Assembly (NCBI RefSeq): GCF_020151015.1
Contig: NZ_CP083746.1
Coordinates: 2,695,001-2,759,000, forward strand
Direction: 5' to 3'
DNA length: 64,000 bases
DNA from: Pseudomonas sp. p1(2021b)
Lineage (GTDB): Bacteria > Pseudomonadota > Gammaproteobacteria > Pseudomonadales > Pseudomonadaceae
The notes under the pieces: model-generated
Databases searched by the model: none
What the model saw: only the letters and a program-made list of their open reading frames with translations
Told to the model about the DNA's origin: nothing
Made by a program: the position numbers and the translations under genes
Part shown: one piece after another, positions 1 through 64,000 of the stretch
Position numbering within the stretch: the first letter of the stretch is position 1
Layout: each line of letters opens with the position of its first letter

Positions 1-640
1 TGCCCGCCCCCAGGGCGAAGGCGTGCCAGTTGGCCTTGCCCTCGAGCAGCGCACGTGCCAATTGCAGGGTGTCGCGCAACGGCCCGGTGCTCTGGCCGGA
101 GATCCCGAACAGCTTGGGCGCCTGGCTGACCAGTACCGCCAAGGCGATGCCATTCATGTAGCCATAGCGGATGGGCTTGGACAGCAGCTCGGTGATGAAC
201 CCCAGCCGCAACAACCCCGCCCCTACGCAGATCAATCCCGATACCAGGGCCATGGCGGCGGCCAGGGTAACGGCCCGCCCAGGGTCGCCCGCCGCCAATG
301 GCAGCACCACGGCCAGGATGATCGGCACCAGGGCCGAATCGGGGCCCAGCACGAGGATCCGGCTGGGCCCGAACACCGCGTAGGCCAGCAGCGGGACGAT
401 GGTGGCATACAGGCCATGGATACCCGGTACGCCCGAGGCCTGCGCGTAGGCGATGCCGACCGGTACCAGCATGGCCGTGAGCACCAGGCCGGCGACCAGG
501 TCCTTGGGCAGCCAGCCCGGTGGGTAGTGACGCAGCACGCGCCAACCCGGCACCCAGCGCTGCCAGCCCGTCAGGGTCGGCTCTGCTGCATATGCCAGGG
601 GCTTCGGGGGCTGCGGCTCGGGTGGGCTGGGTGTGTCCAT
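1..640 (-). CDS. SulP-family anion transporter, N-terminal part (cut by window edge)
   Basis: About 213 codons are visible from an ATG at 640 reading toward base 1, where the window ends. The protein has a proline-rich cytoplasmic N-terminus (about 45 residues). Hydrophobic segments follow, with the SulP signature region PVGIAYAQASGVPGIHGLYA and then YAVFGPSR, as in sulfate permease/SLC26-type transporters. SulP proteins are inner-membrane carriers of sulfate, bicarbonate or organic anions, often with a C-terminal STAS domain; that part lies outside the window. Substrate cannot be told from this fragment. The gene reads alone on this strand, and the next gene at 704 is on the same strand, 63 bp upstream. 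Confidence 0.88.
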   Translation of the reverse strand, partial: MDTPSPPEPQPPKPLAYAAEPTLTGWQRWVPGWRVLRHYPPGWLPKDLVAGLVLTAMLVPVGIAYAQASGVPGIHGLYATIVPLLAYAVFGPSRILVLGPDSALVPIILAVVLPLAAGDPGRAVTLAAAMALVSGLICVGAGLLRLGFITELLSKPIRYGYMNGIALAVLVSQAPKLFGISGQSTGPLRDTLQLARALLEGKANWHAFALGAG

Positions 641-703
641 AGGCGTCTCGGCGACAGGCCAATGGAGTATGGATGAGCGCTGGCCGTTTGCCGCCCCGTT
701 GGC

Positions 704-1579
704 CTACAGCCACCAGGCCAGCACGGCCGGCAGCCAGGCGAACGACAATACCGTCGAGCACATCACCAGGTTCGCCACCTGCTCCGGTTGGCGGTTGGCA
801 CGCACCGCCAGCAGGTAGTTGAATACCGCCACCGGCATCGACGACTGCACCACCAGCACCGCCCGCTCCAGCGGCTCCAGGCCCAGCACTGTGCCCACCC
901 CCCAGCCCACCGCAGCGCCCAGCACGATGCGCAGCCCGCCCAGCAGCAGGCCGCTGCCCACGTGGTGCAGACGGATGCTGGCCAGGGACACCCCGAGGGT
1001 CAACAGCATCAGCGGAATGGTCATACCGCCCAGCAGATCGGCGGTATTGGCCAGCCAGCGTGGCAGCTCAAGGTCCAGGAAGATGATGGGCAAAGCCCCG
1101 GCCAGGCTGATCACGATAGGGTTGCGCAACAGCGCCTTGAACGATGCACTGGCACCGGACATGGCGATGCCCAGGGTGAACTGGAAGATCGACAAGGTCA
1201 GGAAAAACGCCACGGCCAGGGCCAGGCCATGCTCGCCGAAGGCATACAGACTGATCGGCAGCCCCATGTTGCCGGTGTTGGGGAACATGAAGGCCGGCAT
1301 CAGCACCCGCCAATGCTGGCCACTGGCACGGCTGACGATGAAGCCGGCCAGGGCCATGCCAAGCATGCACAGCACGCAAGCCAGGGCCATGCTGGTGAAG
1401 GCGGCAGGGTTCAGCTGGGTGCGGCTCAGGGTGGAGAGGACCAGGGACGGTGTACCGACCACCATGACGATGCGGGCGATGAATTCGGTGGGGTAGTCCT
1501 GGCCACGACGGGCCCAGGCATAGCCGATGCCGGCGACGATGAACACGGGGGCCAGGACGGCGAACAGCGAAGCCAGCAT
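704..1579 (-). CDS. AEC-family (auxin efflux carrier-type) transporter
   Basis: 291 residues, nearly all hydrophobic, with about ten predicted membrane segments in two halves separated by a short polar linker near residue 150. The family mark is the conserved FPNTGNMGLP stretch near residue 100, in the broken helix of PIN/AEC carriers. Bacterial AEC proteins include malonate and other dicarboxylate carriers; nothing here fixes the substrate. The ATG at 1579 gives a hydrophobic start directly. Length (about 290-310) is usual for the family. It probably forms its own unit, since a repeat-filled spacer of over 500 bp lies upstream. Confidence 0.85.
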   Translation of the reverse strand: MLASLFAVLAPVFIVAGIGYAWARRGQDYPTEFIARIVMVVGTPSLVLSTLSRTQLNPAAFTSMALACVLCMLGMALAGFIVSRASGQHWRVLMPAFMFPNTGNMGLPISLYAFGEHGLALAVAFFLTLSIFQFTLGIAMSGASASFKALLRNPIVISLAGALPIIFLDLELPRWLANTADLLGGMTIPLMLLTLGVSLASIRLHHVGSGLLLGGLRIVLGAAVGWGVGTVLGLEPLERAVLVVQSSMPVAVFNYLLAVRANRQPEQVANLVMCSTVLSFAWLPAVLAWWL

Positions 1580-1640
1580 GGAGGGGTTCCTGAATCCGGG
1601 AGTGAGAAAAGCCCGCGTATTATGCGGGTAGCGCCGAGCC

Positions 1641-1714
1641 TGTGGGAGATAACCTCGCCCTTTGGGCTGCGCTGTCGAGCACAGAACACGTGGCTGGTGC
1701 TGCCCTTGTGGGAG
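1641..1714 (+). repeat. Dispersed 74-bp repeat, copy 1
   Basis: It begins TGTGGGAGAT and ends TGCTGCCC..GTGGGAG. The internal hairpin GCCC-TTT-GGGC is followed by GCGCTGTCG and AGAACA. The same sequence recurs at 22052-22125 and, inverted, at 24597-24673. It fuses into a REP pair on its right side, sharing the terminal GTGGGAG. Confidence 0.8.
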
Positions 1715-1805
1715 CGGGCTTGTCCCGCGATCAGGCCCGCCTCGATATCACCGTCGCCTGGCAAGGGCTTCGCCCTTGATCGCGGGACAAGCCCGCTCCT
1801 ACAGG
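1707..1805. repeat. REP pair (BIME-like)
   Basis: Two inverted REP units face each other: GAGCGGGCTTGTCCCGCGA at the left and TCGCGGGACAAGCCCGCTC at the right. The spacer contains the small palindrome AAGGGCTTCGCCCTT. This is the standard pseudomonad REP consensus. Its spacer is nearly the same as that of the pair at 23297-23380. Confidence 0.92.
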
Positions 1806-2098
1806 AGATCGCGGTTTACGGAGCGGCCTTGTGCTGCGAAAGGGGTGCGTAGCAGCCCCAGGGTCCGCAGAGCTCATACCTCGGCCTGCGGCCTCCGGTC
1901 GCAGGGGGCAGCCCCTTGGGTAAAACGCGCCGAGGCCTTAGAATCGCGCCTCCTTTTCGCCCCGTTGCCCAATCCCAAGCCCCAACTGCCCGCCGAGGCG
2001 GTAAGCGCGCCTGGGTCGCATTCCTTGCCAGGCACGTCCGCGCAGCCCTTGCGCCGTCGAAAAGGCACACTCGTGGCTTTTCTCAACTAGAGGTAACT

Positions 2099-3400
2099 AT
2101 GTCTGCGCGTTTGCTGGCCATGGCGCTGGCACCCCTGCTTGGGCTGTTCATCATTGCCCTGGGCAACGGCTTCCTGTCTTCCCTCACCACCTTGCGTCTG
2201 GGCGATGCCGGCGAATCGGCGACCATGATCGGTATCGTCTCGTCGGCCTATTTCATCGGCCTGACCCTCGGTGCGATCTTCAACGACCGGCTGATCCTGC
2301 GCATCGGCCATATCCGCGCCTACACCAGCTTCGCCTCGCTGATCGCAGCGACCATCCTGCTGCAGGGGCTGTTCTACGACACCACCTGGTGGTTCGCCCT
2401 GCGCCTGATCAACGGCTGGGCCGCGGTGGGCGTGTTCCTGGTGATCGAAAGCTGGCTGCTGCTGGCCGGCGACCCGAAGATCCGCGGCCGCCTGCTGGCG
2501 TTGTACATGATCGCCTTCTACGGTGCCGGCGTGCTGGCCCAGGCCACCCTCGGCGAAATCACCGGCTGGGGCGCCACTGCGCCGTTCATGGTCGCAGGCA
2601 TGCTGGCCACCCTGTCGGTGGTGCCGATCGTGGTACTGCCACGGGTGTCGCCATTGCTCGACCAGGTCGAACCGCTCAAGCCGCGCCAGCTGCTCGGCAT
2701 CGCCCCCACCGGCCTGGTCGGCTGCTTCGGCTCGGGCGTGGCCATCGCCGGCATCTATGCCCTGCTGCCGCTGTACCTGCAGCGCATCGGCATGGACGTT
2801 GGGGAAGTCGGCGAAATGATGGCCTGGGTGATCCTCGGCGCGATGCTGTTGCAGTACCCGGTCGGGCGCTGGTCCGACCGCAAGGACCGCCAACTGGTGC
2901 TGATCGCCCTGGCGGCGATGTGCACCGTGCTGTCGGTGCTGATCGTGCTGCTGCCGCCCGATTCGGCGCTGCTGCCGGCCCTGCTGTTCCTGCTCGGTGG
3001 CGGTGTGTTCGCGCTGTACCCGGTGGCGGTCAGCAGCGCCGCCGACCGCGCCCCGTCCGATGCCCTGGTGCCGATGATCCAGGGCCTGTTGCTGATCAAC
3101 TCGCTGGGCTCGTCCATGGCCCCGCTGGCCATTTCGCCGGTGATGAGCGCCTATGGCGAGGCCGGGCTGTTCTGGGCCTTCGCGGTGATCAACCTGGCCA
3201 TGGTCGGCTTCTTCCTGTGGCGCCGTGGCAAGCGCCCGGCACCGGAGCACCCGGCACCGTTCGCCCCGGCGGCCACCTTCTCGCCGACCGGCGCGGAGCT
3301 GCGGGTCACCGAGGAACTGATGCACGCCGCTCAGGAGCACCCGACCATGGCCGATGCGGTAAGCGGCGAAAACCCGGCACACCGGGCCGAGGCCAACTGA
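2099..3400 (+). CDS. MFS transporter (YcaD-like)
   Basis: 433 residues from the ATG at 2099, which follows AGAGGTA at a good distance; the open frame extends further upstream through repeat sequence and is not used. About 12 hydrophobic segments are visible. The loop after the second segment carries a divergent MFS motif (GAIFNDRLILRIGH). The last 45 residues form a polar cytoplasmic tail. The arrangement resembles the YcaD-type branch of the major facilitator superfamily, whose substrates are mostly unknown. It stands alone, with a small exported protein gene following 104 bp later. Confidence 0.85.
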   Translation: MSARLLAMALAPLLGLFIIALGNGFLSSLTTLRLGDAGESATMIGIVSSAYFIGLTLGAIFNDRLILRIGHIRAYTSFASLIAATILLQGLFYDTTWWFALRLINGWAAVGVFLVIESWLLLAGDPKIRGRLLALYMIAFYGAGVLAQATLGEITGWGATAPFMVAGMLATLSVVPIVVLPRVSPLLDQVEPLKPRQLLGIAPTGLVGCFGSGVAIAGIYALLPLYLQRIGMDVGEVGEMMAWVILGAMLLQYPVGRWSDRKDRQLVLIALAAMCTVLSVLIVLLPPDSALLPALLFLLGGGVFALYPVAVSSAADRAPSDALVPMIQGLLLINSLGSSMAPLAISPVMSAYGEAGLFWAFAVINLAMVGFFLWRRGKRPAPEHPAPFAPAATFSPTGAELRVTEELMHAAQEHPTMADAVSGENPAHRAEAN

Positions 3401-3504
3401 CCGCCCGGGGCTGCAGCGCAGCCCCTACCACTGGTCGCCTGCCGGGCACCCTGCCCGGCTTGGGCAGACGAACCTAGAACAATCATCCCGACAGGAGATT
3501 CGCC

Positions 3505-3825
3505 ATGGTTCGCCTACAGCCCCTGCTCCTGGCCCTGTGCCTGGGCCTTTCCAGCGCCGCCGCCGTTGCCGCCACCGACATGAACGGCGCCGGCAGCCCT
3601 CCCCACGACGACCATACTTCGGGCGAGCACCCTCGCGGCAGCACAGCCGGCGAAGGCAGCAGCACCAACAACCCCGGCGGCACCCAGGACAACGACAGCA
3701 GCGACACCGGTACCAACTCCGATGCCGCCGACGGCACGACCGGCGGTTCGAACAATACCGGCGAAGCGACCGGCACCGGTGCCGGCAGCTCCGGCGGGAC
3801 CGCCGAGGACCAGGACAGCCGCTGA
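3505..3825 (+). CDS. Small exported low-complexity Gly/Thr/Ser/Asp-rich protein
   Basis: 106 residues. The first 23 form a clear signal peptide (hydrophobic LLLALCLGLSS core, cleavage probably after AVA-A). The rest is almost entirely G, T, S, N, D and A, with no hydrophobic core and no cysteine, so it should be disordered in the periplasm or outside the cell. An AGGAGA ribosome binding site lies at the right distance before the ATG at 3505, and in-frame codon use is normal. No function is recognisable. Confidence 0.75.
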   Translation: MVRLQPLLLALCLGLSSAAAVAATDMNGAGSPPHDDHTSGEHPRGSTAGEGSSTNNPGGTQDNDSSDTGTNSDAADGTTGGSNNTGEATGTGAGSSGGTAEDQDSR

Positions 3826-3838
3826 GCGCCAGCAGCAC

Positions 3839-3876
3839 CTGTAGGAGCGGGCTTGTCCCGCGAACACCGGCGCAGC
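3839..3876 (+). repeat. REP element, single unit
   Basis: TGTAGGAGCGGGCTTGTCCCGCG lies between two convergent genes, followed by a weak hairpin (CACCGGCGCAGCCGATG). A second REP unit is not present. Confidence 0.85.
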
Positions 3877-3896
3877 CGATGCCATGTCCCGTGCAG

Positions 3897-4850
3897 TCAG
3901 CGCCAGTAGCGCGGGTCATCCGCCACGCGTTCATGGGCCTGGAACAACACCGGCAGCTGCTCCTTGAGAAAATCCAGCCAGGTGCGCACCTTGGCATCGA
4001 GGAAATGGCGCGACGGGTAGATCGCGTAGATCTCCCGTTGGCGCAACCGATGCGGCGCCAACAACCGGCACAGGCGCCCTTCCTCGATCGCCTGAGTCGC
4101 CGAGTAATACGGCAGCAGGCCGATCCCCATGCCCAGTTCGGTGGCCTTGAGCATGGCGTCGGCGACATTGGTGAGGAAGGTGTCCTGGGGCACGATTACG
4201 CAGCTGTCCGGCCCTTCGAACGCCCAGTCCTCCTCGAACAACGGATCGACCGTGCGCAGGCAGACATGCTCGTGCAGATCCTGCGGACGCTTGGGCACGC
4301 CATGGCGGGCCAGGTACTCGGGAGAAGCGCAGAGAATGCTGTAGATACTACCCAAACGGATGGCGATCAGCTGCGAGTCCGGCAGGCCCTGGCCGATAGT
4401 GATCACCACGTCCTGGCCGTCGGCGACCGCATCCGGGTTGCGCTGGGACAGGGTCATCTCCATCACCACGTCTGGGCAGGCCGCGTTGTAGCGAGCCACC
4501 AGCGGCATCATCAGCAAGCCCAGGCCATGGGTGCAATGAAAGCGCAGGCGGCCACGGGGTGTGAGGTGGGCGCCGCGGGCTTCGTCCATGGCTTCCTCGG
4601 TGAGCAGCATGATCTGCCGAGAACGCTCCAGGAAACGCTCGCCCGCCTCGCTCATGCGCAACCTACGGGTAGTGCGGTGCAGCAGGCGGGTCTGCAACTG
4701 GTTCTCCAGCTCCGCGACAATCCGCGACACCTGCGCGGCGGAAATGTCCAGGGCATTGGCCGCGGCAGCGAAACTGCCGCACTCCACTACCCGGGCGAAG
4801 GTTCGCATGGCGTGCAGCATGTCCATATCAACGCGCTCCGGTGATGGCAT
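3897..4850 (-). CDS. LysR-family transcriptional regulator
   Basis: 317 residues. The N-terminal winged helix-turn-helix spans about residues 10-70 (core AAAANALDISAAQVSRIVAE, then LHRTTRRLRMSEAG), followed by a LysR substrate-binding domain to the end. The ATG at 4850 is used; a second in-frame ATG at 4826 would remove eight residues and fits the family's usual start slightly better. It is divergent from the DUF2790 gene at 4948, with about 97 bp between, so it may control that gene and itself; no binding site was firmly identified. The effector is unknown. Confidence 0.9.
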   Translation of the reverse strand: MPSPERVDMDMLHAMRTFARVVECGSFAAAANALDISAAQVSRIVAELENQLQTRLLHRTTRRLRMSEAGERFLERSRQIMLLTEEAMDEARGAHLTPRGRLRFHCTHGLGLLMMPLVARYNAACPDVVMEMTLSQRNPDAVADGQDVVITIGQGLPDSQLIAIRLGSIYSILCASPEYLARHGVPKRPQDLHEHVCLRTVDPLFEEDWAFEGPDSCVIVPQDTFLTNVADAMLKATELGMGIGLLPYYSATQAIEEGRLCRLLAPHRLRQREIYAIYPSRHFLDAKVRTWLDFLKEQLPVLFQAHERVADDPRYWR

Positions 4851-4947
4851 TCGTGCATCAAAGGCAGGAATCTATCACGAAACAGCCCATTTATTGCTGA
4901 TCCCTCAGCACTACATCATGGGTCATCACCGATTAAAGGAGACCGCC

Positions 4948-5217
4948 ATGAAAGGCTCGATCGCGTTTCTTGCCCTGTTCACCTCCCTCGCCTCGTTCAC
5001 CGCCTTCGCCGCCCCAGCCACCCCGCAACCGGTCAATACCACCAGCCAGACGTACGAATACGGCATGCCCCTGGACGTGGCCAAGGTGATTTCCATCACC
5101 CCCGCCAGCAATGCGGCCGATTGTGCAGTGGGCACCGCGCACATGGTGTATGTCGACCACCAAGGCCAGGTCCACACAGTGAAATACCAGGAAATGGGCA
5201 ACTGCTCGCAGCTGTAG
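4948..5217 (+). CDS. DUF2790 small exported protein
   Basis: 89 residues from the ATG at 4948, preceded by AAAGGAG. A signal peptide (about residues 1-22, cleavage after AFA) is followed by a mature part with YEYGMPLDVAKVIS and a conserved Cys near the middle and one near the end (CAVGTAH, GNCSQL). This is the pattern of the Pseudomonas DUF2790 family, whose members are periplasmic, often multicopy, and sometimes induced by metals. Function is not established. The larger open frame extending upstream from 4561 is a shadow of the LysR gene. Confidence 0.85.
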   Translation: MKGSIAFLALFTSLASFTAFAAPATPQPVNTTSQTYEYGMPLDVAKVISITPASNAADCAVGTAHMVYVDHQGQVHTVKYQEMGNCSQL

Positions 5218-5224
5218 CGCCAGG

Positions 5225-5920
5225 TCAGGCCAACAGCTGTTCGATCCATTGCACCTGCGTCGCCACCTCCTGCACCTTCTGCTCCGGCACCCCCTGGCGG
5301 GCCCGAACGAAGTGCGCCATGACCCGACGCTTGCGCTTGAGGTTCAAGTGCCACTTGGCCAGGAAGGCCGGGCTGCGTTCCTCCATCAGCAAAGGGCCGA
5401 AGTACAGCTGCTGGGGCGAATAGGCCACCGCCTGGCAGCGTTCGGCGACGATGATCTCGTAGGTGAACGCGTTTTCCTCCAGCAACTCCTCGCACAGGAT
5501 GCGGTAGTCGTTTTCCATCAGCCACTCACGCAGGGTGCCCTCGCGCACGTTGGGCTGCAGCACCAGGCGCTCCTTGCCGCTCAGGCGGTGCTTGCCACGC
5601 TCGAGGATCTCGCGGATCTTCTCGCCGCCCATGCCGCACAGGCTGATGGTGGTGATACCGTCTTGCGGCTCGATGGCATCCAGGCCATCGGCCAGGCGCA
5701 CGGCGATACGTGCCTCCAGGCCGTTCTTGCGCACCTTGCGCTGGGCCGAGCGGTACGGCGTCGGCGCGGCCTCGCCGGCCACGGCCGCCTCGATGCAGCC
5801 GCGCAGCATCAGCGCCACCGGCAGGTAGCCGTGGTCCGAGCCGATATCGGCCAGGCGCGCGCCGGCCGGCACATGCGCCGCCACCCGCTCCAGGCGCATC
5901 GACAATGTCTGTTCGTTCAA
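5225..5920 (-). CDS. trmK: tRNA (adenine(22)-N1)-methyltransferase TrmK family
   Basis: 231 residues from a TTG at 5920, which follows a good AAGGGGCAAGGG ribosome site; the first ATG is at 5899, and the frame stays open far upstream without plausible sequence. Residues about 20-30 form the S-adenosylmethionine motif LADIGSDHGYLP. SLCGMGG follows near residue 95, typical of TrmK, which methylates A22 in the D-arm of certain tRNAs. TrmK is best studied in Bacillus, but pseudomonads carry homologues. It converges with the DUF2790 gene, 7 bp away. Confidence 0.82.
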   Translation of the reverse strand: MNEQTLSMRLERVAAHVPAGARLADIGSDHGYLPVALMLRGCIEAAVAGEAAPTPYRSAQRKVRKNGLEARIAVRLADGLDAIEPQDGITTISLCGMGGEKIREILERGKHRLSGKERLVLQPNVREGTLREWLMENDYRILCEELLEENAFTYEIIVAERCQAVAYSPQQLYFGPLLMEERSPAFLAKWHLNLKRKRRVMAHFVRARQGVPEQKVQEVATQVQWIEQLLA

Positions 5921-6089
5921 CCCTTGCCCCTTCTTGCAACCCTTGCCCGGCGCCCTCGGCCGGATCGGGCGGCGATTCTGAACGCCCACGCCGCGCTTTT
6001 CAAATGCACGCGACCAGGGCCATGGCTCGACCCGGCCAAGCCGCTCGCGTAGGCTTGCGGGTTTCCTTCCGTTGCAAGGCGAAACCACC

Positions 6090-6464
6090 ATGGCAGATAT
6101 CATCTTCACCCCCGACAGCGACCCGGAATCCATCTCCTCGGACGTGGCCGAGTTCAATGGCCTGCTGGTCACCACCCAGATCCCCACCCGCGCCGACGGC
6201 AGCCTGGCGCTGGGCGACATCGTCGAACAGAGCGAATGCACCCTGCAGGCGCTCAAGGACGCCCTGGAGCGCGCCGGCAGCTCAATGGACCGCGTCGTGC
6301 ACCTGACCATCTACCTGACCGACATGGCCGACCGCCCGGCGTTCAACGAGGTCTACCAGCGCTTCTTCAGCAAGCCGTGGCCGGTGCGCGCCGCGGTGGG
6401 CGTGGCGTCGCTGGCCTTCGACGGCATGCGTGTGGAAGTGACCGCGATGGCTGCCAAGGCCTGA
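6090..6464 (+). CDS. RidA/YjgF-family protein
   Basis: 124 residues from ATG 6090. The fold is recognised from the YjgF signature region (DRVVHLTIYLTDMADRPAFNEVY, about residues 70-92) and the following FFSKPWPVRAAVGV, where the conserved arginine binds the substrate carboxylate in RidA enzymes. RidA proteins hydrolyse reactive enamine/imine intermediates made by PLP enzymes. Length fits the family (about 125-130). It stands alone between TrmK (divergent) and a REP element. A more specialised RidA subfamily role is possible. Confidence 0.85.
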   Translation: MADIIFTPDSDPESISSDVAEFNGLLVTTQIPTRADGSLALGDIVEQSECTLQALKDALERAGSSMDRVVHLTIYLTDMADRPAFNEVYQRFFSKPWPVRAAVGVASLAFDGMRVEVTAMAAKA

Positions 6465-6545
6465 TCTTCCGGCACCCCGTGGTTGCGGCTGCTGCGCAGC
6501 CCAATCGCGGGGCAAGCCTGCTCCCCCAGACCTGCGTCATCTCCC

Positions 6546-6590
6546 TGTAGGAGCGGCCTCGTGCCGCGAAAGGGCTGCGAAGCAGCCCCC
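6546..6590. repeat. REP-like element with hairpin
   Basis: TGTAGGAGCGGCCTCGTGCCGCG is followed by the hairpin AGGGCTGC-GAA-GCAGCCCCCTTT, which could end RidA transcription. Confidence 0.75.
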
Positions 6591-6670
6591 TTTGGGCAGC
6601 CAATGGATGCCCCCGGGCCATTTCACCGGTACAATGCGCGCCTTGCCCGTGACAGCCCGACCCTAACGAT

Positions 6671-8671
6671 ATGTCCCTCCCAAAGAATCACCTGGAACTG
6701 CTCAGCCCCGCCCGTGACGTGGCCATTGCCCGCGAAGCGATCCTGCATGGCGCCGACGCCATCTACATCGGCGGCCCCAGCTTCGGCGCACGCCACAATG
6801 CCTGCAACGAAGTCAGCGACATCGCCGGGTTGGTGGAATTCGCCCACCGCTACCACGCGCGGGTCTTCACCACCATCAACACCATCCTCCACGACAACGA
6901 GCTCGAACCCGCCCGCCAGCTGATCCACCAGCTGTACGACGCCGGCGTCGACGCCTTGATCGTCCAGGACCTGGGGGTGATGGAGCTGGACATCCCACCG
7001 ATCGAGCTGCACGCCAGCACCCAGACCGACATCCGCACCCTGGCCCGGGCCAAGTTCCTCGACCAGGCCGGCTTCTCCCAGCTGGTGCTGGCCCGCGAAC
7101 TGAACCTGCAGCAGATCCGCGCCATCGCCGCCGAGACCGACGCGGCCATCGAGTTCTTCATTCATGGCGCCCTGTGCGTGGCCTTCTCCGGCCAGTGCAA
7201 CATCTCCCACGCCCAGACCGGCCGCAGCGCCAACCGTGGCGACTGTTCCCAGGCCTGCCGTCTGCCCTACACCCTCAAGGACGATCAGGGCCGCGTGGTG
7301 GCGTTCGAGAAGCACCTGCTGTCGATGAAGGACAACAACCAGACCGCCAACCTGAGCGACCTGGTGGACGCCGGCGTGCGCTCGTTCAAGATCGAGGGTC
7401 GCTACAAGGACATGGGCTATGTGAAGAACATCACCGCCCACTACCGCAAGGAACTGGACGCCATCCTCGAAGGCCGTCCGGACCTGGCGCGCGCCTCCAG
7501 CGGGCGCACCGAGCACTTCTTCGTGCCCGACCCGGACAAGACCTTCCACCGCGGCAGCACCGACTACTTCGTCAGCGACCGCAAGATCGACATCGGCGCC
7601 TTCGACTCCCCGACCTTCACCGGCCTGCCGGTGGGCGTGGTGGAGAAGGTCGGCAAGCGCGACCTGCTGGTGGTCACCGACGTACCGCTGACCAACGGCG
7701 ACGGCCTCAACGTGCTGGTCAAGCGCGAAGTGGTGGGTTTCCGCGCCAACATCGCCGAGCCCAAGGGCGAGTTCGAGGAAGACGGCCAGACGCGCTACCG
7801 CTACCGCGTCGAGCCCAACGAAATGCCTGAAGGGCTGTACAAGCTGCGCCCCAACCACCCGCTGTCGCGCAACCTGGACCACAACTGGCAACAGGCCCTG
7901 CAGCGCACTTCCGCCGAGCGTCGCGTGGGCGTCGAATGGCACGCCGTGCTGCGTGAGCAACGCCTGGCCCTGACCGTCACCAGCGAGGAAGGCGTCAGCG
8001 TGCAGGTGGCTCTCGACGGCCCGTTCGGCGCCGCCAACAAGCCGCAGCAGGCCCTGGACCAGTTGCACGACCTGCTCGGCCAGCTGGGCACCACCCAGTA
8101 CCACGCCGATGCCATCGAGCTGGACGCGCCGCAGGCGTACTTCATCCCCAACTCGCAGCTCAAGGCCCTGCGCCGCGAGGCCATCGAGGCGCTGACCGAA
8201 GAGCGGGTCAAGGCGCACCCGCGTGGCGGGCGCAAGGCCGAGAGCAACCCGCCACCGGTCTACCCCGAGGCGCACCTGTCCTTCCTGGCCAACGTCTACA
8301 ACCAGAAGGCCCGCGACTTCTACCACCGCCATGGGGTGCAGCTGATCGACGCTGCCTTCGAAGCCCACGAGGAACACGGCGAAGTACCGGTGATGATCAC
8401 CAAGCACTGCCTGCGCTTCTCCTTCAACCTGTGCCCCAAGCAGGCCAAGGGCGTCACCGGCGTGCGCACCAAGGTCGCACCGATGCAGCTGGTGCATGGC
8501 GATGAGGTGCTGACCCTGAAGTTCGATTGCAAGCCCTGCGAAATGCACGTGGTCGGCAAGATCAAGGATCACATCCTCGACCTGCCCACCCCTGGCAGCG
8601 CCGTAGCCCAGGTGGTCGGCCACATCAGCCCGGAAGACCTGCTCAAGACCATCCCCCGCGCACCGCACTGA
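6671..8671 (+). CDS. rlhA: Peptidase U32-family 23S rRNA C2501 hydroxylase RlhA
   Basis: 666 residues, matching the long U32 protein RlhA/YdcP (about 650) rather than the shorter tRNA hydroxylase TrhP/YegQ (about 450). The U32 core lies at residues about 8-270 and holds the cysteine cluster GALCVAFSGQCNIS, then GDCSQACRLPY. The C-terminal part adds a second cysteine set (FNLCPKQ and FDCKPCEMHV). These cysteines probably carry an Fe-S cluster, and RlhA uses prephenate-derived chemistry to hydroxylate C2501 in 23S rRNA. The ATG at 6671 lacks a strong ribosome site but matches the family start (LELLSPARD near residue 8). Single gene, with REPs on both sides. Confidence 0.88.
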   Translation: MSLPKNHLELLSPARDVAIAREAILHGADAIYIGGPSFGARHNACNEVSDIAGLVEFAHRYHARVFTTINTILHDNELEPARQLIHQLYDAGVDALIVQDLGVMELDIPPIELHASTQTDIRTLARAKFLDQAGFSQLVLARELNLQQIRAIAAETDAAIEFFIHGALCVAFSGQCNISHAQTGRSANRGDCSQACRLPYTLKDDQGRVVAFEKHLLSMKDNNQTANLSDLVDAGVRSFKIEGRYKDMGYVKNITAHYRKELDAILEGRPDLARASSGRTEHFFVPDPDKTFHRGSTDYFVSDRKIDIGAFDSPTFTGLPVGVVEKVGKRDLLVVTDVPLTNGDGLNVLVKREVVGFRANIAEPKGEFEEDGQTRYRYRVEPNEMPEGLYKLRPNHPLSRNLDHNWQQALQRTSAERRVGVEWHAVLREQRLALTVTSEEGVSVQVALDGPFGAANKPQQALDQLHDLLGQLGTTQYHADAIELDAPQAYFIPNSQLKALRREAIEALTEERVKAHPRGGRKAESNPPPVYPEAHLSFLANVYNQKARDFYHRHGVQLIDAAFEAHEEHGEVPVMITKHCLRFSFNLCPKQAKGVTGVRTKVAPMQLVHGDEVLTLKFDCKPCEMHVVGKIKDHILDLPTPGSAVAQVVGHISPEDLLKTIPRAPH

Positions 8672-8709
8672 GTGCGCAACCCGCTCCCACAGTCGATTCG
8701 CACAAAACC

Positions 8710-8753
8710 TGTAGGAGCGGGCTTGCCCCGCGATCGGGCCGCAAAGCGGCCCC
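8710..8753. repeat. REP element
   Basis: TGTAGGAGCGGGCTTGCCCCGCG is followed by GGGCCGC-AAA-GCGGCCC, a strong hairpin downstream of rlhA. It lacks a clear T-run. Confidence 0.85.
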
Positions 8754-8804
8754 ATTTCCGACGTTCATCAATTGGTACTCTGGTACACCAAATACCACTG
8801 TAAA

Positions 8805-8819
8805 CGATAATCCCTATCA
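8805..8819 (+). promoter_or_regulatory. Putative Fur box
   Basis: The site reads CGATAATCCCTATCA and matches the 7-1-7 Fur pattern TGATAATnATTATCA at 12 of 14 fixed positions. It lies 44-58 bp before the start of the siderophore receptor gene, as expected for iron repression. An imperfect palindrome TTGGT...ACCAA with two GGTAC repeats sits just upstream (8772-8791) and may be part of the promoter. Confidence 0.7.
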
Positions 8820-8862
8820 GTTATGATCCGCGCCTTCCCGCCCCTCGTAGGATCGTACTGCA

Positions 8863-10983
8863 ATGCGTCGTGCGTTCGTTTCATTCTGTCTCATCAATGC
8901 CGTTGCCCCCGTTGCCCTGGCTGAACCCACGGCGCCCCTGGAACTGCAAGCCGTCAATATCGACGCCGCCAGCGAGCTGGAGCGTGCCGACGGCCCTGTG
9001 ATCGGCTACAGGGCCACCCGCTCGGCCAGCGCCACGCGCACCGACACGGCCCTGCACGAGACGCCGCAGTCGATCAGCGTGGTGCCCAAGGACGTCCTCG
9101 AGGACACCGCTGCCACCCGCCTGCAGGACGGCCTGGACTACGCCGGCGGTGTAGGCCGCGCCAACAACTTCGGCGGCCAGGGCCTGACCACCTTCACCGT
9201 GCGTGGCTTCACCACCGGCGAGTTCTACCGCAACGGTTTCCCCATCAACCGTGGCTATCCGAACGCGCCTGACGCCAACACCGTCGAACGCCTGGAAGTG
9301 CTGCGCGGCCCGGCCACCAGCCTGTATGGCCGCGGCGACCCCGGCGGTACCTTCAACGCGGTCAGCAAGCAGCCCCTGGCCGAGCCCAAGGTCACCCTGG
9401 GCAGCCAGTTCGATGACCAGGGCATGCACCGCGCCACCCTCGACGCCACCGGCCCGCTCAGCGAAGACGGCCGCCTGGCCTACCGTCTGAACCTGCTCGG
9501 CGAAGGCGGCGAGACCTTCCGCGACAACGTGGAGACCGAGCGTTACGACGTCGCGCCGGTGCTCAGCTGGCAGGTCAACGACACCACGCGCATCGTCTTC
9601 GAAGGCGATTTCATGCGTAACAACCACCCCCTGGACCGTGGCCTGACCCGCTACCCGACCCAACGCGGCACCGCCTCGCGCGATACCAATATCTGGGAAA
9701 AAGGCAGCGACAACCTGCTGCACAACGACAACGACATGGCCCAGCTGCGTTTCGAGCACCAACTCAACGACGACTGGACCCTGGGCGGCGGCATGCAGTG
9801 GCTCGACGGCACCCTCAAGGGCAACGCGGTGGAAGCCAACAAGCTGCAGGCCGATGGCCGTACCCTAGGGCGCAACTTCAACTACCGCAAACTGGAATGG
9901 ACCGACCGGGATTACCAGCTCAACCTCACCGGCCACTTCGACACCGCAGGCTTCTCCCATACCCTGCTGACCGGCATCGAATACGAAGATTACGATTATC
10001 AACAGTTCATCCGGCGCTCGGACGGTAATGAGGACGACTATCCCATCGATCTGTTTGACCCAGTACTGGGCCAGCCTCGCCCGGCGCTTACCCGAACTAC
10101 CACCGATGACAAGGAAAACCTCAAGACCTGGGCAGCCTTCATCCAGGATCAGGTTGCCCTGACCGAGCGGCTGAAGGTCTTGGCTGGCCTGCGTTTCGAA
10201 CGCTTCGAGCATAGGTTCGACAACTTCCGTGAAGGCGCCGTTGACTGGACCGCCGCCGACAACGCCGTCACCCCGCGCCTGGGCCTGATCTACGACCTGA
10301 CCGACACCGTCGCCGTGTATGCCAACACGGCCCGTTCGTTCAAGCCCAACAGCGGCGCCAGCCTTCAAGGCCAGGGCTTCGACCCGGAGAAAGGCAAATC
10401 CTACGAGCTGGGCGTGAAATGGGAAGCGCTGGATCGCCAACTGAGCGTCGATGCGGCCGTCTACCACATCGTCAAGGAAAACGTCCTGGCCAACGACCCG
10501 CAGGACCCCACCGGAACATACAAGGTGGCCGCCGGCGAAGTGCGCAGCCGCGGCCTGGACATCACCGTGGCCGGCAACATCACCCCCGAATGGCGGATGA
10601 TCGGTGGCTACGCCTATGTCGACGCCGAAGTGACCAAGGACACCAGCCTGCCGACCGGCACCCGCCTGGCCAACATTCCGCGCAACAGCTTCAGCCTGCT
10701 CAACACCTACGAGTTCCAGGACGGGCTGGCCAAGGGACTTGGCCTGGGCATGGGCGTGAAGTACATCGACGACCGCGCCGGGCAGACCGCAGCGAGCACC
10801 TATACCATGCAGCAGTACACCGTGGTCGACCTGTTGGCCTTCTACCAGGTCAACGAGCATGTGCGCCTGAACCTGGACCTGAAGAACCTGTTCAACAAGG
10901 AATACGACGAAGGTGCCTTCAACAACTACGTCTACCCCGGCGCGCCGCGCACGGTGCAGGCGGGTGTGAGCTACACCTTCTGA
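8863..10983 (+). CDS. TonB-dependent siderophore receptor
   Basis: 706 residues with a signal peptide (cleavage after about residue 20, ALA). The plug domain covers about residues 60-165 (HETPQSISVVPKD, then TVERLEVLRGPATSLYGRGDPGG). The beta barrel ends in the outer-membrane signal ...AGVSYTF with terminal phenylalanine. The FhuA/FoxA-type plug suggests a hydroxamate or similar ferric siderophore. There is no N-terminal STN domain, so it should not signal to a sigma factor. The Fur-like box just upstream supports iron control. A terminator (11067-11088) follows. Confidence 0.93.
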   Translation: MRRAFVSFCLINAVAPVALAEPTAPLELQAVNIDAASELERADGPVIGYRATRSASATRTDTALHETPQSISVVPKDVLEDTAATRLQDGLDYAGGVGRANNFGGQGLTTFTVRGFTTGEFYRNGFPINRGYPNAPDANTVERLEVLRGPATSLYGRGDPGGTFNAVSKQPLAEPKVTLGSQFDDQGMHRATLDATGPLSEDGRLAYRLNLLGEGGETFRDNVETERYDVAPVLSWQVNDTTRIVFEGDFMRNNHPLDRGLTRYPTQRGTASRDTNIWEKGSDNLLHNDNDMAQLRFEHQLNDDWTLGGGMQWLDGTLKGNAVEANKLQADGRTLGRNFNYRKLEWTDRDYQLNLTGHFDTAGFSHTLLTGIEYEDYDYQQFIRRSDGNEDDYPIDLFDPVLGQPRPALTRTTTDDKENLKTWAAFIQDQVALTERLKVLAGLRFERFEHRFDNFREGAVDWTAADNAVTPRLGLIYDLTDTVAVYANTARSFKPNSGASLQGQGFDPEKGKSYELGVKWEALDRQLSVDAAVYHIVKENVLANDPQDPTGTYKVAAGEVRSRGLDITVAGNITPEWRMIGGYAYVDAEVTKDTSLPTGTRLANIPRNSFSLLNTYEFQDGLAKGLGLGMGVKYIDDRAGQTAASTYTMQQYTVVDLLAFYQVNEHVRLNLDLKNLFNKEYDEGAFNNYVYPGAPRTVQAGVSYTF

Positions 10984-11001
10984 TCCATGATCAAGGGACT
11001 C

Positions 11002-11084
11002 CTTTCGCGGCACAAGGCCGCTCCTACGTTGCGCGAAACCTGTAGGAGCAGCCTCGTGCCGCGAAAGGGCCGCAAAGCGGCCCC
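11002..11084. repeat. REP pair
   Basis: CCTTTCGCGGCACAAGGCCG at the left faces TGTAGGAGCAGCCTCGTGCC at the right, with GCGCGAAACC between. This is the GGAGCGGCCTTGTGCCGCGAAAGG variant of the pseudomonad REP. Confidence 0.8.
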
Positions 11085-11088
11085 TTTT
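11067..11088. terminator. Rho-independent terminator between convergent genes
   Basis: GGGCCGC-AAA-GCGGCCC, with stem 11067-11073/11077-11083, followed by CTTTT. On the other strand the hairpin follows the aminotransferase stop after a few bases but has no comparable T-run, so it mainly serves the receptor gene. Confidence 0.75.
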
Positions 11089-11096
11089 CGCAAAAC

Positions 11097-12479
11097 CTAC
11101 AGCAAACCCAGCCCCCGCGCCGTGCGATCCACGGCCACCTTGGTCTTGGCCACCAACTCGTCGATATCCCCCCGGCTGGCCACCAGCGCCGGCGCCATGA
11201 TCATCCGGCCCAGGGTCGAACGAATGATCACCCCTTCCTCGAACCCATAGGTCCGGCACTGCCAGGCCAGGTCGTTCTCGTTGGCGTAGCGCTTGCGGGC
11301 GGCCTTGTCCTCGGCGAACTGCAATGCCGCCACCAGGCCGGCCCCCTGGATCTCGCCGATCAGCGGGTGCTCGCCGAACACCTCGCGCAGGCAGCGCTGC
11401 AGGTAAGGGCCGGTGTCGTCCTTGACCTGGCGCACAATGCCTTCGTCACGCAAGGCCTTGAGGTTGGCGATGGCCACGGCCGCAGCCACCGGGTGGCCGG
11501 AATAGGTCAGGCCGTGGGCGAACACCCCGCCCCGCTCCACCAGCGCCTCGGCGATGCGCTTGGAAAGCACCAGGCCACCCATGGGCACATAGCCGGAGGT
11601 CAGCCCCTTGGCGATGGACAAGGTGTCCGGCTCGAAACCGAAGTGCTGGTGGGCGAACCATTCGCCGGTACGGCCGAAGCCGCCGATCACTTCGTCGGCG
11701 CACAGCAGCACGTCGTACTGGCGGCAGATGCGCTGGATCTCTGGCCAGTAGCTCTCTGGCGGGAAGATCATGCCGCCCGCCCCCTGGAACGGCTCGGCGA
11801 TGAAACCGGCGACGTTCTCGGCCCCCAGCTCGAGGATCTTCTCTTCCAGCTGCAGTGCGCAGCGTCGGCCGAACGCCTCGGGCGTCAGGTCGCCGCCTGC
11901 GGCGTACCAGTAGGGCTCGTCGATGTGGGCGACATCCGGGATCAACCCGCCCATCTCGTGCATGAACTTCATGCCGCCCAAGGCCGTGGCCGCCAGGGTC
12001 GAACCGTGGTAGCCGTTCCAGCGGCCGATCATGATCTTCTTGCCCGGCTTGCCCATCACTTGCCAATAGCGGCGCACGGTGCGGATCAGCACCTCGTTGG
12101 CTTCGGAACCGGAGTTGGTGTAGATCGCGTGGCTGTAGTGCCCCGGCAACAGGCTGAACAACAGCTCGGACAGCTCGATCACCGCCGGGTGGGTGGTGTG
12201 GAAGAACATGTTGTAGTAAGCCAGCTGATCCATCTGTGTGGCGGCGGCAGCGGTCAGGTCCTTGCGGCCGTACCCCAGCTGGGTGCACCACAGGCCCGAC
12301 ATACCGTCGAGGTAGCGCTTGCCATCGTTGTCCCACAGGTGCAGGCCCTCACCGCGCACGATCACCCTTGGGCCTTCGGCGTTGAGCGCCTTCTGGTCGA
12401 GGAAGGCATGGATGTGGTGCGCGGCATCGGCGCTCTGGTAGTCGCGGGTTTCGCGTTGGGGCTGGAACGGTGCGTTCAT
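11097..12479 (-). CDS. Class III PLP-dependent aminotransferase (omega-amino acid/diamine:pyruvate type)
   Basis: 460 residues. It carries the class III hallmarks: GMSGLWC near residue 60, YTNSGSEANE near 120 (phosphate cup), the ADEVIGGFGRTG segment near 263 and the PLP lysine in SIAKGLTSGYVPMGG near 290. These proteins move terminal amino groups of polyamines, beta-alanine or similar compounds to pyruvate or 2-oxoglutarate. The aldehyde dehydrogenase gene lies 22 bp upstream on the same strand, so the pair probably forms an operon converting an amine to a carboxylate. The true amine is not visible from sequence. Confidence 0.88.
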   Translation of the reverse strand: MNAPFQPQRETRDYQSADAAHHIHAFLDQKALNAEGPRVIVRGEGLHLWDNDGKRYLDGMSGLWCTQLGYGRKDLTAAAATQMDQLAYYNMFFHTTHPAVIELSELLFSLLPGHYSHAIYTNSGSEANEVLIRTVRRYWQVMGKPGKKIMIGRWNGYHGSTLAATALGGMKFMHEMGGLIPDVAHIDEPYWYAAGGDLTPEAFGRRCALQLEEKILELGAENVAGFIAEPFQGAGGMIFPPESYWPEIQRICRQYDVLLCADEVIGGFGRTGEWFAHQHFGFEPDTLSIAKGLTSGYVPMGGLVLSKRIAEALVERGGVFAHGLTYSGHPVAAAVAIANLKALRDEGIVRQVKDDTGPYLQRCLREVFGEHPLIGEIQGAGLVAALQFAEDKAARKRYANENDLAWQCRTYGFEEGVIIRSTLGRMIMAPALVASRGDIDELVAKTKVAVDRTARGLGLL

Positions 12480-12501
12480 GGTTGTTCTCCGTGGGTGGGG
12501 A

Positions 12502-13992
12502 TCAGCGCAGCTGGAACCAGGTGGTCTTCAGTTGGGTGTACTTGTCGAACGAATGCAGCGAGAGGTCGCGGCCAAAGCCGGACTGGCGGCCACCGCCGAA
12601 GGGCACCACCACGTCCAGGGCATCGACCGTGTTGACCGACACGGTGCCGGCCTTCAGGCGCCGGGCCACACGGTGGGCGCGGTTGAGGTCATCGCTCCAC
12701 ACCGAGGCAGCCAGGCCGTAGACGCTGTCGTTGGCCAGGCGCAGAGCCTCTTCTTCGTCATCGAAGGCGCTCACCGCCAGCACCGGGCCGAAGATTTCCT
12801 CCCGGGCCAGGGCCATGTCGGCGCGCACGTCGGTGAACACGGTAGGGGCAATGAAATTGTCCGAGCCGTTGATGTTCAGGCGCTGGCCGCCACACAGCAG
12901 GCGCGCCCCGTCGGCCCGGGCCTGTTCGATGGCAGCGCTGATGCGCGCGCTCTGGCTGGCATCGACGATGGCGCCGGCGCGGCTGGCTGGGTCCAGCGGA
13001 TCGCCAGGGAGCCAGTCGCGGGCCTTTTGCAACAGGCGCTCGACGAACTCATCGTGGATCGTACGTTGCACGTAGAGGCGCGAATTGGCCGAGCACACCT
13101 CGCCCTGGTTGAAGAAGATGCCGAAGGCGGCCTTCTCGGCAGCCAGGTCCAGGTCCTGGCAGTCGTCGAACACCAGGTTCGGGCTCTTGCCGCCACACTC
13201 CAGCCATACCTGCTTGAGGTTGGACTGCGCCGAGTACTGCATGAAGTACTTGCCCACCTGGGTGGAGCCGGTGAACACCAGGCAGTCCACGTCCGGGTGC
13301 AGGCCCAGGGCCCGGCCGGCCTGTTCGCCAAAGCCCGGCACCACGTTCAGCACACCTTCCGGCAAGCCGGCTTCCAAGGCCAGTTCAGCCAGGCGCAGGG
13401 CCGAGAACGGCGACTGCTCGGCAGGCTTGAGCACCACGCTGTTGCCGGCGGCCAGGGCCGGGGCGACCTTCCACGCGGCCATGTCCAGCGGGAAGTTCCA
13501 CGGCACCACCGCACCGACCACACCCAGAGCCTCGCGGGTGACGGTGGCCAGGGCATTGCCGGCGGTGGGCGCGACCTGGTCGTAGAGCTTGTCCAGGGCT
13601 TCGCCATACCAGGCGAACACCTGCGCGGCACCGGGCACATCGATGGCATAGGCATCCATCACCGGTTTGCCCATGTTCAGCGAGTCGAGCAGGGCCAGCT
13701 CTTCGCGGTGGGCCAGCATCAGCTCGGCCAGGCGCAGCAGCACGCGCTTGCGTGCGCTGGGCGCCATGCGTGCCCAAGGGCCCTGTTCGAAGGCACGGCG
13801 CGCCGAACGCACGGCCAGGTCGACCTCCGCCTCGCCGCACGCTGCGACCTGCGCCAGCAACTGGTTGGTCGCCGGGTTGATCGCCTCGAAGGTCGCGCCC
13901 GAGCGGGCCGCCAGCGGGCGGCCGTCGATCAGGGCGGTGTCGATGAAGCGTTGCTGTGCAGCACGCTGCTGCCAATCGCTCAATGTATGCAC
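12502..13992 (-). CDS. Aldehyde dehydrogenase, PuuC/KauB-like
   Basis: 496 residues from GTG 13992, chosen because GAGGGAG lies six bases upstream. The frame also permits a GTG at 14007, but that codon overlaps this ribosome site. Conserved parts: PWNFPLDMAAWKVAPALAAG near residue 160, the FTGSTQVGK cofactor loop near 240, LECGGKSPN with the general base glutamate near 264, and NQGEVCSA with the catalytic cysteine near 297. It resembles gamma-glutamyl-gamma-aminobutyraldehyde or other omega-aminoaldehyde dehydrogenases, fitting its operon with the class III aminotransferase. Confidence 0.9.
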   Translation of the reverse strand: MHTLSDWQQRAAQQRFIDTALIDGRPLAARSGATFEAINPATNQLLAQVAACGEAEVDLAVRSARRAFEQGPWARMAPSARKRVLLRLAELMLAHREELALLDSLNMGKPVMDAYAIDVPGAAQVFAWYGEALDKLYDQVAPTAGNALATVTREALGVVGAVVPWNFPLDMAAWKVAPALAAGNSVVLKPAEQSPFSALRLAELALEAGLPEGVLNVVPGFGEQAGRALGLHPDVDCLVFTGSTQVGKYFMQYSAQSNLKQVWLECGGKSPNLVFDDCQDLDLAAEKAAFGIFFNQGEVCSANSRLYVQRTIHDEFVERLLQKARDWLPGDPLDPASRAGAIVDASQSARISAAIEQARADGARLLCGGQRLNINGSDNFIAPTVFTDVRADMALAREEIFGPVLAVSAFDDEEEALRLANDSVYGLAASVWSDDLNRAHRVARRLKAGTVSVNTVDALDVVVPFGGGRQSGFGRDLSLHSFDKYTQLKTTWFQLR

Positions 13993-14063
13993 GCAGGACT
14001 CCCTCACGGCCGCTGCGGCGGCCGATGGTTATGGTTGGCAATGGGGTGGCGCGGGTCGTTGGG

Positions 14064-14912
14064 TCAGCGCCTTCGCAGGTAGCTTTCCAGCGGGTCCTTG
14101 CTCAGACCTTCCTGGGCCTGGGCCAGGGAGTCGATGAACAAGGAGAACAGCTCGGACTGTTTGGCGATGTCCAGCTTGGTGTAGAGGTTCTTGCGGTGGG
14201 TCTTGACCGTGTCCTCGCTGATGCCCAGGCGTTCGGCCAGGGAGCGGGTCGAGTGGCCGCGCAGCAGGTCCTGGGCGATACGGCATTCGCGCTCGGTCAA
14301 CAGCGACGAGCCGAAATTGTTCAATGCGGCGTTGATCTGCCGCCCCAGGGCACTTTCGAAGCGCCCGCCGAGGCTGCCGGCATCCAGCTGCCCCCAATGC
14401 CGGCGGACCACCGCCACCACCCAGGGCGCGACGCGCTTGAGGTCGGCGACCTGCGTAGCATTCAGCCTGCGGGTGCTGCCCAGGGCCACGGCGATGGTCA
14501 GCTGGGTATCGAGCGGGACGATGTAGTTGAGTTCGTCTTCCAGGTGCGCGTGCTGGTAGAACGACAGGTAGTACTCGCTGCGCTTGAAATGGTCAGGGGC
14601 GACGTCGCTCAACCGGTAGCAGCCAGGGGCGATGCCCTCCATGCAGGCGCGGTAGAACGGGCACAGCAGGTAGTAGCCTTCGAGGTACTTCTGCACGTTG
14701 CCCTCGGGCAGCCAGGGCCCCTCTTCGTCGTTTGCGAACAGTGCCGAGGGCAGGCCCTTGCGTGGGTACAGGAACACCGTGATGGCCTGGCTCCGGGCCA
14801 GGCAGTTGAGCGCGGCGAACAGCTCCCCGACGAAGCCCGGTGTGCCGATGGCCTCGATGACGCGGGCCATCTGCGCGTACCAGTCGGGCGATTTCAGCCG
14901 GTCTTTGCTCAT
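14064..14912 (-). CDS. LuxR-type HTH transcriptional regulator
   Basis: 282 residues. The last 70 form a LuxR/GerE helix-turn-helix (LLTERECRIAQDLLRGHSTR, then SLAERLGISEDTVKTHRKNL). The N-terminal 200 residues look like an effector-sensing domain but not an acyl-homoserine-lactone domain I can confirm. The gene lies just upstream of, and in line with, the aldehyde dehydrogenase/aminotransferase pair, so it is the likely regulator of that module. A perfect GC-rich hairpin (CGGCCGC-TG-CGGCGGCCG type, about 14005-14024) sits in the spacer. Confidence 0.85.
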   Translation of the reverse strand: MSKDRLKSPDWYAQMARVIEAIGTPGFVGELFAALNCLARSQAITVFLYPRKGLPSALFANDEEGPWLPEGNVQKYLEGYYLLCPFYRACMEGIAPGCYRLSDVAPDHFKRSEYYLSFYQHAHLEDELNYIVPLDTQLTIAVALGSTRRLNATQVADLKRVAPWVVAVVRRHWGQLDAGSLGGRFESALGRQINAALNNFGSSLLTERECRIAQDLLRGHSTRSLAERLGISEDTVKTHRKNLYTKLDIAKQSELFSLFIDSLAQAQEGLSKDPLESYLRRR

Positions 14913-15085
14913 GTCGTGGGTCCCCGCCAGGGTTGTTCTTGTGGTGTCGCTGGGCAGGATTGTTTCATGCGATCGCCAGGGCGACCATCACCCTTCGGGG
15001 TGAGGCCGTGGCCCGAACGGGAATGAACGACCGGTCACCCTCACCAGCCTAATGCCAGGCAAGCCAACCCTGGAGGAGACTGGCC

Positions 15086-15241
15086 ATGGCCGACCCCAAG
15101 CAGCCCGCGAACCCCGTGCACCCCGACCCCTACGTGGATGAAATCCCCCATGACCCTGGGGAACAGGTACCACAACCGGAGAAACAGGCGCCCGACTGGC
15201 CCGAAGGCCAGGTTCCGCCAGAAGAGCAGTCGGACGGCTGA
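15086..15241 (+). CDS. Small acidic proline-rich protein
   Basis: 51 residues, with GGAGGAG a few bases before the ATG at 15086. The protein is rich in P, D, E and Q, with repeated PxP and PExQ patterns (NPVHPDPYVDEIPHDPGEQV), and has no hydrophobic segment. It looks like a soluble disordered hydrophilin. It is too short to be detected by length alone; the ribosome site and the terminator about 110 bp later (15348) support it. No function is recognised. Confidence 0.6.
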   Translation: MADPKQPANPVHPDPYVDEIPHDPGEQVPQPEKQAPDWPEGQVPPEEQSDG

Positions 15242-15347
15242 GCGACCGTTGGTCGCCCCTGCCCTCGCGCCGATGGATTTCCCGTCACCGGAGCTGGATC
15301 TGAATTCATGAGACGTGGCCAATGGCCCTGCTCTCACTCCTGTGTTC

Positions 15348-15372
15348 GGCCCGCCGCCGGCGGGCCCTTTTT
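15348..15372 (+). terminator. Rho-independent terminator
   Basis: GGCCCGCC-GCC-GGCGGGCC followed by CTTTTTT. The stem is 8 bp and very GC-rich. It sits just before the ribosome site of the next small gene, so the two small genes appear to be separate units or attenuated. Confidence 0.8.
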
Positions 15373-15394
15373 CCGAACCCGTGGAGGCCACACC

Positions 15395-15574
15395 ATGTAC
15401 GACTTCCTGCAGATGGGCGGCGGCAACGTCCAGGACGACTGGCCGGAGCTCGACCCGAACGCGCAGCCAGATCAACGCAACGACCGAGCCGATGACCCGG
15501 ATACCGACCCCAGCATCGAAGATGACGGCAATCGCCCGGGCGTACCGGCCAGCGACCCGGAGTCCGGCGCCTGA
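15395..15574 (+). CDS. Small acidic hydrophilic protein
   Basis: 59 residues from ATG 15395, preceded by GTGGAGG. The longer frame from 15308 runs through the terminator and is rejected. The composition is dominated by D, N, P, G and Q (DDPDTDPSIEDD in the middle), with no membrane segment. Like the neighbour at 15086, it looks like a disordered hydrophilin. Function unknown. Confidence 0.6.
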   Translation: MYDFLQMGGGNVQDDWPELDPNAQPDQRNDRADDPDTDPSIEDDGNRPGVPASDPESGA

Positions 15575-15637
15575 ACAGCCGCGGGGCAAGCGGCGTCCCC
15601 TTCAGCAGGAGAATCCGCTTGCCCCGCAAGGCCCGCG

Positions 15638-15955
15638 TCAGGCCGTTACCGCTTCGCTGCCGGGTGGGTCCCCCGGCATGGCGGCCTGCGTCACGCCCTC
15701 ACCGGTAGTCGGCACGAAGGCCGGCCCGCTGCCGGAAAGCCGCCAACTGACGTCGGTCACACCATAGCGCTCGGCCATCGGCCGGCTCACCTTCCTGATC
15801 TTCTCCCGTCCGAACTTCGGAATGATCCCGACCCCAGCATCACAGCTGGCCCAATGCCAGGCCTCGGCATTGTCCATGCGTTCCAGACGAATGATGAAAC
15901 TGCGCGGCTGGCCGTGCAGCCGGTAGTCGATGATGTACAACTGTGGGGTTGGCAT
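15638..15955 (-). CDS. Conserved hypothetical protein (DUF6555-like)
   Basis: 105 residues. The first 75 look like a compact domain (LYIIDYRLHGQPRSFIIRL, then AWHWASCDAG). The last 30 are a flexible P/G/T-rich tail. I recall this N-terminal pattern from a pseudomonad-specific family (probably DUF6555) but cannot confirm it. A GGAGGC ribosome site precedes the ATG. No catalytic motif is visible. Confidence 0.65.
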   Translation of the reverse strand: MPTPQLYIIDYRLHGQPRSFIIRLERMDNAEAWHWASCDAGVGIIPKFGREKIRKVSRPMAERYGVTDVSWRLSGSGPAFVPTTGEGVTQAAMPGDPPGSEAVTA

Positions 15956-16070
15956 CTTGGGGCCTCCTTTTCGCCATGGATGACTTTCTGATTGATTGGA
16001 GTTTTCCGTGAAGATTCAAAAGATTGTCGAACAATGTGAATGAATGGCCTGATGCCCATGGGCCACCTGC

Positions 16071-16610
16071 CTAGGCCCCTGCCGGATCGAGCTGGATGAA
16101 CAGGCAATAGCCGCCCAGCAGCACCCAGAAAACCAGGAACAACCAGGGCGTTCGCATCGAGAACATCAGCGACTTGCGATGGCCGTGCCGGCTCGACTCG
16201 GTTTCGCAGAACAATGGCCAGTCGTCGTAGGCCATGCCCATGCTCGGTTCGCTGCTCAGCAGTTGGCTCTGCTTGAAGTACCAATGGTCGATGATGCCGT
16301 AGGCCGCACGGATTCCCGGCCAGGCATTGAGCGAGCTGAGCACCCCGAGCAAGGCCAGGAACGCCGGCACCACCAGGGTGAACGGTGCCCCCCACTTCGG
16401 GTTGAGGTTGGCCATGCACGAGGCGAAAGCGATCACCAGGAACGACTGCGCCGACAGGTAGGCATCGGTGCGGTTGGCCAGGATACTGGTTTCGTACTGA
16501 ATCTCCCGGCGATAGAACTCCAGGCGCTCCCGGGGCGTTGCGAACATCTGCCCTTGCTCCGGCGGGTGCAGGTCCTGGCTGTTGACCGAGGTGAGGATTC
16601 TTCGCGTCAT
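16071..16610 (-). CDS. Hypothetical membrane protein
   Basis: 179 residues. A polar N-terminus (about 45 residues) is followed by two close membrane segments (about 53-66 and 75-94), a cytoplasmic or periplasmic loop, and a third segment near 155-173. The loop holds one cysteine and many aromatic residues (IIDHWYFKQ). I do not recognise the family. It is on the same strand as the KGG gene, with 180 bp between. Confidence 0.65.
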   Translation of the reverse strand: MTRRILTSVNSQDLHPPEQGQMFATPRERLEFYRREIQYETSILANRTDAYLSAQSFLVIAFASCMANLNPKWGAPFTLVVPAFLALLGVLSSLNAWPGIRAAYGIIDHWYFKQSQLLSSEPSMGMAYDDWPLFCETESSRHGHRKSLMFSMRTPWLFLVFWVLLGGYCLFIQLDPAGA

Positions 16611-16790
16611 GGCCCCTCCAACGCCTGATGCAAACCCGCGCGTCGGGCACCAGGATCACCTTGCGACTCGATGCGCGCATGCTTCGCTCTGCGTGATGAA
16701 ACAGGAACGACCCCAGACAGGCGGCCGCTGGCCACCTGCCTGGGGTCGGCGCCGGCAGCGTCAGCACCGGGCTTCAGCGAATGCGCACAT

Positions 16791-17000
16791 TCACTGGTTG
16801 CGCCCGCCGCCGTGGCTGTGCTGGCCGCCCTTGCGGCCTGCCTCGGAAGCGCGTTCACGGTCGTTGGCGAAGTTACCCCCGGAATTCTGGCCGCCCTTGT
16901 GGCCGGCGCGGGAGGCTTTTTCGCGGTCGTTGGCGAAATTGCCTGGGTTGGTTTCCTTGGTGCCGCCACGTTGTCCGGATTGCTCTTGGTCACGAGCCAT
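16791..17000 (-). CDS. KGG-domain stress-induced small protein (con-10 like)
   Basis: 69 residues, all polar. Two copies of a KGG-type repeat are visible: NPGNFANDREKASRAGHKGG and GGNFANDRERASEAGRKGG. The KGG/con-10 family comprises abundant small proteins induced in stationary phase or stress (the YciG type in enterics). A second member with a nearly identical repeat lies at 42760-42924. Ribosome site AAGGAG precedes the ATG. It probably has its own promoter in the 329-bp upstream gap. Confidence 0.85.
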   Translation of the reverse strand: MARDQEQSGQRGGTKETNPGNFANDREKASRAGHKGGQNSGGNFANDRERASEAGRKGGQHSHGGGRNQ

Positions 17001-17329
17001 GTCATTTCTCCTTGCGAGTGGATTGGCTTTGCACGCAATTGCACCGTGCAGTAATTCCGAACAGGTCGCATCGCCAACTGCTCAATCGATCTGGGCCACC
17101 GCTGACGAGTGGCGCGAAACACTCCGGCAGGCAAAAGATTGCGCGCCAGCGGCTGGCGTACCACAGCCGCCCGCGCAAGTTTTTTGCACTGTCGCAGGCT
17201 GTCGAGGTCATAGCTCGACAGGCTCGTCATCGCTCGCCGCCAGGCATATCGCCTGCCTATAATCGGGCATCACAGATGCCCGGCGATGCTTCGATGGGCC
17301 ACCTTTAGGTCTGCACAAGGCTGCGTCCC
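17001..17329. other. Intergenic promoter region
   Basis: This 329-bp gap separates the divergent KGG and hybrid kinase genes and must hold both promoters. On the + strand a good -10 (TATAAT, 17258-17263) lies about 67 bp before the kinase start. The minus-strand ORFs here overlap the KGG leader and look non-coding. Confidence 0.5.
17258..17263 (+). promoter_or_regulatory. Candidate -10 element for the hybrid kinase gene
   Basis: A perfect TATAAT preceded by TGCC (partly extended -10). No matching -35 is obvious 17 bp upstream, so the promoter call is tentative. Confidence 0.4.
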
Positions 17330-20300
17330 ATGAAGTCGTCCTCCAAGCCTACCCTCGCCTCGCCACACAACCCGGCGCTGAGCCCGAGCCACCTGGCATT
17401 TCCGGTGGTCGGCATCGGCGCATCCGCCGGCGGGCTGGAAGCCATCTGCACCTTTTTCCGGCAGATGCCTGCCGATTGCGACATGGCCTTCGTGGTGGTC
17501 CTGCACCTGTCGCCCGACCACCAGAGCGTGGCCGACCGGATCATCCAGGAAACCACCGCCATGCCGGTGCAACAAGTCAGCGAACCGGTGCCGATCGAGC
17601 GCAACCACGTCTACGTGATTTCCCCGGCCAACCGCTTGTCCACCAACGACGGCTACCTGCGGGTCAGCCCGGCCAACCGCCGCCGGGGCGACCATGTGGC
17701 CATCGACCTGTTCTTCCGCGACCTGGCCGACGTGCACAAGGACCATGCCTTCTGCGTGGTGCTGTCCGGCACCGGGGCCGATGGCGCCGTGGGCCTTTCG
17801 CGGATCAAGGAGCAAGGCGGCGTGACCCTGGTGCAGTCGCCGGACGATGCGTTGTACGACAGCATGCCACGCGCGGCCCTGGAGACAGGCATGGTCGACA
17901 TGGTGCTGCCGGCCGCCGAAATGCCGCAGAAACTGCTGGAACTCTGGCACAACGCCCGCCAGGTCAAGCTGCCGCAGATCGAGGACGACAGCCTGCCGCC
18001 AGCACTCGGTAGCCGCAGGGGCGACCCGCGCCATGCCGAACCCTTGCTGGAGGAAATCCTCCTGCTGCTGCGCACCAACACCGGCCATGATTTCCAGCAC
18101 TACAAGCGCGCCACCGTGTTGCGCCGCATCGAGCGGCGCCTGCATGTCACCGGCCAGGCAGACCTCGCCGCCTATTACCGCTACCTGGAGCAGCACCGCG
18201 AGGAGTCCGCGGCGCTACTGGCCGACATGCTCATCGGCGTGACCAACTTCTTCCGCGACCGGGAGGCGTTCGAGGCACTGGAACGCCATGTGCTGCCGGA
18301 GCTGGTCAGCGACGGCGAAAGCGGCGACGGGCCGGGCGAGATCCGTATCTGGTCGGCGGGCTGCTCCACCGGCGAAGAGGCCTACAGCCTGGCCATGCTG
18401 GTGTGCGAGCAACTGGCCGTGGAGCGACGCGAGGCCAAGGTGCAGGTATTTGCCACCGACCTGGACGAACGGGCCATCGCCACCGCCCGTACCGGCAGTT
18501 ATACGGAGGCCATCGTCACCGACGTGCCGCCGGCGCGTCTGCGCCAGTTCTTCGTCAAGGAAGACCAGCACTACCGGGTGCGCAAGGAAATCCGCGAGAA
18601 GGTGCTGTTCGCCCGGCACAACCTGCTCTCCGACCCGCCGTTCTCCCAGATCGACCTGATCGTCTGCCGCAACCTGCTGATCTACCTCGATCGCGAGGTG
18701 CAGCAGGACATCCTGCAGATGTTCCATTTCGCCCTGCGCCCGGGCGGCCACCTGTTCCTGGGGTCGTCCGAATCGGCCGACCTCGGCAATGAGCTGTTCG
18801 CCCCGGTCGACAAGCGCAACCGTATCTTCCGTGCCCGCCCGGCGAGCCCTGCCAACCGCATGCCGGGGCGCCAACTGCCGGGCACGGAGCTGCTCGCCAC
18901 CCAGCCCGACAACCGCACCAAGGCCCGCCCCGGGCGCAAGCCCTCCTACGCCGAGGTGCACCACCGCGCCCTGGCCCGGCGTACGCCACCGAGCCTGATC
19001 GTCGATGGCGATGGCAACATCCTGCACATGAGCGAAGGCGTCGGGCGCTTCCTGCACCTGGTGGGCGGCGAGCCGAGCCGCAACCTGATCAACCTGGTGC
19101 TGCCCGCCCTGCGTCTGTCGCTGCGCAGCACCCTGTTCCAGGCACGCCAGGGCGCCCAGGCGGTCACCTCGCGCCCGGTCGACCTCGGCGAAGGCGAGCA
19201 TAAGGTGCAGGTCGAGATCGTGGTCCAGCCGCACAAGGACGAACCCTGTGGCAGCGAATGCCTGCTGGTGGTGTTCGAGGAGCGCATACCTGACCCTTCC
19301 CTGGTGCCTACCGGCGGTATCCGCCAAACCGACAGCATGGTGCTGGCCAACCTCGAACGCGAATTGCAGCGCACCCGCCTGCAACTGCAGGAAACCATCG
19401 AGCAGTCAGAGATCTCCAGCGAAGAACTGACCGCCTCCAACGAGGAAATGCAGGCGATCAACGAGGAGCTGCGCTCGGCCAGCGAAGAGCTGGAAACCAG
19501 CAAGGAAGAGCTGCAGTCGATCAACGAGGAACTGCTCACGGTCAACTACGAGCTCAAGAACAAGGTGGAGGAAACCGACAAGGTCAACGACTACCTGAGC
19601 AACCTGATCGCCTCCACTGCCATCGCCACGGTGTTCGTCGACCGCAACCTGCATATCCGCTGGTTCACCCCACGCGCCACCGACATCTTCAACATGCTGC
19701 CGGTCGATACCGGCCGCTCCCTGCTCGACATCACCCACCGCCTGGACTACCCGGAGCTGGCCGACGATGCCCGCGCGGTGGCCCAGGGCGAGACCACCAT
19801 CGAGCGCGAGGTCGGTGGCGAGAACCAGCGCTGGTACCTGGCCCGCCTGCTGCCATACCGTGCCAGCGAGCAGAAGATCGACGGCACCGTGCTGACTTTC
19901 ATCGACATCAGCAAGGGCCGCGCCGTGGAGGAGCGCCTGCGCCTGGGCGAGGAGCGCATGCGCCTGGTGGCCGAGAGCACCCACGAGTTCGCCATCATCC
20001 TGCTCGACGAACAAGGCCTGGTGACCGACTGGAACACCGGCGCCACACTGATCTTCGGCTACACCAAGGCCGAGGTAATCGGACGCAACTACGAGCTGAT
20101 CTTCACCGAGGAAGACCGCAAGGACGGCGTGCCCGCTCGCGAACTGCGCGGTGCCCGCCTCAACGGCCGGGGCCAGGACGAGCGCTGGCACGTGCGCAAG
20201 GACGGCAGCCGGTTCTATTGCAGCGGCGAGGTGTCGTTGCTCAAGGGCAGCAGCCTGCGCGGCTACGTGAAGATCGCCCGTGACCTGACCGGGCACAAGC

Positions 20301-21472
20301 GCCTGCATGACGAACAGTCCAAGCAACTGGCCGAGTCCCAGAGCAGCAGCCACATGAAGGACGAGTTCTTCGCCATCATGTCCCATGAGCTCAAGCACCC
20401 GCTGAACCTGATCCAGCTCAACGCCGAGATCCTCCGGCGCCTGCCGGTGGTGAAGAACGCCACCGCCGCCAGCAAGGCGGTCGGCACCATCTGCGAGGCC
20501 GTGGCCAGCCAGGCACGGATCATCGACGACTTGCTCGATGTGGCGCGCATCCGTACCGGCAAGCTCAAGCTCAAGACCGAGCCCGTAGACCTGTGCGCGA
20601 TCCTACGCGACATCCACGCCGTGGTGCGCAGCGAGCAGCACCCGTGCGATGTGGTACTGGAGCTGTCTGCTGACAGCCAGCCGCTGTACATCGAGGGCGA
20701 TATCACCCGCCTGGAACAGATCATCTGGAACCTGCTCAACAATGCACTGAAGTTCAGCCCCGCCGGCAGCCAGATTCGCCTGGTGCTGGGCCGCCAGGGC
20801 GAACAGGCCCTGCTGCACGTGATCGACCAGGGCGTGGGCCTGAGCGAGGAAAGTCTGGAAAACATCTTCGACCTGTTCACCCAGGCCGCCCCGCAACTGG
20901 CCAGCCACAGCCGTGAAGGGCTGGGGATCGGGCTGTCGCTGGTGCGCCAACTGGTCCAGGCCCATGGCGGTACTGTCCAGGCCAGCTCGCCTGGGCTCGG
21001 CAAGGGCTGCACCTTCATCGTTCGCCTGCCGCTGTGCGACCCCTGCCAGCAGTTGCAACGCGACGCCGGCGACCAGGGCAGCGAGGGGCGGCTCGACGGC
21101 ATCCGCGTGCTGCTGGTCGATGACGCTCCCGACGTGCTGGAGATCATGCAGCAGTTGCTGGAAATGGAAGGTGCCCTGGTGCACGCTTTCAGCGACCCGC
21201 AAGCAGCCCTGCAGGCCGCCGCGGGCAGCGAGTACGACATCATCCTCTCGGATATCGGCATGCCGGTCATGGACGGCCATGCCTTGATCAAGGCGCTGCG
21301 GGAAAGCCCACACCTGAGCACCATCCCCGCCATCGCCCTGACCGGCTACGGTGCCAGTGCCGACCAGTACAGGTCACGGCAATCGGGCTTCGATCGCCAT
21401 TTGAACAAACCCGTCGCCTACGATGAACTGGTCGAGGCCATCGAGGCATTGAGCGGCTCCCAGCCCTACTGA
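17330..21472 (+). CDS. CheB-CheR-PAS-histidine kinase-receiver hybrid protein
   Basis: 1380 residues. CheB-type methylesterase domain at about 25-205, with all three catalytic areas (GIGASAGG serine, VLHLSPDH histidine, GTGADGA aspartate). CheR methyltransferase at about 235-510 (RIWSAGCSTGEEAYS). A long coiled coil of EEL repeats follows at about 665-755, then two PAS domains to about 990. The HisKA domain has its histidine in MSHELKHP near 1018, then the HATPase (NLLNNALKFSP, GLGIGLSLV). A C-terminal receiver has its Asp near 1307 (LSDIGMP). It should be a cytosolic sensor kinase. No transmembrane segment or nearby chemoreceptor gene is present, so its methylation target is unknown. Confidence 0.93.
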   Translation: MKSSSKPTLASPHNPALSPSHLAFPVVGIGASAGGLEAICTFFRQMPADCDMAFVVVLHLSPDHQSVADRIIQETTAMPVQQVSEPVPIERNHVYVISPANRLSTNDGYLRVSPANRRRGDHVAIDLFFRDLADVHKDHAFCVVLSGTGADGAVGLSRIKEQGGVTLVQSPDDALYDSMPRAALETGMVDMVLPAAEMPQKLLELWHNARQVKLPQIEDDSLPPALGSRRGDPRHAEPLLEEILLLLRTNTGHDFQHYKRATVLRRIERRLHVTGQADLAAYYRYLEQHREESAALLADMLIGVTNFFRDREAFEALERHVLPELVSDGESGDGPGEIRIWSAGCSTGEEAYSLAMLVCEQLAVERREAKVQVFATDLDERAIATARTGSYTEAIVTDVPPARLRQFFVKEDQHYRVRKEIREKVLFARHNLLSDPPFSQIDLIVCRNLLIYLDREVQQDILQMFHFALRPGGHLFLGSSESADLGNELFAPVDKRNRIFRARPASPANRMPGRQLPGTELLATQPDNRTKARPGRKPSYAEVHHRALARRTPPSLIVDGDGNILHMSEGVGRFLHLVGGEPSRNLINLVLPALRLSLRSTLFQARQGAQAVTSRPVDLGEGEHKVQVEIVVQPHKDEPCGSECLLVVFEERIPDPSLVPTGGIRQTDSMVLANLERELQRTRLQLQETIEQSEISSEELTASNEEMQAINEELRSASEELETSKEELQSINEELLTVNYELKNKVEETDKVNDYLSNLIASTAIATVFVDRNLHIRWFTPRATDIFNMLPVDTGRSLLDITHRLDYPELADDARAVAQGETTIEREVGGENQRWYLARLLPYRASEQKIDGTVLTFIDISKGRAVEERLRLGEERMRLVAESTHEFAIILLDEQGLVTDWNTGATLIFGYTKAEVIGRNYELIFTEEDRKDGVPARELRGARLNGRGQDERWHVRKDGSRFYCSGEVSLLKGSSLRGYVKIARDLTGHKRLHDEQSKQLAESQSSSHMKDEFFAIMSHELKHPLNLIQLNAEILRRLPVVKNATAASKAVGTICEAVASQARIIDDLLDVARIRTGKLKLKTEPVDLCAILRDIHAVVRSEQHPCDVVLELSADSQPLYIEGDITRLEQIIWNLLNNALKFSPAGSQIRLVLGRQGEQALLHVIDQGVGLSEESLENIFDLFTQAAPQLASHSREGLGIGLSLVRQLVQAHGGTVQASSPGLGKGCTFIVRLPLCDPCQQLQRDAGDQGSEGRLDGIRVLLVDDAPDVLEIMQQLLEMEGALVHAFSDPQAALQAAAGSEYDIILSDIGMPVMDGHALIKALRESPHLSTIPAIALTGYGASADQYRSRQSGFDRHLNKPVAYDELVEAIEALSGSQPY

Positions 21473-21565
21473 CCGCTCATCCGGGTCTTGGCGCATCCGA
21501 CTCAACCTCCAGGCGCTTTTCCGGGCCAAATCCAGCAGGACCACTGGATTTTGCCTGGAGCCTGC

Positions 21566-21964
21566 ATGAAGTCCGTCAAGCACCGCGCCACCGTGATCTG
21601 TCGCCACGGCAGGAAGACCCGCAAATGGCTGTGGGTGAGAAAACCCAAGGCACCATGGACCCTGCCGGGCGGCAAGATCGAGCCCGGCGAGACGCCAGCC
21701 CAGGCTGCCGAGCGTGAGTTGCTCGAGGAAACCGGGCTCAAGGCCCAGGACCTGACCTTCCTGATGCGCTACGAATCGCCCCAGCGCGTGCATTACGTGT
21801 TCGAGGCCCTATTCACCGATGAGCCCCAGCCCGCCGCCAGTCACGAGATCGCCGACTGCTGTTTCGAACACCTCGACCGGGTGCCGACGATCAAGAATGA
21901 GATCAAGTTGCTGATCCAGTCGTTGCTCGCCTGCGACCAGACCCTGGCCGCGTCGGTGCGGTGA
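21566..21964 (+). CDS. Nudix hydrolase
   Basis: 132 residues from ATG 21566; the longer frame from 21488 adds an unlikely leader. The Nudix box is complete: GGKIEPGETPAQAAERELLE followed by ETGL (about residues 34-57), with the metal-binding REx2EE arrangement. Small single-domain Nudix enzymes cleave nucleoside diphosphate derivatives; substrate cannot be assigned. It follows the hybrid kinase gene by 93 bp and reads the same way. Confidence 0.88.
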   Translation: MKSVKHRATVICRHGRKTRKWLWVRKPKAPWTLPGGKIEPGETPAQAAERELLEETGLKAQDLTFLMRYESPQRVHYVFEALFTDEPQPAASHEIADCCFEHLDRVPTIKNEIKLLIQSLLACDQTLAASVR

Positions 21965-22051
21965 CTTTTTGGGAGGTGCTATGGTGCTAGACAAGCTCAA
22001 AGTGCCTTCGGTTGGTTTAATACTCTTCAACCGTGCACGCTCCGCTTGCTT

Positions 22052-22125
22052 GGTGGGAGATCACCCAGCCCTTTGGGCTGCGCTGTCGCGCAGAGAACAA
22101 GCGGCCGATGCTGCCCCTGTGGGAG
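22052..22125 (+). repeat. Dispersed 74-bp repeat, copy 2 (split from its REP by an IS)
   Basis: The same sequence as 1641-1714 (GCCC-TTT-GGGC hairpin, GCGCTGTCGCGCAGAGAACA, ending CCTGTGGGAG). In copy 1 the repeat continues directly into CGGGCTTGTCCCGCG; here that continuation is displaced to 23298, on the other side of the IS110 element. Confidence 0.85.
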
Positions 22126-22128
22126 ATT

Positions 22129-23091
22129 CTATGGTTGTGGGCAAGCATTTTTAGCTGTTCTGGTGACGTATTCGCCCTGACTCTTCAATAGGGCGAATGC
22201 GACTCTGGCGAGCTTCCTGGCCAAGATCACCAGGGCCTCGGTAGTAGCCTTACCTTTGCTCCTGTGGTGTGCATACACCTCTTTCCAGGCCACTGATCGA
22301 CTAGCCGACATTGCCGCATTGTGCAGAAGGCGTCGTATCTCAGAGCAGCCCCGCTTGGTGAGCCGCCGACGGCCGGTTTTTTGCCCGGAGTCAGAGATTT
22401 GCAAGTCCATGCCCAAGAAAGCGATGAATGAATCACCATTCTTGAAGTCCCCCCGGATAAACGCTGTCACCAACCCCACAGCGGTCAAAAATCCGATGCC
22501 TTCTATCTTTTGGCAGCGGGCGACCTGCTCGCTTAATCCGGCTTCGCGCACCAACTCCTTGAGCTTTTTCTGAAGCAGTACATCGAGTTTCTCCATGTTC
22601 TTGGCAAAGGATTTGAACACGGTCTCAAGGCTTCTTTCATTGGACCAGCTTTGCATCAAGGCGGTGCGTGCCGAGACCAGCGAGGCGCGGCGACGCAGAA
22701 GGCTCTGGAGCTTGCCGTAGACGGCTGGAGGTGGGCTCCAGGGACGTAGTCCACTGCCTTCGCGGGAAAGATAGCGAGAGAGTAGATAAGCGTCAGAGGC
22801 GTCCGTCTTCACCCGACCACCGACGCTCTTTCGATAGTTACTGAGCTGGAAGCCATCGACCACGTAGACTGCAAAGCCTTTTTCATAAGCCATCTCCACC
22901 AGGTCGAGATGGTAGGTATTCGTTGCTTCGACGCAGATAGCGGTATTGGCGGGTTGTTGTCCCAGCCATTTTTTGATTTCGGGTTTGGTATTTTTCAGCG
23001 AGGACTGTTCATCACGGTCTTCGAAATGGACAACCAATTCGACTTTGGCCACATCCACACCAATGATGAATTGGCTTACCTGCATTGCCAT
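22129..23091 (-). CDS. IS110-family transposase/recombinase (element A)
   Basis: 320 residues from ATG 23091, with GGGAG about ten bases upstream; a GTG at 23106 is an alternative. The N-terminal DEDD-type RuvC-like domain shows GVDVAK (first Asp), CVEATN (Glu) and KTDASDA (the last two Asp). The C-terminal Transposase_20 domain carries IEGIGFLTAVGLV and the catalytic serine region near RRLLHNAAMSAS. This is the IS110 group, which recombines using an RNA guide. It is only about 30% alike to element B by eye. No frameshift is seen, so it may be active. Confidence 0.92.
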   Translation of the reverse strand: MAMQVSQFIIGVDVAKVELVVHFEDRDEQSSLKNTKPEIKKWLGQQPANTAICVEATNTYHLDLVEMAYEKGFAVYVVDGFQLSNYRKSVGGRVKTDASDAYLLSRYLSREGSGLRPWSPPPAVYGKLQSLLRRRASLVSARTALMQSWSNERSLETVFKSFAKNMEKLDVLLQKKLKELVREAGLSEQVARCQKIEGIGFLTAVGLVTAFIRGDFKNGDSFIAFLGMDLQISDSGQKTGRRRLTKRGCSEIRRLLHNAAMSASRSVAWKEVYAHHRSKGKATTEALVILARKLARVAFALLKSQGEYVTRTAKNACPQP

Positions 23092-23124
23092 TGGCCACAC
23101 TCCCACGTATGGTTTTTCTGCTTG

Positions 23125-23280
23125 GAGGGGTTTTCACCAAGAGGCGCTGGCTTGCTTCTATCGTCGCTTGCAAACGATGCATTCTTTATCGGCGCTTTGG
23201 TGAAGGGGTGGGGCGATGTCTCCCACGGTCTGTACTGCGGCTAACAGTCAGAATCGGCTTTTTCGTCCCACCACCCCTTC
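23125..23280 (-). ncRNA. Candidate bridge RNA of IS110 element A
   Basis: In transposase orientation there are two stem-loops. First, GGGGTGG (23271-23277) pairs with CCACCCC (23205-23211); its loop holds GTGGGAG (23220-23226 on +), the exact complement of the host target flank CTCCCAC next to the CT core. Second, TTCACCAA (23197-23204) pairs with TTGGTGAA (23133-23140) plus GCGC/GCGC; its loop holds GCAAG (23151-23155), which can pair with the element's own left end CTTGT using one wobble, and AGAAT (23181-23185), equal to its right end AGAAT before CT. This matches target-binding and donor-binding loops of IS621-type bridge RNAs. The left target guide is weak. Confidence 0.65.
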
Positions 23281-23296
23281 AAGTATCACCATACAA

Positions 23297-23380
23297 GCGG
23301 GCTTGTCCCGCGATTGGGCCGGGCCCGATATCACCGTCGCCTGGCAAGGGCTTCGCCCTTGATCGCGGGACAAGCCCGCT
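23297..23380. repeat. REP pair separated from its flanks by two IS110 elements
   Basis: GCGGGCTTGTCCCGCG at the left, CGCGGGACAAGCCCGCT at the right, and the spacer GATATCACCGTCGCCTGGCA with AAGGGCTTCGCCCTT, nearly identical to the intact pair at 1707-1805. The outer bases of both units (GGAG and CTCC) have been moved away by the two IS elements. Confidence 0.9.
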
Positions 23381-23409
23381 TGTGTCTTCGCAAGAGGTAA
23401 GGTGTTAGG

Positions 23410-23565
23410 TGAGAGGGGTGGACGGCAAGCTGCTAGCTCGCGGTGCCATGAGCACGGGTAGGAGCCGAGCTGCCGTCCACTCTTCTCGCTCTGGCTCAAG
23501 CTCGAACAGTTGACTGAGTCCGACCTCGAACAACAAGCGTGAGCCAGGCCAGAGCGACCTCTCAT
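23410..23565 (+). ncRNA. Candidate bridge RNA of IS110 element B
   Basis: Two hairpins precede the transposase. Hairpin 1 has stem GTGGACGGCA (23418-23427) with TGCCGTCCAC (23471-23480). Its internal loop holds GCTCGC (23436-23441), equal to host left flank GCCCGC apart from one wobble-compatible base, and GTAGGAG (23458-23464), the exact complement of host right flank CTCCTAC. Hairpin 2 has stem CGCTCTGGCTCA (23487-23498) with TGAGCCAG...AGAGCG (23540-23556). Its loop holds ACAGTTGACT (23506-23515), 9/10 equal to the element's right end ACAGTTGGCT, and ACAAG (23533-23537), the complement of its left end CTTGT. This is the expected order of target and donor guides. Confidence 0.75.
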
Positions 23566-23588
23566 CTTCAAGACTAGAGGCTTTACTC

Positions 23589-24518
23589 ATGTCTGCCTAT
23601 GCCGGAATCGATGTTTCCAAAAATACCTTGCAAGTGGCCCTGTATCCCGAGGCCTCCGAGCTTTGCGTGACCAATGATGCTGCAGGGCTCGAAGTTATCG
23701 CCCAACATTTCAAAGCCCATGCGGTCGAGCGTGTGCTGGTCGAAGCTACCGGCGGTTACGAAAAGCTGTCGATCCGGTTGCTGGCCAAGGCCGGTTTGAA
23801 AGTGCAGCGAATCAATCCTGCCCGGGCACGTCAATTCGCCCTAGCCATGGGCAAGCGAGCCAAGACTGACCCTATCGATGCACGGATGCTAGCCTTATTT
23901 GCCTCCGCCTTGGAGGACAAGCATTTCGTTGTACCTGACGAGGCTCGCGAGCACCTGACCGAACTGGTCAATCAGCGCGATAGCCTGGTCCAGCAACGCG
24001 ATGACAATCGTCGCCGCATCAAGCAGGCCTCGCTGCCTGTTGTGCTGGAGCACTATAAAACGCTCGAATCGACATTACGCGTCTTGATCAAGGCATGCGA
24101 TGAACAGATCGCTGAGCAGAGTCGCCGTGTCGATGCAGACCTATTCGAACGCTTGAGCGAGATCAAGGGTGTGGGCAACGTCACCATTGCCAGTCTGTTC
24201 TGCTATCTGCCGGAACTGGGTGATCTGAACCGTGCGCAAGTAGCTGCCCTGGCGGGTGTGGCGCCCTACAACAACGACAGTGGGACCAAAAACGGAAAGC
24301 GCCATGTCTACGGCGGCCGGGCGAAACTGCGTCGTGCGGCCTACATGTGCACCTTGGTGATGGCACGCGTGAATCCAGATTTTAAAGCGCGATGGGCCCG
24401 GCTGCGCGCGAGCGGTAAGCCAGCAAAAGTAGCGCTGGTGGCATGCATGCGCGTGCTGCTGGTGAGGCTCAATGCCATGGTGCGTGATGGAACGCCATGG
24501 CGTGATCAGCCTGTCTGA
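23589..24518 (+). CDS. IS110-family transposase/recombinase (element B)
   Basis: 309 residues, intact. The DEDD domain shows YAGIDVSK (Asp), LVEATGGYE (Glu) and KTDPIDARML (two Asp). The C-terminal Transposase_20 domain has IKGVGNVTIASL, LAGVAPYNNDSG and the GRAKLRRAAYMCTL stretch with neighbouring residues expected at the serine site. A GAGG motif precedes the ATG. The structured leader upstream looks like a guide RNA. Codon use is less GC-biased than that of neighbouring housekeeping genes. Confidence 0.93.
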   Translation: MSAYAGIDVSKNTLQVALYPEASELCVTNDAAGLEVIAQHFKAHAVERVLVEATGGYEKLSIRLLAKAGLKVQRINPARARQFALAMGKRAKTDPIDARMLALFASALEDKHFVVPDEAREHLTELVNQRDSLVQQRDDNRRRIKQASLPVVLEHYKTLESTLRVLIKACDEQIAEQSRRVDADLFERLSEIKGVGNVTIASLFCYLPELGDLNRAQVAALAGVAPYNNDSGTKNGKRHVYGGRAKLRRAAYMCTLVMARVNPDFKARWARLRASGKPAKVALVACMRVLLVRLNAMVRDGTPWRDQPV

Positions 24519-24529
24519 AGGCACATCGG

Positions 24530-24553
24530 GTAGGCAGACTGGTGTCTGCCTAC
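24530..24553 (+). terminator. Hairpin at the end of IS110 element B
   Basis: GTAGGCAGAC (24530-24539), loop TGGT, GTCTGCCTAC (24544-24553): a perfect 10-bp stem (11 with the flanking G/C) 11 bp after the transposase stop. No T-run follows, so it may protect the mRNA or serve the element's right end rather than terminate. Confidence 0.55.
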
Positions 24554-24596
24554 CGCTGATACGTGCATTGGTCGGGTGGAAGTGAAAGACAGTTGG

Positions 24597-24673
24597 CTCC
24601 TACAGAAGAAGGCGGCGCTAGCTGCTTGTTCTCTGCGCGACAGCGCAGCCCTTCGGGCTGGGTAATCTCCCAC
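24597..24673 (-). repeat. Dispersed 74-bp repeat, copy 3 (inverted)
   Basis: The reverse complement reads GTGGGAGATTACCCAGCCC..GGGCTGCGCTGTCGCGCAGAGAACAAGC and ends TGTAGGAG, matching copies 1 and 2. Before the IS insertions it formed the inverted right flank of the REP pair now at 23297-23380. Confidence 0.82.
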
Positions 24674-24691
24674 CGAAGACTTGCGAAATCC

Positions 24692-24784
24692 CTGTGGCAG
24701 GCTTGACCCGCGATTGGCCGGCCCTGGTAGCGCGGTGCCATGCAAGGGCTTGGCTCTTGATCGCGGGGCAAGACCACACCTACA
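24692..24784. repeat. Degenerate REP pair
   Basis: TGTGGCAGGCTTGACCCGCGATTGG at the left and TTGATCGCGGGGCAAGACCACACC at the right, with CAAGGGCTTGGCTCTTG between. Several mismatches to consensus in both arms. Confidence 0.7.
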
Positions 24785-24793
24785 GCTTGGTGA

Positions 24794-25216
24794 TCAGGGC
24801 ACCAGGGTCCAACGGCCGCTGTTCTGGCGCTGGGCTGGCTCCACCGGGCCATCGTGCTGGGTGTAGAGGAACATCCCCGACTGGTCCGTGAGGCACTTGA
24901 GCGTCAGGGTATAGGTGGCATTACCGTCTGGATACCGTTCGGTCATGTTGATCTCACCCAAACCACGCTGGATGTTCCTGTATTCGTACTTGCCTTCCAT
25001 TTTGATATCGGTACCCAACACCTCCAGCGTATAGCGTTCACGCCCGAAATCGACCTTCACCATACGACCGGCATTGGGATTGCTGGGCTGATACAGCGGG
25101 TCGCTCAGGTTGATCATCTGTCGCTGGTTCAGGTCCAAAGGCACGTCACAGCTGGAAGCCATTGCTACGGCCGGAGCGACCAGGGCAAACAACACACACA
25201 GACTTTTGCGATACAT
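24794..25216 (-). CDS. Exported hypothetical protein
   Basis: 140 residues from ATG 25216, which follows AAGGAGATG. A signal peptide covers residues 1-20 (CVLFALVAPAVAMA). The mature protein has two cysteines (SSCDVPL near 23 and LKCLTDQ near 113), probably a disulfide. It looks like a beta-rich periplasmic domain (RYTLEVLGTDIKMEGKYEYR). No family recognised. Single gene beside the IS/REP region. Confidence 0.72.
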   Translation of the reverse strand: MYRKSLCVLFALVAPAVAMASSCDVPLDLNQRQMINLSDPLYQPSNPNAGRMVKVDFGRERYTLEVLGTDIKMEGKYEYRNIQRGLGEINMTERYPDGNATYTLTLKCLTDQSGMFLYTQHDGPVEPAQRQNSGRWTLVP

Positions 25217-25305
25217 AGGGACATCTCCTTGAAATGTCCTCCCCATGTTATGGATCCGTATCGCATGGTCTGTAGGAAAAGCTGCAAGTCTCGCCGCCCC
25301 TTACC

Positions 25306-25857
25306 TCACGCATGCACACTGTGCTGGCAAGCATCCGCCTCGATGGGCATCTCGTCGATGGCATGGATCATCCCACTCTCCAGCGCTTCCTTGGCACCGA
25401 GGATGCGCGGGTAGGCCATCAAGTAGCGCGGCACGTCCAACACCTCGGTGGCCCCTTCGGTGCGCTCGGCCACTATCTGGGCATACAGGCGCAGGTCGTA
25501 GTCCAGGCTCATCGCATATTCGGCCATGCGCGAATGGTCCACCGAGCCGTGCAAGGTCCAGTGGAACGGATGGAACAAGAATTTGCTCAACGCGCAGGCC
25601 GTGCGGTGCTCACCCGCCAGGAACAGGATATTGCCCATGGATTCCACCGTGCCCAGGTTATGGGTATGCACCTGTACCGGCAGCGAGCGCAGGAAGTTGT
25701 ACAGGGTGAACCCGTAGCTGCACTCCCCGCCCATGGTGGCGATATTGATCTGCAAGACCTCGGCACCCTGTTGCAGGGCCCGGGCGCTGGTGCTGATCAG
25801 GTTGCCGCAGGTGGACGAGTTGATCGGCCCGGTGAAGTGAATGATGTGTCTGGCCAT
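25306..25857 (-). CDS. ClpP-like serine protease family protein (orphan)
   Basis: 183 residues from ATG 25857 (GGAGGCAAGC upstream; a TTG at 25869 lies inside the ribosome site). The ClpP/crotonase fold is shown by INIATMGGECSYGFTLYNFL near 40-60, the nucleophile region GTVESMGNILFLAG near 72-85, and a histidine in LFHPFHW near 96. The end (GAKEALESGMIHAIDEM) matches the ClpP tail. I cannot place the third triad residue (Asp): leucine seems to stand there. No Clp ATPase is nearby. It may be a ClpP-related enzyme with an altered active site. Confidence 0.8.
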   Translation of the reverse strand: MARHIIHFTGPINSSTCGNLISTSARALQQGAEVLQINIATMGGECSYGFTLYNFLRSLPVQVHTHNLGTVESMGNILFLAGEHRTACALSKFLFHPFHWTLHGSVDHSRMAEYAMSLDYDLRLYAQIVAERTEGATEVLDVPRYLMAYPRILGAKEALESGMIHAIDEMPIEADACQHSVHA

Positions 25858-25897
25858 GCTTGCCTCCAAGGTTGGCGGAAATCATTCCAGTGAAACG

Positions 25898-26293
25898 TCA
25901 ATCGGATTGCTCGACGGCGTCCGGTGGCGCGCCGTTGCCGTTCTTGTCCTTTTCGCCCATGCGCTGGTACTGCTTGCGCAAGGCATGCAGCTCGGCCGAA
26001 TCCATGTCCTCCAGGGCCAACAGTGCTTTGTGTGCCTTGCGCGTGGTGCGCAGCAGCTCGTCGATCTTGATGTGCAACACGTCGTTGTCGCGGTTCTGGG
26101 TGTTCTGGATCAGGAACACCATCAGGAAGGTGATGATGGTGGTCGAGGTGTTGATCACCAGTTGCCAGGTGTCGTTGAAGTCGAACAACGGCCCGCTCAC
26201 GGCCCAGGCCACGATCAGCAACAGGGCGATGGCGAAGGTCAGCGGTCGGCCGGCCCATTTGGCCAGCCAGTGGGCGAAACGGTCGAATTTCAT
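25898..26293 (-). CDS. Low-affinity iron permease-family membrane protein
   Basis: 131 residues from ATG 26293; the longer frame adds unlikely sequence. Two close hydrophobic segments (about 18-35 and 43-63: LTFAIALLLIVAWAVSGPLF, then TSTTIITFLMVFLIQNTQNR) carry the signature of the Fet4-type low-affinity iron permease family (TITFLMVFLIQNTQNRD). The rest is a charged cytoplasmic helix. Bacterial members are short and not proven transporters. It is in line with the ClpP-like gene, 40 bp apart. Confidence 0.82.
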   Translation of the reverse strand: MKFDRFAHWLAKWAGRPLTFAIALLLIVAWAVSGPLFDFNDTWQLVINTSTTIITFLMVFLIQNTQNRDNDVLHIKIDELLRTTRKAHKALLALEDMDSAELHALRKQYQRMGEKDKNGNGAPPDAVEQSD

Positions 26294-26321
26294 GCCGGCA
26301 GTCCTCCTCAGCCACCCGGCA

Positions 26322-26456
26322 TCAGCCCGGCAGCTTGTCCTCGCCAGGCAAGCCTTGCAGGTCAGGGTCGTCGGGCAGGACCTCTGGGTCATCCTCAGGC
26401 TTCTCACTGGCCTGCGGTTGCGCGTTCAGTTCTTCGAAATCGGTGTCGGTGTTCAT
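26322..26456 (-). CDS. Small acidic protein
   Basis: 44 residues from ATG 26456 (AGAGGAA upstream). Composition is heavily D, E, P, L and G (PEDDPEVLPDDPDLQGLPG), with no hydrophobic core. It immediately precedes the iron-permease-like gene (28 bp) on the same strand. One of several tiny acidic proteins in this window; function unknown. Confidence 0.55.
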   Translation of the reverse strand: MNTDTDFEELNAQPQASEKPEDDPEVLPDDPDLQGLPGEDKLPG

Positions 26457-26643
26457 GGTTCGGTTCCTCTGCCAATGCCAGGCGGGCCAAATCCTCCCCT
26501 GGCATGCGGTGGAATCGCCGGCGGCGGCAAAGTTCAAAAACGATGCCCCGCTCCACTCGTCAAACTTCCTGAACCCTCACCGCCTGCGTCGAGTCGCAAT
26601 TCAAGGACAGACCTGCAACCCATCACGAACGAAGGACGGCAAC

Positions 26644-27561
26644 GTGAGTGATATCCGTATAGGCATTTCCGGTTGGCGCTACGGCCCCTGGCGCAAGGAT
26701 TTCTACCCCAAGGGGCTGCGCCAGGACGACGAACTGGCGTTCGCCTCGCGGGCGGTCAACAGCATCGAGATCAATGGCTCGTTCTATGCCCTGCAGACGC
26801 CGCAGCGCTATTGCCAGTGGCGCGACGCAACGCCGGACGACTTCGTGTTCTCGGTCAAGGCGCCGCGCTACATCACCCATGTGAGAAGGCTCAAGGACAT
26901 CGAGGAGCCCCTGGCCAACTTCTTCGCCTCCGGCCCGTTGCAGCTGGGCCACAAGCTGGGCCCGGTGCTCTGGCAGTTCCCGCCCAGCATGAAGTTCGAC
27001 GCGGCACGTTTCGCCGACTTCCTCGAACGCCTACCCCATGACCGTGCCGCTGCCCGAGCCTTGGCCGAGCACTGTGCCGAACGCCTACGGGGCAACGGCG
27101 GCACCGTTATCGAAGGCAACGCGCCTTTGCGCCATGCCATAGAGATCCGCCATGAAAGTTTCCTATGCACCGAGTTCGTAGAATTGCTACGCAAGCATAA
27201 GGTCGCCCTGGTGGTGGCCGACAGCGCCAGCAAGTGGCCCTATGTGGAGGATGTCACCGCCGACTTCATCTACATGCGCCTGCATGGCGACGTCGAGCTC
27301 TACAGCAGCGGCTACACCGCCCGCGCCCTGCGCCGTTGGAAGGAACGCATCCTGGCCTGGAGCCAGGGCGGCCAACCCGACGACGCCGAACTGATCGTCC
27401 AGCGAGCACCGCACAAGCGCGCCACTCGGGACGTCTACTGCTACTTCGACAATGACCAGAAAGTCCACGCACCCTACGATGCCCGCCGCCTGCTGGAGAA
27501 ACTGAACCTCGCCGGCGAGCTGGTCACTGAGCCTGGGGTGGAACCGGAGGTCGAATTGTGA
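26644..27561 (+). CDS. DUF72-domain protein
   Basis: 305 residues from GTG 26644, preceded by AAGGAC. The N-terminus [19 protein letters not shown] and [12 protein letters not shown] (near residue 40) are the DUF72 marks of this TIM-barrel-like family; the [15 protein letters not shown] stretch follows. DUF72 proteins (YecE type) are widespread and of unknown activity. The stop codon overlaps the GTG start of the next gene by four bases (GTGA), so it is translationally coupled to the ybhP-clsB-ybhN-like operon, an uncommon addition. Confidence 0.87.
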
Positions 27562-28343
27562 ACAAGACCATGCCAGCTCCCCGATGCATCATCGACAAGA
27601 TCACTGCGGTGCACCGTCTGAATGTGCTGACGATCAACGTGCATAAGGGCTTCACCCTGTTCAACCGGCGCTTCATCCTGCCCGAGCTGCGCGAGGCGGT
27701 GCGGGCCACCGGCGCGGACCTGGTGTTCCTCCAGGAGGTTCATGGCAGCCACCAGATGCACGCGCAGCGTCATCCGGCCTGGCCACAGACGCCGCAGTAC
27801 GAGTTTCTCGCCGACACCATGTGGCCACAGTTCGCCTACGGTCGCAACGCGGTCTACCCCCACGGCGACCATGGCAATGCCCTGCTGTCGAAATTCCCTA
27901 TCGCCGAATACCACAACCTCGATGTCTCGATTGCCGGCAACGAACAACGCGGCCTGCTGCATTGCCGCCTGGAAGTGCCAGGCCACGACCAGTTGCATGC
28001 GGTGTGTGTGCACCTGGGCCTGCGTGAAGCGCACCGCCAGGCCCAGGTCCGCCTGCTGCTGGAACTGCTCGACAGCCTGCCGGCCGATGCACCGGTCATT
28101 GTCGCCGGCGATTTCAATGACTGGCGGCTCAAGGCCGACGCGGTGCTGTCCGAACGCCTGGTCGAGGCCTTCGGCGAACGCCTGGGCACGCCGGCACGCA
28201 GCTTTCCGGCGCGCCTGCCCTTGCTGCGCCTGGACCGCATTTACCTGCGCAACGCCATGCCTGGCAGGGTCCAGGTGCTGTCCAAATACCCGTGGTCGCA
28301 CCTGTCCGACCATGCGCCGCTGGCGGCGGAGATCAGCCTATGA
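27558..28343 (+). CDS. ybhP: Endonuclease/exonuclease/phosphatase-family protein (YbhP-like)
   Basis: 261 residues, GTG start overlapping the DUF72 stop. It belongs to the metal-dependent EEP superfamily: [11 protein letters not shown] near 22, LVFLQEVHG near 55 (metal Glu), VCVHLGL near 150, GDFNDWR near 180 (Asp/Asn) and the final SDHAPL (Asp-His). In enterics this gene (ybhP) precedes clsB. Its stop codon overlaps the next start, so the products are made together. A role in phospholipid or headgroup hydrolysis is plausible but unproven. Confidence 0.85.
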
Positions 28344-29542
28344 ATCGGCCTTGGGTGGAAGGCAACCATGTGCAGTTGCTGATCAATGGCGAGCAGTACT
28401 ACCCACGCGTGTTCGAGGCCATGGCCCGGGCACGTGAAGAGATCCTGCTCGAGACCTTCATCATCTACGACGACAAGGTCGGCCAGCAGCTGCAACAGGT
28501 ACTGATCGATGCCGCCCGGCGTGGCGTGCGGGTCGAAGTGGCCGCCGACGGCTACGGTACCGCCGACCTGCCGGACACCTTCATTTCGGCCATGACCGAA
28601 GCCGGTATCCGCTTCCACGCCTTTGACCCGCAGCCACGCCTGGTGGGCATGCGCACCAACCTGTTCCGGCGCCTGCACCGCAAGATCGTAGTGATCGACG
28701 GCGAGCTCGCGTTCATTGGCGGCATCAACTACAGCGCTGACCACCTGGGCGACTTTGGCCCCATGGCCAAGCAGGACTATGCCGTGGAGGTACGCGGGCC
28801 GGTGGTGGCCCAGGTGCACGCCACCAGCCGCCGGCTGCTGGCGCCGGTGCTGGAGCCGCCCAGCCAGGTGCGCCCGGTGACCGAGCCCAGCGGCTCGGCC
28901 TGCGCGGTGCTGGTGGAGCGCGACAACGGCCGCCACCGCAACGACATCGAAGCCTACTACCTGGAAGGTTTTCGCTTGGCCCGCCAACGCATCGTGGTGG
29001 CCAACGCCTACTTCTTCCCCGGTTACCGCCTGATGCGCGAACTGCGCAACGCCGCGCGCCGGGGCGTTGAGGTGGTGCTGATCCTCCAGGGCCAGCCGGA
29101 CATGCGCTGGGTCCGCGCCCTGTCGCGGCTGCTGTACAACTACCTGCTGCGCGACGGCGTGCGCATCCATGAGTACTGCCAACGCCCGCTGCACGGCAAG
29201 GTCGCACTGGTGGACGACCAATGGGCCACGGTCGGCTCGAGTAACCTCGACCCCTTGAGCCTGTCGTTCAACCTGGAGGCCAACCTGCTGATCCGTGACC
29301 GTGCTTTCAACCAGACGCTGTACCAGCACCTGAACGAACTGGCCAACGAACACTGCAAGGCCGTCACCCTGGAGCGCATGGTGCGGGGCTATTGGTGGCG
29401 GGCGCCGCTGATCTTCCTGTGCTTCCACGTGATTCGCCACTTCCCGCGGATCGCCGGCTGGTTTCCCGCCCACCGCCAGGTCCTGCAGTCGCTGTGCCCC
29501 GGCGAACAGGAAACCCAGGCCTATCACGAGGGCAAGACCTGA
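28340..29542 (+). CDS. clsB: Cardiolipin synthase B
   Basis: 400 residues from ATG 28340, overlapping the previous stop. Two phospholipase-D HKD motifs are complete: [16 protein letters not shown] near 114 and [18 protein letters not shown] near 290. The enzyme joins phosphatidylglycerol molecules (or PG with phosphatidylethanolamine) into cardiolipin at the inner membrane. ClsB lacks the N-terminal transmembrane helices of ClsA, as seen here. Gene order ybhP-clsB-ybhN is conserved with E. coli. Confidence 0.92.
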
Positions 29543-30501
29543 TGGAGCACACGCCTTGGCGCACCTGGGGCAAACGCCTGATGACCCTGTTGTTCCTGGT
29601 GCTGATCCCGACCTTGCTGTACCTGCTGGCACGCAACCTGGACTGGAACGAGGTGCGCCAGTCGTTGCTGGCCTACAAGCCCGGTACCCTGGCCATCGGC
29701 CTGGTGCTGGCGTTCGCCAGCTACCTGACTTTCGCCAGCTACGACCTGCTCGGCCGCGCCTATACCGGCCATCACCTGCCGGCTCGCCAGGTACTGCCGG
29801 TTGCGTTCGTGTGCTACGCCTTCAACCTCAATTTCACCACCTGGGTGGGCGGCGTGGCCTTGCGCTACCGGCTGTACGGGCGCCTGGGCCTGGATACACC
29901 GACCATCACCCGCATCCTCACCCTGGGCCTTCTGACCAACTGGGTGAGCTATATGCTGCTGGCGGGAACGGTGTTCGCCCTGGGCCTGGTCGAGATGCCC
30001 AACAACTGGGCGGTGGGCGCCACTGGCCTGCGCTTGATCGGTGTGCTGCTGCTGGCACTCGCCCTGGGCTACCTGCTGGCCTGCGCCTTCGCCAAGCGTC
30101 GCACCTGGAGCCTGCGGGGACACGAGCTCACCCTGCCCTCGCTGCGCCTGGCGCTGTGCCAGGTGGCCCTGGGCGCGGCCAACTGGGCATTGATGGCAGC
30201 ACTGATCCACTGGCTGCTGCCCCATGAGCTGTTCTACCCGTCGATCCTCGGCATTCTCCTGATCAGTTGCGTGGCCGGTGTGGTGGCGCATATTCCCGCC
30301 GGGCTCGGCGTGCTCGAGGCGGTGTTCCTCGCCCTGCTCCACGGCCAGATCGGCCAGGGCAGCCTGGTGGCCGCGCTGTTGGGCTACCGTACCCTGTACT
30401 ACCTGATTCCCTTGCTGCTGGCGCTGCTGGTGTACCTGGTCCTGGAGAAACGTGCCAGGGCCATGCGCCGGCGTGGCAAGGCCGCAATGCGCAAGACCTG
30501 A
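29542..30501 (+). CDS. ybhN: YbhN-like integral membrane protein (lysylphosphatidylglycerol synthetase TM-domain family)
   Basis: 319 residues, about eight membrane segments. The start ATG shares one base with the clsB stop. Family features: NLNFTTWVGGVALRYRLYGR near 95 and PAGLGVLEAVFLALL near 254, as in YbhN/UPF0104 and the flippase domain of MprF. It may move or organise phospholipids made by ClsB. No synthetase domain is attached. Confidence 0.88.
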   Translation: MEHTPWRTWGKRLMTLLFLVLIPTLLYLLARNLDWNEVRQSLLAYKPGTLAIGLVLAFASYLTFASYDLLGRAYTGHHLPARQVLPVAFVCYAFNLNFTTWVGGVALRYRLYGRLGLDTPTITRILTLGLLTNWVSYMLLAGTVFALGLVEMPNNWAVGATGLRLIGVLLLALALGYLLACAFAKRRTWSLRGHELTLPSLRLALCQVALGAANWALMAALIHWLLPHELFYPSILGILLISCVAGVVAHIPAGLGVLEAVFLALLHGQIGQGSLVAALLGYRTLYYLIPLLLALLVYLVLEKRARAMRRRGKAAMRKT

Positions 30502-30530
30502 AGAAGGCCGCCACGGCCGGGAGGTGTCCG

Positions 30531-30959
30531 ATGCGTTTTTCCATCCTGCTGTTGTTGCTCGGCAGCCTGGCCAGTACCCATGCGCTGGCCGAGGCCTGCG
30601 AAGTGCTCACCCGCTCCTCCAGCGACGCGGTCAAGCCCGTGGAGCGGCGGACCTGCTACAGCTACGGCAACATGCCCGCCGAGGCCATCGCCTGGTCGTG
30701 CAGCAACGAAAGCAAGGACATGATCAACACGCAGAAACACAAGGTAGCCCGCTGCGCCGACGGCAGCGTCGGCAGTTGCATCGCGCCGCTGACCCAGGAA
30801 TCGCTGGCTAACCCCAATGCCGCCGGCCGCGACGAGCCCTCGACCAAGCCTGCCGTGCCCAAGGACGCGCGGGTGATCACGTATTACTACGACACCCCGA
30901 GCCTGGCCCAGGCACGTGCCGACTGCGAACGCAAGGATGGTATCTGGCAGACGCACTGA
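30531..30959 (+). CDS. Exported hypothetical protein
   Basis: 142 residues from ATG 30531 (GGGAGGTG upstream). Signal peptide to about residue 21 (THALA-EAC). Six or more cysteines are spread through the mature part (CEVL, RTCYSYG, WSCSN, ARCADG, SCIAPL, DCERKDG), suggesting a disulfide-rich periplasmic or secreted protein. It follows ybhN by 29 bp and may share its message. No known family. Confidence 0.75.
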   Translation: MRFSILLLLLGSLASTHALAEACEVLTRSSSDAVKPVERRTCYSYGNMPAEAIAWSCSNESKDMINTQKHKVARCADGSVGSCIAPLTQESLANPNAAGRDEPSTKPAVPKDARVITYYYDTPSLAQARADCERKDGIWQTH

Positions 30960-31047
30960 CCGCCGGTCGCAGCTTAGGAACGTCGGCCTCCGGCTGGGCT
31001 CCCCCGTAGTAGACGCGTTGTTTTTCACTGCAAAGGAGAGAACCACC

Positions 31048-31425
31048 ATGCCACGTGGAGACAAAGACAAGTACACCGACAAGCAGAAACGCAAGGCCGA
31101 GCACATCGAGGAGAGCTACGAGGCCAAGGGCGTGTCCAAGGACGAGGCGGAGTCCCGCGCCTGGGCCACGGTCAATAAACAGTCCGGCGGTGGCGAGCGC
31201 AAAGGTGGCTCGGGGCAGAAGAAGAGCCCCCAGGCCAAGGAAAAGGCTCGCGAATCTTCGGCCAAGCGCGCCGCCGCCACCCGCCGCGGCGTGCCCCGGC
31301 CAGGGCAACGGCTGGAGGACATGACCAAGAGCGAACTGCTGGACCGCGCGCGCAAGCGCAACATCTCCGGGCGCTCGACCATGCGCAAAAGCGAGCTGAT
31401 CGAGGCGCTGCGCAAGGCGGCTTGA
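31048..31425 (+). CDS. Small basic protein with Rho N-terminal-like domain
   Basis: 125 residues from ATG 31048 (AAGGAGAG upstream). The first 45 residues form a lysine-rich helix-helix segment (DKYTDKQKRKAEHIEESYEA) also seen in proteins annotated as plasmid stabilisation. The middle is a K/G/S/A-rich linker. The last 35 residues (MTKSELLDRARKRNISGRST, then MRKSELIEAL) form a Rho_N/SAP-like nucleic-acid-binding helical unit. Probably a DNA- or RNA-binding accessory protein; the exact role is unknown. Confidence 0.75.
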   Translation: MPRGDKDKYTDKQKRKAEHIEESYEAKGVSKDEAESRAWATVNKQSGGGERKGGSGQKKSPQAKEKARESSAKRAAATRRGVPRPGQRLEDMTKSELLDRARKRNISGRSTMRKSELIEALRKAA

Positions 31426-31458
31426 GCAGTCTATGGATTCAAGCCATACAGGAAGACT

Positions 31459-31543
31459 GTGGGAGCGGGTTCACCCGCGAACACCGGCGAAGCCGGTGCC
31501 AGACGCCGCGTTGCATACTTCGCGGGTAACCCACTCCCACAGG
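31459..31543. repeat. REP pair
   Basis: TGTGGGAGCGGGTTCACCCGCG at the left and CGCGGGTAACCCACTCCCACA at the right (GGTT-CACC variant), spaced by the hairpin CACCGGCGAAGCCGGTG. It lies between convergent genes. Confidence 0.85.
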
Positions 31544-31559
31544 TACTACACCACCTGTT

Positions 31560-31790
31560 TCAAGGCGAAATCGGATCGCTCGCCGGGAAGGTTTCGTCCA
31601 GCGCATTGTCCACAGTGCTCTCCTTGGGCTGCACCATCTCGGCGCAATTGCAGCCGGCCATGCGGCACGGTTCGCCGTTGCGGTGGCCGGTGGCACAGGC
31701 TTCGCAGCAGTAGGCCTTGTCATCCTGCAGCACGGCATTGGCGTCGACAGTGCAGGCACAGTGGTTACAGGCACAACGTTGCTCGGTCAT
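31560..31790 (-). CDS. Metallothionein (bacterial SmtA/BmtA family)
   Basis: 76 residues with ten cysteines in the family pattern: CACNHCAC near 6-13, YCCEACATGH near 28-37, then PCRMAGCNC near 42-50. The final 25 residues are an acidic, cysteine-free tail (STVDNALDETFPASDP). Such proteins bind Zn2+ or Cd2+ in the cytosol. The histidines in the second and third motifs are typical of SmtA. It may be stress- or zinc-regulated. The next gene on this strand starts 478 bp upstream, 3 bp from its stop. Confidence 0.9.
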   Translation of the reverse strand: MTEQRCACNHCACTVDANAVLQDDKAYCCEACATGHRNGEPCRMAGCNCAEMVQPKESTVDNALDETFPASDPISP

Positions 31791-31792
31791 GG

Positions 31793-32269
31793 TCAGCTCC
31801 TTCGTTCATCGTCATCAGGGTCCACCGGCGACACCTCGTCGGTCCACGGCTCGCCATCGAGCGGCGCGGAGCGGGCCAGCTCGGCTTCATCGAGGCCGAT
31901 GCCACCGCCGATCTCATGCTCCTCGACACGGCGCAGGGTCTTGTCCGCCGGGCCGCCCGCGCCACCGGGTTCATGGGGGTCGCGGGCACCGGTCTGGTCA
32001 TAGAGGGTGTCCGGGCTCAGGTCATCGAGGGTGACGTTGTCTTCGTGCAGGCTGTCGCTCAAGGCTTCGCCGCCACTCATGCCACTTTCTGCCACCCGCC
32101 GTGGGGGGTACTCCTGGGCCACTTCCTGGGCTGGGCGTTCATCACCGGCGCGGCCCTCGCGCTCGTCTTGACGCTCGCTGAAGTCCAATTCATGCACGCT
32201 GCCCATACGGTCCTCGGTATCGTCGATGTCGACCTGGGGCCTGGTTTTCGGGTCGTCTGGCTGGGGCAT
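31793..32269 (-). CDS. Acidic hydrophilic protein (annotated elsewhere as serine kinase/phosphatase)
   Basis: 158 residues from ATG 32269, with GGAGAG upstream. Very rich in D, E, G and P, with no hydrophobic segment; the sequence (DDTEDRMGSVHELDFSERQD and later DNVTLDDLSPDTLYDQTGA) looks mostly disordered. Pseudomonad homologues carry the label serine kinase/phosphatase without a recognisable kinase motif; I see none either. Two bases separate its stop from the metallothionein start, so the two are probably cotranscribed. Confidence 0.7.
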   Translation of the reverse strand: MPQPDDPKTRPQVDIDDTEDRMGSVHELDFSERQDEREGRAGDERPAQEVAQEYPPRRVAESGMSGGEALSDSLHEDNVTLDDLSPDTLYDQTGARDPHEPGGAGGPADKTLRRVEEHEIGGGIGLDEAELARSAPLDGEPWTDEVSPVDPDDDERRS

Positions 32270-32427
32270 CACGGCTCTCCGTCAGGTGGGTTCATGCGGT
32301 CGACTCCCAGAGCCGGGCAATGATTCAGAGTTTCTGCCCGGTGGCGCGCGCAGGCGGAAATTTTGAACTCTGCCCGGCGCGGCTCCCTCCCACCTCTAGA
32401 GACCCGCGTACCGTCCCGGAGCCCGAC

Positions 32428-34929
32428 ATGGCCAAGCCCCTGCAGGAGTACCAGCGCAAGCGCGACTTCAACGCCACGCCCGAACCGTCCGGCACACGCC
32501 GGCGTGGCCAGGCCGCCCATGCGCTGCAGTACTGCATCCAGAAACATGACGCCAGCCACCTGCATTACGATTTCCGCCTGGAGCTCGACGGCACCCTCAA
32601 GAGCTGGGCGATTCCCAAGGGCCCTTCCCTGGACCCCAAGGTTCGGCGCCTGGCCGTACACGTCGAGGACCATCCGCTGGACTACGCCGACTTCGAAGGC
32701 CATATCCCCGAAGGGCATTACGGTGCAGGCGATGTAATCGTCTGGGACCGCGGCGTCTGGGAGCCCGAAGGCGATCCCCATGCCGGTTACGCCAAGGGCA
32801 AGCTGCGCTTTCGCCTGCAGGGCGAAAAGCTCTCCGGAACCTGGAACCTGTTCCGCACCCACCTGGCCGGCAAGAAGGAGCAGTGGATGCTGGTCAAGTC
32901 CCAGGACAGTGAGGCGCGCAGCGAGGCCGAGTACAGCATCGTCGAGGCTCAGCCCGACAGCGTGCTCAGCGAGCGGACCCTGGTGCCGCGCCGGGCCAAG
33001 GCCAGCGCCAAGCCGGCCAAGCGCCCCGCCGCCCGTCCACGTGCCAGCGCCGGGAAGAAAGCCGAACTGCCCGACCACCTGCAGCCACAGCTGGCCACGC
33101 TGGTCGACTCGCCCCCGGCCGGGGACTGGCGCTATGAGGTCAAGTTCGACGGCTACCGCATCCTCGCCCGCATCGACGATGACGAGGTACGCCTGTTCAC
33201 CCGCAACGGCCATGACTGGAGCGAGAAGATGCCCCATCAGGTCCAGGCCCTGCGCGCGCTCAAGCTCGGGGCCGCCTGGCTCGATGGCGAGGTGGTGGTC
33301 GCCGGCGAAAACGGCATGGCCGACTTCCAGGCGCTGCAGAACGCCTTCGACACCGCCCACGACGAGCACATCGTCTACTACCTGTTCGACCTGCCCTTCC
33401 TCGGCGGGCAGGACCTGCGCCAGGTGCCGCTGCAAGACCGCCGCGAGACATTGCGCCAGTTGCTCGAGGGGCGCGAGTCGGAACAGGTACGGTTTTCCGC
33501 CGACTTCGACCAACCCGTCGATTCGCTGCTCGACAGCGCCTGCCAGTTGCAACTCGAAGGCCTGATCGGCAAGCGCGCCGACAGCCCCTACGTGGGCCGG
33601 CGCAGCAGTGACTGGATCAAGCTCAAGTGCAAGCAGCGCCAGGAGTTCGTGATCATCGGCTATACCGACCCCAAGGGCAGCCGTAATGGCTTCGGCGCCC
33701 TGCTGCTGGCCTTGCACGACAACGACAGCGGCCAGTTGCGCTATGCCGGCAAGGTCGGCACGGGTTTCAGCGCCACTACCCTGGACAGCATCCATGCGCG
33801 GTTGAAACCCCTGGAAGTGCCCGAGCCGGCCCTGGCCAAGCCGCCGACCGGGGCCGACGCCCGTGGCGTGCATTGGCTCAAGCCGCAACTGCTGGCCGAG
33901 GTCGCCTATGCCCAGATGACCCGCGACGGCGTGGTCCGCCATTCGGTGTTCCATGGCCTGCGTGACGACAAACCGGCCACTGCCATCGACCTGGAGCGCG
34001 CCATGCCCAAGACCCGCCTGCCCAAAACCGGCACCAAGGCCCAAGCGGCCGATCTCGGCGAGCTGCGCCTGACCCACCCAGATCGGGTGATCGACGCCAC
34101 CAGCGGCGTGACCAAGCGCCAGGTGGCCGAGTACTACGCCCAGGTCGCCCGCTGGATTCTGCCGCAGCTCAAGGACCGCCCGGTCGCCCTGGTGCGCGCG
34201 CCGGACGGCCTGGGCGGCGAGCTGTTCTTCCAGAAGAACGCCGGGCAACTGCACATCCCCAAGGTGGTCAGCTACAGCAAGGCCGAGGCCGGCCAGGCGG
34301 CGATGGTGCTCAACAACGCCGAAAGCCTGCTAGGCGCGGTGCAGATGAACATGCTCGAGCTGCACACCTGGAACGGCACCGACAAGGACTTCGACAAGCC
34401 CGACCGCTTCGTCCTGGACCTGGACCCTGACCCGGCGCTGCCGTGGAAGGCCATGCTCGAGGCCACCCAGTTGACCCTCACCCTGCTCGACGAGCTGGGC
34501 CTGAAGGTGTTCCTCAAGACCAGCGGCGGCAAGGGCATCCACCTGGTGGTGCCGCTGACCCGGCGGCTCGGGTGGGACGAGGTCAAGGACTTCAGCCATG
34601 CCATCGTCAACTACCTGGCCGGGTTGTTCCCCGACCGTCTGAGCGCAGTGTCCGGCCCGAAGAACCGGGTCGGGCGGATCTTCATCGACTACCTGCGCAA
34701 CGGCAAGGGCGCCACCACGGTCAGTGCCTACTCGTTGCGCGCACGCGAAGGGCTGCCGGTGTCCGTGCCGATCTGGCGTGAAGAACTGAACCAGCTCAAG
34801 GGCGCCAACCAATGGCATATCGGCAACCTGGCCGAACGGCTGGCCGAGGTGCAGGACCCGTGGGCCGAGATGACCAAGACCCGCCAGTCGATCACCGCCC
34901 GCATGCGCAAGCAGATGGGGATGGACTGA
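32428..34929 (+). CDS. ligD: Multidomain DNA ligase D (NHEJ)
   Basis: 833 residues from ATG 32428. Order: 3'-phosphoesterase domain (about 20-190, with HLHYDFRLELDG), ATP-dependent ligase (about 220-510, nucleotidyl lysine in KFDGYR near 239) and primase/polymerase (about 540-830, catalytic DLDPDP near 662). This is the PE-LIG-POL order of P. aeruginosa LigD. With Ku (35315-36157) it repairs double-strand breaks without a template, mainly in stationary phase or after desiccation. The stop overlaps the start of the next gene (TGATG). Confidence 0.96.
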   Translation: MAKPLQEYQRKRDFNATPEPSGTRRRGQAAHALQYCIQKHDASHLHYDFRLELDGTLKSWAIPKGPSLDPKVRRLAVHVEDHPLDYADFEGHIPEGHYGAGDVIVWDRGVWEPEGDPHAGYAKGKLRFRLQGEKLSGTWNLFRTHLAGKKEQWMLVKSQDSEARSEAEYSIVEAQPDSVLSERTLVPRRAKASAKPAKRPAARPRASAGKKAELPDHLQPQLATLVDSPPAGDWRYEVKFDGYRILARIDDDEVRLFTRNGHDWSEKMPHQVQALRALKLGAAWLDGEVVVAGENGMADFQALQNAFDTAHDEHIVYYLFDLPFLGGQDLRQVPLQDRRETLRQLLEGRESEQVRFSADFDQPVDSLLDSACQLQLEGLIGKRADSPYVGRRSSDWIKLKCKQRQEFVIIGYTDPKGSRNGFGALLLALHDNDSGQLRYAGKVGTGFSATTLDSIHARLKPLEVPEPALAKPPTGADARGVHWLKPQLLAEVAYAQMTRDGVVRHSVFHGLRDDKPATAIDLERAMPKTRLPKTGTKAQAADLGELRLTHPDRVIDATSGVTKRQVAEYYAQVARWILPQLKDRPVALVRAPDGLGGELFFQKNAGQLHIPKVVSYSKAEAGQAAMVLNNAESLLGAVQMNMLELHTWNGTDKDFDKPDRFVLDLDPDPALPWKAMLEATQLTLTLLDELGLKVFLKTSGGKGIHLVVPLTRRLGWDEVKDFSHAIVNYLAGLFPDRLSAVSGPKNRVGRIFIDYLRNGKGATTVSAYSLRAREGLPVSVPIWREELNQLKGANQWHIGNLAERLAEVQDPWAEMTKTRQSITARMRKQMGMD

Positions 34930-35177
34930 TGGGGCCACTGATCGACCTGTTGCAGTGGCCGGCCATGTTGTTGACGGTCCTGGCGGCCTGGTGCATCGGC
35001 TCACGTCAGCCACGAAGACGCCGCGCCGGCTTCTGCTGCTTCATCAGCAGCAATGTGCTGTGGGTGATCTGGGGCTGGCAGGTGCAAGCTTGGGCCTTGA
35101 TCATCCTGCAGTTCTGCCTGTGCGCGATGAACCTGCGTGGTTTCAAGAAAAACACCCCGGCGCAACCGAGCCCATGA
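34929..35177 (+). CDS. Small membrane protein coupled to ligD
   Basis: 82 residues; the ATG shares one base with the ligD stop. Two or three hydrophobic segments are visible (PAMLLTVLAAWCIGS; FCCFISSNVLWVIWGWQVQAWALIILQFCLCAMN) with a short RRRR basic loop between, so the first segment likely has its C-terminal end inside. It resembles small YgjV-type membrane proteins. Function unknown; coupling to LigD suggests co-regulation. Confidence 0.7.
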   Translation: MGPLIDLLQWPAMLLTVLAAWCIGSRQPRRRRAGFCCFISSNVLWVIWGWQVQAWALIILQFCLCAMNLRGFKKNTPAQPSP

Positions 35178-35201
35178 GCGATGGCGTGGTTGCAAGATCC
35201 G

Positions 35202-35305
35202 TGTAGGAGCGGCCTTGTGCCGCGAACGGGCCCAGTGATCTTGCTCCGTCACTCAAACCCTGGGGCCGCTTTGCGGCCCTTTCGCGGCGCGAGGCCGCTC
35301 CTACC
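35202..35305. repeat. REP pair between convergent ligD operon and ku
   Basis: TGTAGGAGCGGCCTTGTGCCGCG at the left and CGCGGCGCGAGGCCGCTCCTA at the right, with GGGCC..GGGGCCGC-TTT-GCGGCCC in between. It may act as a two-way terminator. Confidence 0.82.
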
Positions 35306-35314
35306 GAGCCGGCG

Positions 35315-36157
35315 CTAACCGCCCGATGCCTTGCGCGGACGTTTGGTCGGCTTCTTCTGCGGTGCCGCTTTCTTGCCGCCAAGGCTGCGCTTGAGCAGTT
35401 CGGTGAGGTCGATGATATCGGCGCCTTTCTCCGTGGCGCCGTCGCCCTTCTCGACCACACTGATCTTGCCCTTGCTGGCCTTTTCCTCGACCAGGTCGAG
35501 GATGGTCTGGCGGAAGGCGTCGTGGTAATCCTCCGGCGTCCAGGGCCCGCTCATGTCCTCGACCAGGCGCTTGGCCATGTCCAGCTCGCGCTTGTCTACC
35601 TTGGCGTCGGTCACGCTCTTGTCCAGTTCCAGGGTTTCGAGCCCACGCACTTCCTCGGGCCAGCGCAGGGTGATCATCACCAGGGCGTCGTCCAACGGGC
35701 GCAGCAGCGCCAGGTGCTGACGGGTATGCAACACCACCGTCGCCAGGGCCACCTTGCCGGTGCTCTGCAGCGTCTCGCGCAGCAACGCATAGACCTTGCC
35801 ACCGCGCCGGTCCGGGCTGAGGTAGTACGGGGTGTCGAAATGCTGCAAGGGGATGTCGGTGGCCTCGACGAAGGAGAAGATATCGATGGTCTGGGTCGCC
35901 TCCGGGCGGGCGTTGCGGATCTCCTCCTCGCTGATGATCACGTAGTGCCCTTTCTCGTATTCCACGCCCTTGACGATGTTTTCCTTGTCGATTTCCTTGC
36001 CGGTGACCTTGTTCACCCGCTTGTAGCCCACCGGCTCCATGCTGCGCTTGTCGAGCCAGTCGAAATCCACACGCTCGGTGCGCACGGCCGTGTTGAGGCT
36101 CACGGGGATGTGCACCAGACCGAAACTGATCGCGCCTTTCCAGATTGCCCGGGCCAT
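35315..36157 (-). CDS. ku: Ku DNA-end-binding protein
   Basis: 280 residues. The Ku core starts at residue 1 (MARAIWKGAISFGLVHIPVS), with RRGGKVYALLRETL near 118 and LELDKSVTDAKVDKRELDMA near 175. The last 60 residues (lysine-rich, KKAAPQKKPTKRPRKASGG) form the basic tail that helps Ku slide on DNA and recruit LigD. It is a homodimer ring protein. Convergent with ligD, as in other pseudomonads where the pair is adjacent. Confidence 0.96.
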   Translation of the reverse strand: MARAIWKGAISFGLVHIPVSLNTAVRTERVDFDWLDKRSMEPVGYKRVNKVTGKEIDKENIVKGVEYEKGHYVIISEEEIRNARPEATQTIDIFSFVEATDIPLQHFDTPYYLSPDRRGGKVYALLRETLQSTGKVALATVVLHTRQHLALLRPLDDALVMITLRWPEEVRGLETLELDKSVTDAKVDKRELDMAKRLVEDMSGPWTPEDYHDAFRQTILDLVEEKASKGKISVVEKGDGATEKGADIIDLTELLKRSLGGKKAAPQKKPTKRPRKASGG

Positions 36158-36197
36158 GGCTTGCTCCTAGCATTCGTACATTGAAGGCCCCGCTGCC

Positions 36198-37103
36198 CTA
36201 GGGCAGCGGGTTGCCACCGGTGACACCGAACACCTCGCCGGTGATGTAGCTCGACTCCTGGGAGGCCAGCAACACATACAGCGGCGCACACTCGGCCGGT
36301 TGCCCGGGGCGCTTCATCGGCGACTGGGAACCGAATTCGGGAATCTTTTCCGGCGGCTGGCCACCGCTGGGCTGCAGCACCGTCCAGATCGGCCCGGGGG
36401 CCACGGCGTTGACCCGGATGCCGCGCTCGACCACCTGCTTGGCCAGGGCCTTGGTGAAGGCGACGATGGCGGCCTTGGTGGTGGCGTAGTCGAGCAGCGT
36501 CGCCGAAGGCTGGTAGGACTGGATGGACGCGGTGTTGATAATGGTCGCACCGGCCGGCATCAGCGGCACGGCCGCCTGGCACAGCCAGAATAGCGCATAG
36601 ACGTTGGTCTTGAGGGTATGGTCGAACTGCTCGTGGCTGATCTGGCCGATGTCCTTGCGCGCCTCTTGCTTGCCGGCCACGTTGACCAGGATATCCAGGC
36701 CGCCGAGTTGCTCATGGGCCTGGTCGACCAGCTCCTTGCAGAACACTTCGTCCTTCAGGTCCCCGGGAATGGCGATCGCCTGGCGCCCTTCGGCCTCGAT
36801 CAACTTGATCACTTCACGGGCATCGGCCTGCTCCATCGGCATGTAGTTGAGCGCGATGTCGGCCCCCTCACGGGCGAAGGCAATGGCCACGGCGCGGCCT
36901 ATTCCCGAGTCGGCGCCGGTGATCAGCGCCTTGCGCCCGGCCAGGCGGCCAAAGCCCTTGTAGCTGTCTTCGCCATGGTCGGGCTTGGGCTGCATGTTCG
37001 CATCGAGGCCCGGTGGCGCCTGGGTCTGGTCGGGAAACGGCGGGTGCGGGTATTGGGTCAGCGGGTTCTGCATGCTGAACTGGTCACGGGGTTTGTTGGG
37101 CAT
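36198..37103 (-). CDS. SDR-family oxidoreductase with N-terminal extension
   Basis: 301 residues from ATG 37103. A proline-rich N-terminal extension of about 45 residues precedes the Rossmann fold ([18 protein letters not shown] near 55-72, the [10 protein letters not shown] region near 135). The catalytic Ser-Tyr-Lys are in NTASIQSYQ and LDYATTK near 190-205. This long type is typical of general-stress SDRs (GsiB/YdaD-like neighbours). Reaction unknown. It lies 40 bp from ku, same strand. Confidence 0.87.
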
Positions 37104-37294
37104 GGCGTGCCTCCTTGACTTGGCATTTCTACGAACGGCTCGGCCCACGAGGGGCACCTAAGCGTTCGAGACCGCCTGGCAAACGAAGGTTTGTCCGGCC
37201 CGCCGGGCTTGCCGACGGGTGGTCGGTGAAGACCGGCTGAACCATTGGCCTTGGCCGGGCGTCCATCGCAAAAGGCCCGAACGAGGCGCACCCA

Positions 37295-37798
37295 ATGCAA
37301 GACGATCCCATCCAGGATGTCCTGGACTACCTCAAAGCCCATGACTTGGTCCTGACCACGGCCGAGTCCTGCACCGCCGGGCGCATGGTCGCCCTGCTGG
37401 CCGAGCACCCAGGGCTTGGCGAGACGCTGGAGAGCGGCTACGTGGTGTACTCGCCCAAGGCCAAGCAGCGCTTGCTGGGGGTCAGCTCGGCGACCATCGA
37501 GCGCTATGGGCTGACCAGCGAAGCAGTCGCCTGGGAGATGGCCCTCGGCGCGCTCAAGGACAGCACCGCCAATGTGGCCATCGCCACCACCGGCGTGGCC
37601 GGCCCGGACGGCACCGACGGCGTCGCCCCGGGCACCTTGTGCTTCGCCTGGGCCTTCGATGGCGAGCCGATCGCGGTCTTCACCCGCAGCCAGCGTTTCT
37701 TCGGCGATCGCGCCGAGGTATTGCGCCAGGCCGCGCTGTACGGACTGACCCGCCTGCGTCACTACCACGAGCGCTGGCTGCGTGGCGAGCGGGCCTGA
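37295..37798 (+). CDS. pncC: CinA C-terminal (PncC-like) nicotinamide-nucleotide amidase
   Basis: 167 residues. Family features: TTAESCTAGRMVALLAEHPG near 20, GYVVYSPKAKQRLLGV near 48 and ATTGVAGPDGTDGVAPGT near 95. The enzyme deamidates nicotinamide mononucleotide, salvaging NAD. It is a stand-alone C-terminal domain, as in PncC, without the N-terminal MoaB-like part. It is the first of three genes on the + strand. Confidence 0.85.
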   Translation: MQDDPIQDVLDYLKAHDLVLTTAESCTAGRMVALLAEHPGLGETLESGYVVYSPKAKQRLLGVSSATIERYGLTSEAVAWEMALGALKDSTANVAIATTGVAGPDGTDGVAPGTLCFAWAFDGEPIAVFTRSQRFFGDRAEVLRQAALYGLTRLRHYHERWLRGERA

Positions 37799-37811
37799 GG
37801 GAACGCTACCC

Positions 37812-38318
37812 ATGACCGACGATGAACAGCTGTCGCGAAACCAGCCGGTGCAGGAAGACATGCCCATGCAACGCCGGGTCTGGCGTTTCGAGCGGGTGGG
37901 CTGGTACATGCTCGTGCTGCTGGTATTGCTGGCCTTGGCAGGGCTGTTCGGCAATGGCCCGCTCAGCCGTAGCGAGGTGACCAGCGCCGACGGCCGGATC
38001 CAGGTCGAGTACCAGCGCTTCAACCGCGCCGGCGCCATGGACAGCATGCGCATCAGCGTGCGTGGCAGCGGCAATGGGCCGGTGACGGTGATGCTCGGCG
38101 GCTCGCTGTTCAGCGAGGCCAGCATCGAGACGATGCAGCCCCAGCCGCTGGCGTCGCTGTCCCAGGGCCGGGCCTTGCAGCTGCAGCTGGGCACCGGCGG
38201 CGATGGCCAGGCCACGCTCTACCTGACACTGCGAGCCGATGCGCCCGGCCCGCTCGAAGGCGTGGTACGTGCAGGCCCGAACAGCGCAGTGCGTTTTTCC
38301 AGCTTCGTCTACCCTTAG
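37812..38318 (+). CDS. Hypothetical membrane-anchored protein
   Basis: 168 residues from ATG 37812. One membrane segment at about residues 31-48 (GWYMLVLLVLLALAGLFGNG) follows a charged N-terminus, so the C-terminal 120 residues should be periplasmic and beta-rich (repeated RxSVRGSG, TVMLGGSLF). No family recognised. It lies between pncC and the YetF gene with 8-13 bp gaps, likely one operon. Confidence 0.72.
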   Translation: MTDDEQLSRNQPVQEDMPMQRRVWRFERVGWYMLVLLVLLALAGLFGNGPLSRSEVTSADGRIQVEYQRFNRAGAMDSMRISVRGSGNGPVTVMLGGSLFSEASIETMQPQPLASLSQGRALQLQLGTGGDGQATLYLTLRADAPGPLEGVVRAGPNSAVRFSSFVYP

Positions 38319-38326
38319 GAGCCGAC

Positions 38327-38770
38327 ATGGATTCGATCCTTCGCGCCGCTGCCATGTACCTCGCCCTGATGCTGTTGTTCCGCATCGCTGGCCGACGCTC
38401 GCTGGGCGATCTGACCACCTTCGACTTCGTGCTGCTGATGATCATCGGCGAAGCGACCCAGCAAGCCTTGCTGGGCGAGGACTTCTCGTTCATCAACGCC
38501 ATGCTGGTGATCGCCACGCTGATCGTGCTGGACGTGGGGCTGTCGCTGGCCAAACTGAAATCCCGGCGACTGGCCCGAGTGCTGGACGGCCACGCAACCC
38601 TGGTGGTGGAGCACGGGCGATTCCTGCATGGGCGCATGCGCAAGGCGCGCCTGACCGAGGACGATATCCTCGAGTCGGCGCGCGACAGCCAGGGGGTCGA
38701 GACGGTGGAGCAGATCCGCTATGCGATCGTGGAGCGCAACGGCAAGATCTCGATCATCAAGGAGGCATGA
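38327..38770 (+). CDS. DUF421/YetF-like membrane protein
   Basis: 147 residues. Three hydrophobic segments lie in the first 75 residues, with the family motif RIAGRRSLGDLTTFDFVLLM (near 18-38), then a C-terminal cytoplasmic alpha/beta domain (VLDGHATLVVEHGRFLHGRM). YetF proteins occur widely in bacteria. Their function is uncertain; roles in spore or stress physiology are proposed in Bacillus. It is shorter than the usual 200+ residues, so only one of the two soluble repeats is present. Confidence 0.8.
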   Translation: MDSILRAAAMYLALMLLFRIAGRRSLGDLTTFDFVLLMIIGEATQQALLGEDFSFINAMLVIATLIVLDVGLSLAKLKSRRLARVLDGHATLVVEHGRFLHGRMRKARLTEDDILESARDSQGVETVEQIRYAIVERNGKISIIKEA

Positions 38771-38789
38771 TCCCGCGGTGGGGATCGAC

Positions 38790-39023
38790 TCAACCCTTGC
38801 TGTGCTCCGGCGATGTAGGCCCGGTGCCGGGCTTGATGCCCCGGGGGCCGAACAGGCCCCAGATGACCAGCCCGACCACCGGGAAGATCACCAGCAGCAA
38901 GGCCCAGAGAATCTTGGTGCTGTCACGTTTTTCACTGCGGAACACACTGACGATGGCCCATAGGTCCAGCAACAGAATGATTGCCGCAACCGCTATCCAG
39001 AAGTAGATCATCAAGTCGCCCAT
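38790..39023 (-). CDS. PLDc_N-domain small membrane protein
   Basis: 77 residues from ATG 39023. Two membrane segments (MIYFWIAVAAIILLLDLWAI and WALLLVIFPVVGLVIWGLFG) flank the RSEKRDSTK basic loop. This matches the phospholipase D-nuclease N-terminal (PLDc_N) family, whose single-domain members have no known activity. It precedes the GCS2-type ligase stop by 29 bp in the downstream direction on the same strand, so it could end that operon. Confidence 0.75.
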   Translation of the reverse strand: MGDLMIYFWIAVAAIILLLDLWAIVSVFRSEKRDSTKILWALLLVIFPVVGLVIWGLFGPRGIKPGTGPTSPEHSKG

Positions 39024-39052
39024 GGCGGGTACCTCCTCGAATACGAATGGGT

Positions 39053-40204
39053 TCAGGCTAGCCCTTGGGCCAGGGCAGGCAACGGCTCGCTGCCGCGCCC
39101 TTGGGCCAGCACCTGGTCGACCACCGCGCGCAACGCCTGGCGCGCGTCGAGCCCGGCGCCGCGGGCCTGCGCCAGGCAGTCGAGCTGGTGGTCGGCGCTG
39201 GTGCCCTCGCGCAGGATGCGCTGGGCCTGGATGAAGGCGCGTTCGGCATCCACCGTGGTGGCCGGGTATCGGCCCTGCAGCTGCGCCAGCCAGCCTTCGG
39301 CGGTGACCGGCGCCTGTTCGTGAACACCGATGTAATGCCCATGTCGACCATGGCGCTTGGCACGCCAGTAGTTCTCCTGGGTGATCCAGCGCATCTCCCG
39401 GGTGATCGGGTCCGGGGCATGGCGCTGGGCCAGGCAGCTTTCCACCAGGTGGCGGAACAGCCCGGCGATGCACAGCACGTCCTCCAAGCGCGGGCAGGCA
39501 TCGCAGATGCGCAGTTCCACGGTCGGGTAGCGTCGGGACGGGCGGATCGCCCACCAGAAGTCGCCCTCCTTGGCCAGCGCCCCTGTACGCTCCAGCAATG
39601 CCCGGTAACGCTCGTAGGCCCCCCAGTCGGCCAAGGGCTCAGGCAGTTCCATGTGCGGCCATTCGGCACAGATCACCCGCCGGTAGCTCATGTAGCCGGT
39701 GCAGTGCCCGCCCCAGAACGGCGACGAGGTGCTCAACAGCAGGAACAACGGCAGCCAGTACAGCACTTGGTTGATCAACTGGATGCGATCGCACCCCGGC
39801 GGTACACCGACATGGACATGCAAGCCGGACAACAGGCTGCGCCGGGCCACATGCTGGTAGTCGTCGAACACCTGGCGGTAGTGCGGCGTGGTCCTGGCCC
39901 GTTGGCGTAGCCATTGGGCGCTGGGGTGGCTGGCGGCGCAATACAGGCCGACGCCTTCCTGGGCCAGGGCTTCGCCCAGGCGCTGGCGGCTGCCTGCCAG
40001 GAACTGGCGCGCCTCGTGCAGGTTGCCGAACACCGGCGAAGCGACTTCGATCTGGCTGCGAAACATCTCCTCGGCGAAATACGGGCCCATGATCTCCCGG
40101 CAACGCCGGGCCACCCCCAGGGAAGGCGTGGCCAACACCCGCCCGCTGGCAACGTCCACCAGCAAGTATTCTTCCTCGATGCCGAAGGTGCAGGGCCGGT
40201 ACAT
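39053..40204 (-). CDS. YbdK/GCS2-family carboxylate-amine ligase
   Basis: 383 residues from ATG 40204; a GTG at 40213 overlapping the upstream stop (GTGA) is an alternative. The family start FGIEEEYLLVD is present, with SGLHVHVGVPPG near 127 and RRYPTVELRICDACP near 230. GCS2/YbdK enzymes use ATP to join a glutamate-type carboxylate with an amine; E. coli YbdK has weak glutamate-cysteine ligase activity, but the physiological partner is usually unknown. Overlap with the upstream methyltransferase and diiron-type protein genes places it in a small biosynthetic-looking cluster. Confidence 0.88.
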   Translation of the reverse strand: MYRPCTFGIEEEYLLVDVASGRVLATPSLGVARRCREIMGPYFAEEMFRSQIEVASPVFGNLHEARQFLAGSRQRLGEALAQEGVGLYCAASHPSAQWLRQRARTTPHYRQVFDDYQHVARRSLLSGLHVHVGVPPGCDRIQLINQVLYWLPLFLLLSTSSPFWGGHCTGYMSYRRVICAEWPHMELPEPLADWGAYERYRALLERTGALAKEGDFWWAIRPSRRYPTVELRICDACPRLEDVLCIAGLFRHLVESCLAQRHAPDPITREMRWITQENYWRAKRHGRHGHYIGVHEQAPVTAEGWLAQLQGRYPATTVDAERAFIQAQRILREGTSADHQLDCLAQARGAGLDARQALRAVVDQVLAQGRGSEPLPALAQGLA

Positions 40205-40209
40205 GGCCG

Positions 40210-41163
40210 TCACGCGTTACGGGTGACGGTCAACGCCACCGCAGCGATGCGCTCGACCCGCTCATAGCCCGGCTCGAGCAGCTGTTCGCCGAACACGTCC
40301 GGGTCCACTTCGCGGTACACCCAGCTCCACTGCGGCCCGGCCAGGCGCAGGCGAATGGCCTCGAGCAGCGCGTCCCGGCCCTCGACGATCGCGACGCCCG
40401 TGTACAACAGCAGCGAGCCGCCTGGACTGAGGCGTTCACGCGCCTGCTCGACGATGCGCAAGGACAGTTCGGCACCCAGCGCTCCACCTCCATGACGGTA
40501 GACCCGCTCGCTGGCATCGAGCATGTACGGCGGGTTGGCGACGATCAGGTCGAAGGTACCGGTGATGCCATCGAGCAGATCGCTCGGCTCCACCGATAGA
40601 TTGCCCACCCCGGCCAGGGCGGCGTTGATGGCGGTGTAGCGCAAGGCCAGCGGGTTGATGTCCACCGCACTGACCTGGGCATGCTGGGCGGCACGGGCAA
40701 TCAGCAGTGCGCCGACACCGCTGCCGCACCCGATGTCCACGGCATGCTGGACACGGTTGGGGCTGCGCTGCAGGTGGTCATGGATCACCTGGGCGAAACG
40801 GTAGCTGTCCGGGCCGAAGAACACGGCGTCGCTGGCATCGGTGGGGAACGCCGAATGCACCAGCAACAGGTCGTCCAGGCTCGACCAGCGCACCGTGCTG
40901 CGCAGCAGCTCGCCCTCTTCGACCAGCACCTGCGCCGCGGCCAGTTGCGCAAGCTCGTCGGCCGAGATCAGCGAAGGTGCGAACGGCCGGCTCCAGCCGA
41001 ACACATCGCGCAGCGTACGCGCCCGGTCGGTACCCTCGCGGGCGTTGTTGCGGGCATGGGTCGCCGGCGTCACGCAGGTGAAACGATAACCATCGGCGTG
41101 CAGGCGCCGGCCCAGTTGCAGCAGGGCCTCATCGGCCTGGATCTGTTCTTCGTCGAGCAGCAT
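40210..41163 (-). CDS. Class I methyltransferase (PrmC/HemK-like N-methyltransferase)
   Basis: 317 residues. Motif I AVDIGCGSGVGALL (about 141-154), acidic motif II AVDINP (166-171) and the NPPY signature (210-213), which marks methyltransferases acting on an amide or amine nitrogen. The first 120 residues are an unusual helical N-terminal region of the kind used to hold a substrate. Its start overlaps the upstream stop by one base (TGATG), and its stop overlaps the possible GTG start of the ligase. The target is unknown. It is not prfA-linked, so a release-factor methylase is unlikely. Confidence 0.85.
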   Translation of the reverse strand: MLLDEEQIQADEALLQLGRRLHADGYRFTCVTPATHARNNAREGTDRARTLRDVFGWSRPFAPSLISADELAQLAAAQVLVEEGELLRSTVRWSSLDDLLLVHSAFPTDASDAVFFGPDSYRFAQVIHDHLQRSPNRVQHAVDIGCGSGVGALLIARAAQHAQVSAVDINPLALRYTAINAALAGVGNLSVEPSDLLDGITGTFDLIVANPPYMLDASERVYRHGGGALGAELSLRIVEQARERLSPGGSLLLYTGVAIVEGRDALLEAIRLRLAGPQWSWVYREVDPDVFGEQLLEPGYERVERIAAVALTVTRNA

Positions 41164-42491
41164 CAGCGGGGTTCCTCCTGGGCAAGCCCGGTGGCCTGGA
41201 TATAGGCGCGGGTTGCGCGCAGGCCTTCCGGTAGAGCGTGGCCGTTGCCAGCCATACGTTCGATCAGCACCGGCAACGGTGCGCGCTCACCGTCTATGTG
41301 GTCCAGCTCGACATCCAGTTGCCAGCTACCAGGCGCCACCCGCGGTTGCCGGGGCGCCTCCCAGCCATCGGCGATCCAGTCGTGCCAAAGCTGCTTCTCA
41401 TAGGCGCTGAACACGCCGAACATGGCGGCGGCCGGGCCCTCGATCAGCTTCCACAGGCGGCTGCGCGCCGGGTCTTGGCCCCGGCGCACCCAGCCCTGGT
41501 CCTGCAGGGCCGTGAGAAAGCCCGGCAAGGCGTCCGTCTCGGACAACCAGTCGTTGATGGTGCGCCCCTGCAGGCGGCAGTGGTCCGAATGCATCATCTG
41601 GCCGAAGGCACGCTTGCGCTCCAAGGCCGCGAGCAGTTCGCCCTCGAGGTCGAAGCTGGCGATCAGGCTGGGGGTGTCGGTGCCCAGGTCGTTTAGCCGG
41701 TAGCCGCGCCGTACCCGCTGGTAGAACCCTTCGCCATCCTCTGCCGGCCAAAGCTGGCGCAGCGCCTGGATGGCCTTGTGAGCATGGCCGCTGGCGGCGT
41801 TGTCGATGGTCACATGCAGCTGGAAGTAGTGGCCATCGATGCCCAGTTCGGCCAGCTCATAGGTGGTGATCAGCAGGTGCAGCGGCGGTTGCTCGTAGCC
41901 CAGGTTGTAACCGATCACCTCGGGCAGGAACGCCTCGGTGTTCTGCCCAAGGGCCAGCTGCACGGCCCCTTGCAGGTAGCGCTCCGGCGCCAGGGGCAAG
42001 GGTTCCAGGCAGCCCAGGCGGCTGAGCAGTCGCTGGTAGATCAGCACATGGTTGCAGCGCGGGTCGCCATCGCCCAGTTCTTCCAGGTAGGTGCGGATCA
42101 GCCCGTGGTAGCGCGGGTCGGGCCATTGGGGCAACAAGCCCTGCAGCCAAGCGCCATCCACCGCCTTGGTCGGTGCCACCTGCTGCAGGAACCACAGGGC
42201 CTGGGCGCGGTTGGCGAAATAGCGGCGCGGCGCCCCTTTGCGCCGCGCCTGCAGGTAGACCGCGTGGTCACGGGCGACCTTGGCGGCATGCCGCGCGGAC
42301 CAATCGTCCAGTTGCGCGGGTGAGGTGGGCAGGTCATCGGGCAGCGTGTCAGCCCGGTCCAGTTGTTCGGCGAGCCATAGGGCGCTGTCTTCGCAGCGGC
42401 CTTGCAGCAGGGCCTGGTAGCGTCGCTCCAGGCTGTCGTTCGCGGCCAAGGCCGGCGCCACGGGGGCGGCCTTGCGGGTCATGACCGTCAT
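41163..42491 (-). CDS. Haem-oxygenase-like diiron protein (iron-containing redox enzyme family)
   Basis: 442 residues. The central part carries candidate metal ligands of the haem-oxygenase-like diiron (HDO) fold: E137/E138 and H148 in EELGDGDPRCNH, E191 in NTEAFLPEV, and then H221, H226, D230 and H236 in the GHYFQLHVTID...GHA helix. HDO enzymes such as UndA, SznF and BesC activate O2 to cleave or hydroxylate amino acids or fatty acids. N- and C-terminal extensions of about 100 residues each make it longer than typical members. First of three overlapping genes. Confidence 0.83.
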   Translation of the reverse strand: MTVMTRKAAPVAPALAANDSLERRYQALLQGRCEDSALWLAEQLDRADTLPDDLPTSPAQLDDWSARHAAKVARDHAVYLQARRKGAPRRYFANRAQALWFLQQVAPTKAVDGAWLQGLLPQWPDPRYHGLIRTYLEELGDGDPRCNHVLIYQRLLSRLGCLEPLPLAPERYLQGAVQLALGQNTEAFLPEVIGYNLGYEQPPLHLLITTYELAELGIDGHYFQLHVTIDNAASGHAHKAIQALRQLWPAEDGEGFYQRVRRGYRLNDLGTDTPSLIASFDLEGELLAALERKRAFGQMMHSDHCRLQGRTINDWLSETDALPGFLTALQDQGWVRRGQDPARSRLWKLIEGPAAAMFGVFSAYEKQLWHDWIADGWEAPRQPRVAPGSWQLDVELDHIDGERAPLPVLIERMAGNGHALPEGLRATRAYIQATGLAQEEPR

Positions 42492-42509
42492 GCCTCACTC
42501 CTTGCGCGA

Positions 42510-42698
42510 TCAGTTGTCTTCGGACGGCACCGGTTGCGAATCGGGGGCAGGCGCTGTGGCCGGCGCGTCGGGCTTTTGCATCTGCAGCGAGGGTTTGCTG
42601 GGGTCGGCGTCCTTCGCCGGGTGGTCGTCGTCACGGTCGAAACAGCCGCCCAGCAGCGACAGGCTGCCGAGCAGGCAGATCAATGGGGCCATGCGCAT
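42510..42698 (-). CDS. Small lipoprotein
   Basis: 62 residues from ATG 42698 (AAGGAGGATATCCC upstream). The signal is a typical lipobox (LLGSLSLLGGC, lipidated Cys near residue 21) followed by an acidic region (DRDDDHPAKDADP) and a proline-rich tail. Asp at +3, not at +2, leaves its sorting ambiguous; the outer membrane is likely. Function unknown. Confidence 0.75.
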   Translation of the reverse strand: MRMAPLICLLGSLSLLGGCFDRDDDHPAKDADPSKPSLQMQKPDAPATAPAPDSQPVPSEDN

Positions 42699-42759
42699 GG
42701 GATATCCTCCTTGCGAAAGTGATCGCAGTGCCAGGGAGCCTGGCACTGCGTTGCCTCAC

Positions 42760-42924
42760 TTACGAGCGGCCGCCCTTGCGGCTCGACTCGCTGGAACGGC
42801 CACCACCGGAGTGCTGCCCGCCTTTGCGGCCGGCTTCGGAGGCCTTCTCGCGGTCGTTGGCGAAATTGCCTGGGTTCTTCGATCCACCCTGGCTGCCGGT
42901 CCTGCTGTTTTCTTTGTTGGCCAT
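42760..42924 (-). CDS. KGG-domain stress-induced small protein, second copy
   Basis: 54 residues from ATG 42924. One complete KGG unit, NPGNFANDREKASEAGRKGG, is nearly identical to the repeat of the protein at 16791-17000. The tail has RSSESSRKGG. This frame lies under a longer artefactual minus-strand frame. The 12-residue NPGNFANDREKA match marks it as a paralogue of the earlier KGG gene. Confidence 0.8.
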   Translation of the reverse strand: MANKENSRTGSQGGSKNPGNFANDREKASEAGRKGGQHSGGGRSSESSRKGGRS

Positions 42925-43078
42925 GGTCTGTTACCTCGTGTGGCTTCGGGATGCACGGCAGCTGCCGTACATAGCTTGGGAGTACGGCGATAAAACGGGA
43001 TTCGCTTTATTCCGGTACCCGCCGGACCGGTGGCATTAAATAAGCGGCCACGGTTTATTTGGCGCGCAAGCTTTGCGC

Positions 43079-43492
43079 TCAATGGGCCTTGGCCACGCCC
43101 TGGAGCACTTCGCCACAGACGTGGTTCTGCCGCGCGCTGGCCAGGTTGCCCAGCGAAACGATGCCGACCAAGCGCTTCTCGCTATCGACCACCGGCAGGC
43201 GGCGCTTCTCGATGTCGGCCATGTTCGCCGCCACGGTTTCCACGTCATCGTTGTCGAAGCAGTAGCAGACCTTGTCGCTCATCAGCGATTGCACGGCGCT
43301 GTCCAGCGAGCGGCCGTCAGCCACACCGCGGATGACGATGTCGCGGTCAGTGATGACACCAATCATCCGGTCGTTGTCGCCGACCACCAGCGAGCCGATA
43401 TCCTGCTCACGCATCAGCTGGGCGGCCTCGCGCAGGCTGGTGCCGGGGCTCACGACCTGGACGTCACGGCTCATGATTTCGGAAACTTTCAT
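43079..43492 (-). CDS. CBS-domain pair protein
   Basis: 137 residues from ATG 43492 (AGGAGGACACCCC upstream). Two CBS domains fill the protein: MKVSEIMSRDVQVVSPGTSL to about residue 60 (with GVITDRDIVIR), and the second starting near VQSLMSDKVCYCF (ending GIVSLGNLA). Such stand-alone proteins bind adenosine nucleotides and often respond to energy state. A C-terminal cysteine is present. Partner unknown. Confidence 0.88.
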   Translation of the reverse strand: MKVSEIMSRDVQVVSPGTSLREAAQLMREQDIGSLVVGDNDRMIGVITDRDIVIRGVADGRSLDSAVQSLMSDKVCYCFDNDDVETVAANMADIEKRRLPVVDSEKRLVGIVSLGNLASARQNHVCGEVLQGVAKAH

Positions 43493-43639
43493 GGGGTGTC
43501 CTCCTCTGTTCTGGGAAAAGTTCCGTCGGTTGCACAACGGTAGAGGACAGGGTCGAGCGCGGGTTTGAAGGGTGGCGTGGGTTAGCCGATGGATGGTGAG
43601 GCAGGCAGCCGCCGGCGCGTGGCCGGCGGCGCTCGAAGG

Positions 43640-44521
43640 TCAAGCCTGCAACAACAGGCTCAGGTCGACACCGGCCTGGCCCATGGGCGGGCACCAGTAG
43701 TAGCCACCGGTCAGCGGGCGGCTGAAGCGGTACAGGCCATCGATGATGCCGTCTTCCAGGCCGCTCATGCGCCGCAGCTGCACCTCGAAGGCGTCCAGCG
43801 AATGGCCCAGGGCCACGAACGCCAGGCCCGCGCCACGCTCGTCGGCCCAGGCCACGGAGCGACGCACCACGAATGCCTCCGGGGCGAAGCTTTCCTGGGC
43901 GGTACGCTTGACGTGGGCCGATGCGGGGGCGTCGTCCAGCTCTTCGTTGTCGCTCAGGCGGCGGCCGATGATGTTGTCCTGCTCTTGCTGGGGCAGCGAC
44001 TTGAAGTAGTTCAGGTCGTGCTTCCACAACTGGAAGGCGGCGAAACTGGAGCCGGCCAGGCCGGCCTGGTCACCGGCGACGATGGCAGCCTCTACGGCCG
44101 CTGCTTCTACCGGGTTCTCGGTACCGTCTTCGTAGCCGCTCAGGTCATGGCCGCCGCGATGCAGGAAGCCATCGACGCTGTCCACCAGGCGCAGTGCCGG
44201 GGCCAGCGCCTGCTCCAGGGCCTGGGCGCGCAGGAACAGGTCGCCCCGTTGCTCGCCGCGCAGCCACAGCCACAGGGCGTGCTGGGTGCTGGGGTTCTCG
44301 ACCGCTGCATCCAGCTGAGGGAAGGCGCGCAGGCCCGGAACCTCGCGGCCCAGGGCCTTGACCAGGGGCGCGCCGACACAGAGGATCAGGCTCTGCCCAT
44401 CGACCTGGGGCAACAAGGCATCGAGTGCCGCAGGCAGCGCCTCGGCCGACTGCACGGCGAAGAACAGGTGGCGGGCATGGGCGGGAACGGGTGTGGCAAG
44501 CAGACCTTGCTGGAACGGCAT
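43640..44521 (-). CDS. Dyp-type haem peroxidase
   Basis: 293 residues. The GYEDGTEN motif near 130 is the GxxDG active-site aspartate of Dyp peroxidases (here with Y in place of the usual F). The proximal haem histidine is probably in ALGHSLDAFEVQL near 245, and distal arginine candidates follow GLAFVALGH. It lacks a Tat signal, so it is cytosolic or encapsulated; no encapsulin gene is nearby. It oxidises dyes or porphyrin-like substrates with H2O2. Confidence 0.88.
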   Translation of the reverse strand: MPFQQGLLATPVPAHARHLFFAVQSAEALPAALDALLPQVDGQSLILCVGAPLVKALGREVPGLRAFPQLDAAVENPSTQHALWLWLRGEQRGDLFLRAQALEQALAPALRLVDSVDGFLHRGGHDLSGYEDGTENPVEAAAVEAAIVAGDQAGLAGSSFAAFQLWKHDLNYFKSLPQQEQDNIIGRRLSDNEELDDAPASAHVKRTAQESFAPEAFVVRRSVAWADERGAGLAFVALGHSLDAFEVQLRRMSGLEDGIIDGLYRFSRPLTGGYYWCPPMGQAGVDLSLLLQA

Positions 44522-44938
44522 GTGTGGCTAATCCTCGGGTGAGAGCGTGATGCTGTTGGGCCTGCTCTGCAGGCCATCGCGGGACAAGCCCGCTCCTACA
44601 GGGGTGTAGAAGCGGACTTGCCCCACGATGGGCCGCGCAGCGGCCACAGAAAGCGGGAATGCTAGAGGCGCACGGCGCTGCCTTCAAGCGGCAAATCGAC
44701 TCGGGGCAGGCGCAGGGTCCACCTCATGTCCTGCGCGCTACCGAGTTGCGTGAACCCGATAAACGCCTCCTACGCGCTAAAGTGGTAGGACGAGCCTGGG
44801 GGTACGCCATGCAAAAATGCAGACAGGCACTGCAGATTTGTCGATTGTGCAGGGCATATTCGCATGCCAGGATCCTGCGATCCTCCAGCGCACGCCAAAC
44901 TTCACTTGGAAAATCAATAACAAAGCAGGGAGACCGCG
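44522..44938. other. Intergenic region with REP and promoter for HIBCH-like operon
   Basis: This 417-bp gap is divergent between the peroxidase and the hydrolase. It holds a REP pair at 44577-44648. Nearer the operon, the inverted repeat CCTAC...GTAGG (44768-44790) may be a regulator site. No gene is supported; a + strand frame (44659-45153) is out of phase with the real start. Promoter boxes are not clear. Confidence 0.5.
44577..44648. repeat. REP pair
   Basis: CGCGGGACAAGCCCGCTCCTA at the left (reverse orientation) and GCGGACTTGCCCCACGATGGGC at the right (diverged), ending in CCGCGCAGCGG. Confidence 0.8.
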
Positions 44939-46003
44939 ATGAACGCGCACGCTCATTCCGAGGCCCACGTGCTGGCCGAAATCCGCAACCATATCGGCCA
45001 CCTGACCCTCAACCGCCCCGCCGGCCTCAATGCCCTGACCCTCGACATGGTGCGCAGCCTGCAATGTCACCTCGACCAGTGGGCCAAAGACCCGCAGGTA
45101 TACGCGGTGGTCCTGCGTGGCGAAGGCCCCAAGGGCTTCTGCGCCGGCGGTGACATCCGGTCGCTGCACGACAGCTTCAAGGCCGGCACGAGCCTGCACC
45201 GGGATTTCTTCGTCGAAGAGTACGCCCTGGACCTGTACATCCATCACTACCGCAAACCGGTGATGGTCCTGATGGACGGCTTCACCCTCGGGGGTGGCAT
45301 GGGCCTGGCCCAGGGCGCCGACCTGCGGGTGGTCACCGAGCGCAGTCGCCTGGGCATGCCGGAAGTGGCCATCGGCTACTTCCCGGATGTCGGCGGCAGC
45401 TACTTCCTGTCGCGCGTTCCCGGTGAGCTGGGCACCTACCTGGGCGTCAGCGGCACACAGATCCAGGCCGCCGATGCACTGTATTGCGGCCTGGCCGACT
45501 GGTACCTGGAGAGCGACAAACTCGCCGCCCTGGACGCTGGCCTCGACCGCCTGAACTTCGGCGACCACCCGCTCAAGGACCTGCAAGGCCTGTTGGCCAA
45601 GCTCGGCACCCAAGTGCTGGACGATGCCCCCTTGGCCAAGCTGCGCCCGGTGATCGACCACTTCTTCGCCCTGCCCGACCTGCCCAGCATCATCGAACAA
45701 TTGCGCGCCGTGAGCATCGGCGACAGCCACCCATGGGCCCTGGCCACCGCCGACCAGCTGGAAAGCCGCTCGCCCCTGGCCATGGCGGTTACATTGGAAA
45801 TGCTGCGCCGTGGCCGCCAGATGAGCCTGGAGGACTGCTTCGCCATGGAGCTGCACCTGGACCGCCAATGGTTCGAGTACGGCGACATCATCGAGGGCGT
45901 GCGCGCCCTGATCATCGACAAGGACAAACAGCCACGCTGGAACCCGCCAACCCTCGCCGGCCTCGACCGCCAGCGCGTGGACCAATTCTTCGAAGGCCTG
46001 TGA
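44939..46003 (+). CDS. 3-hydroxyisobutyryl-CoA hydrolase-like enoyl-CoA hydratase family protein
   Basis: 354 residues. It has the crotonase oxyanion loops [13 protein letters not shown] near 65 and [15 protein letters not shown] near 118, and [19 protein letters not shown] near 140, which mark the HIBYL-CoA hydrolase group. The C-terminal extension (about 100 residues) is also typical. The enzyme hydrolyses 3-hydroxyisobutyryl-CoA in valine breakdown. Sixteen bp later comes an acyl-CoA dehydrogenase gene; together they fit branched-chain amino acid catabolism. Confidence 0.86.
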
Positions 46004-46019
46004 GCCGGGGAGTACACAG

Positions 46020-47171
46020 ATGCAAGACCTGGAACTGAGCGAAGAGCAGATCATGATCCGCGACATGGCCCGGGACTTCGCCCGTGGCGAGATCGCACCC
46101 AACGCCCAGGCGTGGGAAAAAGCCGCCTGGATCGACGACGGCATGGTGCGCAAGATGGGCGAGCTGGGCCTGCTCGGCATGGTCGTGCCGGAGGACTTCG
46201 GCGGCAGCTACACCGACTATGTGGCCTATGCCCTGGCGGTCGAGGAAATCGCCGCCGGTGACGGCGCCACCGGTGCCTTGATGAGCATCCACAACTCGGT
46301 CGGCTGCGGCCCGCTGCTGGCCTACGGCACGCCTGAGCAGCAACAGGCCTGGCTGCCGCGCCTGGCCAGCGGCGAGGTGATCGGCTGCTTCTGCCTGACC
46401 GAACCCCAGGCCGGCTCCGAGGCCCACAACCTGCGCACCCGCGCCGAGCTGGTGGATGGCCACTGGGTGATCAACGGCGCCAAGCAGTTCGTCAGCAACG
46501 CCCGCCGCGCAGGGCTGGCCATCGTCTTCGCGGTGACCGACCCGGAGCTGGGCAAGAAAGGCCTCTCGGCCTTCCTGGTGCCCACCGACAACCCCGGTTT
46601 CAAGGTCGACCGCAGCGAGCACAAGATGGGTATCCGTGCCTCCGACACCTGCGCGGTGACCCTGGACAACTGCCGCATCCCGGCCGCCAACCTGCTGGGC
46701 GAACGGGGCAAGGGCCTGGCCATCGCCCTGTCCAACCTCGAAGGCGGGCGTATCGGCATCGCCGCCCAGGCCCTGGGTATCGCCCGCGCCGCGTTCGAGG
46801 CGGCATTGGCCTATTCCCGCGACCGCGTGCAGTTCGGCAAGCCGATCAATGAACACCAGAGCATCGCCAATCTGCTGGCCGACATGCAGGTGCAGGTCAA
46901 TGCCGCACGCCTATTGATCCTCCACGCCGCACGCCTGCGCAGCGCCGGCAAGCCGTGCCTGTCCGAAGCGTCACAGGCCAAGCTGTTCGCCTCGGAGATG
47001 GCCGAACGGGTGTGCTCGATGGCGATCCAGGTGCATGGTGGCTATGGCTATCTGGAGGACTACCCGGTGGAGCGCTATTACCGTGACGCGCGCATCACGC
47101 AGATCTACGAGGGGTCGAGCGAGATCCAGCGCATGCTGATTGCGCGTGAACTCAAGCAATACCCGTTGTAA
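46020..47171 (+). CDS. Acyl-CoA dehydrogenase (isobutyryl/short-branched type)
   Basis: 383 residues. Features: [20 protein letters not shown] near 123-140 (FAD/substrate contact), [12 protein letters not shown] near 202, [19 protein letters not shown] near 275, and the final [20 protein letters not shown] with the catalytic glutamate region. It is probably an isobutyryl-CoA dehydrogenase feeding the hydrolase just upstream; short-chain specificity cannot be excluded. FAD and ETF-dependent, cytosolic. Confidence 0.9.
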
Positions 47172-47289
47172 CGCGGTGCTGAAACACGCATGGATGGATA
47201 CCCTGTGATCCACCAGAGCTATCAGGTCCGCTAGGCGACCGTCCCGATGCCTGGCCCTACCGTTGGCGCAAACCAACGGAGGGTCAGCC

Positions 47290-49278
47290 ATGAAGCTACC
47301 AGCAGTCACCATCGGCATGCTTGCCATGCTTTCGATCACATCCAGCCCAATCGCCCAGACGTTGCCGCCAGGTGCAACCACCAGCGGTGCACTGGGCGAC
47401 AACGCATTACCACTTACCCCGTCCGTCCCGGTAACGGGCAAGCAACGCGTGTTATTGGTCATCGGTAAATGGGCCGATGGCAGCACCACCGATCCCGATG
47501 TGCAATGGAACCAGGTGTTCGGCGCAAACAAGGAATCCCTTCGCAGTTGGACGCTCGCCAGCTCCTATGGGCGATTGCAGCTTGACCCGGTGGAAACCGC
47601 CAATGGCAGGAAAATGCTCATTGCTGACTTCGGCCCGCGGCCGGCCGGGAACTGCAACCATGGTGACTTGCAGGCGCGTGGTCGCGACGCGGCAGTCAAG
47701 GCCAACCTCAGCGACGACTACGATTACCTGTTCGTGGCAGCAAAATGCCAAGGCGGCGCGGTGGCTACCGTCTCGGGCCGAACGATATCCCTGTTCGGCC
47801 AAGGCGGTAGCGCCCATGTCTGGCGTCACGAGTATGGCCATAACCTTGGCACTCACCATCCAGACATGTACATCAATTGCCCCCTGTCGATGGCCGGTCT
47901 GAAAGTGCCCGAAGGGTGCGCGGTCAAGCCCACGAAGGACCCAGGCGATCCTACCGGTGGCGGCGCCACGCACTACCCTGGCATTACTCGCGCATTCGCC
48001 GGGTGGCTCGCCCCATCCGAATACGGCCTGTTGACGGCGACGGGGCTTTACAGCCTGGCCAATCTCGGCAGCGCCGGCCCACAGCTATACGTATTCCAAA
48101 GTCCCCACGACAAACGCTTCATCTCCTTCGAATACCGCAAGGATGTCGCCAGCCCAGCAAACAGCGGTGTATGGGTACGCTATTCGAACGTAAGAAGCAG
48201 CGTGAAATCGATACTGGTCAACGCCAACGTGGCGGATACCGTCGGCAACCAGCCTCAATTCAAGGCAGGCCAGACACTGCACGATGCCCAGGCAGGTCTG
48301 CGCGTGAACGTCTGCTCCACCGGCAGCGATGCGACCCTTGCCGTAGCCCTGGGCAACGATGCGCTTCCAGCGTGTACCGGCGTCGCGGTCGCTGCCTTGC
48401 AAACACCAGGAGCAGGGAGCACTGCTACCCAGTACCCGCTGTTCTCCGGAACCGGGATCCCGGGTGCGCAAGTCCGCATAGCCCAGAGCCACAACCCTGG
48501 CAACATCCTCGCGACAACGCGCGTCGATGCGCGCGGAAAATGGCAAGTGCTGTCGGAAAAGGTGCTGCCCACAGGCAGGTATTCGGTCTCGACACAGCAA
48601 GTGCTCGATGGCCGAGTATCGAGTTGGGGCCCGAACATCAGCTTCGGTATCGAAAAGGCCAACTTGACCCCGCCACTCATTGAAACGCCGGCAATCAACC
48701 AACCTACCGGGCAATATCCGATCCTATCGGGCCAGGCGCTCCCCGGCGCCACGGTGACTATCGCGCGTGCCTATGCCCCCCATGACATACTCGCCACCAC
48801 GACAGCCGATGGCTATGGCAAATGGGCAGCGTTGCCCAGCAAGCCGCTGCCTGAAGGCAAGTTCGGCATCGGCGTGCGCCAACACTTGGCCGACCAGCGA
48901 TCATCATGGACCGCAAGCCACTTCTTCCAGGTAACGGCACAATTGGCGCCACCGGTAATAGCCTCGCCTCGTGCCGGTGAACAAACCAGTACGCACCCTT
49001 GGGTTTCCGGCACGGCATTACCGGGTGCCCATATCGCGGTACACAAGCGCAACCAGCCGGAAATGTCGTTGGGTGAAACCGTCGTGGACCGCCATGGCAA
49101 TTGGTCGGTCCAGCTCAATGGACCGCTTCCCGTCGGCAACTTCACGCTGTCTGCCGTGCAATATGTAAAGGGGAAACGCTCCGCCTGGGCGCCGCACCTG
49201 ACGTTCAGGGTCGTCGAAGCCAGCAATGATCGCGCCGATAGCATTTATCCATTGAACGCCACGGTAAAGGTGCAGTAA
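47290..49278 (+). CDS. Secreted metzincin-like zinc metalloprotease with three C-terminal repeats
   Basis: 662 residues from ATG 47290 (GGAGGGTCAGCC upstream). A signal peptide covers about 1-22 (LAMLSITSSPIAQ). The catalytic zinc site is HEYGHNLGTHH at 180-190, matching the metzincin HExxHxxGxxH (H180, E181, H184, G187, H190), with a Met-turn candidate at M201. From about residue 375 there are three repeats of about 93 residues, each starting with a (Q/H)YP-type segment, SGTxxPGAxV and a D-G-KW pattern, resembling bacterial Ig-like modules. No close family is named; codon use is less GC-biased than neighbours. Substrate unknown. Confidence 0.78.
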   Translation: MKLPAVTIGMLAMLSITSSPIAQTLPPGATTSGALGDNALPLTPSVPVTGKQRVLLVIGKWADGSTTDPDVQWNQVFGANKESLRSWTLASSYGRLQLDPVETANGRKMLIADFGPRPAGNCNHGDLQARGRDAAVKANLSDDYDYLFVAAKCQGGAVATVSGRTISLFGQGGSAHVWRHEYGHNLGTHHPDMYINCPLSMAGLKVPEGCAVKPTKDPGDPTGGGATHYPGITRAFAGWLAPSEYGLLTATGLYSLANLGSAGPQLYVFQSPHDKRFISFEYRKDVASPANSGVWVRYSNVRSSVKSILVNANVADTVGNQPQFKAGQTLHDAQAGLRVNVCSTGSDATLAVALGNDALPACTGVAVAALQTPGAGSTATQYPLFSGTGIPGAQVRIAQSHNPGNILATTRVDARGKWQVLSEKVLPTGRYSVSTQQVLDGRVSSWGPNISFGIEKANLTPPLIETPAINQPTGQYPILSGQALPGATVTIARAYAPHDILATTTADGYGKWAALPSKPLPEGKFGIGVRQHLADQRSSWTASHFFQVTAQLAPPVIASPRAGEQTSTHPWVSGTALPGAHIAVHKRNQPEMSLGETVVDRHGNWSVQLNGPLPVGNFTLSAVQYVKGKRSAWAPHLTFRVVEASNDRADSIYPLNATVKVQ

Positions 49279-49305
49279 GCTCGGGCTCATTCACTGGAGA
49301 GCAAC

Positions 49306-49425
49306 ATGACCCACAGCATCCGCAACCACGCCAACCACACCGGTCGCACCGCGCGCCCTGTGCTGGCCGTTGCTCGCTGCCAGGCCGTTGCCAGCTTCTA
49401 TTTTGGGTATTGGTTTAGCCACTAG
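49306..49425 (+). CDS. Aromatic-rich leader peptide 1 of DAHP synthase
   Basis: 39 residues from ATG 49306 (GGAGAGCAAC upstream). The final nine residues are SFYFGYWFS before H and stop, so six of the last nine are F, Y or W. Just after the stop a GGCGCCG/CGGCGCC stem (49425-49450) forms, and then the terminator at 49486-49524. This is the layout of ribosome-mediated attenuation: stalling at aromatic codons changes the downstream fold. Confidence 0.7.
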   Translation: MTHSIRNHANHTGRTARPVLAVARCQAVASFYFGYWFSH

Positions 49426-49485
49426 GCGCCGCTGATACCCACACGGCGCCCACCTTCGAGGGGCCGCCGAACACGAGAATACTCA

Positions 49486-49524
49486 AACCCCCGGTCGGCT
49501 CCCCGCCCCGGGGGTTTTGCTTTT
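49486..49524 (+). terminator. Attenuator terminator of DAHP synthase gene
   Basis: AACCCCCGG (49486-49494) pairs with CCGGGGGTT (49508-49516), followed by TTGCTTTT. A competing pairing between GGGGCCGCCG (about 49460-49469) and CGGTCGGCTCCCC (49492-49504) could act as an antiterminator. Confidence 0.75.
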
Positions 49525-49566
49525 CCAGGCTTTCGAAAAACACCGATTCACGTTGAGGACAGATTC

Positions 49567-49716
49567 ATGAACTACATCACTTATCACTACGCAGACACCT
49601 ACACCTGGCGATTTAGCCAATCCCGTTCGGGCCAGCCTGCCGCCTCCGTTCGGTCGCTCCTGGGTGGCAACGCCGTACGCAGTACCACACCGAATATCTG
49701 TCGAACACCTCGATAG
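49567..49716 (+). CDS. Tyr-rich leader peptide 2 of DAHP synthase
   Basis: 49 residues from ATG 49567 (GAGGACAGATTC upstream). The N-terminus MNYITYHYADTYTWRF holds four Tyr, one Trp and one Phe in 16 residues; the rest is ordinary. It lies after the terminator of leader 1 and 48 bp before the synthase gene. It could control translation or a second attenuation step. No T-run follows, so the mechanism is uncertain. Confidence 0.5.
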   Translation: MNYITYHYADTYTWRFSQSRSGQPAASVRSLLGGNAVRSTTPNICRTPR

Positions 49717-49764
49717 GGCCGACCGCGCGGGCCTGAACCCGCCGTCCGCCCAGGGAAACACGCC

Positions 49765-50826
49765 ATGCACTCGTCGAACCTCGCACTGCCCCTGACCCAG
49801 CCCCAGGCTGCCAACACCGCCGTCAGCCAACGCCTGCCAAGCCCTCATCTGCTCAAGCAGCAAATGCCACTGGGCAGCGCCCTCGCCCAGCAAGTCCAGC
49901 ACCATCGTCACGCCATACGCGCCATTCTCGAAGGCCTCGACCCACGCCTGCTGGTGGTGGTCGGCCCATGCTCGCTGCACGATCCACGCTCGGCGCTCGA
50001 ATACGCCGACCGCCTGGCGGCCCTCAGCCGCGAAGTGGACGACAAGCTGCTGCTGGTGATGCGTGCCTACGTCGAGAAGCCGCGCACCACGGTAGGCTGG
50101 AAAGGCCTGGCCTACGACCCGCACCTGGACGGCAGCGACGACATGCACGGCGGTATCGCCCTGTCCCGCGGGCTGATGCTGGGCATGATCGAGCGTGGCC
50201 TGCCGGTCGCCACCGAGCTGTTGCAACCGATGGCCGCCGGCTACTTCGACGACCTGCTGGGCTGGGCCGCCATTGGCGCACGTACCACCGAGTCGCAGAT
50301 CCACCGCGAGATGGTCAGTGGCCTGGAACTCCCGGTGGGCTTCAAGAACGGCACCGACGGTGGCGTCGGCATCGCCTGCGACGCCATGCGCAGCGCCGCC
50401 CACCCGCACCGCCATTTCGGCATGGATGCCCAAGGCCACCCGGCGATCATCGAGACCCTGGGCAACGCCGATACCCACCTGGTCCTGCGGGGCGGGCACC
50501 ACGGCCCCAACTACGATGCCGCCAGCATCGCCCAGGCCCGCCAGGGGCTGGCCAAGGCCGGCTTGACCGCTCGCATCATGGTCGATTGCAGCCACGCCAA
50601 CAGCGGCAAGGACCCGGCCCGCCAACCGGCCGTGTTCGAGGACGTGCTTGAGCAACGCCTGCAAGGCGATCGCTCGATCATCGGCATGATGCTCGAGGGC
50701 CATTTGTTCGACGGCTGCCAGGCGCTGGGCAAGGGCCCGTTGCAATACGGCGTGTCGATCACCGACGGCTGCCTGGGCTGGGACGCCACCGAAGCATTGC
50801 TGCGGCGCGCGGCCGAGCGTTTGTGA
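49765..50826 (+). CDS. 3-deoxy-7-phosphoheptulonate (DAHP) synthase, class I
   Basis: 353 residues. Class I AroFGH family marks: GPCSLHDPRSALEYADRL near 70, MRAYVEKPRTTVGWKGL near 95, GFKNGTDGGVGIACDAM near 192, VLRGGHHGPNYDA near 240 and the metal-binding DCSHANSGKDP near 270. The enzyme condenses PEP and erythrose 4-phosphate at the entry to aromatic biosynthesis. The tandem leader peptides upstream argue that aromatic amino acids regulate it. Which aromatic amino acid inhibits the enzyme itself (Phe, Tyr or Trp) cannot be read from sequence. Confidence 0.95.
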   Translation: MHSSNLALPLTQPQAANTAVSQRLPSPHLLKQQMPLGSALAQQVQHHRHAIRAILEGLDPRLLVVVGPCSLHDPRSALEYADRLAALSREVDDKLLLVMRAYVEKPRTTVGWKGLAYDPHLDGSDDMHGGIALSRGLMLGMIERGLPVATELLQPMAAGYFDDLLGWAAIGARTTESQIHREMVSGLELPVGFKNGTDGGVGIACDAMRSAAHPHRHFGMDAQGHPAIIETLGNADTHLVLRGGHHGPNYDAASIAQARQGLAKAGLTARIMVDCSHANSGKDPARQPAVFEDVLEQRLQGDRSIIGMMLEGHLFDGCQALGKGPLQYGVSITDGCLGWDATEALLRRAAERL

Positions 50827-50903
50827 AGCAAGGGCAAGCCTGGCGAGACATACCCCGGACAAGTGCGCTAGGCTTGCGTTTTTCACCCAAGGAGTACCTT
50901 CCC

Positions 50904-51185
50904 ATGGCACGTGCCACTGCCCGCCACATCCTGGTCAGCACCGAAGAGAAGTGCAACGAACTCAAGGCGCAGATCGAAGCCGGCGCCGACTTCGCCGAAG
51001 TCGCCAAGGCCAACTCCACTTGCCCGTCCAGCCGCCAGGGCGGCGATCTGGGCTCGTTCGGCCCGGGCCAGATGGTCAAGGAGTTCGACACCGTGGTGTT
51101 CAGCGCCCCGGTCAACACCGTGCAAGGCCCGGTCAAGACCCAGTTCGGCTACCACCTGTTGGAAGTGACCAGCCGCCAGGACTGA
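50904..51185 (+). CDS. ppiC: Parvulin-type peptidyl-prolyl isomerase (PpiC family)
   Basis: 93 residues from ATG 50904 (AAGGAG upstream). A single parvulin domain: ARHILVSTEEKCNELK, then STCPSSRQGGDLGSFGPGQM near 37-56 and TQFGYHLLEVTSRQD at the end. It has no signal peptide, so it is cytosolic, like E. coli PpiC. A second, related gene is at 61787-62062. It follows the DAHP synthase by 77 bp. Confidence 0.92.
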   Translation: MARATARHILVSTEEKCNELKAQIEAGADFAEVAKANSTCPSSRQGGDLGSFGPGQMVKEFDTVVFSAPVNTVQGPVKTQFGYHLLEVTSRQD

Positions 51186-51218
51186 GCCTGACTTGGCCCT
51201 GCCCGCCCGCCTCCGCTC

Positions 51219-51309
51219 TGTGGGAGCGGGCTTGCCCCGCGATAGCGCCAGCAGGGGCGACACCATTGCCGCCTCTTTCGCTATCGCGAGGCAAGCCCGC
51301 TCCCACAGG
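51219..51309. repeat. REP pair ending at the yejA start
   Basis: TGTGGGAGCGGGCTTGCCCCGCGATAG at the left and CTATCGCGAGGCAAGCCCGCTCCCACA at the right. The right edge is three bases before the yejA ATG, so the REP occupies the leader and the ribosome site (AGGGGC). Confidence 0.88.
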
Positions 51310-51312
51310 GGC

Positions 51313-53154
51313 ATGCGTCGCGCGATAGCGTGGTGCATCGTTTGGGCGCTCGGCCTGCCCTCGACGAGCCACGCCGCGCCTACCCACGCCCTCACCGTCT
51401 ATGGTGAAGCGCCCCGCTACTCCGCCACCTTCAGCCATTTCGACTACGTCAACCCGAATGCCCCCAAGGGCGGCATCCTGCGTCGCTCGGCCCTGGAGAT
51501 CGGCCAGTTCGACCACCTCTTGCCATACATCGACAAGGGCATCGGCGTCAGCGAAGTCGATGGTTGGCTCTATGCTCCGCTGGCGGTGCGCTCGTTCGAC
51601 GAGCCCTATACCGTCTATGGCTTGATCGCCCGACGCATGGAGCGTGGCCGCGACGATGCCTGGCTGCGTCTGGAAATCGACCCGCGCGCGCGCTTCGCCG
51701 ATGGCAAGCCGGTGCGCGCCGAAGACGTGCGCTTTACCTTCGAGCTGCTGATGAGCAAGGGCAGCCTGCGCTACCGCACCCAGTTCGCCGATGTCACCGG
51801 GGTGGTGGTCGAGGGCCCGCGCACGGTGCGCTTCGACTTCAGGCAACCCCACGGCCGCACCCTCCCCCTGGACCTGGCCAGCCTGCCGGTGCTGCCCGAA
51901 CATGACTGGCGCCAGCGCGACTTCGCCAATGGCGCAGGCTTCGACAAACCGGTGGGCAGTGGCCCCTATCGCATCGGGCGGATCGACAACGGCCGCAGCA
52001 TCACTTTCGAGCGCGACCCCACCTGGTGGGCCCGGGACCTGCCTGCCAGCCGTGGCCGCTACAATTTCGAGCGCATCCGCATCGAGTACTTCGGCGATAC
52101 CGAGGTCGCCCGCCAGGTCCTGCGTGGCGGTGGCTACGACTACAACCGTGAATTCTCCGCCACTGCGTTCACCCTCGGCTATAACGGCGACGCCCTGGAT
52201 GACGGCCGTCTGCAACGGGCGCACCTGGGCCCGGCCAAGCCGCAGACCGCCCAGGGCTTCGTCTTCAACCTGGAGCGGCCTGTGTTCCAGGACCGCCGCG
52301 TGCGCCAGGCCCTGGCGATGCTCTGGGACTTCGAGTGGAGCAACCGGCAGATGATGCGCAACCTGTACATCCGCCAGCAGAGCGTGTTTTCCAATACCCC
52401 GCTGGCCGCGCGCCGTTTGCCGGATGCCGCCGAGCTGAAGCTGCTCGAGCCGCTGCGCGGCCGGGTGCCGGACGAAGTCTTCACCCAGGTCTTCCAGGCG
52501 CCGGTGACCGATGGCTCGGGCATCATCCGCCCCCAGCAGTTGCAGGCCCTGGCCTTGCTGCAAGCGGCCGGCTGGCGGCCACACGAGGACCGCCTGGTGA
52601 ATGCCATGGGCGAGCCCCTGAGCTTCACCTTCCTCAATGGCCAGTCGGGCCTGGAGCGCCTGCTGTTGCCGTGGAAGCGCAACCTGGCGCAGATCGGCAT
52701 CACCCTGAACATTCGCAACGTCGACTCGGCCCAGTACGTCAACCGCCTGATGGCCCGTGACTACGACATGATCGTCACCGGCTACCCGGTGACCCTCTCG
52801 CCCGGTGCCGAGCTGTACAACTATTTCGGCTCGGCCGCCGCCAAAGACCCCGGTTCGAACAACCTCATGGTACTGCGCGATCCGGCCGTAGACACCTTGC
52901 TCGACGGCCTGGTGCGCGCCAAAACCCAGGCTGACATGCTGCACCACGCCCATGCCCTGGACCGAGTGTTGCAATGGAACTACTACTGGATCCCCAACTA
53001 CTACCCACCGGGCAGCTCCACGGTCTGGTGGAACCGCTTCGGCCTGCCCAAGGTACAGGCAGCCTATGACGAGGGGTTGGACACCTGGTGGGAAATCAGC
53101 CCGACGCCGCTGACCAACGCGCAAATGGCCGAACGCCTGAAGGCCACCCCATGA
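51313..53154 (+). CDS. yejA: ABC transporter periplasmic oligopeptide-binding protein (YejA type)
   Basis: 613 residues from ATG 51313. Signal peptide about 1-22 ([16 protein letters not shown]), then family-5 solute-binding protein: YEGEAPRY-type start replaced here by [60 protein letters not shown]. YejA captures microcin C-like peptides or other oligopeptides. The start lies three bases after a REP, and the gene is first in a yejABE operon (stop overlaps yejB start). Confidence 0.88.
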
Positions 53155-54209
53155 CCGCCTACATCCTGCGCCGCCTGCTGCTGATCATCCCCACATTGCT
53201 GGCGATCCTGCTGGTCAACTTCGCCATCGTCCAGGCCGCCCCGGGCGGGCCGGTGGAACAGGCCGTAGCGCGCCTGCAGGGCATCGGCGGTGGCGCGCCG
53301 GGCGCGCGGGCCGAGACGGTGCAGGGCGAGTCCCGCGCGAGCCGGGGGTTGGACCCTAAGCTGATCGAAGAGATCAAGCGCCAGTATGGCTTCGACAAAT
53401 CCGCCCCCGAGCGCCTATGGCTGATGCTTGGCCAATATGCCCGGCTGGACTTTGGCCAAAGCTTCTTCCGCGGGGCCAAAGTCACCGACCTGATCCTGGA
53501 GAAACTGCCGGTGACCCTGTCGCTGGGTTTCTGGGCCACGCTGATCACCTACCTGGTGTCGATCCCCCTGGGCATACGCAAGGCCGTGCGCCATGGCAGC
53601 CGTTTCGATGCCTGGAGCAGCGCCTTGATCGTCGTCGGTTACGCCCTGCCCTCGTTCCTGTTCGCCCTGTTGTTGATCGTGCTGTTCGCCGGGGGCACGT
53701 CGCTGAACTGGTTCCCGGTGCGTGGGCTGGTCTCGGAGGATTTCGACCAGCTCAGCGTGCTGGGCAAGGTCGCCGACTATTTCTGGCACCTGGTGCTGCC
53801 GGTCGGGGCCCTGGTGATCGGCGGCTTCGCCACCCTGACGCTGCTGACCAAGAACGCCTTCCTCGACGAGATTTCCCGCCAGTACGTGGTCACCGCCCGG
53901 GCCAAGGGCCTGAGCGAGCGGCGGGTACTGTACGGTCATGTGCTGCGCAACGCCATGCTGCTGGTGCTGGCCGGGCTGCCCCAGGCGCTGATCACGGTGT
54001 TCTTCGCAGGCTCGCTGCTGATCGAAGTGATCTTCTCCCTCGACGGCCTGGGCCGCATGAGCTATGAAGCCGCCGTGTCGCGAGACTACCCGGTGGTGTT
54101 CGGCACTCTATTCATCTTCACCTTGGCCGGGCTGTTGATCCGCTTGGCGGGCGACCTCGGCTATACCCTGCTCGACCCACGCATCGATTTCGACGCGAGG
54201 GGGCATTGA
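53151..54209 (+). CDS. yejB: ABC transporter permease YejB
   Basis: 352 residues from ATG 53151, overlapping the yejA stop (ATGA). Six membrane segments; the long periplasmic loop after the first is typical of YejB. The EAA-type loop [23 protein letters not shown] (cut in two here: [16 protein letters not shown]) sits near residue 240. It pairs with YejE; both need an ATPase subunit. Confidence 0.9.
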
Positions 54210-55225
54210 TGTTCTCCCCCATCGCCCGTCGGCGCTTACGGTGCTTCCGGCGCAACCGTCTGGGTTGGGTCTCGTTGTGGCTGTTCGCCGGCATCCTGCT
54301 GCTGAGCCTGGGTGCGGAGTTGGTGGCCAACGACAAGCCGCTGCTGCTCTCCTACAAGGGCGAGCTCTACACCCCGGCCCTCAAACGCTATACCGAGCAG
54401 CAGTTCGGCGGCCAATTGCCCTTCCAGCCGGACTACCGCAGCGCCTACGTACGCCAACTGATCGAAAGCCAGGGTGGCTGGATGCTGTTCGCGCCGATAC
54501 CGTTCAGCGCCGACACGCCCAACTACGACCTGCAGGTGCCCACGCCCAGCCCGCCGAGTGCCAACAACTGGCTGGGCACCGATGACCAGGGCCGTGACGT
54601 GCTGGCGCGCGTGTTGTACGGCACGCGAGTGTCGCTGCTGTTCGCCTTCGCCTTGACGCTGGTCAGCGTGCTGATCGGCGTCACCGCGGGGGCGCTGCAG
54701 GGCTACCACGGCGGTTGGGTGGACCTGCTCGGCCAGCGTTTGCTGGAGGTCTGGTCAGGGTTGCCGGTGCTCTATCTACTGATCATCCTCAGCGGTTTCG
54801 TCGAACCGGATTTCTGGTGGTTGCTGGGAATCATGGCGTTGTTCTCCTGGCTGACCCTGGTGGACGTGGTGCGCGCCGAGTTCCTCCGTGGGCGCAACCT
54901 GGAGTACGTGAAAGCCGCGCGGGCCCTGGGCTTGCCGGATGGGCAGGTGATGCTGCGGCACATTTTGCCCAATGCTATGAACGCCACTCTGACCTACGTG
55001 CCCTTCATGCTCACCGGGGCCATCACCACCCTGACGGCCCTGGATTTTCTCGGCTTCGGCATGCCGGCGGGCAGTGCCTCGCTGGGCGAACTGGTGACCC
55101 AGGGCAAGCAGCACCTGGAGGCACCCTGGCTGGGCTTCACGGCATTCTTTGCCTTAGCGCTGATTCTCTCGCTGCTGGTGTTCATCGGCGATGCCCTGCG
55201 CGAGGCATTCGACCCACGGGCATAG
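54209..55225 (+). CDS. yejE: ABC transporter permease YejE
   Basis: 338 residues from ATG 54209 (sharing one base with the yejB stop). The OppC-type N-terminal domain, then ADTPNYDLQVPTPSPPSANN near 110 and WLGTDDQGRDVLARVLYGTR near 124, and the EAA loop (VVRAEFLRGRNLEYVKAARA near 225). It completes the membrane channel. No yejF ATPase gene follows: the next gene is a sigma-54 activator on the same strand, 63 bp later. Confidence 0.9.
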   Translation: MFSPIARRRLRCFRRNRLGWVSLWLFAGILLLSLGAELVANDKPLLLSYKGELYTPALKRYTEQQFGGQLPFQPDYRSAYVRQLIESQGGWMLFAPIPFSADTPNYDLQVPTPSPPSANNWLGTDDQGRDVLARVLYGTRVSLLFAFALTLVSVLIGVTAGALQGYHGGWVDLLGQRLLEVWSGLPVLYLLIILSGFVEPDFWWLLGIMALFSWLTLVDVVRAEFLRGRNLEYVKAARALGLPDGQVMLRHILPNAMNATLTYVPFMLTGAITTLTALDFLGFGMPAGSASLGELVTQGKQHLEAPWLGFTAFFALALILSLLVFIGDALREAFDPRA

Positions 55226-55288
55226 CCGCCCACAAGGGCGGCACTTATAGCCATAATCCTTGCCACCGCATTCCAAAGGCCCGGCCCC

Positions 55289-56686
55289 ATGCATCAAAGC
55301 GACAGCCTCAAGGACTATCCCAAGGTTCGCCAACGGGCGATCCGCTCGTTGTTCGAGATCATCGAGCAATCCAGCGAGGGCACGGTGATCGTCGACCGCC
55401 AGGCGCGCATCGTGTGGATGAACGAGCGCTACGCCCGACGCTTTGGCCTGGCCGACGCGGCCAGCGCCATCGGCCAGCCCTGCGAGGCGGTGATCCCCGG
55501 TAGCCTGATGCGCGAGGTGGTCAGCAACGGGCGGCCGATCCTGCTGGACATGCTCGACACGCCCAACGAGCCGTTGGTGGTGATGCGCCTGCCAATCCAC
55601 GATGAGCGCGGCGAGCTGATCGGCGCCATCGGCTTCGCCCTGTTCGATGAGCTGCGCAGCCTCTCGCCCTTGCTCAAGCGCTATTCGAGCATGCAGCAGG
55701 AACTGGCTTCGACACGTTCGCAATTGAAGGCACGCCAGGCCAAGTACAGCTTCGCCCAGTTCGTCGGCACCAGTGCCGCCAGCCTCGAGGCCAAGCGCCG
55801 GGCACGCCGCGGCGCGGGTAGCGATTCCCCGGTTCTGCTGCTGGGCGAGACCGGTACTGGCAAGGAACTGCTGGCCCACGCGATCCATGCCGCCTCGCCA
55901 CGGGCGCATAAGGCATTCGTCAGCATCAACAGCGCAGCCATTCCGGAGACCTTGCTGGAAGCCGAGTTCTTCGGCACGGCGCCAGGCGCATTCACCGGTG
56001 CCGACCGCAAGGGGCGCAGCGGCAAGCTGCAACTGGCCGAAGGGGGGACCCTGTTCCTCGACGAGATCGGCGACATGCCCCTGGCACTGCAAAGCAAGCT
56101 GCTGCGGGTATTGCAGGAGAAGGAATACGAGCCGGTCGGCTCCAACCAGATGCTGCGCAGCGACGTACGCGTCATTGCAGCCACGTCGATCGACCTGCAG
56201 GCGGCCATGGCCATCGGCACGTTTCGCGCCGACCTGTATTACCGGCTCAACGTGCTGCCCATCGAAGTACCGCCCCTGCGCGAACGCCTGGGCGATCTGC
56301 CGGCGCTGTGCGAGGCAATCCTGGCCGAGCTGGGCAGCCAGTACGAGCTCGAACCCGAGGCTCAGGCGCTGCTGGCCCAGCATGCCTGGCCGGGGAATAT
56401 CCGTGAGTTGCGCAATGTGCTGGAACGGGCGACCTTGCTGGCGGACCAGGCGCGCTTGGGCATGGAGGATGTCCTGGCGGCGCTAGGGCCGGTGAGCCCG
56501 GTGGCATCGACCGCAGTGGCTCGCCAGGGGTATCGGGAGGCGTGCGAGGCGTTCGAGCGCAAATTGATTGTCGATGCGTTGGACGAGAGCGCGGGGAATG
56601 TGCCACAAGCCGCGAAGATGCTGGGGTTGGGGCGTTCGACGTTGTACAAGAAGATGGCTGCGCTGGGTATTTCGTCCATAGCTTGA
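55289..56686 (+). CDS. Sigma-54-dependent transcriptional activator (PAS-AAA-Fis)
   Basis: 465 residues. An N-terminal PAS-like sensor domain (about 20-130) is followed by the AAA+ domain with Walker A GETGTGKE (186-193), the sigma-54 contact loop GAFTGA (233-238), Walker B DEIGD (258-262) and arginine fingers, then a Fis-type helix-turn-helix (AAKMLGLGRSTLYKKMAALG near 440-459). It likely activates the sigma-54 promoter at 56891 for the GntP/hydroxybutyrate genes just downstream. The signal is unknown, perhaps a hydroxybutyrate- or acetoacetate-type acid. Confidence 0.93.
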   Translation: MHQSDSLKDYPKVRQRAIRSLFEIIEQSSEGTVIVDRQARIVWMNERYARRFGLADAASAIGQPCEAVIPGSLMREVVSNGRPILLDMLDTPNEPLVVMRLPIHDERGELIGAIGFALFDELRSLSPLLKRYSSMQQELASTRSQLKARQAKYSFAQFVGTSAASLEAKRRARRGAGSDSPVLLLGETGTGKELLAHAIHAASPRAHKAFVSINSAAIPETLLEAEFFGTAPGAFTGADRKGRSGKLQLAEGGTLFLDEIGDMPLALQSKLLRVLQEKEYEPVGSNQMLRSDVRVIAATSIDLQAAMAIGTFRADLYYRLNVLPIEVPPLRERLGDLPALCEAILAELGSQYELEPEAQALLAQHAWPGNIRELRNVLERATLLADQARLGMEDVLAALGPVSPVASTAVARQGYREACEAFERKLIVDALDESAGNVPQAAKMLGLGRSTLYKKMAALGISSIA

Positions 56687-56730
56687 GAGTTGAGTCTATG
56701 TTTGTAGACAGCGCGAGGGCTACGCCCTCG

Positions 56731-56809
56731 ATCGCGGCACAAGGCCGCTCCTACAAGGGCTCCGCTACAGCAGGACCTCGTCTGTGGGAGCGGGCGGGGC
56801 CCCCGCGAT
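56731..56809. repeat. REP pair, diverged
   Basis: ATCGCGGCACAAGGCCGCTCCTA at the left and TGTGGGAGCGGGCGGGGCCCCCGCGATG at the right, with a short spacer. Confidence 0.75.
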
Positions 56810-56890
56810 GCAGGCGACTCGGTCTCAAAGGAGAGACCAGAAGCACTTTTTAGCAATTAAATCCTATTGAAATCAGCTAGTTAGGTTTTT

Positions 56891-56904
56891 GGCACGATTC
56901 CCGC
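56891..56904 (+). promoter_or_regulatory. Sigma-54 promoter of the GntP-hydroxybutyrate operon
   Basis: TTGGCACGATTCCCGCT has the GG (56891-56892) and GC (56903-56904) separated by exactly ten bases, and matches TGGCACG of the -24 box. The activator gene lies just upstream. Transcription would start near 56915, about 30 bases before the ATG at 56948. Confidence 0.82.
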
Positions 56905-56947
56905 TATCTCCCGGTCCATCATAAAAACAAGACGTGGAGACACCCCG

Positions 56948-58339
56948 ATGACCGTGCTCATCGCCCTCGCTGCCCTAGCACTGCTGATGCTGGCCGCCTA
57001 CCGTGGCTACAGCGTGATCCTCTTCGCCCCCATCGCCGCCCTCGGCGCCGTCCTGCTCACCGACCCCGCCGCCGTGGCGCCTGCCTTCACCGGCGTGTTC
57101 ATGGAGAAGATGGTCGGCTTCATCAAACTGTATTTTCCCGTGTTCCTGCTCGGCGCCGTGTTCGGCAAGCTCATCGAGCTGTCGGGCTTCTCGCGCTCGA
57201 TCGTCGCTGCGGCCATTGGCCTGCTCGGCACCCGCCAGGCCATGCTAGTGATCGTGTTGGTATGCGCCTTGCTCACTTACGGCGGCGTGTCGCTGTTCGT
57301 GGTGGTGTTCGCGGTGTACCCGTTCGCCGCCGAGATGTTCCGTCAGAGCGACATCCCCAAGCGGCTGATCCCGGCGACTATCGCCCTGGGCGCGTTCTCC
57401 TTCACCATGGACTCCCTGCCTGGCACCCCGCAGATCCAGAACATCATCCCCAGCACCTTCTTCAACACCACCGCCTGGGCCGCGCCCTGGCTCGGGCTGA
57501 TCGGCACCCTGTTCGTGTTCAGCGCCGGCATGCTCTACCTGCGTCGCCAGCGCAACAAGGCCCAGCGCGCGGGCGAAGGCTACGGCAACGACCTGCGCAA
57601 CGAACCGGAAACCGCAGACGACCTGGCTTTGCCCAACCCATGGCTGGCCCTTTCGCCGCTGGTGCTGGTGGGCGTGATGAACCTGCTGTTCACCCACTGG
57701 ATCCCCCAGTGGTACGGCGCGAGCCATACCCTGCAACTGCCGGGCATGAGCGCGCCGGTGCAAAGCGACGTGGCCAAGCTGACCGCCATCTGGGCGGTGC
57801 AGGCCGCCTTGTTGGTGGGCATCCTGATGGTGCTGGTGTGCGCCTTCGGCGCCATCCGCCAACGCCTGGCCGAGGGCACCAAGAGCGCGGTCGGCGGCGC
57901 CCTGCTGGCGGCCATGAATACCGCCTCGGAGTATGGCTTCGGCGCGGTGATCGCCTCGCTGCCAGGCTTTCTGGTACTGGCCGACGCCCTGCGCGCCATC
58001 CCCAACCCGCTGGTCAACGAAGCGATCACCGTCACGCTGCTGGCAGGCATCACCGGCTCGGCGTCCGGCGGCATGAGCATTGCGCTTGCAGCCATGAGCG
58101 AGAGCTTCATCGCCGCCGCCCACGCCGCCGACATTCCCCTCGATGTGCTGCACCGGGTGGCCGCCATGGCCAGCGGCGGTATGGATACCCTGCCGCACAA
58201 CGGTGCGGTGATCACCTTGTTGGCCGTCACCGGGCTGACCCACCGCGAAGCCTACAAGGACATTTTCGGTATTACCCTGATCAAGACCCTGGCGGTTTTC
58301 GTGGTCATCGCCACGTTCTACGCCACCGGCATCGTCTAA
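56948..58339 (+). CDS. GntP-family organic acid permease
   Basis: 463 residues, about 12 membrane segments. Family marks: YRGYSVILFAPIAALGAVLL near the start, GVSLFVVVFAVYPFAAEMFR near 120 and ALMSESFIAAAHA-type region (MSIALAAMSESFIAAAHAAD) near 380, GGMDTLPHNGAVITLL near 415. GntP permeases carry gluconate and other small hydroxy acids; linked to hydroxybutyrate dehydrogenase, this one likely imports 3-hydroxybutyrate. It is driven by the sigma-54 promoter. Confidence 0.88.
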   Translation: MTVLIALAALALLMLAAYRGYSVILFAPIAALGAVLLTDPAAVAPAFTGVFMEKMVGFIKLYFPVFLLGAVFGKLIELSGFSRSIVAAAIGLLGTRQAMLVIVLVCALLTYGGVSLFVVVFAVYPFAAEMFRQSDIPKRLIPATIALGAFSFTMDSLPGTPQIQNIIPSTFFNTTAWAAPWLGLIGTLFVFSAGMLYLRRQRNKAQRAGEGYGNDLRNEPETADDLALPNPWLALSPLVLVGVMNLLFTHWIPQWYGASHTLQLPGMSAPVQSDVAKLTAIWAVQAALLVGILMVLVCAFGAIRQRLAEGTKSAVGGALLAAMNTASEYGFGAVIASLPGFLVLADALRAIPNPLVNEAITVTLLAGITGSASGGMSIALAAMSESFIAAAHAADIPLDVLHRVAAMASGGMDTLPHNGAVITLLAVTGLTHREAYKDIFGITLIKTLAVFVVIATFYATGIV

Positions 58340-58349
58340 GGAGACTGGC

Positions 58350-59120
58350 ATGACACTCAACGGCAAGACCGCACTGGTCACAGGTTCCACCAGCGGTATC
58401 GGCCTGGGGATAGCCCAGGTGCTGGCTGGCGCAGGTGCGAATATCGTGTTGAACGGCTTCGGCGACCCGGCACCGGCACTGGCCGAAATCGCCCGGCTGG
58501 GCGTGCCGGTCATTCATCACCCGGCCGACCTGTCCGATGTAGCCCAGATCGAGGCGCTGTTCGCCCTGGCCGAGCGCGAATTCGGTGGCGTCGACATCCT
58601 GGTCAATAACGCCGGCATCCAGCACGTGGCGCCGGTGGAGCAGTTCCCCATCGAGACCTGGGACAAGATCATCGCCCTTAACCTCAGCGCCGTGTTCCAC
58701 GGCACCCGCCTGGCGCTGCCCGGCATGCGCGCGCGCAACTGGGGGCGAATCGTCAACATCGCATCGGTACATGGCCTGGTGGGCTCCACCGGCAAGGCCG
58801 CCTATGTGGCAGCCAAGCATGGGGTGGTGGGGTTGACCAAGGTCGTGGGCCTGGAAACCGCCACCAGCAACATCACCTGCAACGCCATCTGCCCAGGGTG
58901 GGTGCTCACGCCGCTGGTGCAGAAACAAATCGACGACCGCGCCGCCTCAGGCATTGACCCACAGCAGGCGCAACACGATCTGTTGGCCGAAAAGCAGCCT
59001 TCCGTGGCATTTGTAACACCTCAGCACCTCGGAGAGCTGGTATTGTTCCTGTGCAGCGAAGCCGGCAGCCAGGTCCGTGGTGCCGCCTGGAACGTCGATG
59101 GCGGTTGGCTGGCCCAGTGA
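58350..59120 (+). CDS. hbdH: 3-hydroxybutyrate dehydrogenase
   Basis: 256 residues, SDR family. Nucleotide-binding TGSTSGIGLGIA near 9-20, NNAGIQHVAPVEQFP near 85, catalytic serine in NIASVHG near 138, YVAAKHGVVGLTK near 151 with Tyr and Lys. The final DGGWLAQ and the QHVAPVE segment match bacterial D-3-hydroxybutyrate dehydrogenase (NAD+). It converts 3-hydroxybutyrate to acetoacetate. Ten bp after the GntP gene. Confidence 0.9.
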   Translation: MTLNGKTALVTGSTSGIGLGIAQVLAGAGANIVLNGFGDPAPALAEIARLGVPVIHHPADLSDVAQIEALFALAEREFGGVDILVNNAGIQHVAPVEQFPIETWDKIIALNLSAVFHGTRLALPGMRARNWGRIVNIASVHGLVGSTGKAAYVAAKHGVVGLTKVVGLETATSNITCNAICPGWVLTPLVQKQIDDRAASGIDPQQAQHDLLAEKQPSVAFVTPQHLGELVLFLCSEAGSQVRGAAWNVDGGWLAQ

Positions 59121-59177
59121 GGGCCTGCCGGGATCTGGCGCGGCTTTGCGTTTGTCTTTAATCAGCAAGGAGGCCTC

Positions 59178-59657
59178 ATGCGCCCATTCCCATTGACCGC
59201 GATCCTTTCCCTGACCATGGCCTGCGTAGCACCTGCGATGGCTGCCGGGCTCAAGGATGTCGCGCCCTACCCCGAGGCGGAAAAAGGCTTCACCCGGCAG
59301 GTCATCCACCTGCCGGCACAAACCGACGAGTCGGCCCACCAGCTGGAGATCCTCGCCGGCAAGACCCTCCCGGTCGACTGCAACAAGCAGCGTCTGGGCG
59401 GCAAGCTCGAAGAGCACAACCTCGAAGGCTGGGGCTACAGCTACTACCGCCTGGAGAAGGTCGCCGGGCCCATGAGCACCCTGATGGCCTGCCCGGATGG
59501 CAAGAAGACCGAGGCCTTCGTGCCGGTGGTCGGCGAAGGTTTCATGCTGCGCTACAACAGCAAGCTGCCGGTGGTGCTGTACGTGCCGGAAGGCATCGAG
59601 GTGCGCTATCGCGTCTGGTCGGCATCCGACGACGTACAAAAGGCTAAAGTGGAGTAA
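59178..59657 (+). CDS. eco: Ecotin, periplasmic serine protease inhibitor
   Basis: 159 residues. Signal peptide about 1-23 (cleavage after AMA-A), then [20 protein letters not shown] as in E. coli ecotin. The reactive loop reads [18 protein letters not shown], with the P1 methionine in STxMAC and the loop cysteine pairing with the one in VDCNKQR. Ecotin dimers inhibit trypsin- and elastase-like proteases in the periplasm. It follows hbdH by 57 bp and may be transcribed with it, though unrelated in function. Confidence 0.93.
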
Positions 59658-59690
59658 AAGCCACCCCGCAGTGGTGTAGCGACGCCCCCC

Positions 59691-59764
59691 TGTGGGAGCG
59701 GGCTTGCCCCGCGATTGCGCCCGATCAGGCAACGGCAATCGCGGGGCAAGCCCGCACACAGGGG
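59691..59764. repeat. REP pair
   Basis: TGTGGGAGCGGGCTTGCCCCGCGATTGC at the left and GCAATCGCGGGGCAAGCCCGCACACA at the right. It lies just upstream of the acetoacetyl-CoA synthetase start (59793). Confidence 0.88.
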
Positions 59765-59792
59765 GCTTTGAACGGGAATGGGAGGTTTCGGC

Positions 59793-61751
<1,959 letters not shown>

Positions 61752-61786
61752 TGGCGCCCTTTTTTGCCCGAAGCACAGGTGGTCCC

Positions 61787-62062
61787 ATGAAAGCCCAAGC
61801 CCGTCACATCCTGGTCAAGACCGCTGCCGAAGCCGAACAGCTCAAGCAACGCCTCGCCAAGGGCGAAGCCTTCGATGTACTGGCAAAGAAATTTTCGACC
61901 TGCCCCTCGGGCAAGCGCGGCGGTGACTTGGGCGAGGTACGCCCCGGCCAACTGGTGGGCGCCATCGACCAGGTGATCTTCAAGAAGGCCTTGCGCGTGG
62001 TGCATGGGCCGATCAAGACCAAGTTCGGTTACCACCTGGTGCAGACCTTCTACCGCGATTGA
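61787..62062 (+). CDS. Parvulin-type peptidyl-prolyl isomerase, second copy
   Basis: 91 residues from ATG 61787. Parvulin fold with ARHILVKTAAEAEQLKQRLA, FDVLAKKFSTCPSGKRGGDL and KFGYHLVQTF at the end. Related to the gene at 50904 but clearly diverged. Cytosolic. Follows the synthetase gene by 35 bp. Confidence 0.92.
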   Translation: MKAQARHILVKTAAEAEQLKQRLAKGEAFDVLAKKFSTCPSGKRGGDLGEVRPGQLVGAIDQVIFKKALRVVHGPIKTKFGYHLVQTFYRD

Positions 62063-62065
62063 CCC

Positions 62066-62689
62066 TCAGCGCCGCGCCGCCAGCAGGCCCAGCCCCGCAC
62101 ACCCGAGCAGCGAGGCACTGACGCGGTTGAACAACCGGCGCGGCCCAGGGCGGCTGAACCAGCGCTGCAGATAGGCGCCAAGGCCCGCATAGATGGCGAT
62201 CGCCGCCCACTCCAGGAGCAGGAACAGCACGCCCAGCCAGAGGAACTGCTCGGCCACGGGCGTAGGGCTGCCCACCGAGACGAACTGCGGCAGGAAGGCT
62301 GTGAAGATGAGAATCGCTTTAGGGTTGCCCGCGGCCACCCAGAACTCTTGTCGCGCCAACCGCCAGGTGCCCCGCGGGTGATCGGTGCTCACCACGGCTT
62401 CCCCCACCGGCGCACGCCACAACTGCCAGGCGATGTAGAACAGATACGCGGCGCCCACCACCTTGATCGCCAGGAACAGGTATTCGCTCGTGTGCAGCAC
62501 CACCGCCAGGCCCATGGCCGCCAAGGCGATCATGCCGCTGAAGGCCAGGATGCGCCCGCCACCGGCCACGCAGGCGGTGCGCAGGCCATAACGGCTGGCG
62601 TTGTGCAGCGACAACAGGTTGTTAGGGCCCGGCGCCATGTTCAGGGCGAAGCAGGCGGGGATGAACAGCAGCAGGCTCGACAGGTCCAT
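62066..62689 (-). CDS. LysE-family exporter
   Basis: 207 residues with six membrane segments. The RhtB/LysE mark NMAPGPNNLLSLHNASRYGL is near 18-37, and the loop before segment 3 has KVVGAAYLFYIAWQLWR near 75. It exports amino acids or analogues. It converges with the parvulin gene and is divergent from the AraC regulator at 62824, which may regulate it. Confidence 0.9.
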   Translation of the reverse strand: MDLSSLLLFIPACFALNMAPGPNNLLSLHNASRYGLRTACVAGGGRILAFSGMIALAAMGLAVVLHTSEYLFLAIKVVGAAYLFYIAWQLWRAPVGEAVVSTDHPRGTWRLARQEFWVAAGNPKAILIFTAFLPQFVSVGSPTPVAEQFLWLGVLFLLLEWAAIAIYAGLGAYLQRWFSRPGPRRLFNRVSASLLGCAGLGLLAARR

Positions 62690-62823
62690 TATTCTTCTCC
62701 ATCAGGACGCGAAAGCCTCGCGCCGCCGAGCGGGTGGCGTCAAGCACAGTCACAAGGGAAATGGCCGTAACAGTGGCCAGCGTTTAGACTGCGTACCTTG
62801 GTATCCGGCAAGGCAGGCTTTGC

Positions 62824-63645
62824 ATGACCCGTCCACACAGCGAAATCTGGCGTGACCCGGCGCTGCCGTTCGTGGAAAGCCGCCGCGCCTGCCATAGCCG
62901 GGCCTGCTACAAAGCCCACAGTCACCCAACGTTTTCCATTGGGGCGGTAGATAGCGGCCTGAGCGATTTCACCGGCGCTGGCGAAGGCCATGAACGGCTG
63001 ACGCCTGGCACCCTGGTGTTGGTTCCGGCGCAGCGGGTGCATGCCTGTAACCCACTGCCGGGCCAAGCCTGGAGCTACCAGATGCTGCATCTGGATGCTC
63101 AATGGCTGCAGCAGCTGCGGTTGGAGGCTGGGGTAGCGGCCAGTGAGCCCGGGGCACCGGCGCGAATCAGCCGGTCAGCTTCGGTGTACCGCCGGTTCTG
63201 CCAGCTCAATGAACTGTTGTTTTCCGGGGCGGGACCCACGGAAAAGGAAGCGGCACTGGTGGCATTCATCGGCGACCTCGATCTTGCCGCCCATGACACC
63301 CTCGATGCGGCGCCGGTGCCGACCCTGGAGGTACCGGCGTTGCGTGAGCTGCTTGAGAGGATCGAGGCGCAGGGTTCGGCTGAAATGAGCCTGGGCCAGC
63401 TGGCCGCCCAGGCGGGCCTCGGCCGTTACCAGCTGATCCGGACATTGCGCGCCGCCACTGGGCTCACGCCCCATGCCTACCTGCTCAACGCCCGCGTCAA
63501 TCGCGCCCGTCGCCTGCTCAGCCAAGGCATGGCGCTGGCGGAGGTCGCCTATGAGCTGGGGTTCGCCGACCAAGCCCATTTCCAGCGGGTGTTCAAGGCC
63601 CATGCAGGCGTGACGCCAGGGCGTTATCGCAGCGGGGCCGCGTAA
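62824..63645 (+). CDS. AraC-family transcriptional regulator
   Basis: 273 residues. N-terminal cupin-like ligand domain (HSHPTFSIGAVDSG near 38, GTLVLVPAQRVHACNP near 68) and C-terminal double helix-turn-helix (LGQLAAQAGLGRYQLIRTLR, then AEVAYELGFADQAHFQRVFK, TPGRYRSG). It sits between two LysE-type exporter genes: one divergent (62689), one downstream and cut by the window edge (63858). Its most likely role is controlling amino acid export. Confidence 0.92.
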   Translation: MTRPHSEIWRDPALPFVESRRACHSRACYKAHSHPTFSIGAVDSGLSDFTGAGEGHERLTPGTLVLVPAQRVHACNPLPGQAWSYQMLHLDAQWLQQLRLEAGVAASEPGAPARISRSASVYRRFCQLNELLFSGAGPTEKEAALVAFIGDLDLAAHDTLDAAPVPTLEVPALRELLERIEAQGSAEMSLGQLAAQAGLGRYQLIRTLRAATGLTPHAYLLNARVNRARRLLSQGMALAEVAYELGFADQAHFQRVFKAHAGVTPGRYRSGAA

Positions 63646-63690
63646 CGGGTGGTGCACTGGCCCGGGCGACGGCGATATCACGTCGGGCCC

Positions 63691-63778
63691 AATCGCGGGA
63701 CAAGCCCGCTCCCACAATGGGCCGCAAAATCAAGTGGTTATGGGGTGCTCTGTAGGGCTCGTCCCGCGATTGGGCCAT
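63691..63778. repeat. REP pair, diverged
   Basis: ATCGCGGGACAAGCCCGCTCCCACA at the left and GTAGGGCTCGTCCCGCGATTGGGCC at the right, 63 bp into the gap after the AraC gene. Confidence 0.82.
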
Positions 63779-63857
63779 GCAGCCTGCAATTTTCTTCAAT
63801 ACATAGGAGCACCCGACGAACAGACTGCGGCTTCCCCCACTGCAGAAGCCCAGCCCC

Positions 63858-64000
63858 ATGGAGCAATTCTTGATGGTCGCCGCCGCCCACTTCCTCGCTC
63901 TGCTCTCCCCTGGCCCCGACTTCTTCCTGGTAGCCCGCACCTCGGTCAACGCCGGTTGGCGGGTGGCCAGCGGCGCCTGCCTGGGTATCGCCCTGGCCAA
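63858..64000 (+). CDS. LysE/RhtB-family exporter, N-terminal part (cut by window edge)
   Basis: 47 codons from ATG 63858 to the end of the window. MEQFLMVAAAHFLALLSPGPDFF matches the LysE start with its SPGPD motif, then RTSVNAGWRVASGACLGIAL. Closely related in kind to the exporter at 62066-62689. Probably controlled by the adjacent AraC regulator. Confidence 0.85.
   Translation, partial: MEQFLMVAAAHFLALLSPGPDFFLVARTSVNAGWRVASGACLGIALA

Follow-up and report, generated by a model that had tools for sequence, protein, structure and literature searches.

What is encoded in the long leader that precedes the transposase gene of an IS110-type element lying in the window (the whole stretch of 64,000 nucleotides of Pseudomonas DNA that was analysed), and how does this element, termed here element B, come to sit in a REP repeat? 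The preliminary description had taken the leader for a complete IS110 bridge RNA. We consider, with a probability of about 95%, that the leader would indeed encode, on the strand of the transposase gene, a bridge RNA targeting the REP site. The label of a complete bridge RNA seems right from the sequence, but the kind is already published: element B is a bridge-RNA (seekRNA) system of the sort already known, and REP targeting by Pseudomonas IS110 elements is known too.

Element B is 1218 bp long when one of its two CT cores (23379-23380 and 24597-24598) is counted, and it consists of a leader of 210 nt, the transposase gene (23589-24518) and 78 nt downstream (Table 1). Its left end reads CT followed by TGTGTC from 23379, its right end reads ACAGTTGG followed by the CT of the core at 24597-24598, and the host flanks are AAGCCCG on the left and CTCCTAC on the right. 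The protein carries both IS110 domains, PF01548 (DEDD_Tnp_IS110) and PF02371 (Transposase_20), with the DEDD and SG residues by which the IS110 family is recognized, the latter within a G--P----SG motif. D8, E52, D94 and D97 together with the SG pair are what we take to be the catalytic residues, which fits the alignment with the solved relatives; at E <= 0.001, these are only IS621 (4.6e-26) and ISCro4 (5.8e-24). The non-coding region is long upstream and short downstream, and there are no long subterminal repeats, which places the element in the IS110 group and sets it apart from the IS1111 type with its long repeats and long downstream region. When the outer 60 nt of the two ends are compared, inverted repeats reach at most 6 bp, the longest being subterminal (AAGACA/TGTCTT), whereas the available part of the IS621 paper gives a 3-base one (PMC11208160).

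The element is inserted at the CT core of a REP repeat, and AGCCCG and CTCCTAC flank all six of the six full copies of the own genome. Copies at unrelated sites with unchanged guides, which the preliminary description had named as the case that would speak against it, are thus not seen in this genome. With at most two mismatches, this genome has 473 REP-like sites in the forward and 480 in the reverse orientation, and the reversed REP pattern, used as a control, gives 13 and 14. The region 24790-25300 was searched in 38 genomes for an orthologous empty site and only the own genome matched, so that the target of element B is read from the two REP halves.

Table 1. Coordinates of the features of element B and of its surroundings in the window.
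Feature	Position	Strand	Basis or remark
Element B, IS110 group	23379..24596	+	Ends the same in six full own-genome copies, whose surroundings differ
REP target, left half, GCGGGACAAGCCCG	23365..23378	+	Sequence and own-genome copies
REP target, right half: CT core then CCTACA	24597..24604	+	Sequence and own-genome copies
DEDD transposase/recombinase, 309 aa	23589..24518	+	D8, E52, D94, D97; G223..P226....S231-G232
Predicted bridge-RNA core: outer GAGAG/CTCTC around the target-binding and donor-binding hairpins	23411..23563	+	Fold; 32-relative alignment; compensatory pairs
Left target guide (LTG), AGCTCG	23435..23440	+	One U-G wobble with its own REP
Right target guide (RTG), GTAGGAG	23458..23464	+	Complement of CTCCTAC
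Left donor guide (LDG), ACAGTTG	23506..23512	+	Equals the right end of element B
Right donor guide (RDG), ACAAG	23533..23537	+	Complement of the left end CTTGT; varies with the left end in relatives
TAAGGT, -10-like half of the candidate junction promoter (TTGGCT-17-TAAGGT)	23398..23403	+	Sequence
TTGGCT, -35-like half of the candidate junction promoter, right end	24593..24598	+	Sequence
Rfam sX15 (RF02234) match	23403..23566	-	45.7 bits, E 4.6e-5; under the gathering threshold of 55
TAGTCT, -10-like hexamer on the antisense strand, shortly before the 5' end of sX15	23571..23576	-	Sequence

The leader is predicted to fold into two hairpins (-88.2 kcal/mol, z -4.56, with none of 200 shuffles as low), and the guides follow each other in the order LTG-RTG-LDG-RDG. 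Sequence, fold and shuffles agree with the preliminary description on the four guide segments and the two hairpins, and on where they lie, with two adjustments. The left guide that it gave as GCTCGC at 23436-23441 is present, but we place it as AGCTCG at 23435-23440; its 9/10 match for the LDG holds as a match, but the mismatched base stands one position ahead of the core (ACAGTTGACT vs ACAGTTGGCT).

Such short matches could be due to chance or to common ancestry with REP DNA, especially as REP is very common in the own genome. Indeed, when the leader is shuffled 20,000 times with its dinucleotides preserved, the left target guide (5.5/6) recurs 7603 times (38%) and the right donor guide (5/5) 4234 times (21%), while the right target guide (7/7) is found 463 times and the left donor guide (7/7) 208 times. 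The first and the last of the four guides are therefore weak evidence when taken one by one, and the strength lies in the set of four, in its order and in its conservation. The four guides together were found in none of the 20,000 shuffles, nor in any of somewhat fewer than 20,000 random 189-nt stretches of the window (those starting within 23000-23700 being skipped). Moreover, as detailed below, the guides of relatives inserted elsewhere, at attC-like or other sites, correspond to the site in question, and we hold chance or shared REP ancestry to be the least credible of the alternatives considered here.

The relatives were drawn from 398 Pseudomonas genomes, of which 32 match at E <= 1e-30 (the own genome included), and from three named loci, to which the genomes reached through sX15 and extra copies were added; G197 and G142 lie outside this sample. 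The left and right targets were read off from the ends of the elements, with one consensus target per genome, and the covariation test comprised 77 copies from 37 genomes, G156 (L059-L062) being added later as the 38th. Left out were the own copies L001 and L003-L006 (repeats of L002), L010 (same as L103), most of L011-L050 (partial, or repeats of places fetched later), 13 loci without a CTTGTGTC-type left end (among them G339, four copies of G188, G228 and G132), L033 and L076 (left flank shorter than 6 nt), L034 (end misplaced) and L107 (no right end). Among the sX15 loci, those without a transposase match at E <= 1e-8 were left out, as were L111, L113, L114 and L120 (no usable right end), L112, L126, L136 and L140 (no left end), L117, L118, L131, L137 and L139 (repeats) and L164 (left end misassigned).

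The targets of these relatives are diverse, with six forms on the right side in the 37 genomes (CTCCTAC, CTCCCAC, CTTCCTA, CTGAATT, CTGAGTT and CTCTCCC), and the guides change with them. The right guide fits its own target 7/7 in 34 of the 37 genomes and 6.5 in the three others; with G156, the fit is perfect in 35/38 and contains one wobble in three. The total fit on the right side is 257.5, against a mean of 198.2 and a maximum of 234.5 when the targets are permuted among genomes, and the left guides reach 195 of 222, against a permuted mean of 153.2 and a maximum of 173. None of 20,000 permutations attained either value, and the same is true with 38 genomes (left 200.5 vs a permuted maximum of 181, right 264.5 vs 248.5). 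These permutations ignore kinship, so the number of target changes on the protein tree is the safer measure: at least 8 on the right and at least 17 on the left, counted on a quick tree with long branches in which the row of G938 has a quarter of its columns. Guide changes thus follow target changes, which is the check that the preliminary description had proposed.

Individual cases illustrate this. In P. massiliensis, the target contains one T more (CTTCCTA), and the guide correspondingly one A more (TAGGAAG). A target with TAACGC on its left and CTGAATT on its right is paired with the guides TAACGC and AATTCAG, and another with CAACCC and CTCTCCC is paired with TAACCC and GGGAGAG. The sites TAACGC followed by CTGAATTA can be read from their sequence as integron attC ends, and the fit between guide and target holds for three kinds of target: REP, attC-like and one other. 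The misfits concern the left guide of G165 (4/6), G903 (3), G910 (3.5) and G938 (3, a broken copy whose left end is doubtful), as well as that of G188, and the distant locus L036 of G269 (left 2.5/6, right end absent). Some loci were scored afterwards: L021, L027, L033, L059-L061 and L076 fit (right 7/7), L062 reaches 6.5, and L035 and L040 have no left end.

On the donor side, the RDG was scored against the left end in 37 of the 38 genomes, with 29 pairs of CTTGT/ACAAG, six of CTTAT/ATAAG, one of CTTAG/CTAAG and one misfit (G957). The LDG and the right end are near-invariant, so they match but carry no covariation information. Of what characterizes a bridge RNA or seekRNA, the following is found here: two predicted structured loops in the leader, target guides that match the target and co-vary with it, and donor guides that match the element's own ends, the RDG with covariation and the LDG by its match only. 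The covariation between guides and targets argues for the reading as an IS110 bridge RNA programmed as in IS621. It also bears on a different explanation, in which the leader would be a folded 5'-UTR controlling the translation of the transposase, regulated by an antisense RNA as in ISPpu9, with guide matches that are incidental. ISPpu9, whose 5'-UTR is 244 nt long and whose antisense RNA Asr9 covers the tnp 5'-UTR according to the accessible part of its description (PMC8450116), offers a precedent, and an antisense -10-like hexamer is conserved in the relatives of element B. A 5'-UTR has, however, no reason to track the insertion site, whereas here the target guides change with targets of several kinds, and the donor guide with the end of the element. 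We regard this explanation as very unlikely, and regulation by the leader may be an added role beside that of bridge RNA.

The pairing footprint can be delimited from the 38 genomes, although anchoring the guides at their best local fit flatters these figures. At the left positions -5 to -1, 169 of 190 cells are Watson-Crick pairs, 13 are wobbles and 8 are mismatches, and the pairing weakens from -6 outward. At the right positions 0 to 6, Watson-Crick pairs make up 263 of 266 cells, the three others being wobbles, and position 7 pairs in 27/38. The right guide pairs with both bases of the core, while the left guide does so poorly (24/38 for the first base and 10/38 for the second). The left target pairing of the relatives is thus of 5-6 nt, mostly without the core, and the right one of 7-8 nt, whereas IS621 is described with the core in all four pairings, a detail that does not define the family; RTGs that are longer are mentioned for some IS621 orthologues in the part of that paper at hand (PMC11208160).

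The predicted structure of the RNA is conserved as well. With 32 relatives, RNAalifold gives a structure of three stems (target, upper donor and a small inner one); the outer GAGAG/CTCTC stem lies outside the structure that was counted. In this structure, 98.4% of the cells pair, against 35-44% in slid versions, and both sides have changed in 16 of the 23 pairs, 13 of these in the target stem. The covariation score reaches 0.506, compared with 0.057-0.111 in slid versions and 0.166 in pair shuffles that ignore kinship, while the further pair types are not above these shuffles (30 vs a mean of 30.7). Compensatory change is therefore strong in the target stem and sparse in the near-invariant donor stem.

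Which strand would carry the guides has also to be considered, since the sole Rfam match is on the minus strand and sX15 is catalogued as an sRNA. The working guide RNA could then be the antisense, sX15-like strand, and the sense leader merely its complement. The sense strand, however, has the bottom-strand guide before the top-strand guide, as do the IS110-type seekRNAs in the consulted part of their description (PMC11187229), and the candidate junction promoter points in the sense direction. In addition, the guide cells that are not Watson-Crick pairs comprise 16 wobbles if the RNA is sense and 2 if it is antisense, besides 6 transversions. The composition of the targets favours sense wobbles about 2:1, and the left guide has 7 vs 2 distinct cases, so this last argument is a modest one. 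An antisense guide seems to us even less likely than incidental matches in a 5'-UTR, and we retain the sense-strand bridge RNA.

The ends of the element suggest how this RNA could be expressed. The right end supplies a TTG at the core in 38/38 elements, and a TANNNT is found in the left end at exactly 17 nt from the right-end hexamer in 36/38 (TTG-N20-TANNNT). The match to TATAAT averages 3.58 at this spacer, and between 0.45 and 2.82 at every other spacer from 8 to 31. The hexamers of element B itself match the consensus at only 7/12 positions and would make a weak promoter. In the inserted form, the REP half CCCGCT stands in place of TTGGCT; as the -35 comes from the right end, the candidate promoter is complete only on the excised circle. 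A promoter scan of 23280-23680 found none, in the inserted form, the junction of the circle lying outside such a scan. The arrangement fits a promoter made by circle formation, as in IS621. According to this model, excision would join the ends of element B as a circle, bringing the right-end -35 within 17 nt of the left-end -10 and switching on the bridge RNA, which, together with the DEDD/Ser recombinase, would pair the junction with the REP core, and recombination across CT would then insert the element. Taken together, the left half of the REP and the opening bases of the element (23365-23379, + strand) are scored as a terminator-like hairpin with a T-rich tail. Such a hairpin could protect the leader, once inserted, against transcription entering from outside.

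The left target guide of element B does not suit its present genome perfectly. In each of the six full copies, the pairing at -3 is a U-G wobble; perfect sites for this guide (AGCTCGCTCCTAC) number 0 in the own genome and 59 in that of P. psychrophila HA-4, and the wobble sites (AGCCCGCTCCTAC) 292 and 8, respectively. This strain carries the closest fetched relative of element B (L008, transposase 92% identical), in which the target hairpin is identical and AGCTCG fits the site perfectly. Since perfect sites are absent at home and there are 59 of them in HA-4, the left guide looks imported from another Pseudomonas lineage. The element would have come from a Pseudomonas whose REP reads AGCTCG and would now occupy AGCCCG sites through the U-G wobble. 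In several other lineages too, the guide has a U or a G where a wobble meets the target, and such wobbles may be a way to tolerate REP drift.

Two of the six copies are identical over the whole element, and a single 1-nt deletion, situated about midway in the transposase gene, is found in all four others (L003-L006), which are otherwise identical to the copy of the window. As this deletion is common to the four, a copy with a defective gene seems to have spread. Such copies presumably used the enzyme of the intact ones, with the help of which they would have moved; copying by homologous recombination is an alternative route. The own genome also contains a right-end fragment of a B-type element joined to CTCCTACAG, with 41 nt matched (L007:1501-1541 = C1:1653389-1653429).

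The opposite strand of the leader connects element B to a catalogued RNA family. In 18000-30000, the only Rfam match at E <= 1 is that of sX15, on the minus strand, and the sX15 model, with its 159 positions, spans the predicted bridge RNA. With stricter filters, a search of 369 genomes of the class matched a single genome and did not report the own one; in the family of that genome, 35 of 198 genomes match at E <= 0.001, 22 of them over the cut-off. We take these to be Xanthomonadaceae from the name of the Rfam family and from plasmid matches, which are in Xanthomonas in 20/23 records. Thirty sX15 loci (L111-L140) were inspected, and in 21 of them an IS110 gene lies on the opposite strand beside the 5' end of sX15. 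All 21 genes were found with the element B protein alone, and the IS110 alignment begins 22-40 nt from sX15 in 20 of them, the other (L126) being truncated; five of the 30 loci lie at a contig end on the IS110 side. Most sX15 loci thus appear to represent the strand antisense to a bridge RNA of this kind. In L116, L123, L127 and L128, sX15 matches without an adjoining antisense IS110 gene though the sequence is present, L116 having only a same-strand IS110 fragment 743 nt away; these are possible orphan guide RNAs or relics.

sX15 is reportedly among the sRNAs found by dRNA-seq in X. euvesicatoria 85-10. The dRNA-seq study counts 24 sRNAs in this strain (PMC3771888). On plasmid pXCV183 of the strain, sX15 matches with 150.9 bits (L174:2022-2180, minus strand) over a stretch that carries no annotation; on the sense strand, an IS110 leader is recognized by eye, followed by a transposase gene that breaks off after its first codons. 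In the relatives of element B, an antisense TANNNT lies at most 22 nt after CTCTC in 37 of the 37 counted, a number that stands without a shuffled control, and since this motif lies next to the probable ribosome-binding region, it may be conserved for a different reason. For ISPpu9 of P. putida, the consulted text states that overproduction of Asr9 raised both translation and transposition (PMC8450116), which argues against a simple sequestering of the guide RNA.

From these elements, we tentatively propose a broader picture, which taken as a whole is rather doubtful. In an IS110 clade extending from Pseudomonas to Xanthomonas, a conserved antisense RNA would overlap the whole bridge RNA and start beside the start codon of the transposase, with sX15 and Asr9 as two cases; it would base-pair with both the guide RNA and the leader of the mRNA, and thereby control the frequency at which the element moves; and the sX15 locus of strain 85-10 would be a relic with a cut-short transposase gene, in which the antisense RNA has outlived the element. 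No title or abstract opening linking sX15 with IS110 was found among the papers that the searches listed, a scope that leaves outside most subscription papers and all preprints.

Element B can be situated among the known systems, as far as the consulted parts of their descriptions go. Like IS621 of E. coli (PMC11208160), it has an RNA (predicted in element B) from the leader upstream of the gene, with a target and a donor loop that each bear left and right guides, a CT core and a REP target; a promoter formed at the joined ends, as in IS621, is a candidate feature of element B, and its protein is related to the DEDD recombinase of IS621 over its length. As in the IS110/IS1111 seekRNA systems (PMC11187229), the RNA of a non-coding region would pick the target and the protein has the G--P----SG motif; the location of this region upstream of the gene and the guide order are those of the IS110 type. 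Its transposase has 309 aa, against 345-455 aa in the named IS110-type clusters of the same source. ISPpu9 and ISPpu10 of P. putida KT2440 (PMC1525189, PMC8450116) are also IS110 elements, which are inserted at one constant position within the Pseudomonas REP and have a 2-bp repeat at their ends; the text at hand describes no guides for them. Finally, RF02234 (sX15, Xanthomonadaceae) represents the same kind of locus as the leader of element B, on the opposite strand, and is catalogued as an sRNA. As for plasmids, tblastn with element B gave 2414 records, all 2414 below 60% identity, and blastn of the whole element gave no match. The names that the sources attach are generic ones, for instance 'IS110 family transposase'.

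These observations provide a natural record of bridge-RNA re-aiming, in which the architecture of one clade is aimed at the REPs of several Pseudomonas lineages and also at attC-like and a third kind of sites, with guides that change to match. The U-G wobble shared by six copies, in a genome devoid of the perfect target, is informative about specificity and bears on how bridge recombinases behave away from their intended targets. Through sX15, an Rfam sRNA family is connected with the strand opposite to a mobile-element guide RNA, which raises antisense control as a testable idea.

A second and different IS110 element, element A, lies next to element B at 22126-23297 on the minus strand and has four copies in the own genome. 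It has a CT core and REP flanks AAGCCCG and CTCCCAC, and its leader contains a perfect right guide, GTGGGAG, along with weaker guide-like segments; its left guide fits its own REP partly, a script giving 5/6 at AGACCG and AGCCAG, and inspection by eye pointing to AGCCGC. By eye, elements A and B lie head to head in two inverted REP arms at 23280-23378, so that each arm of one REP pair is occupied by a different IS110 element.
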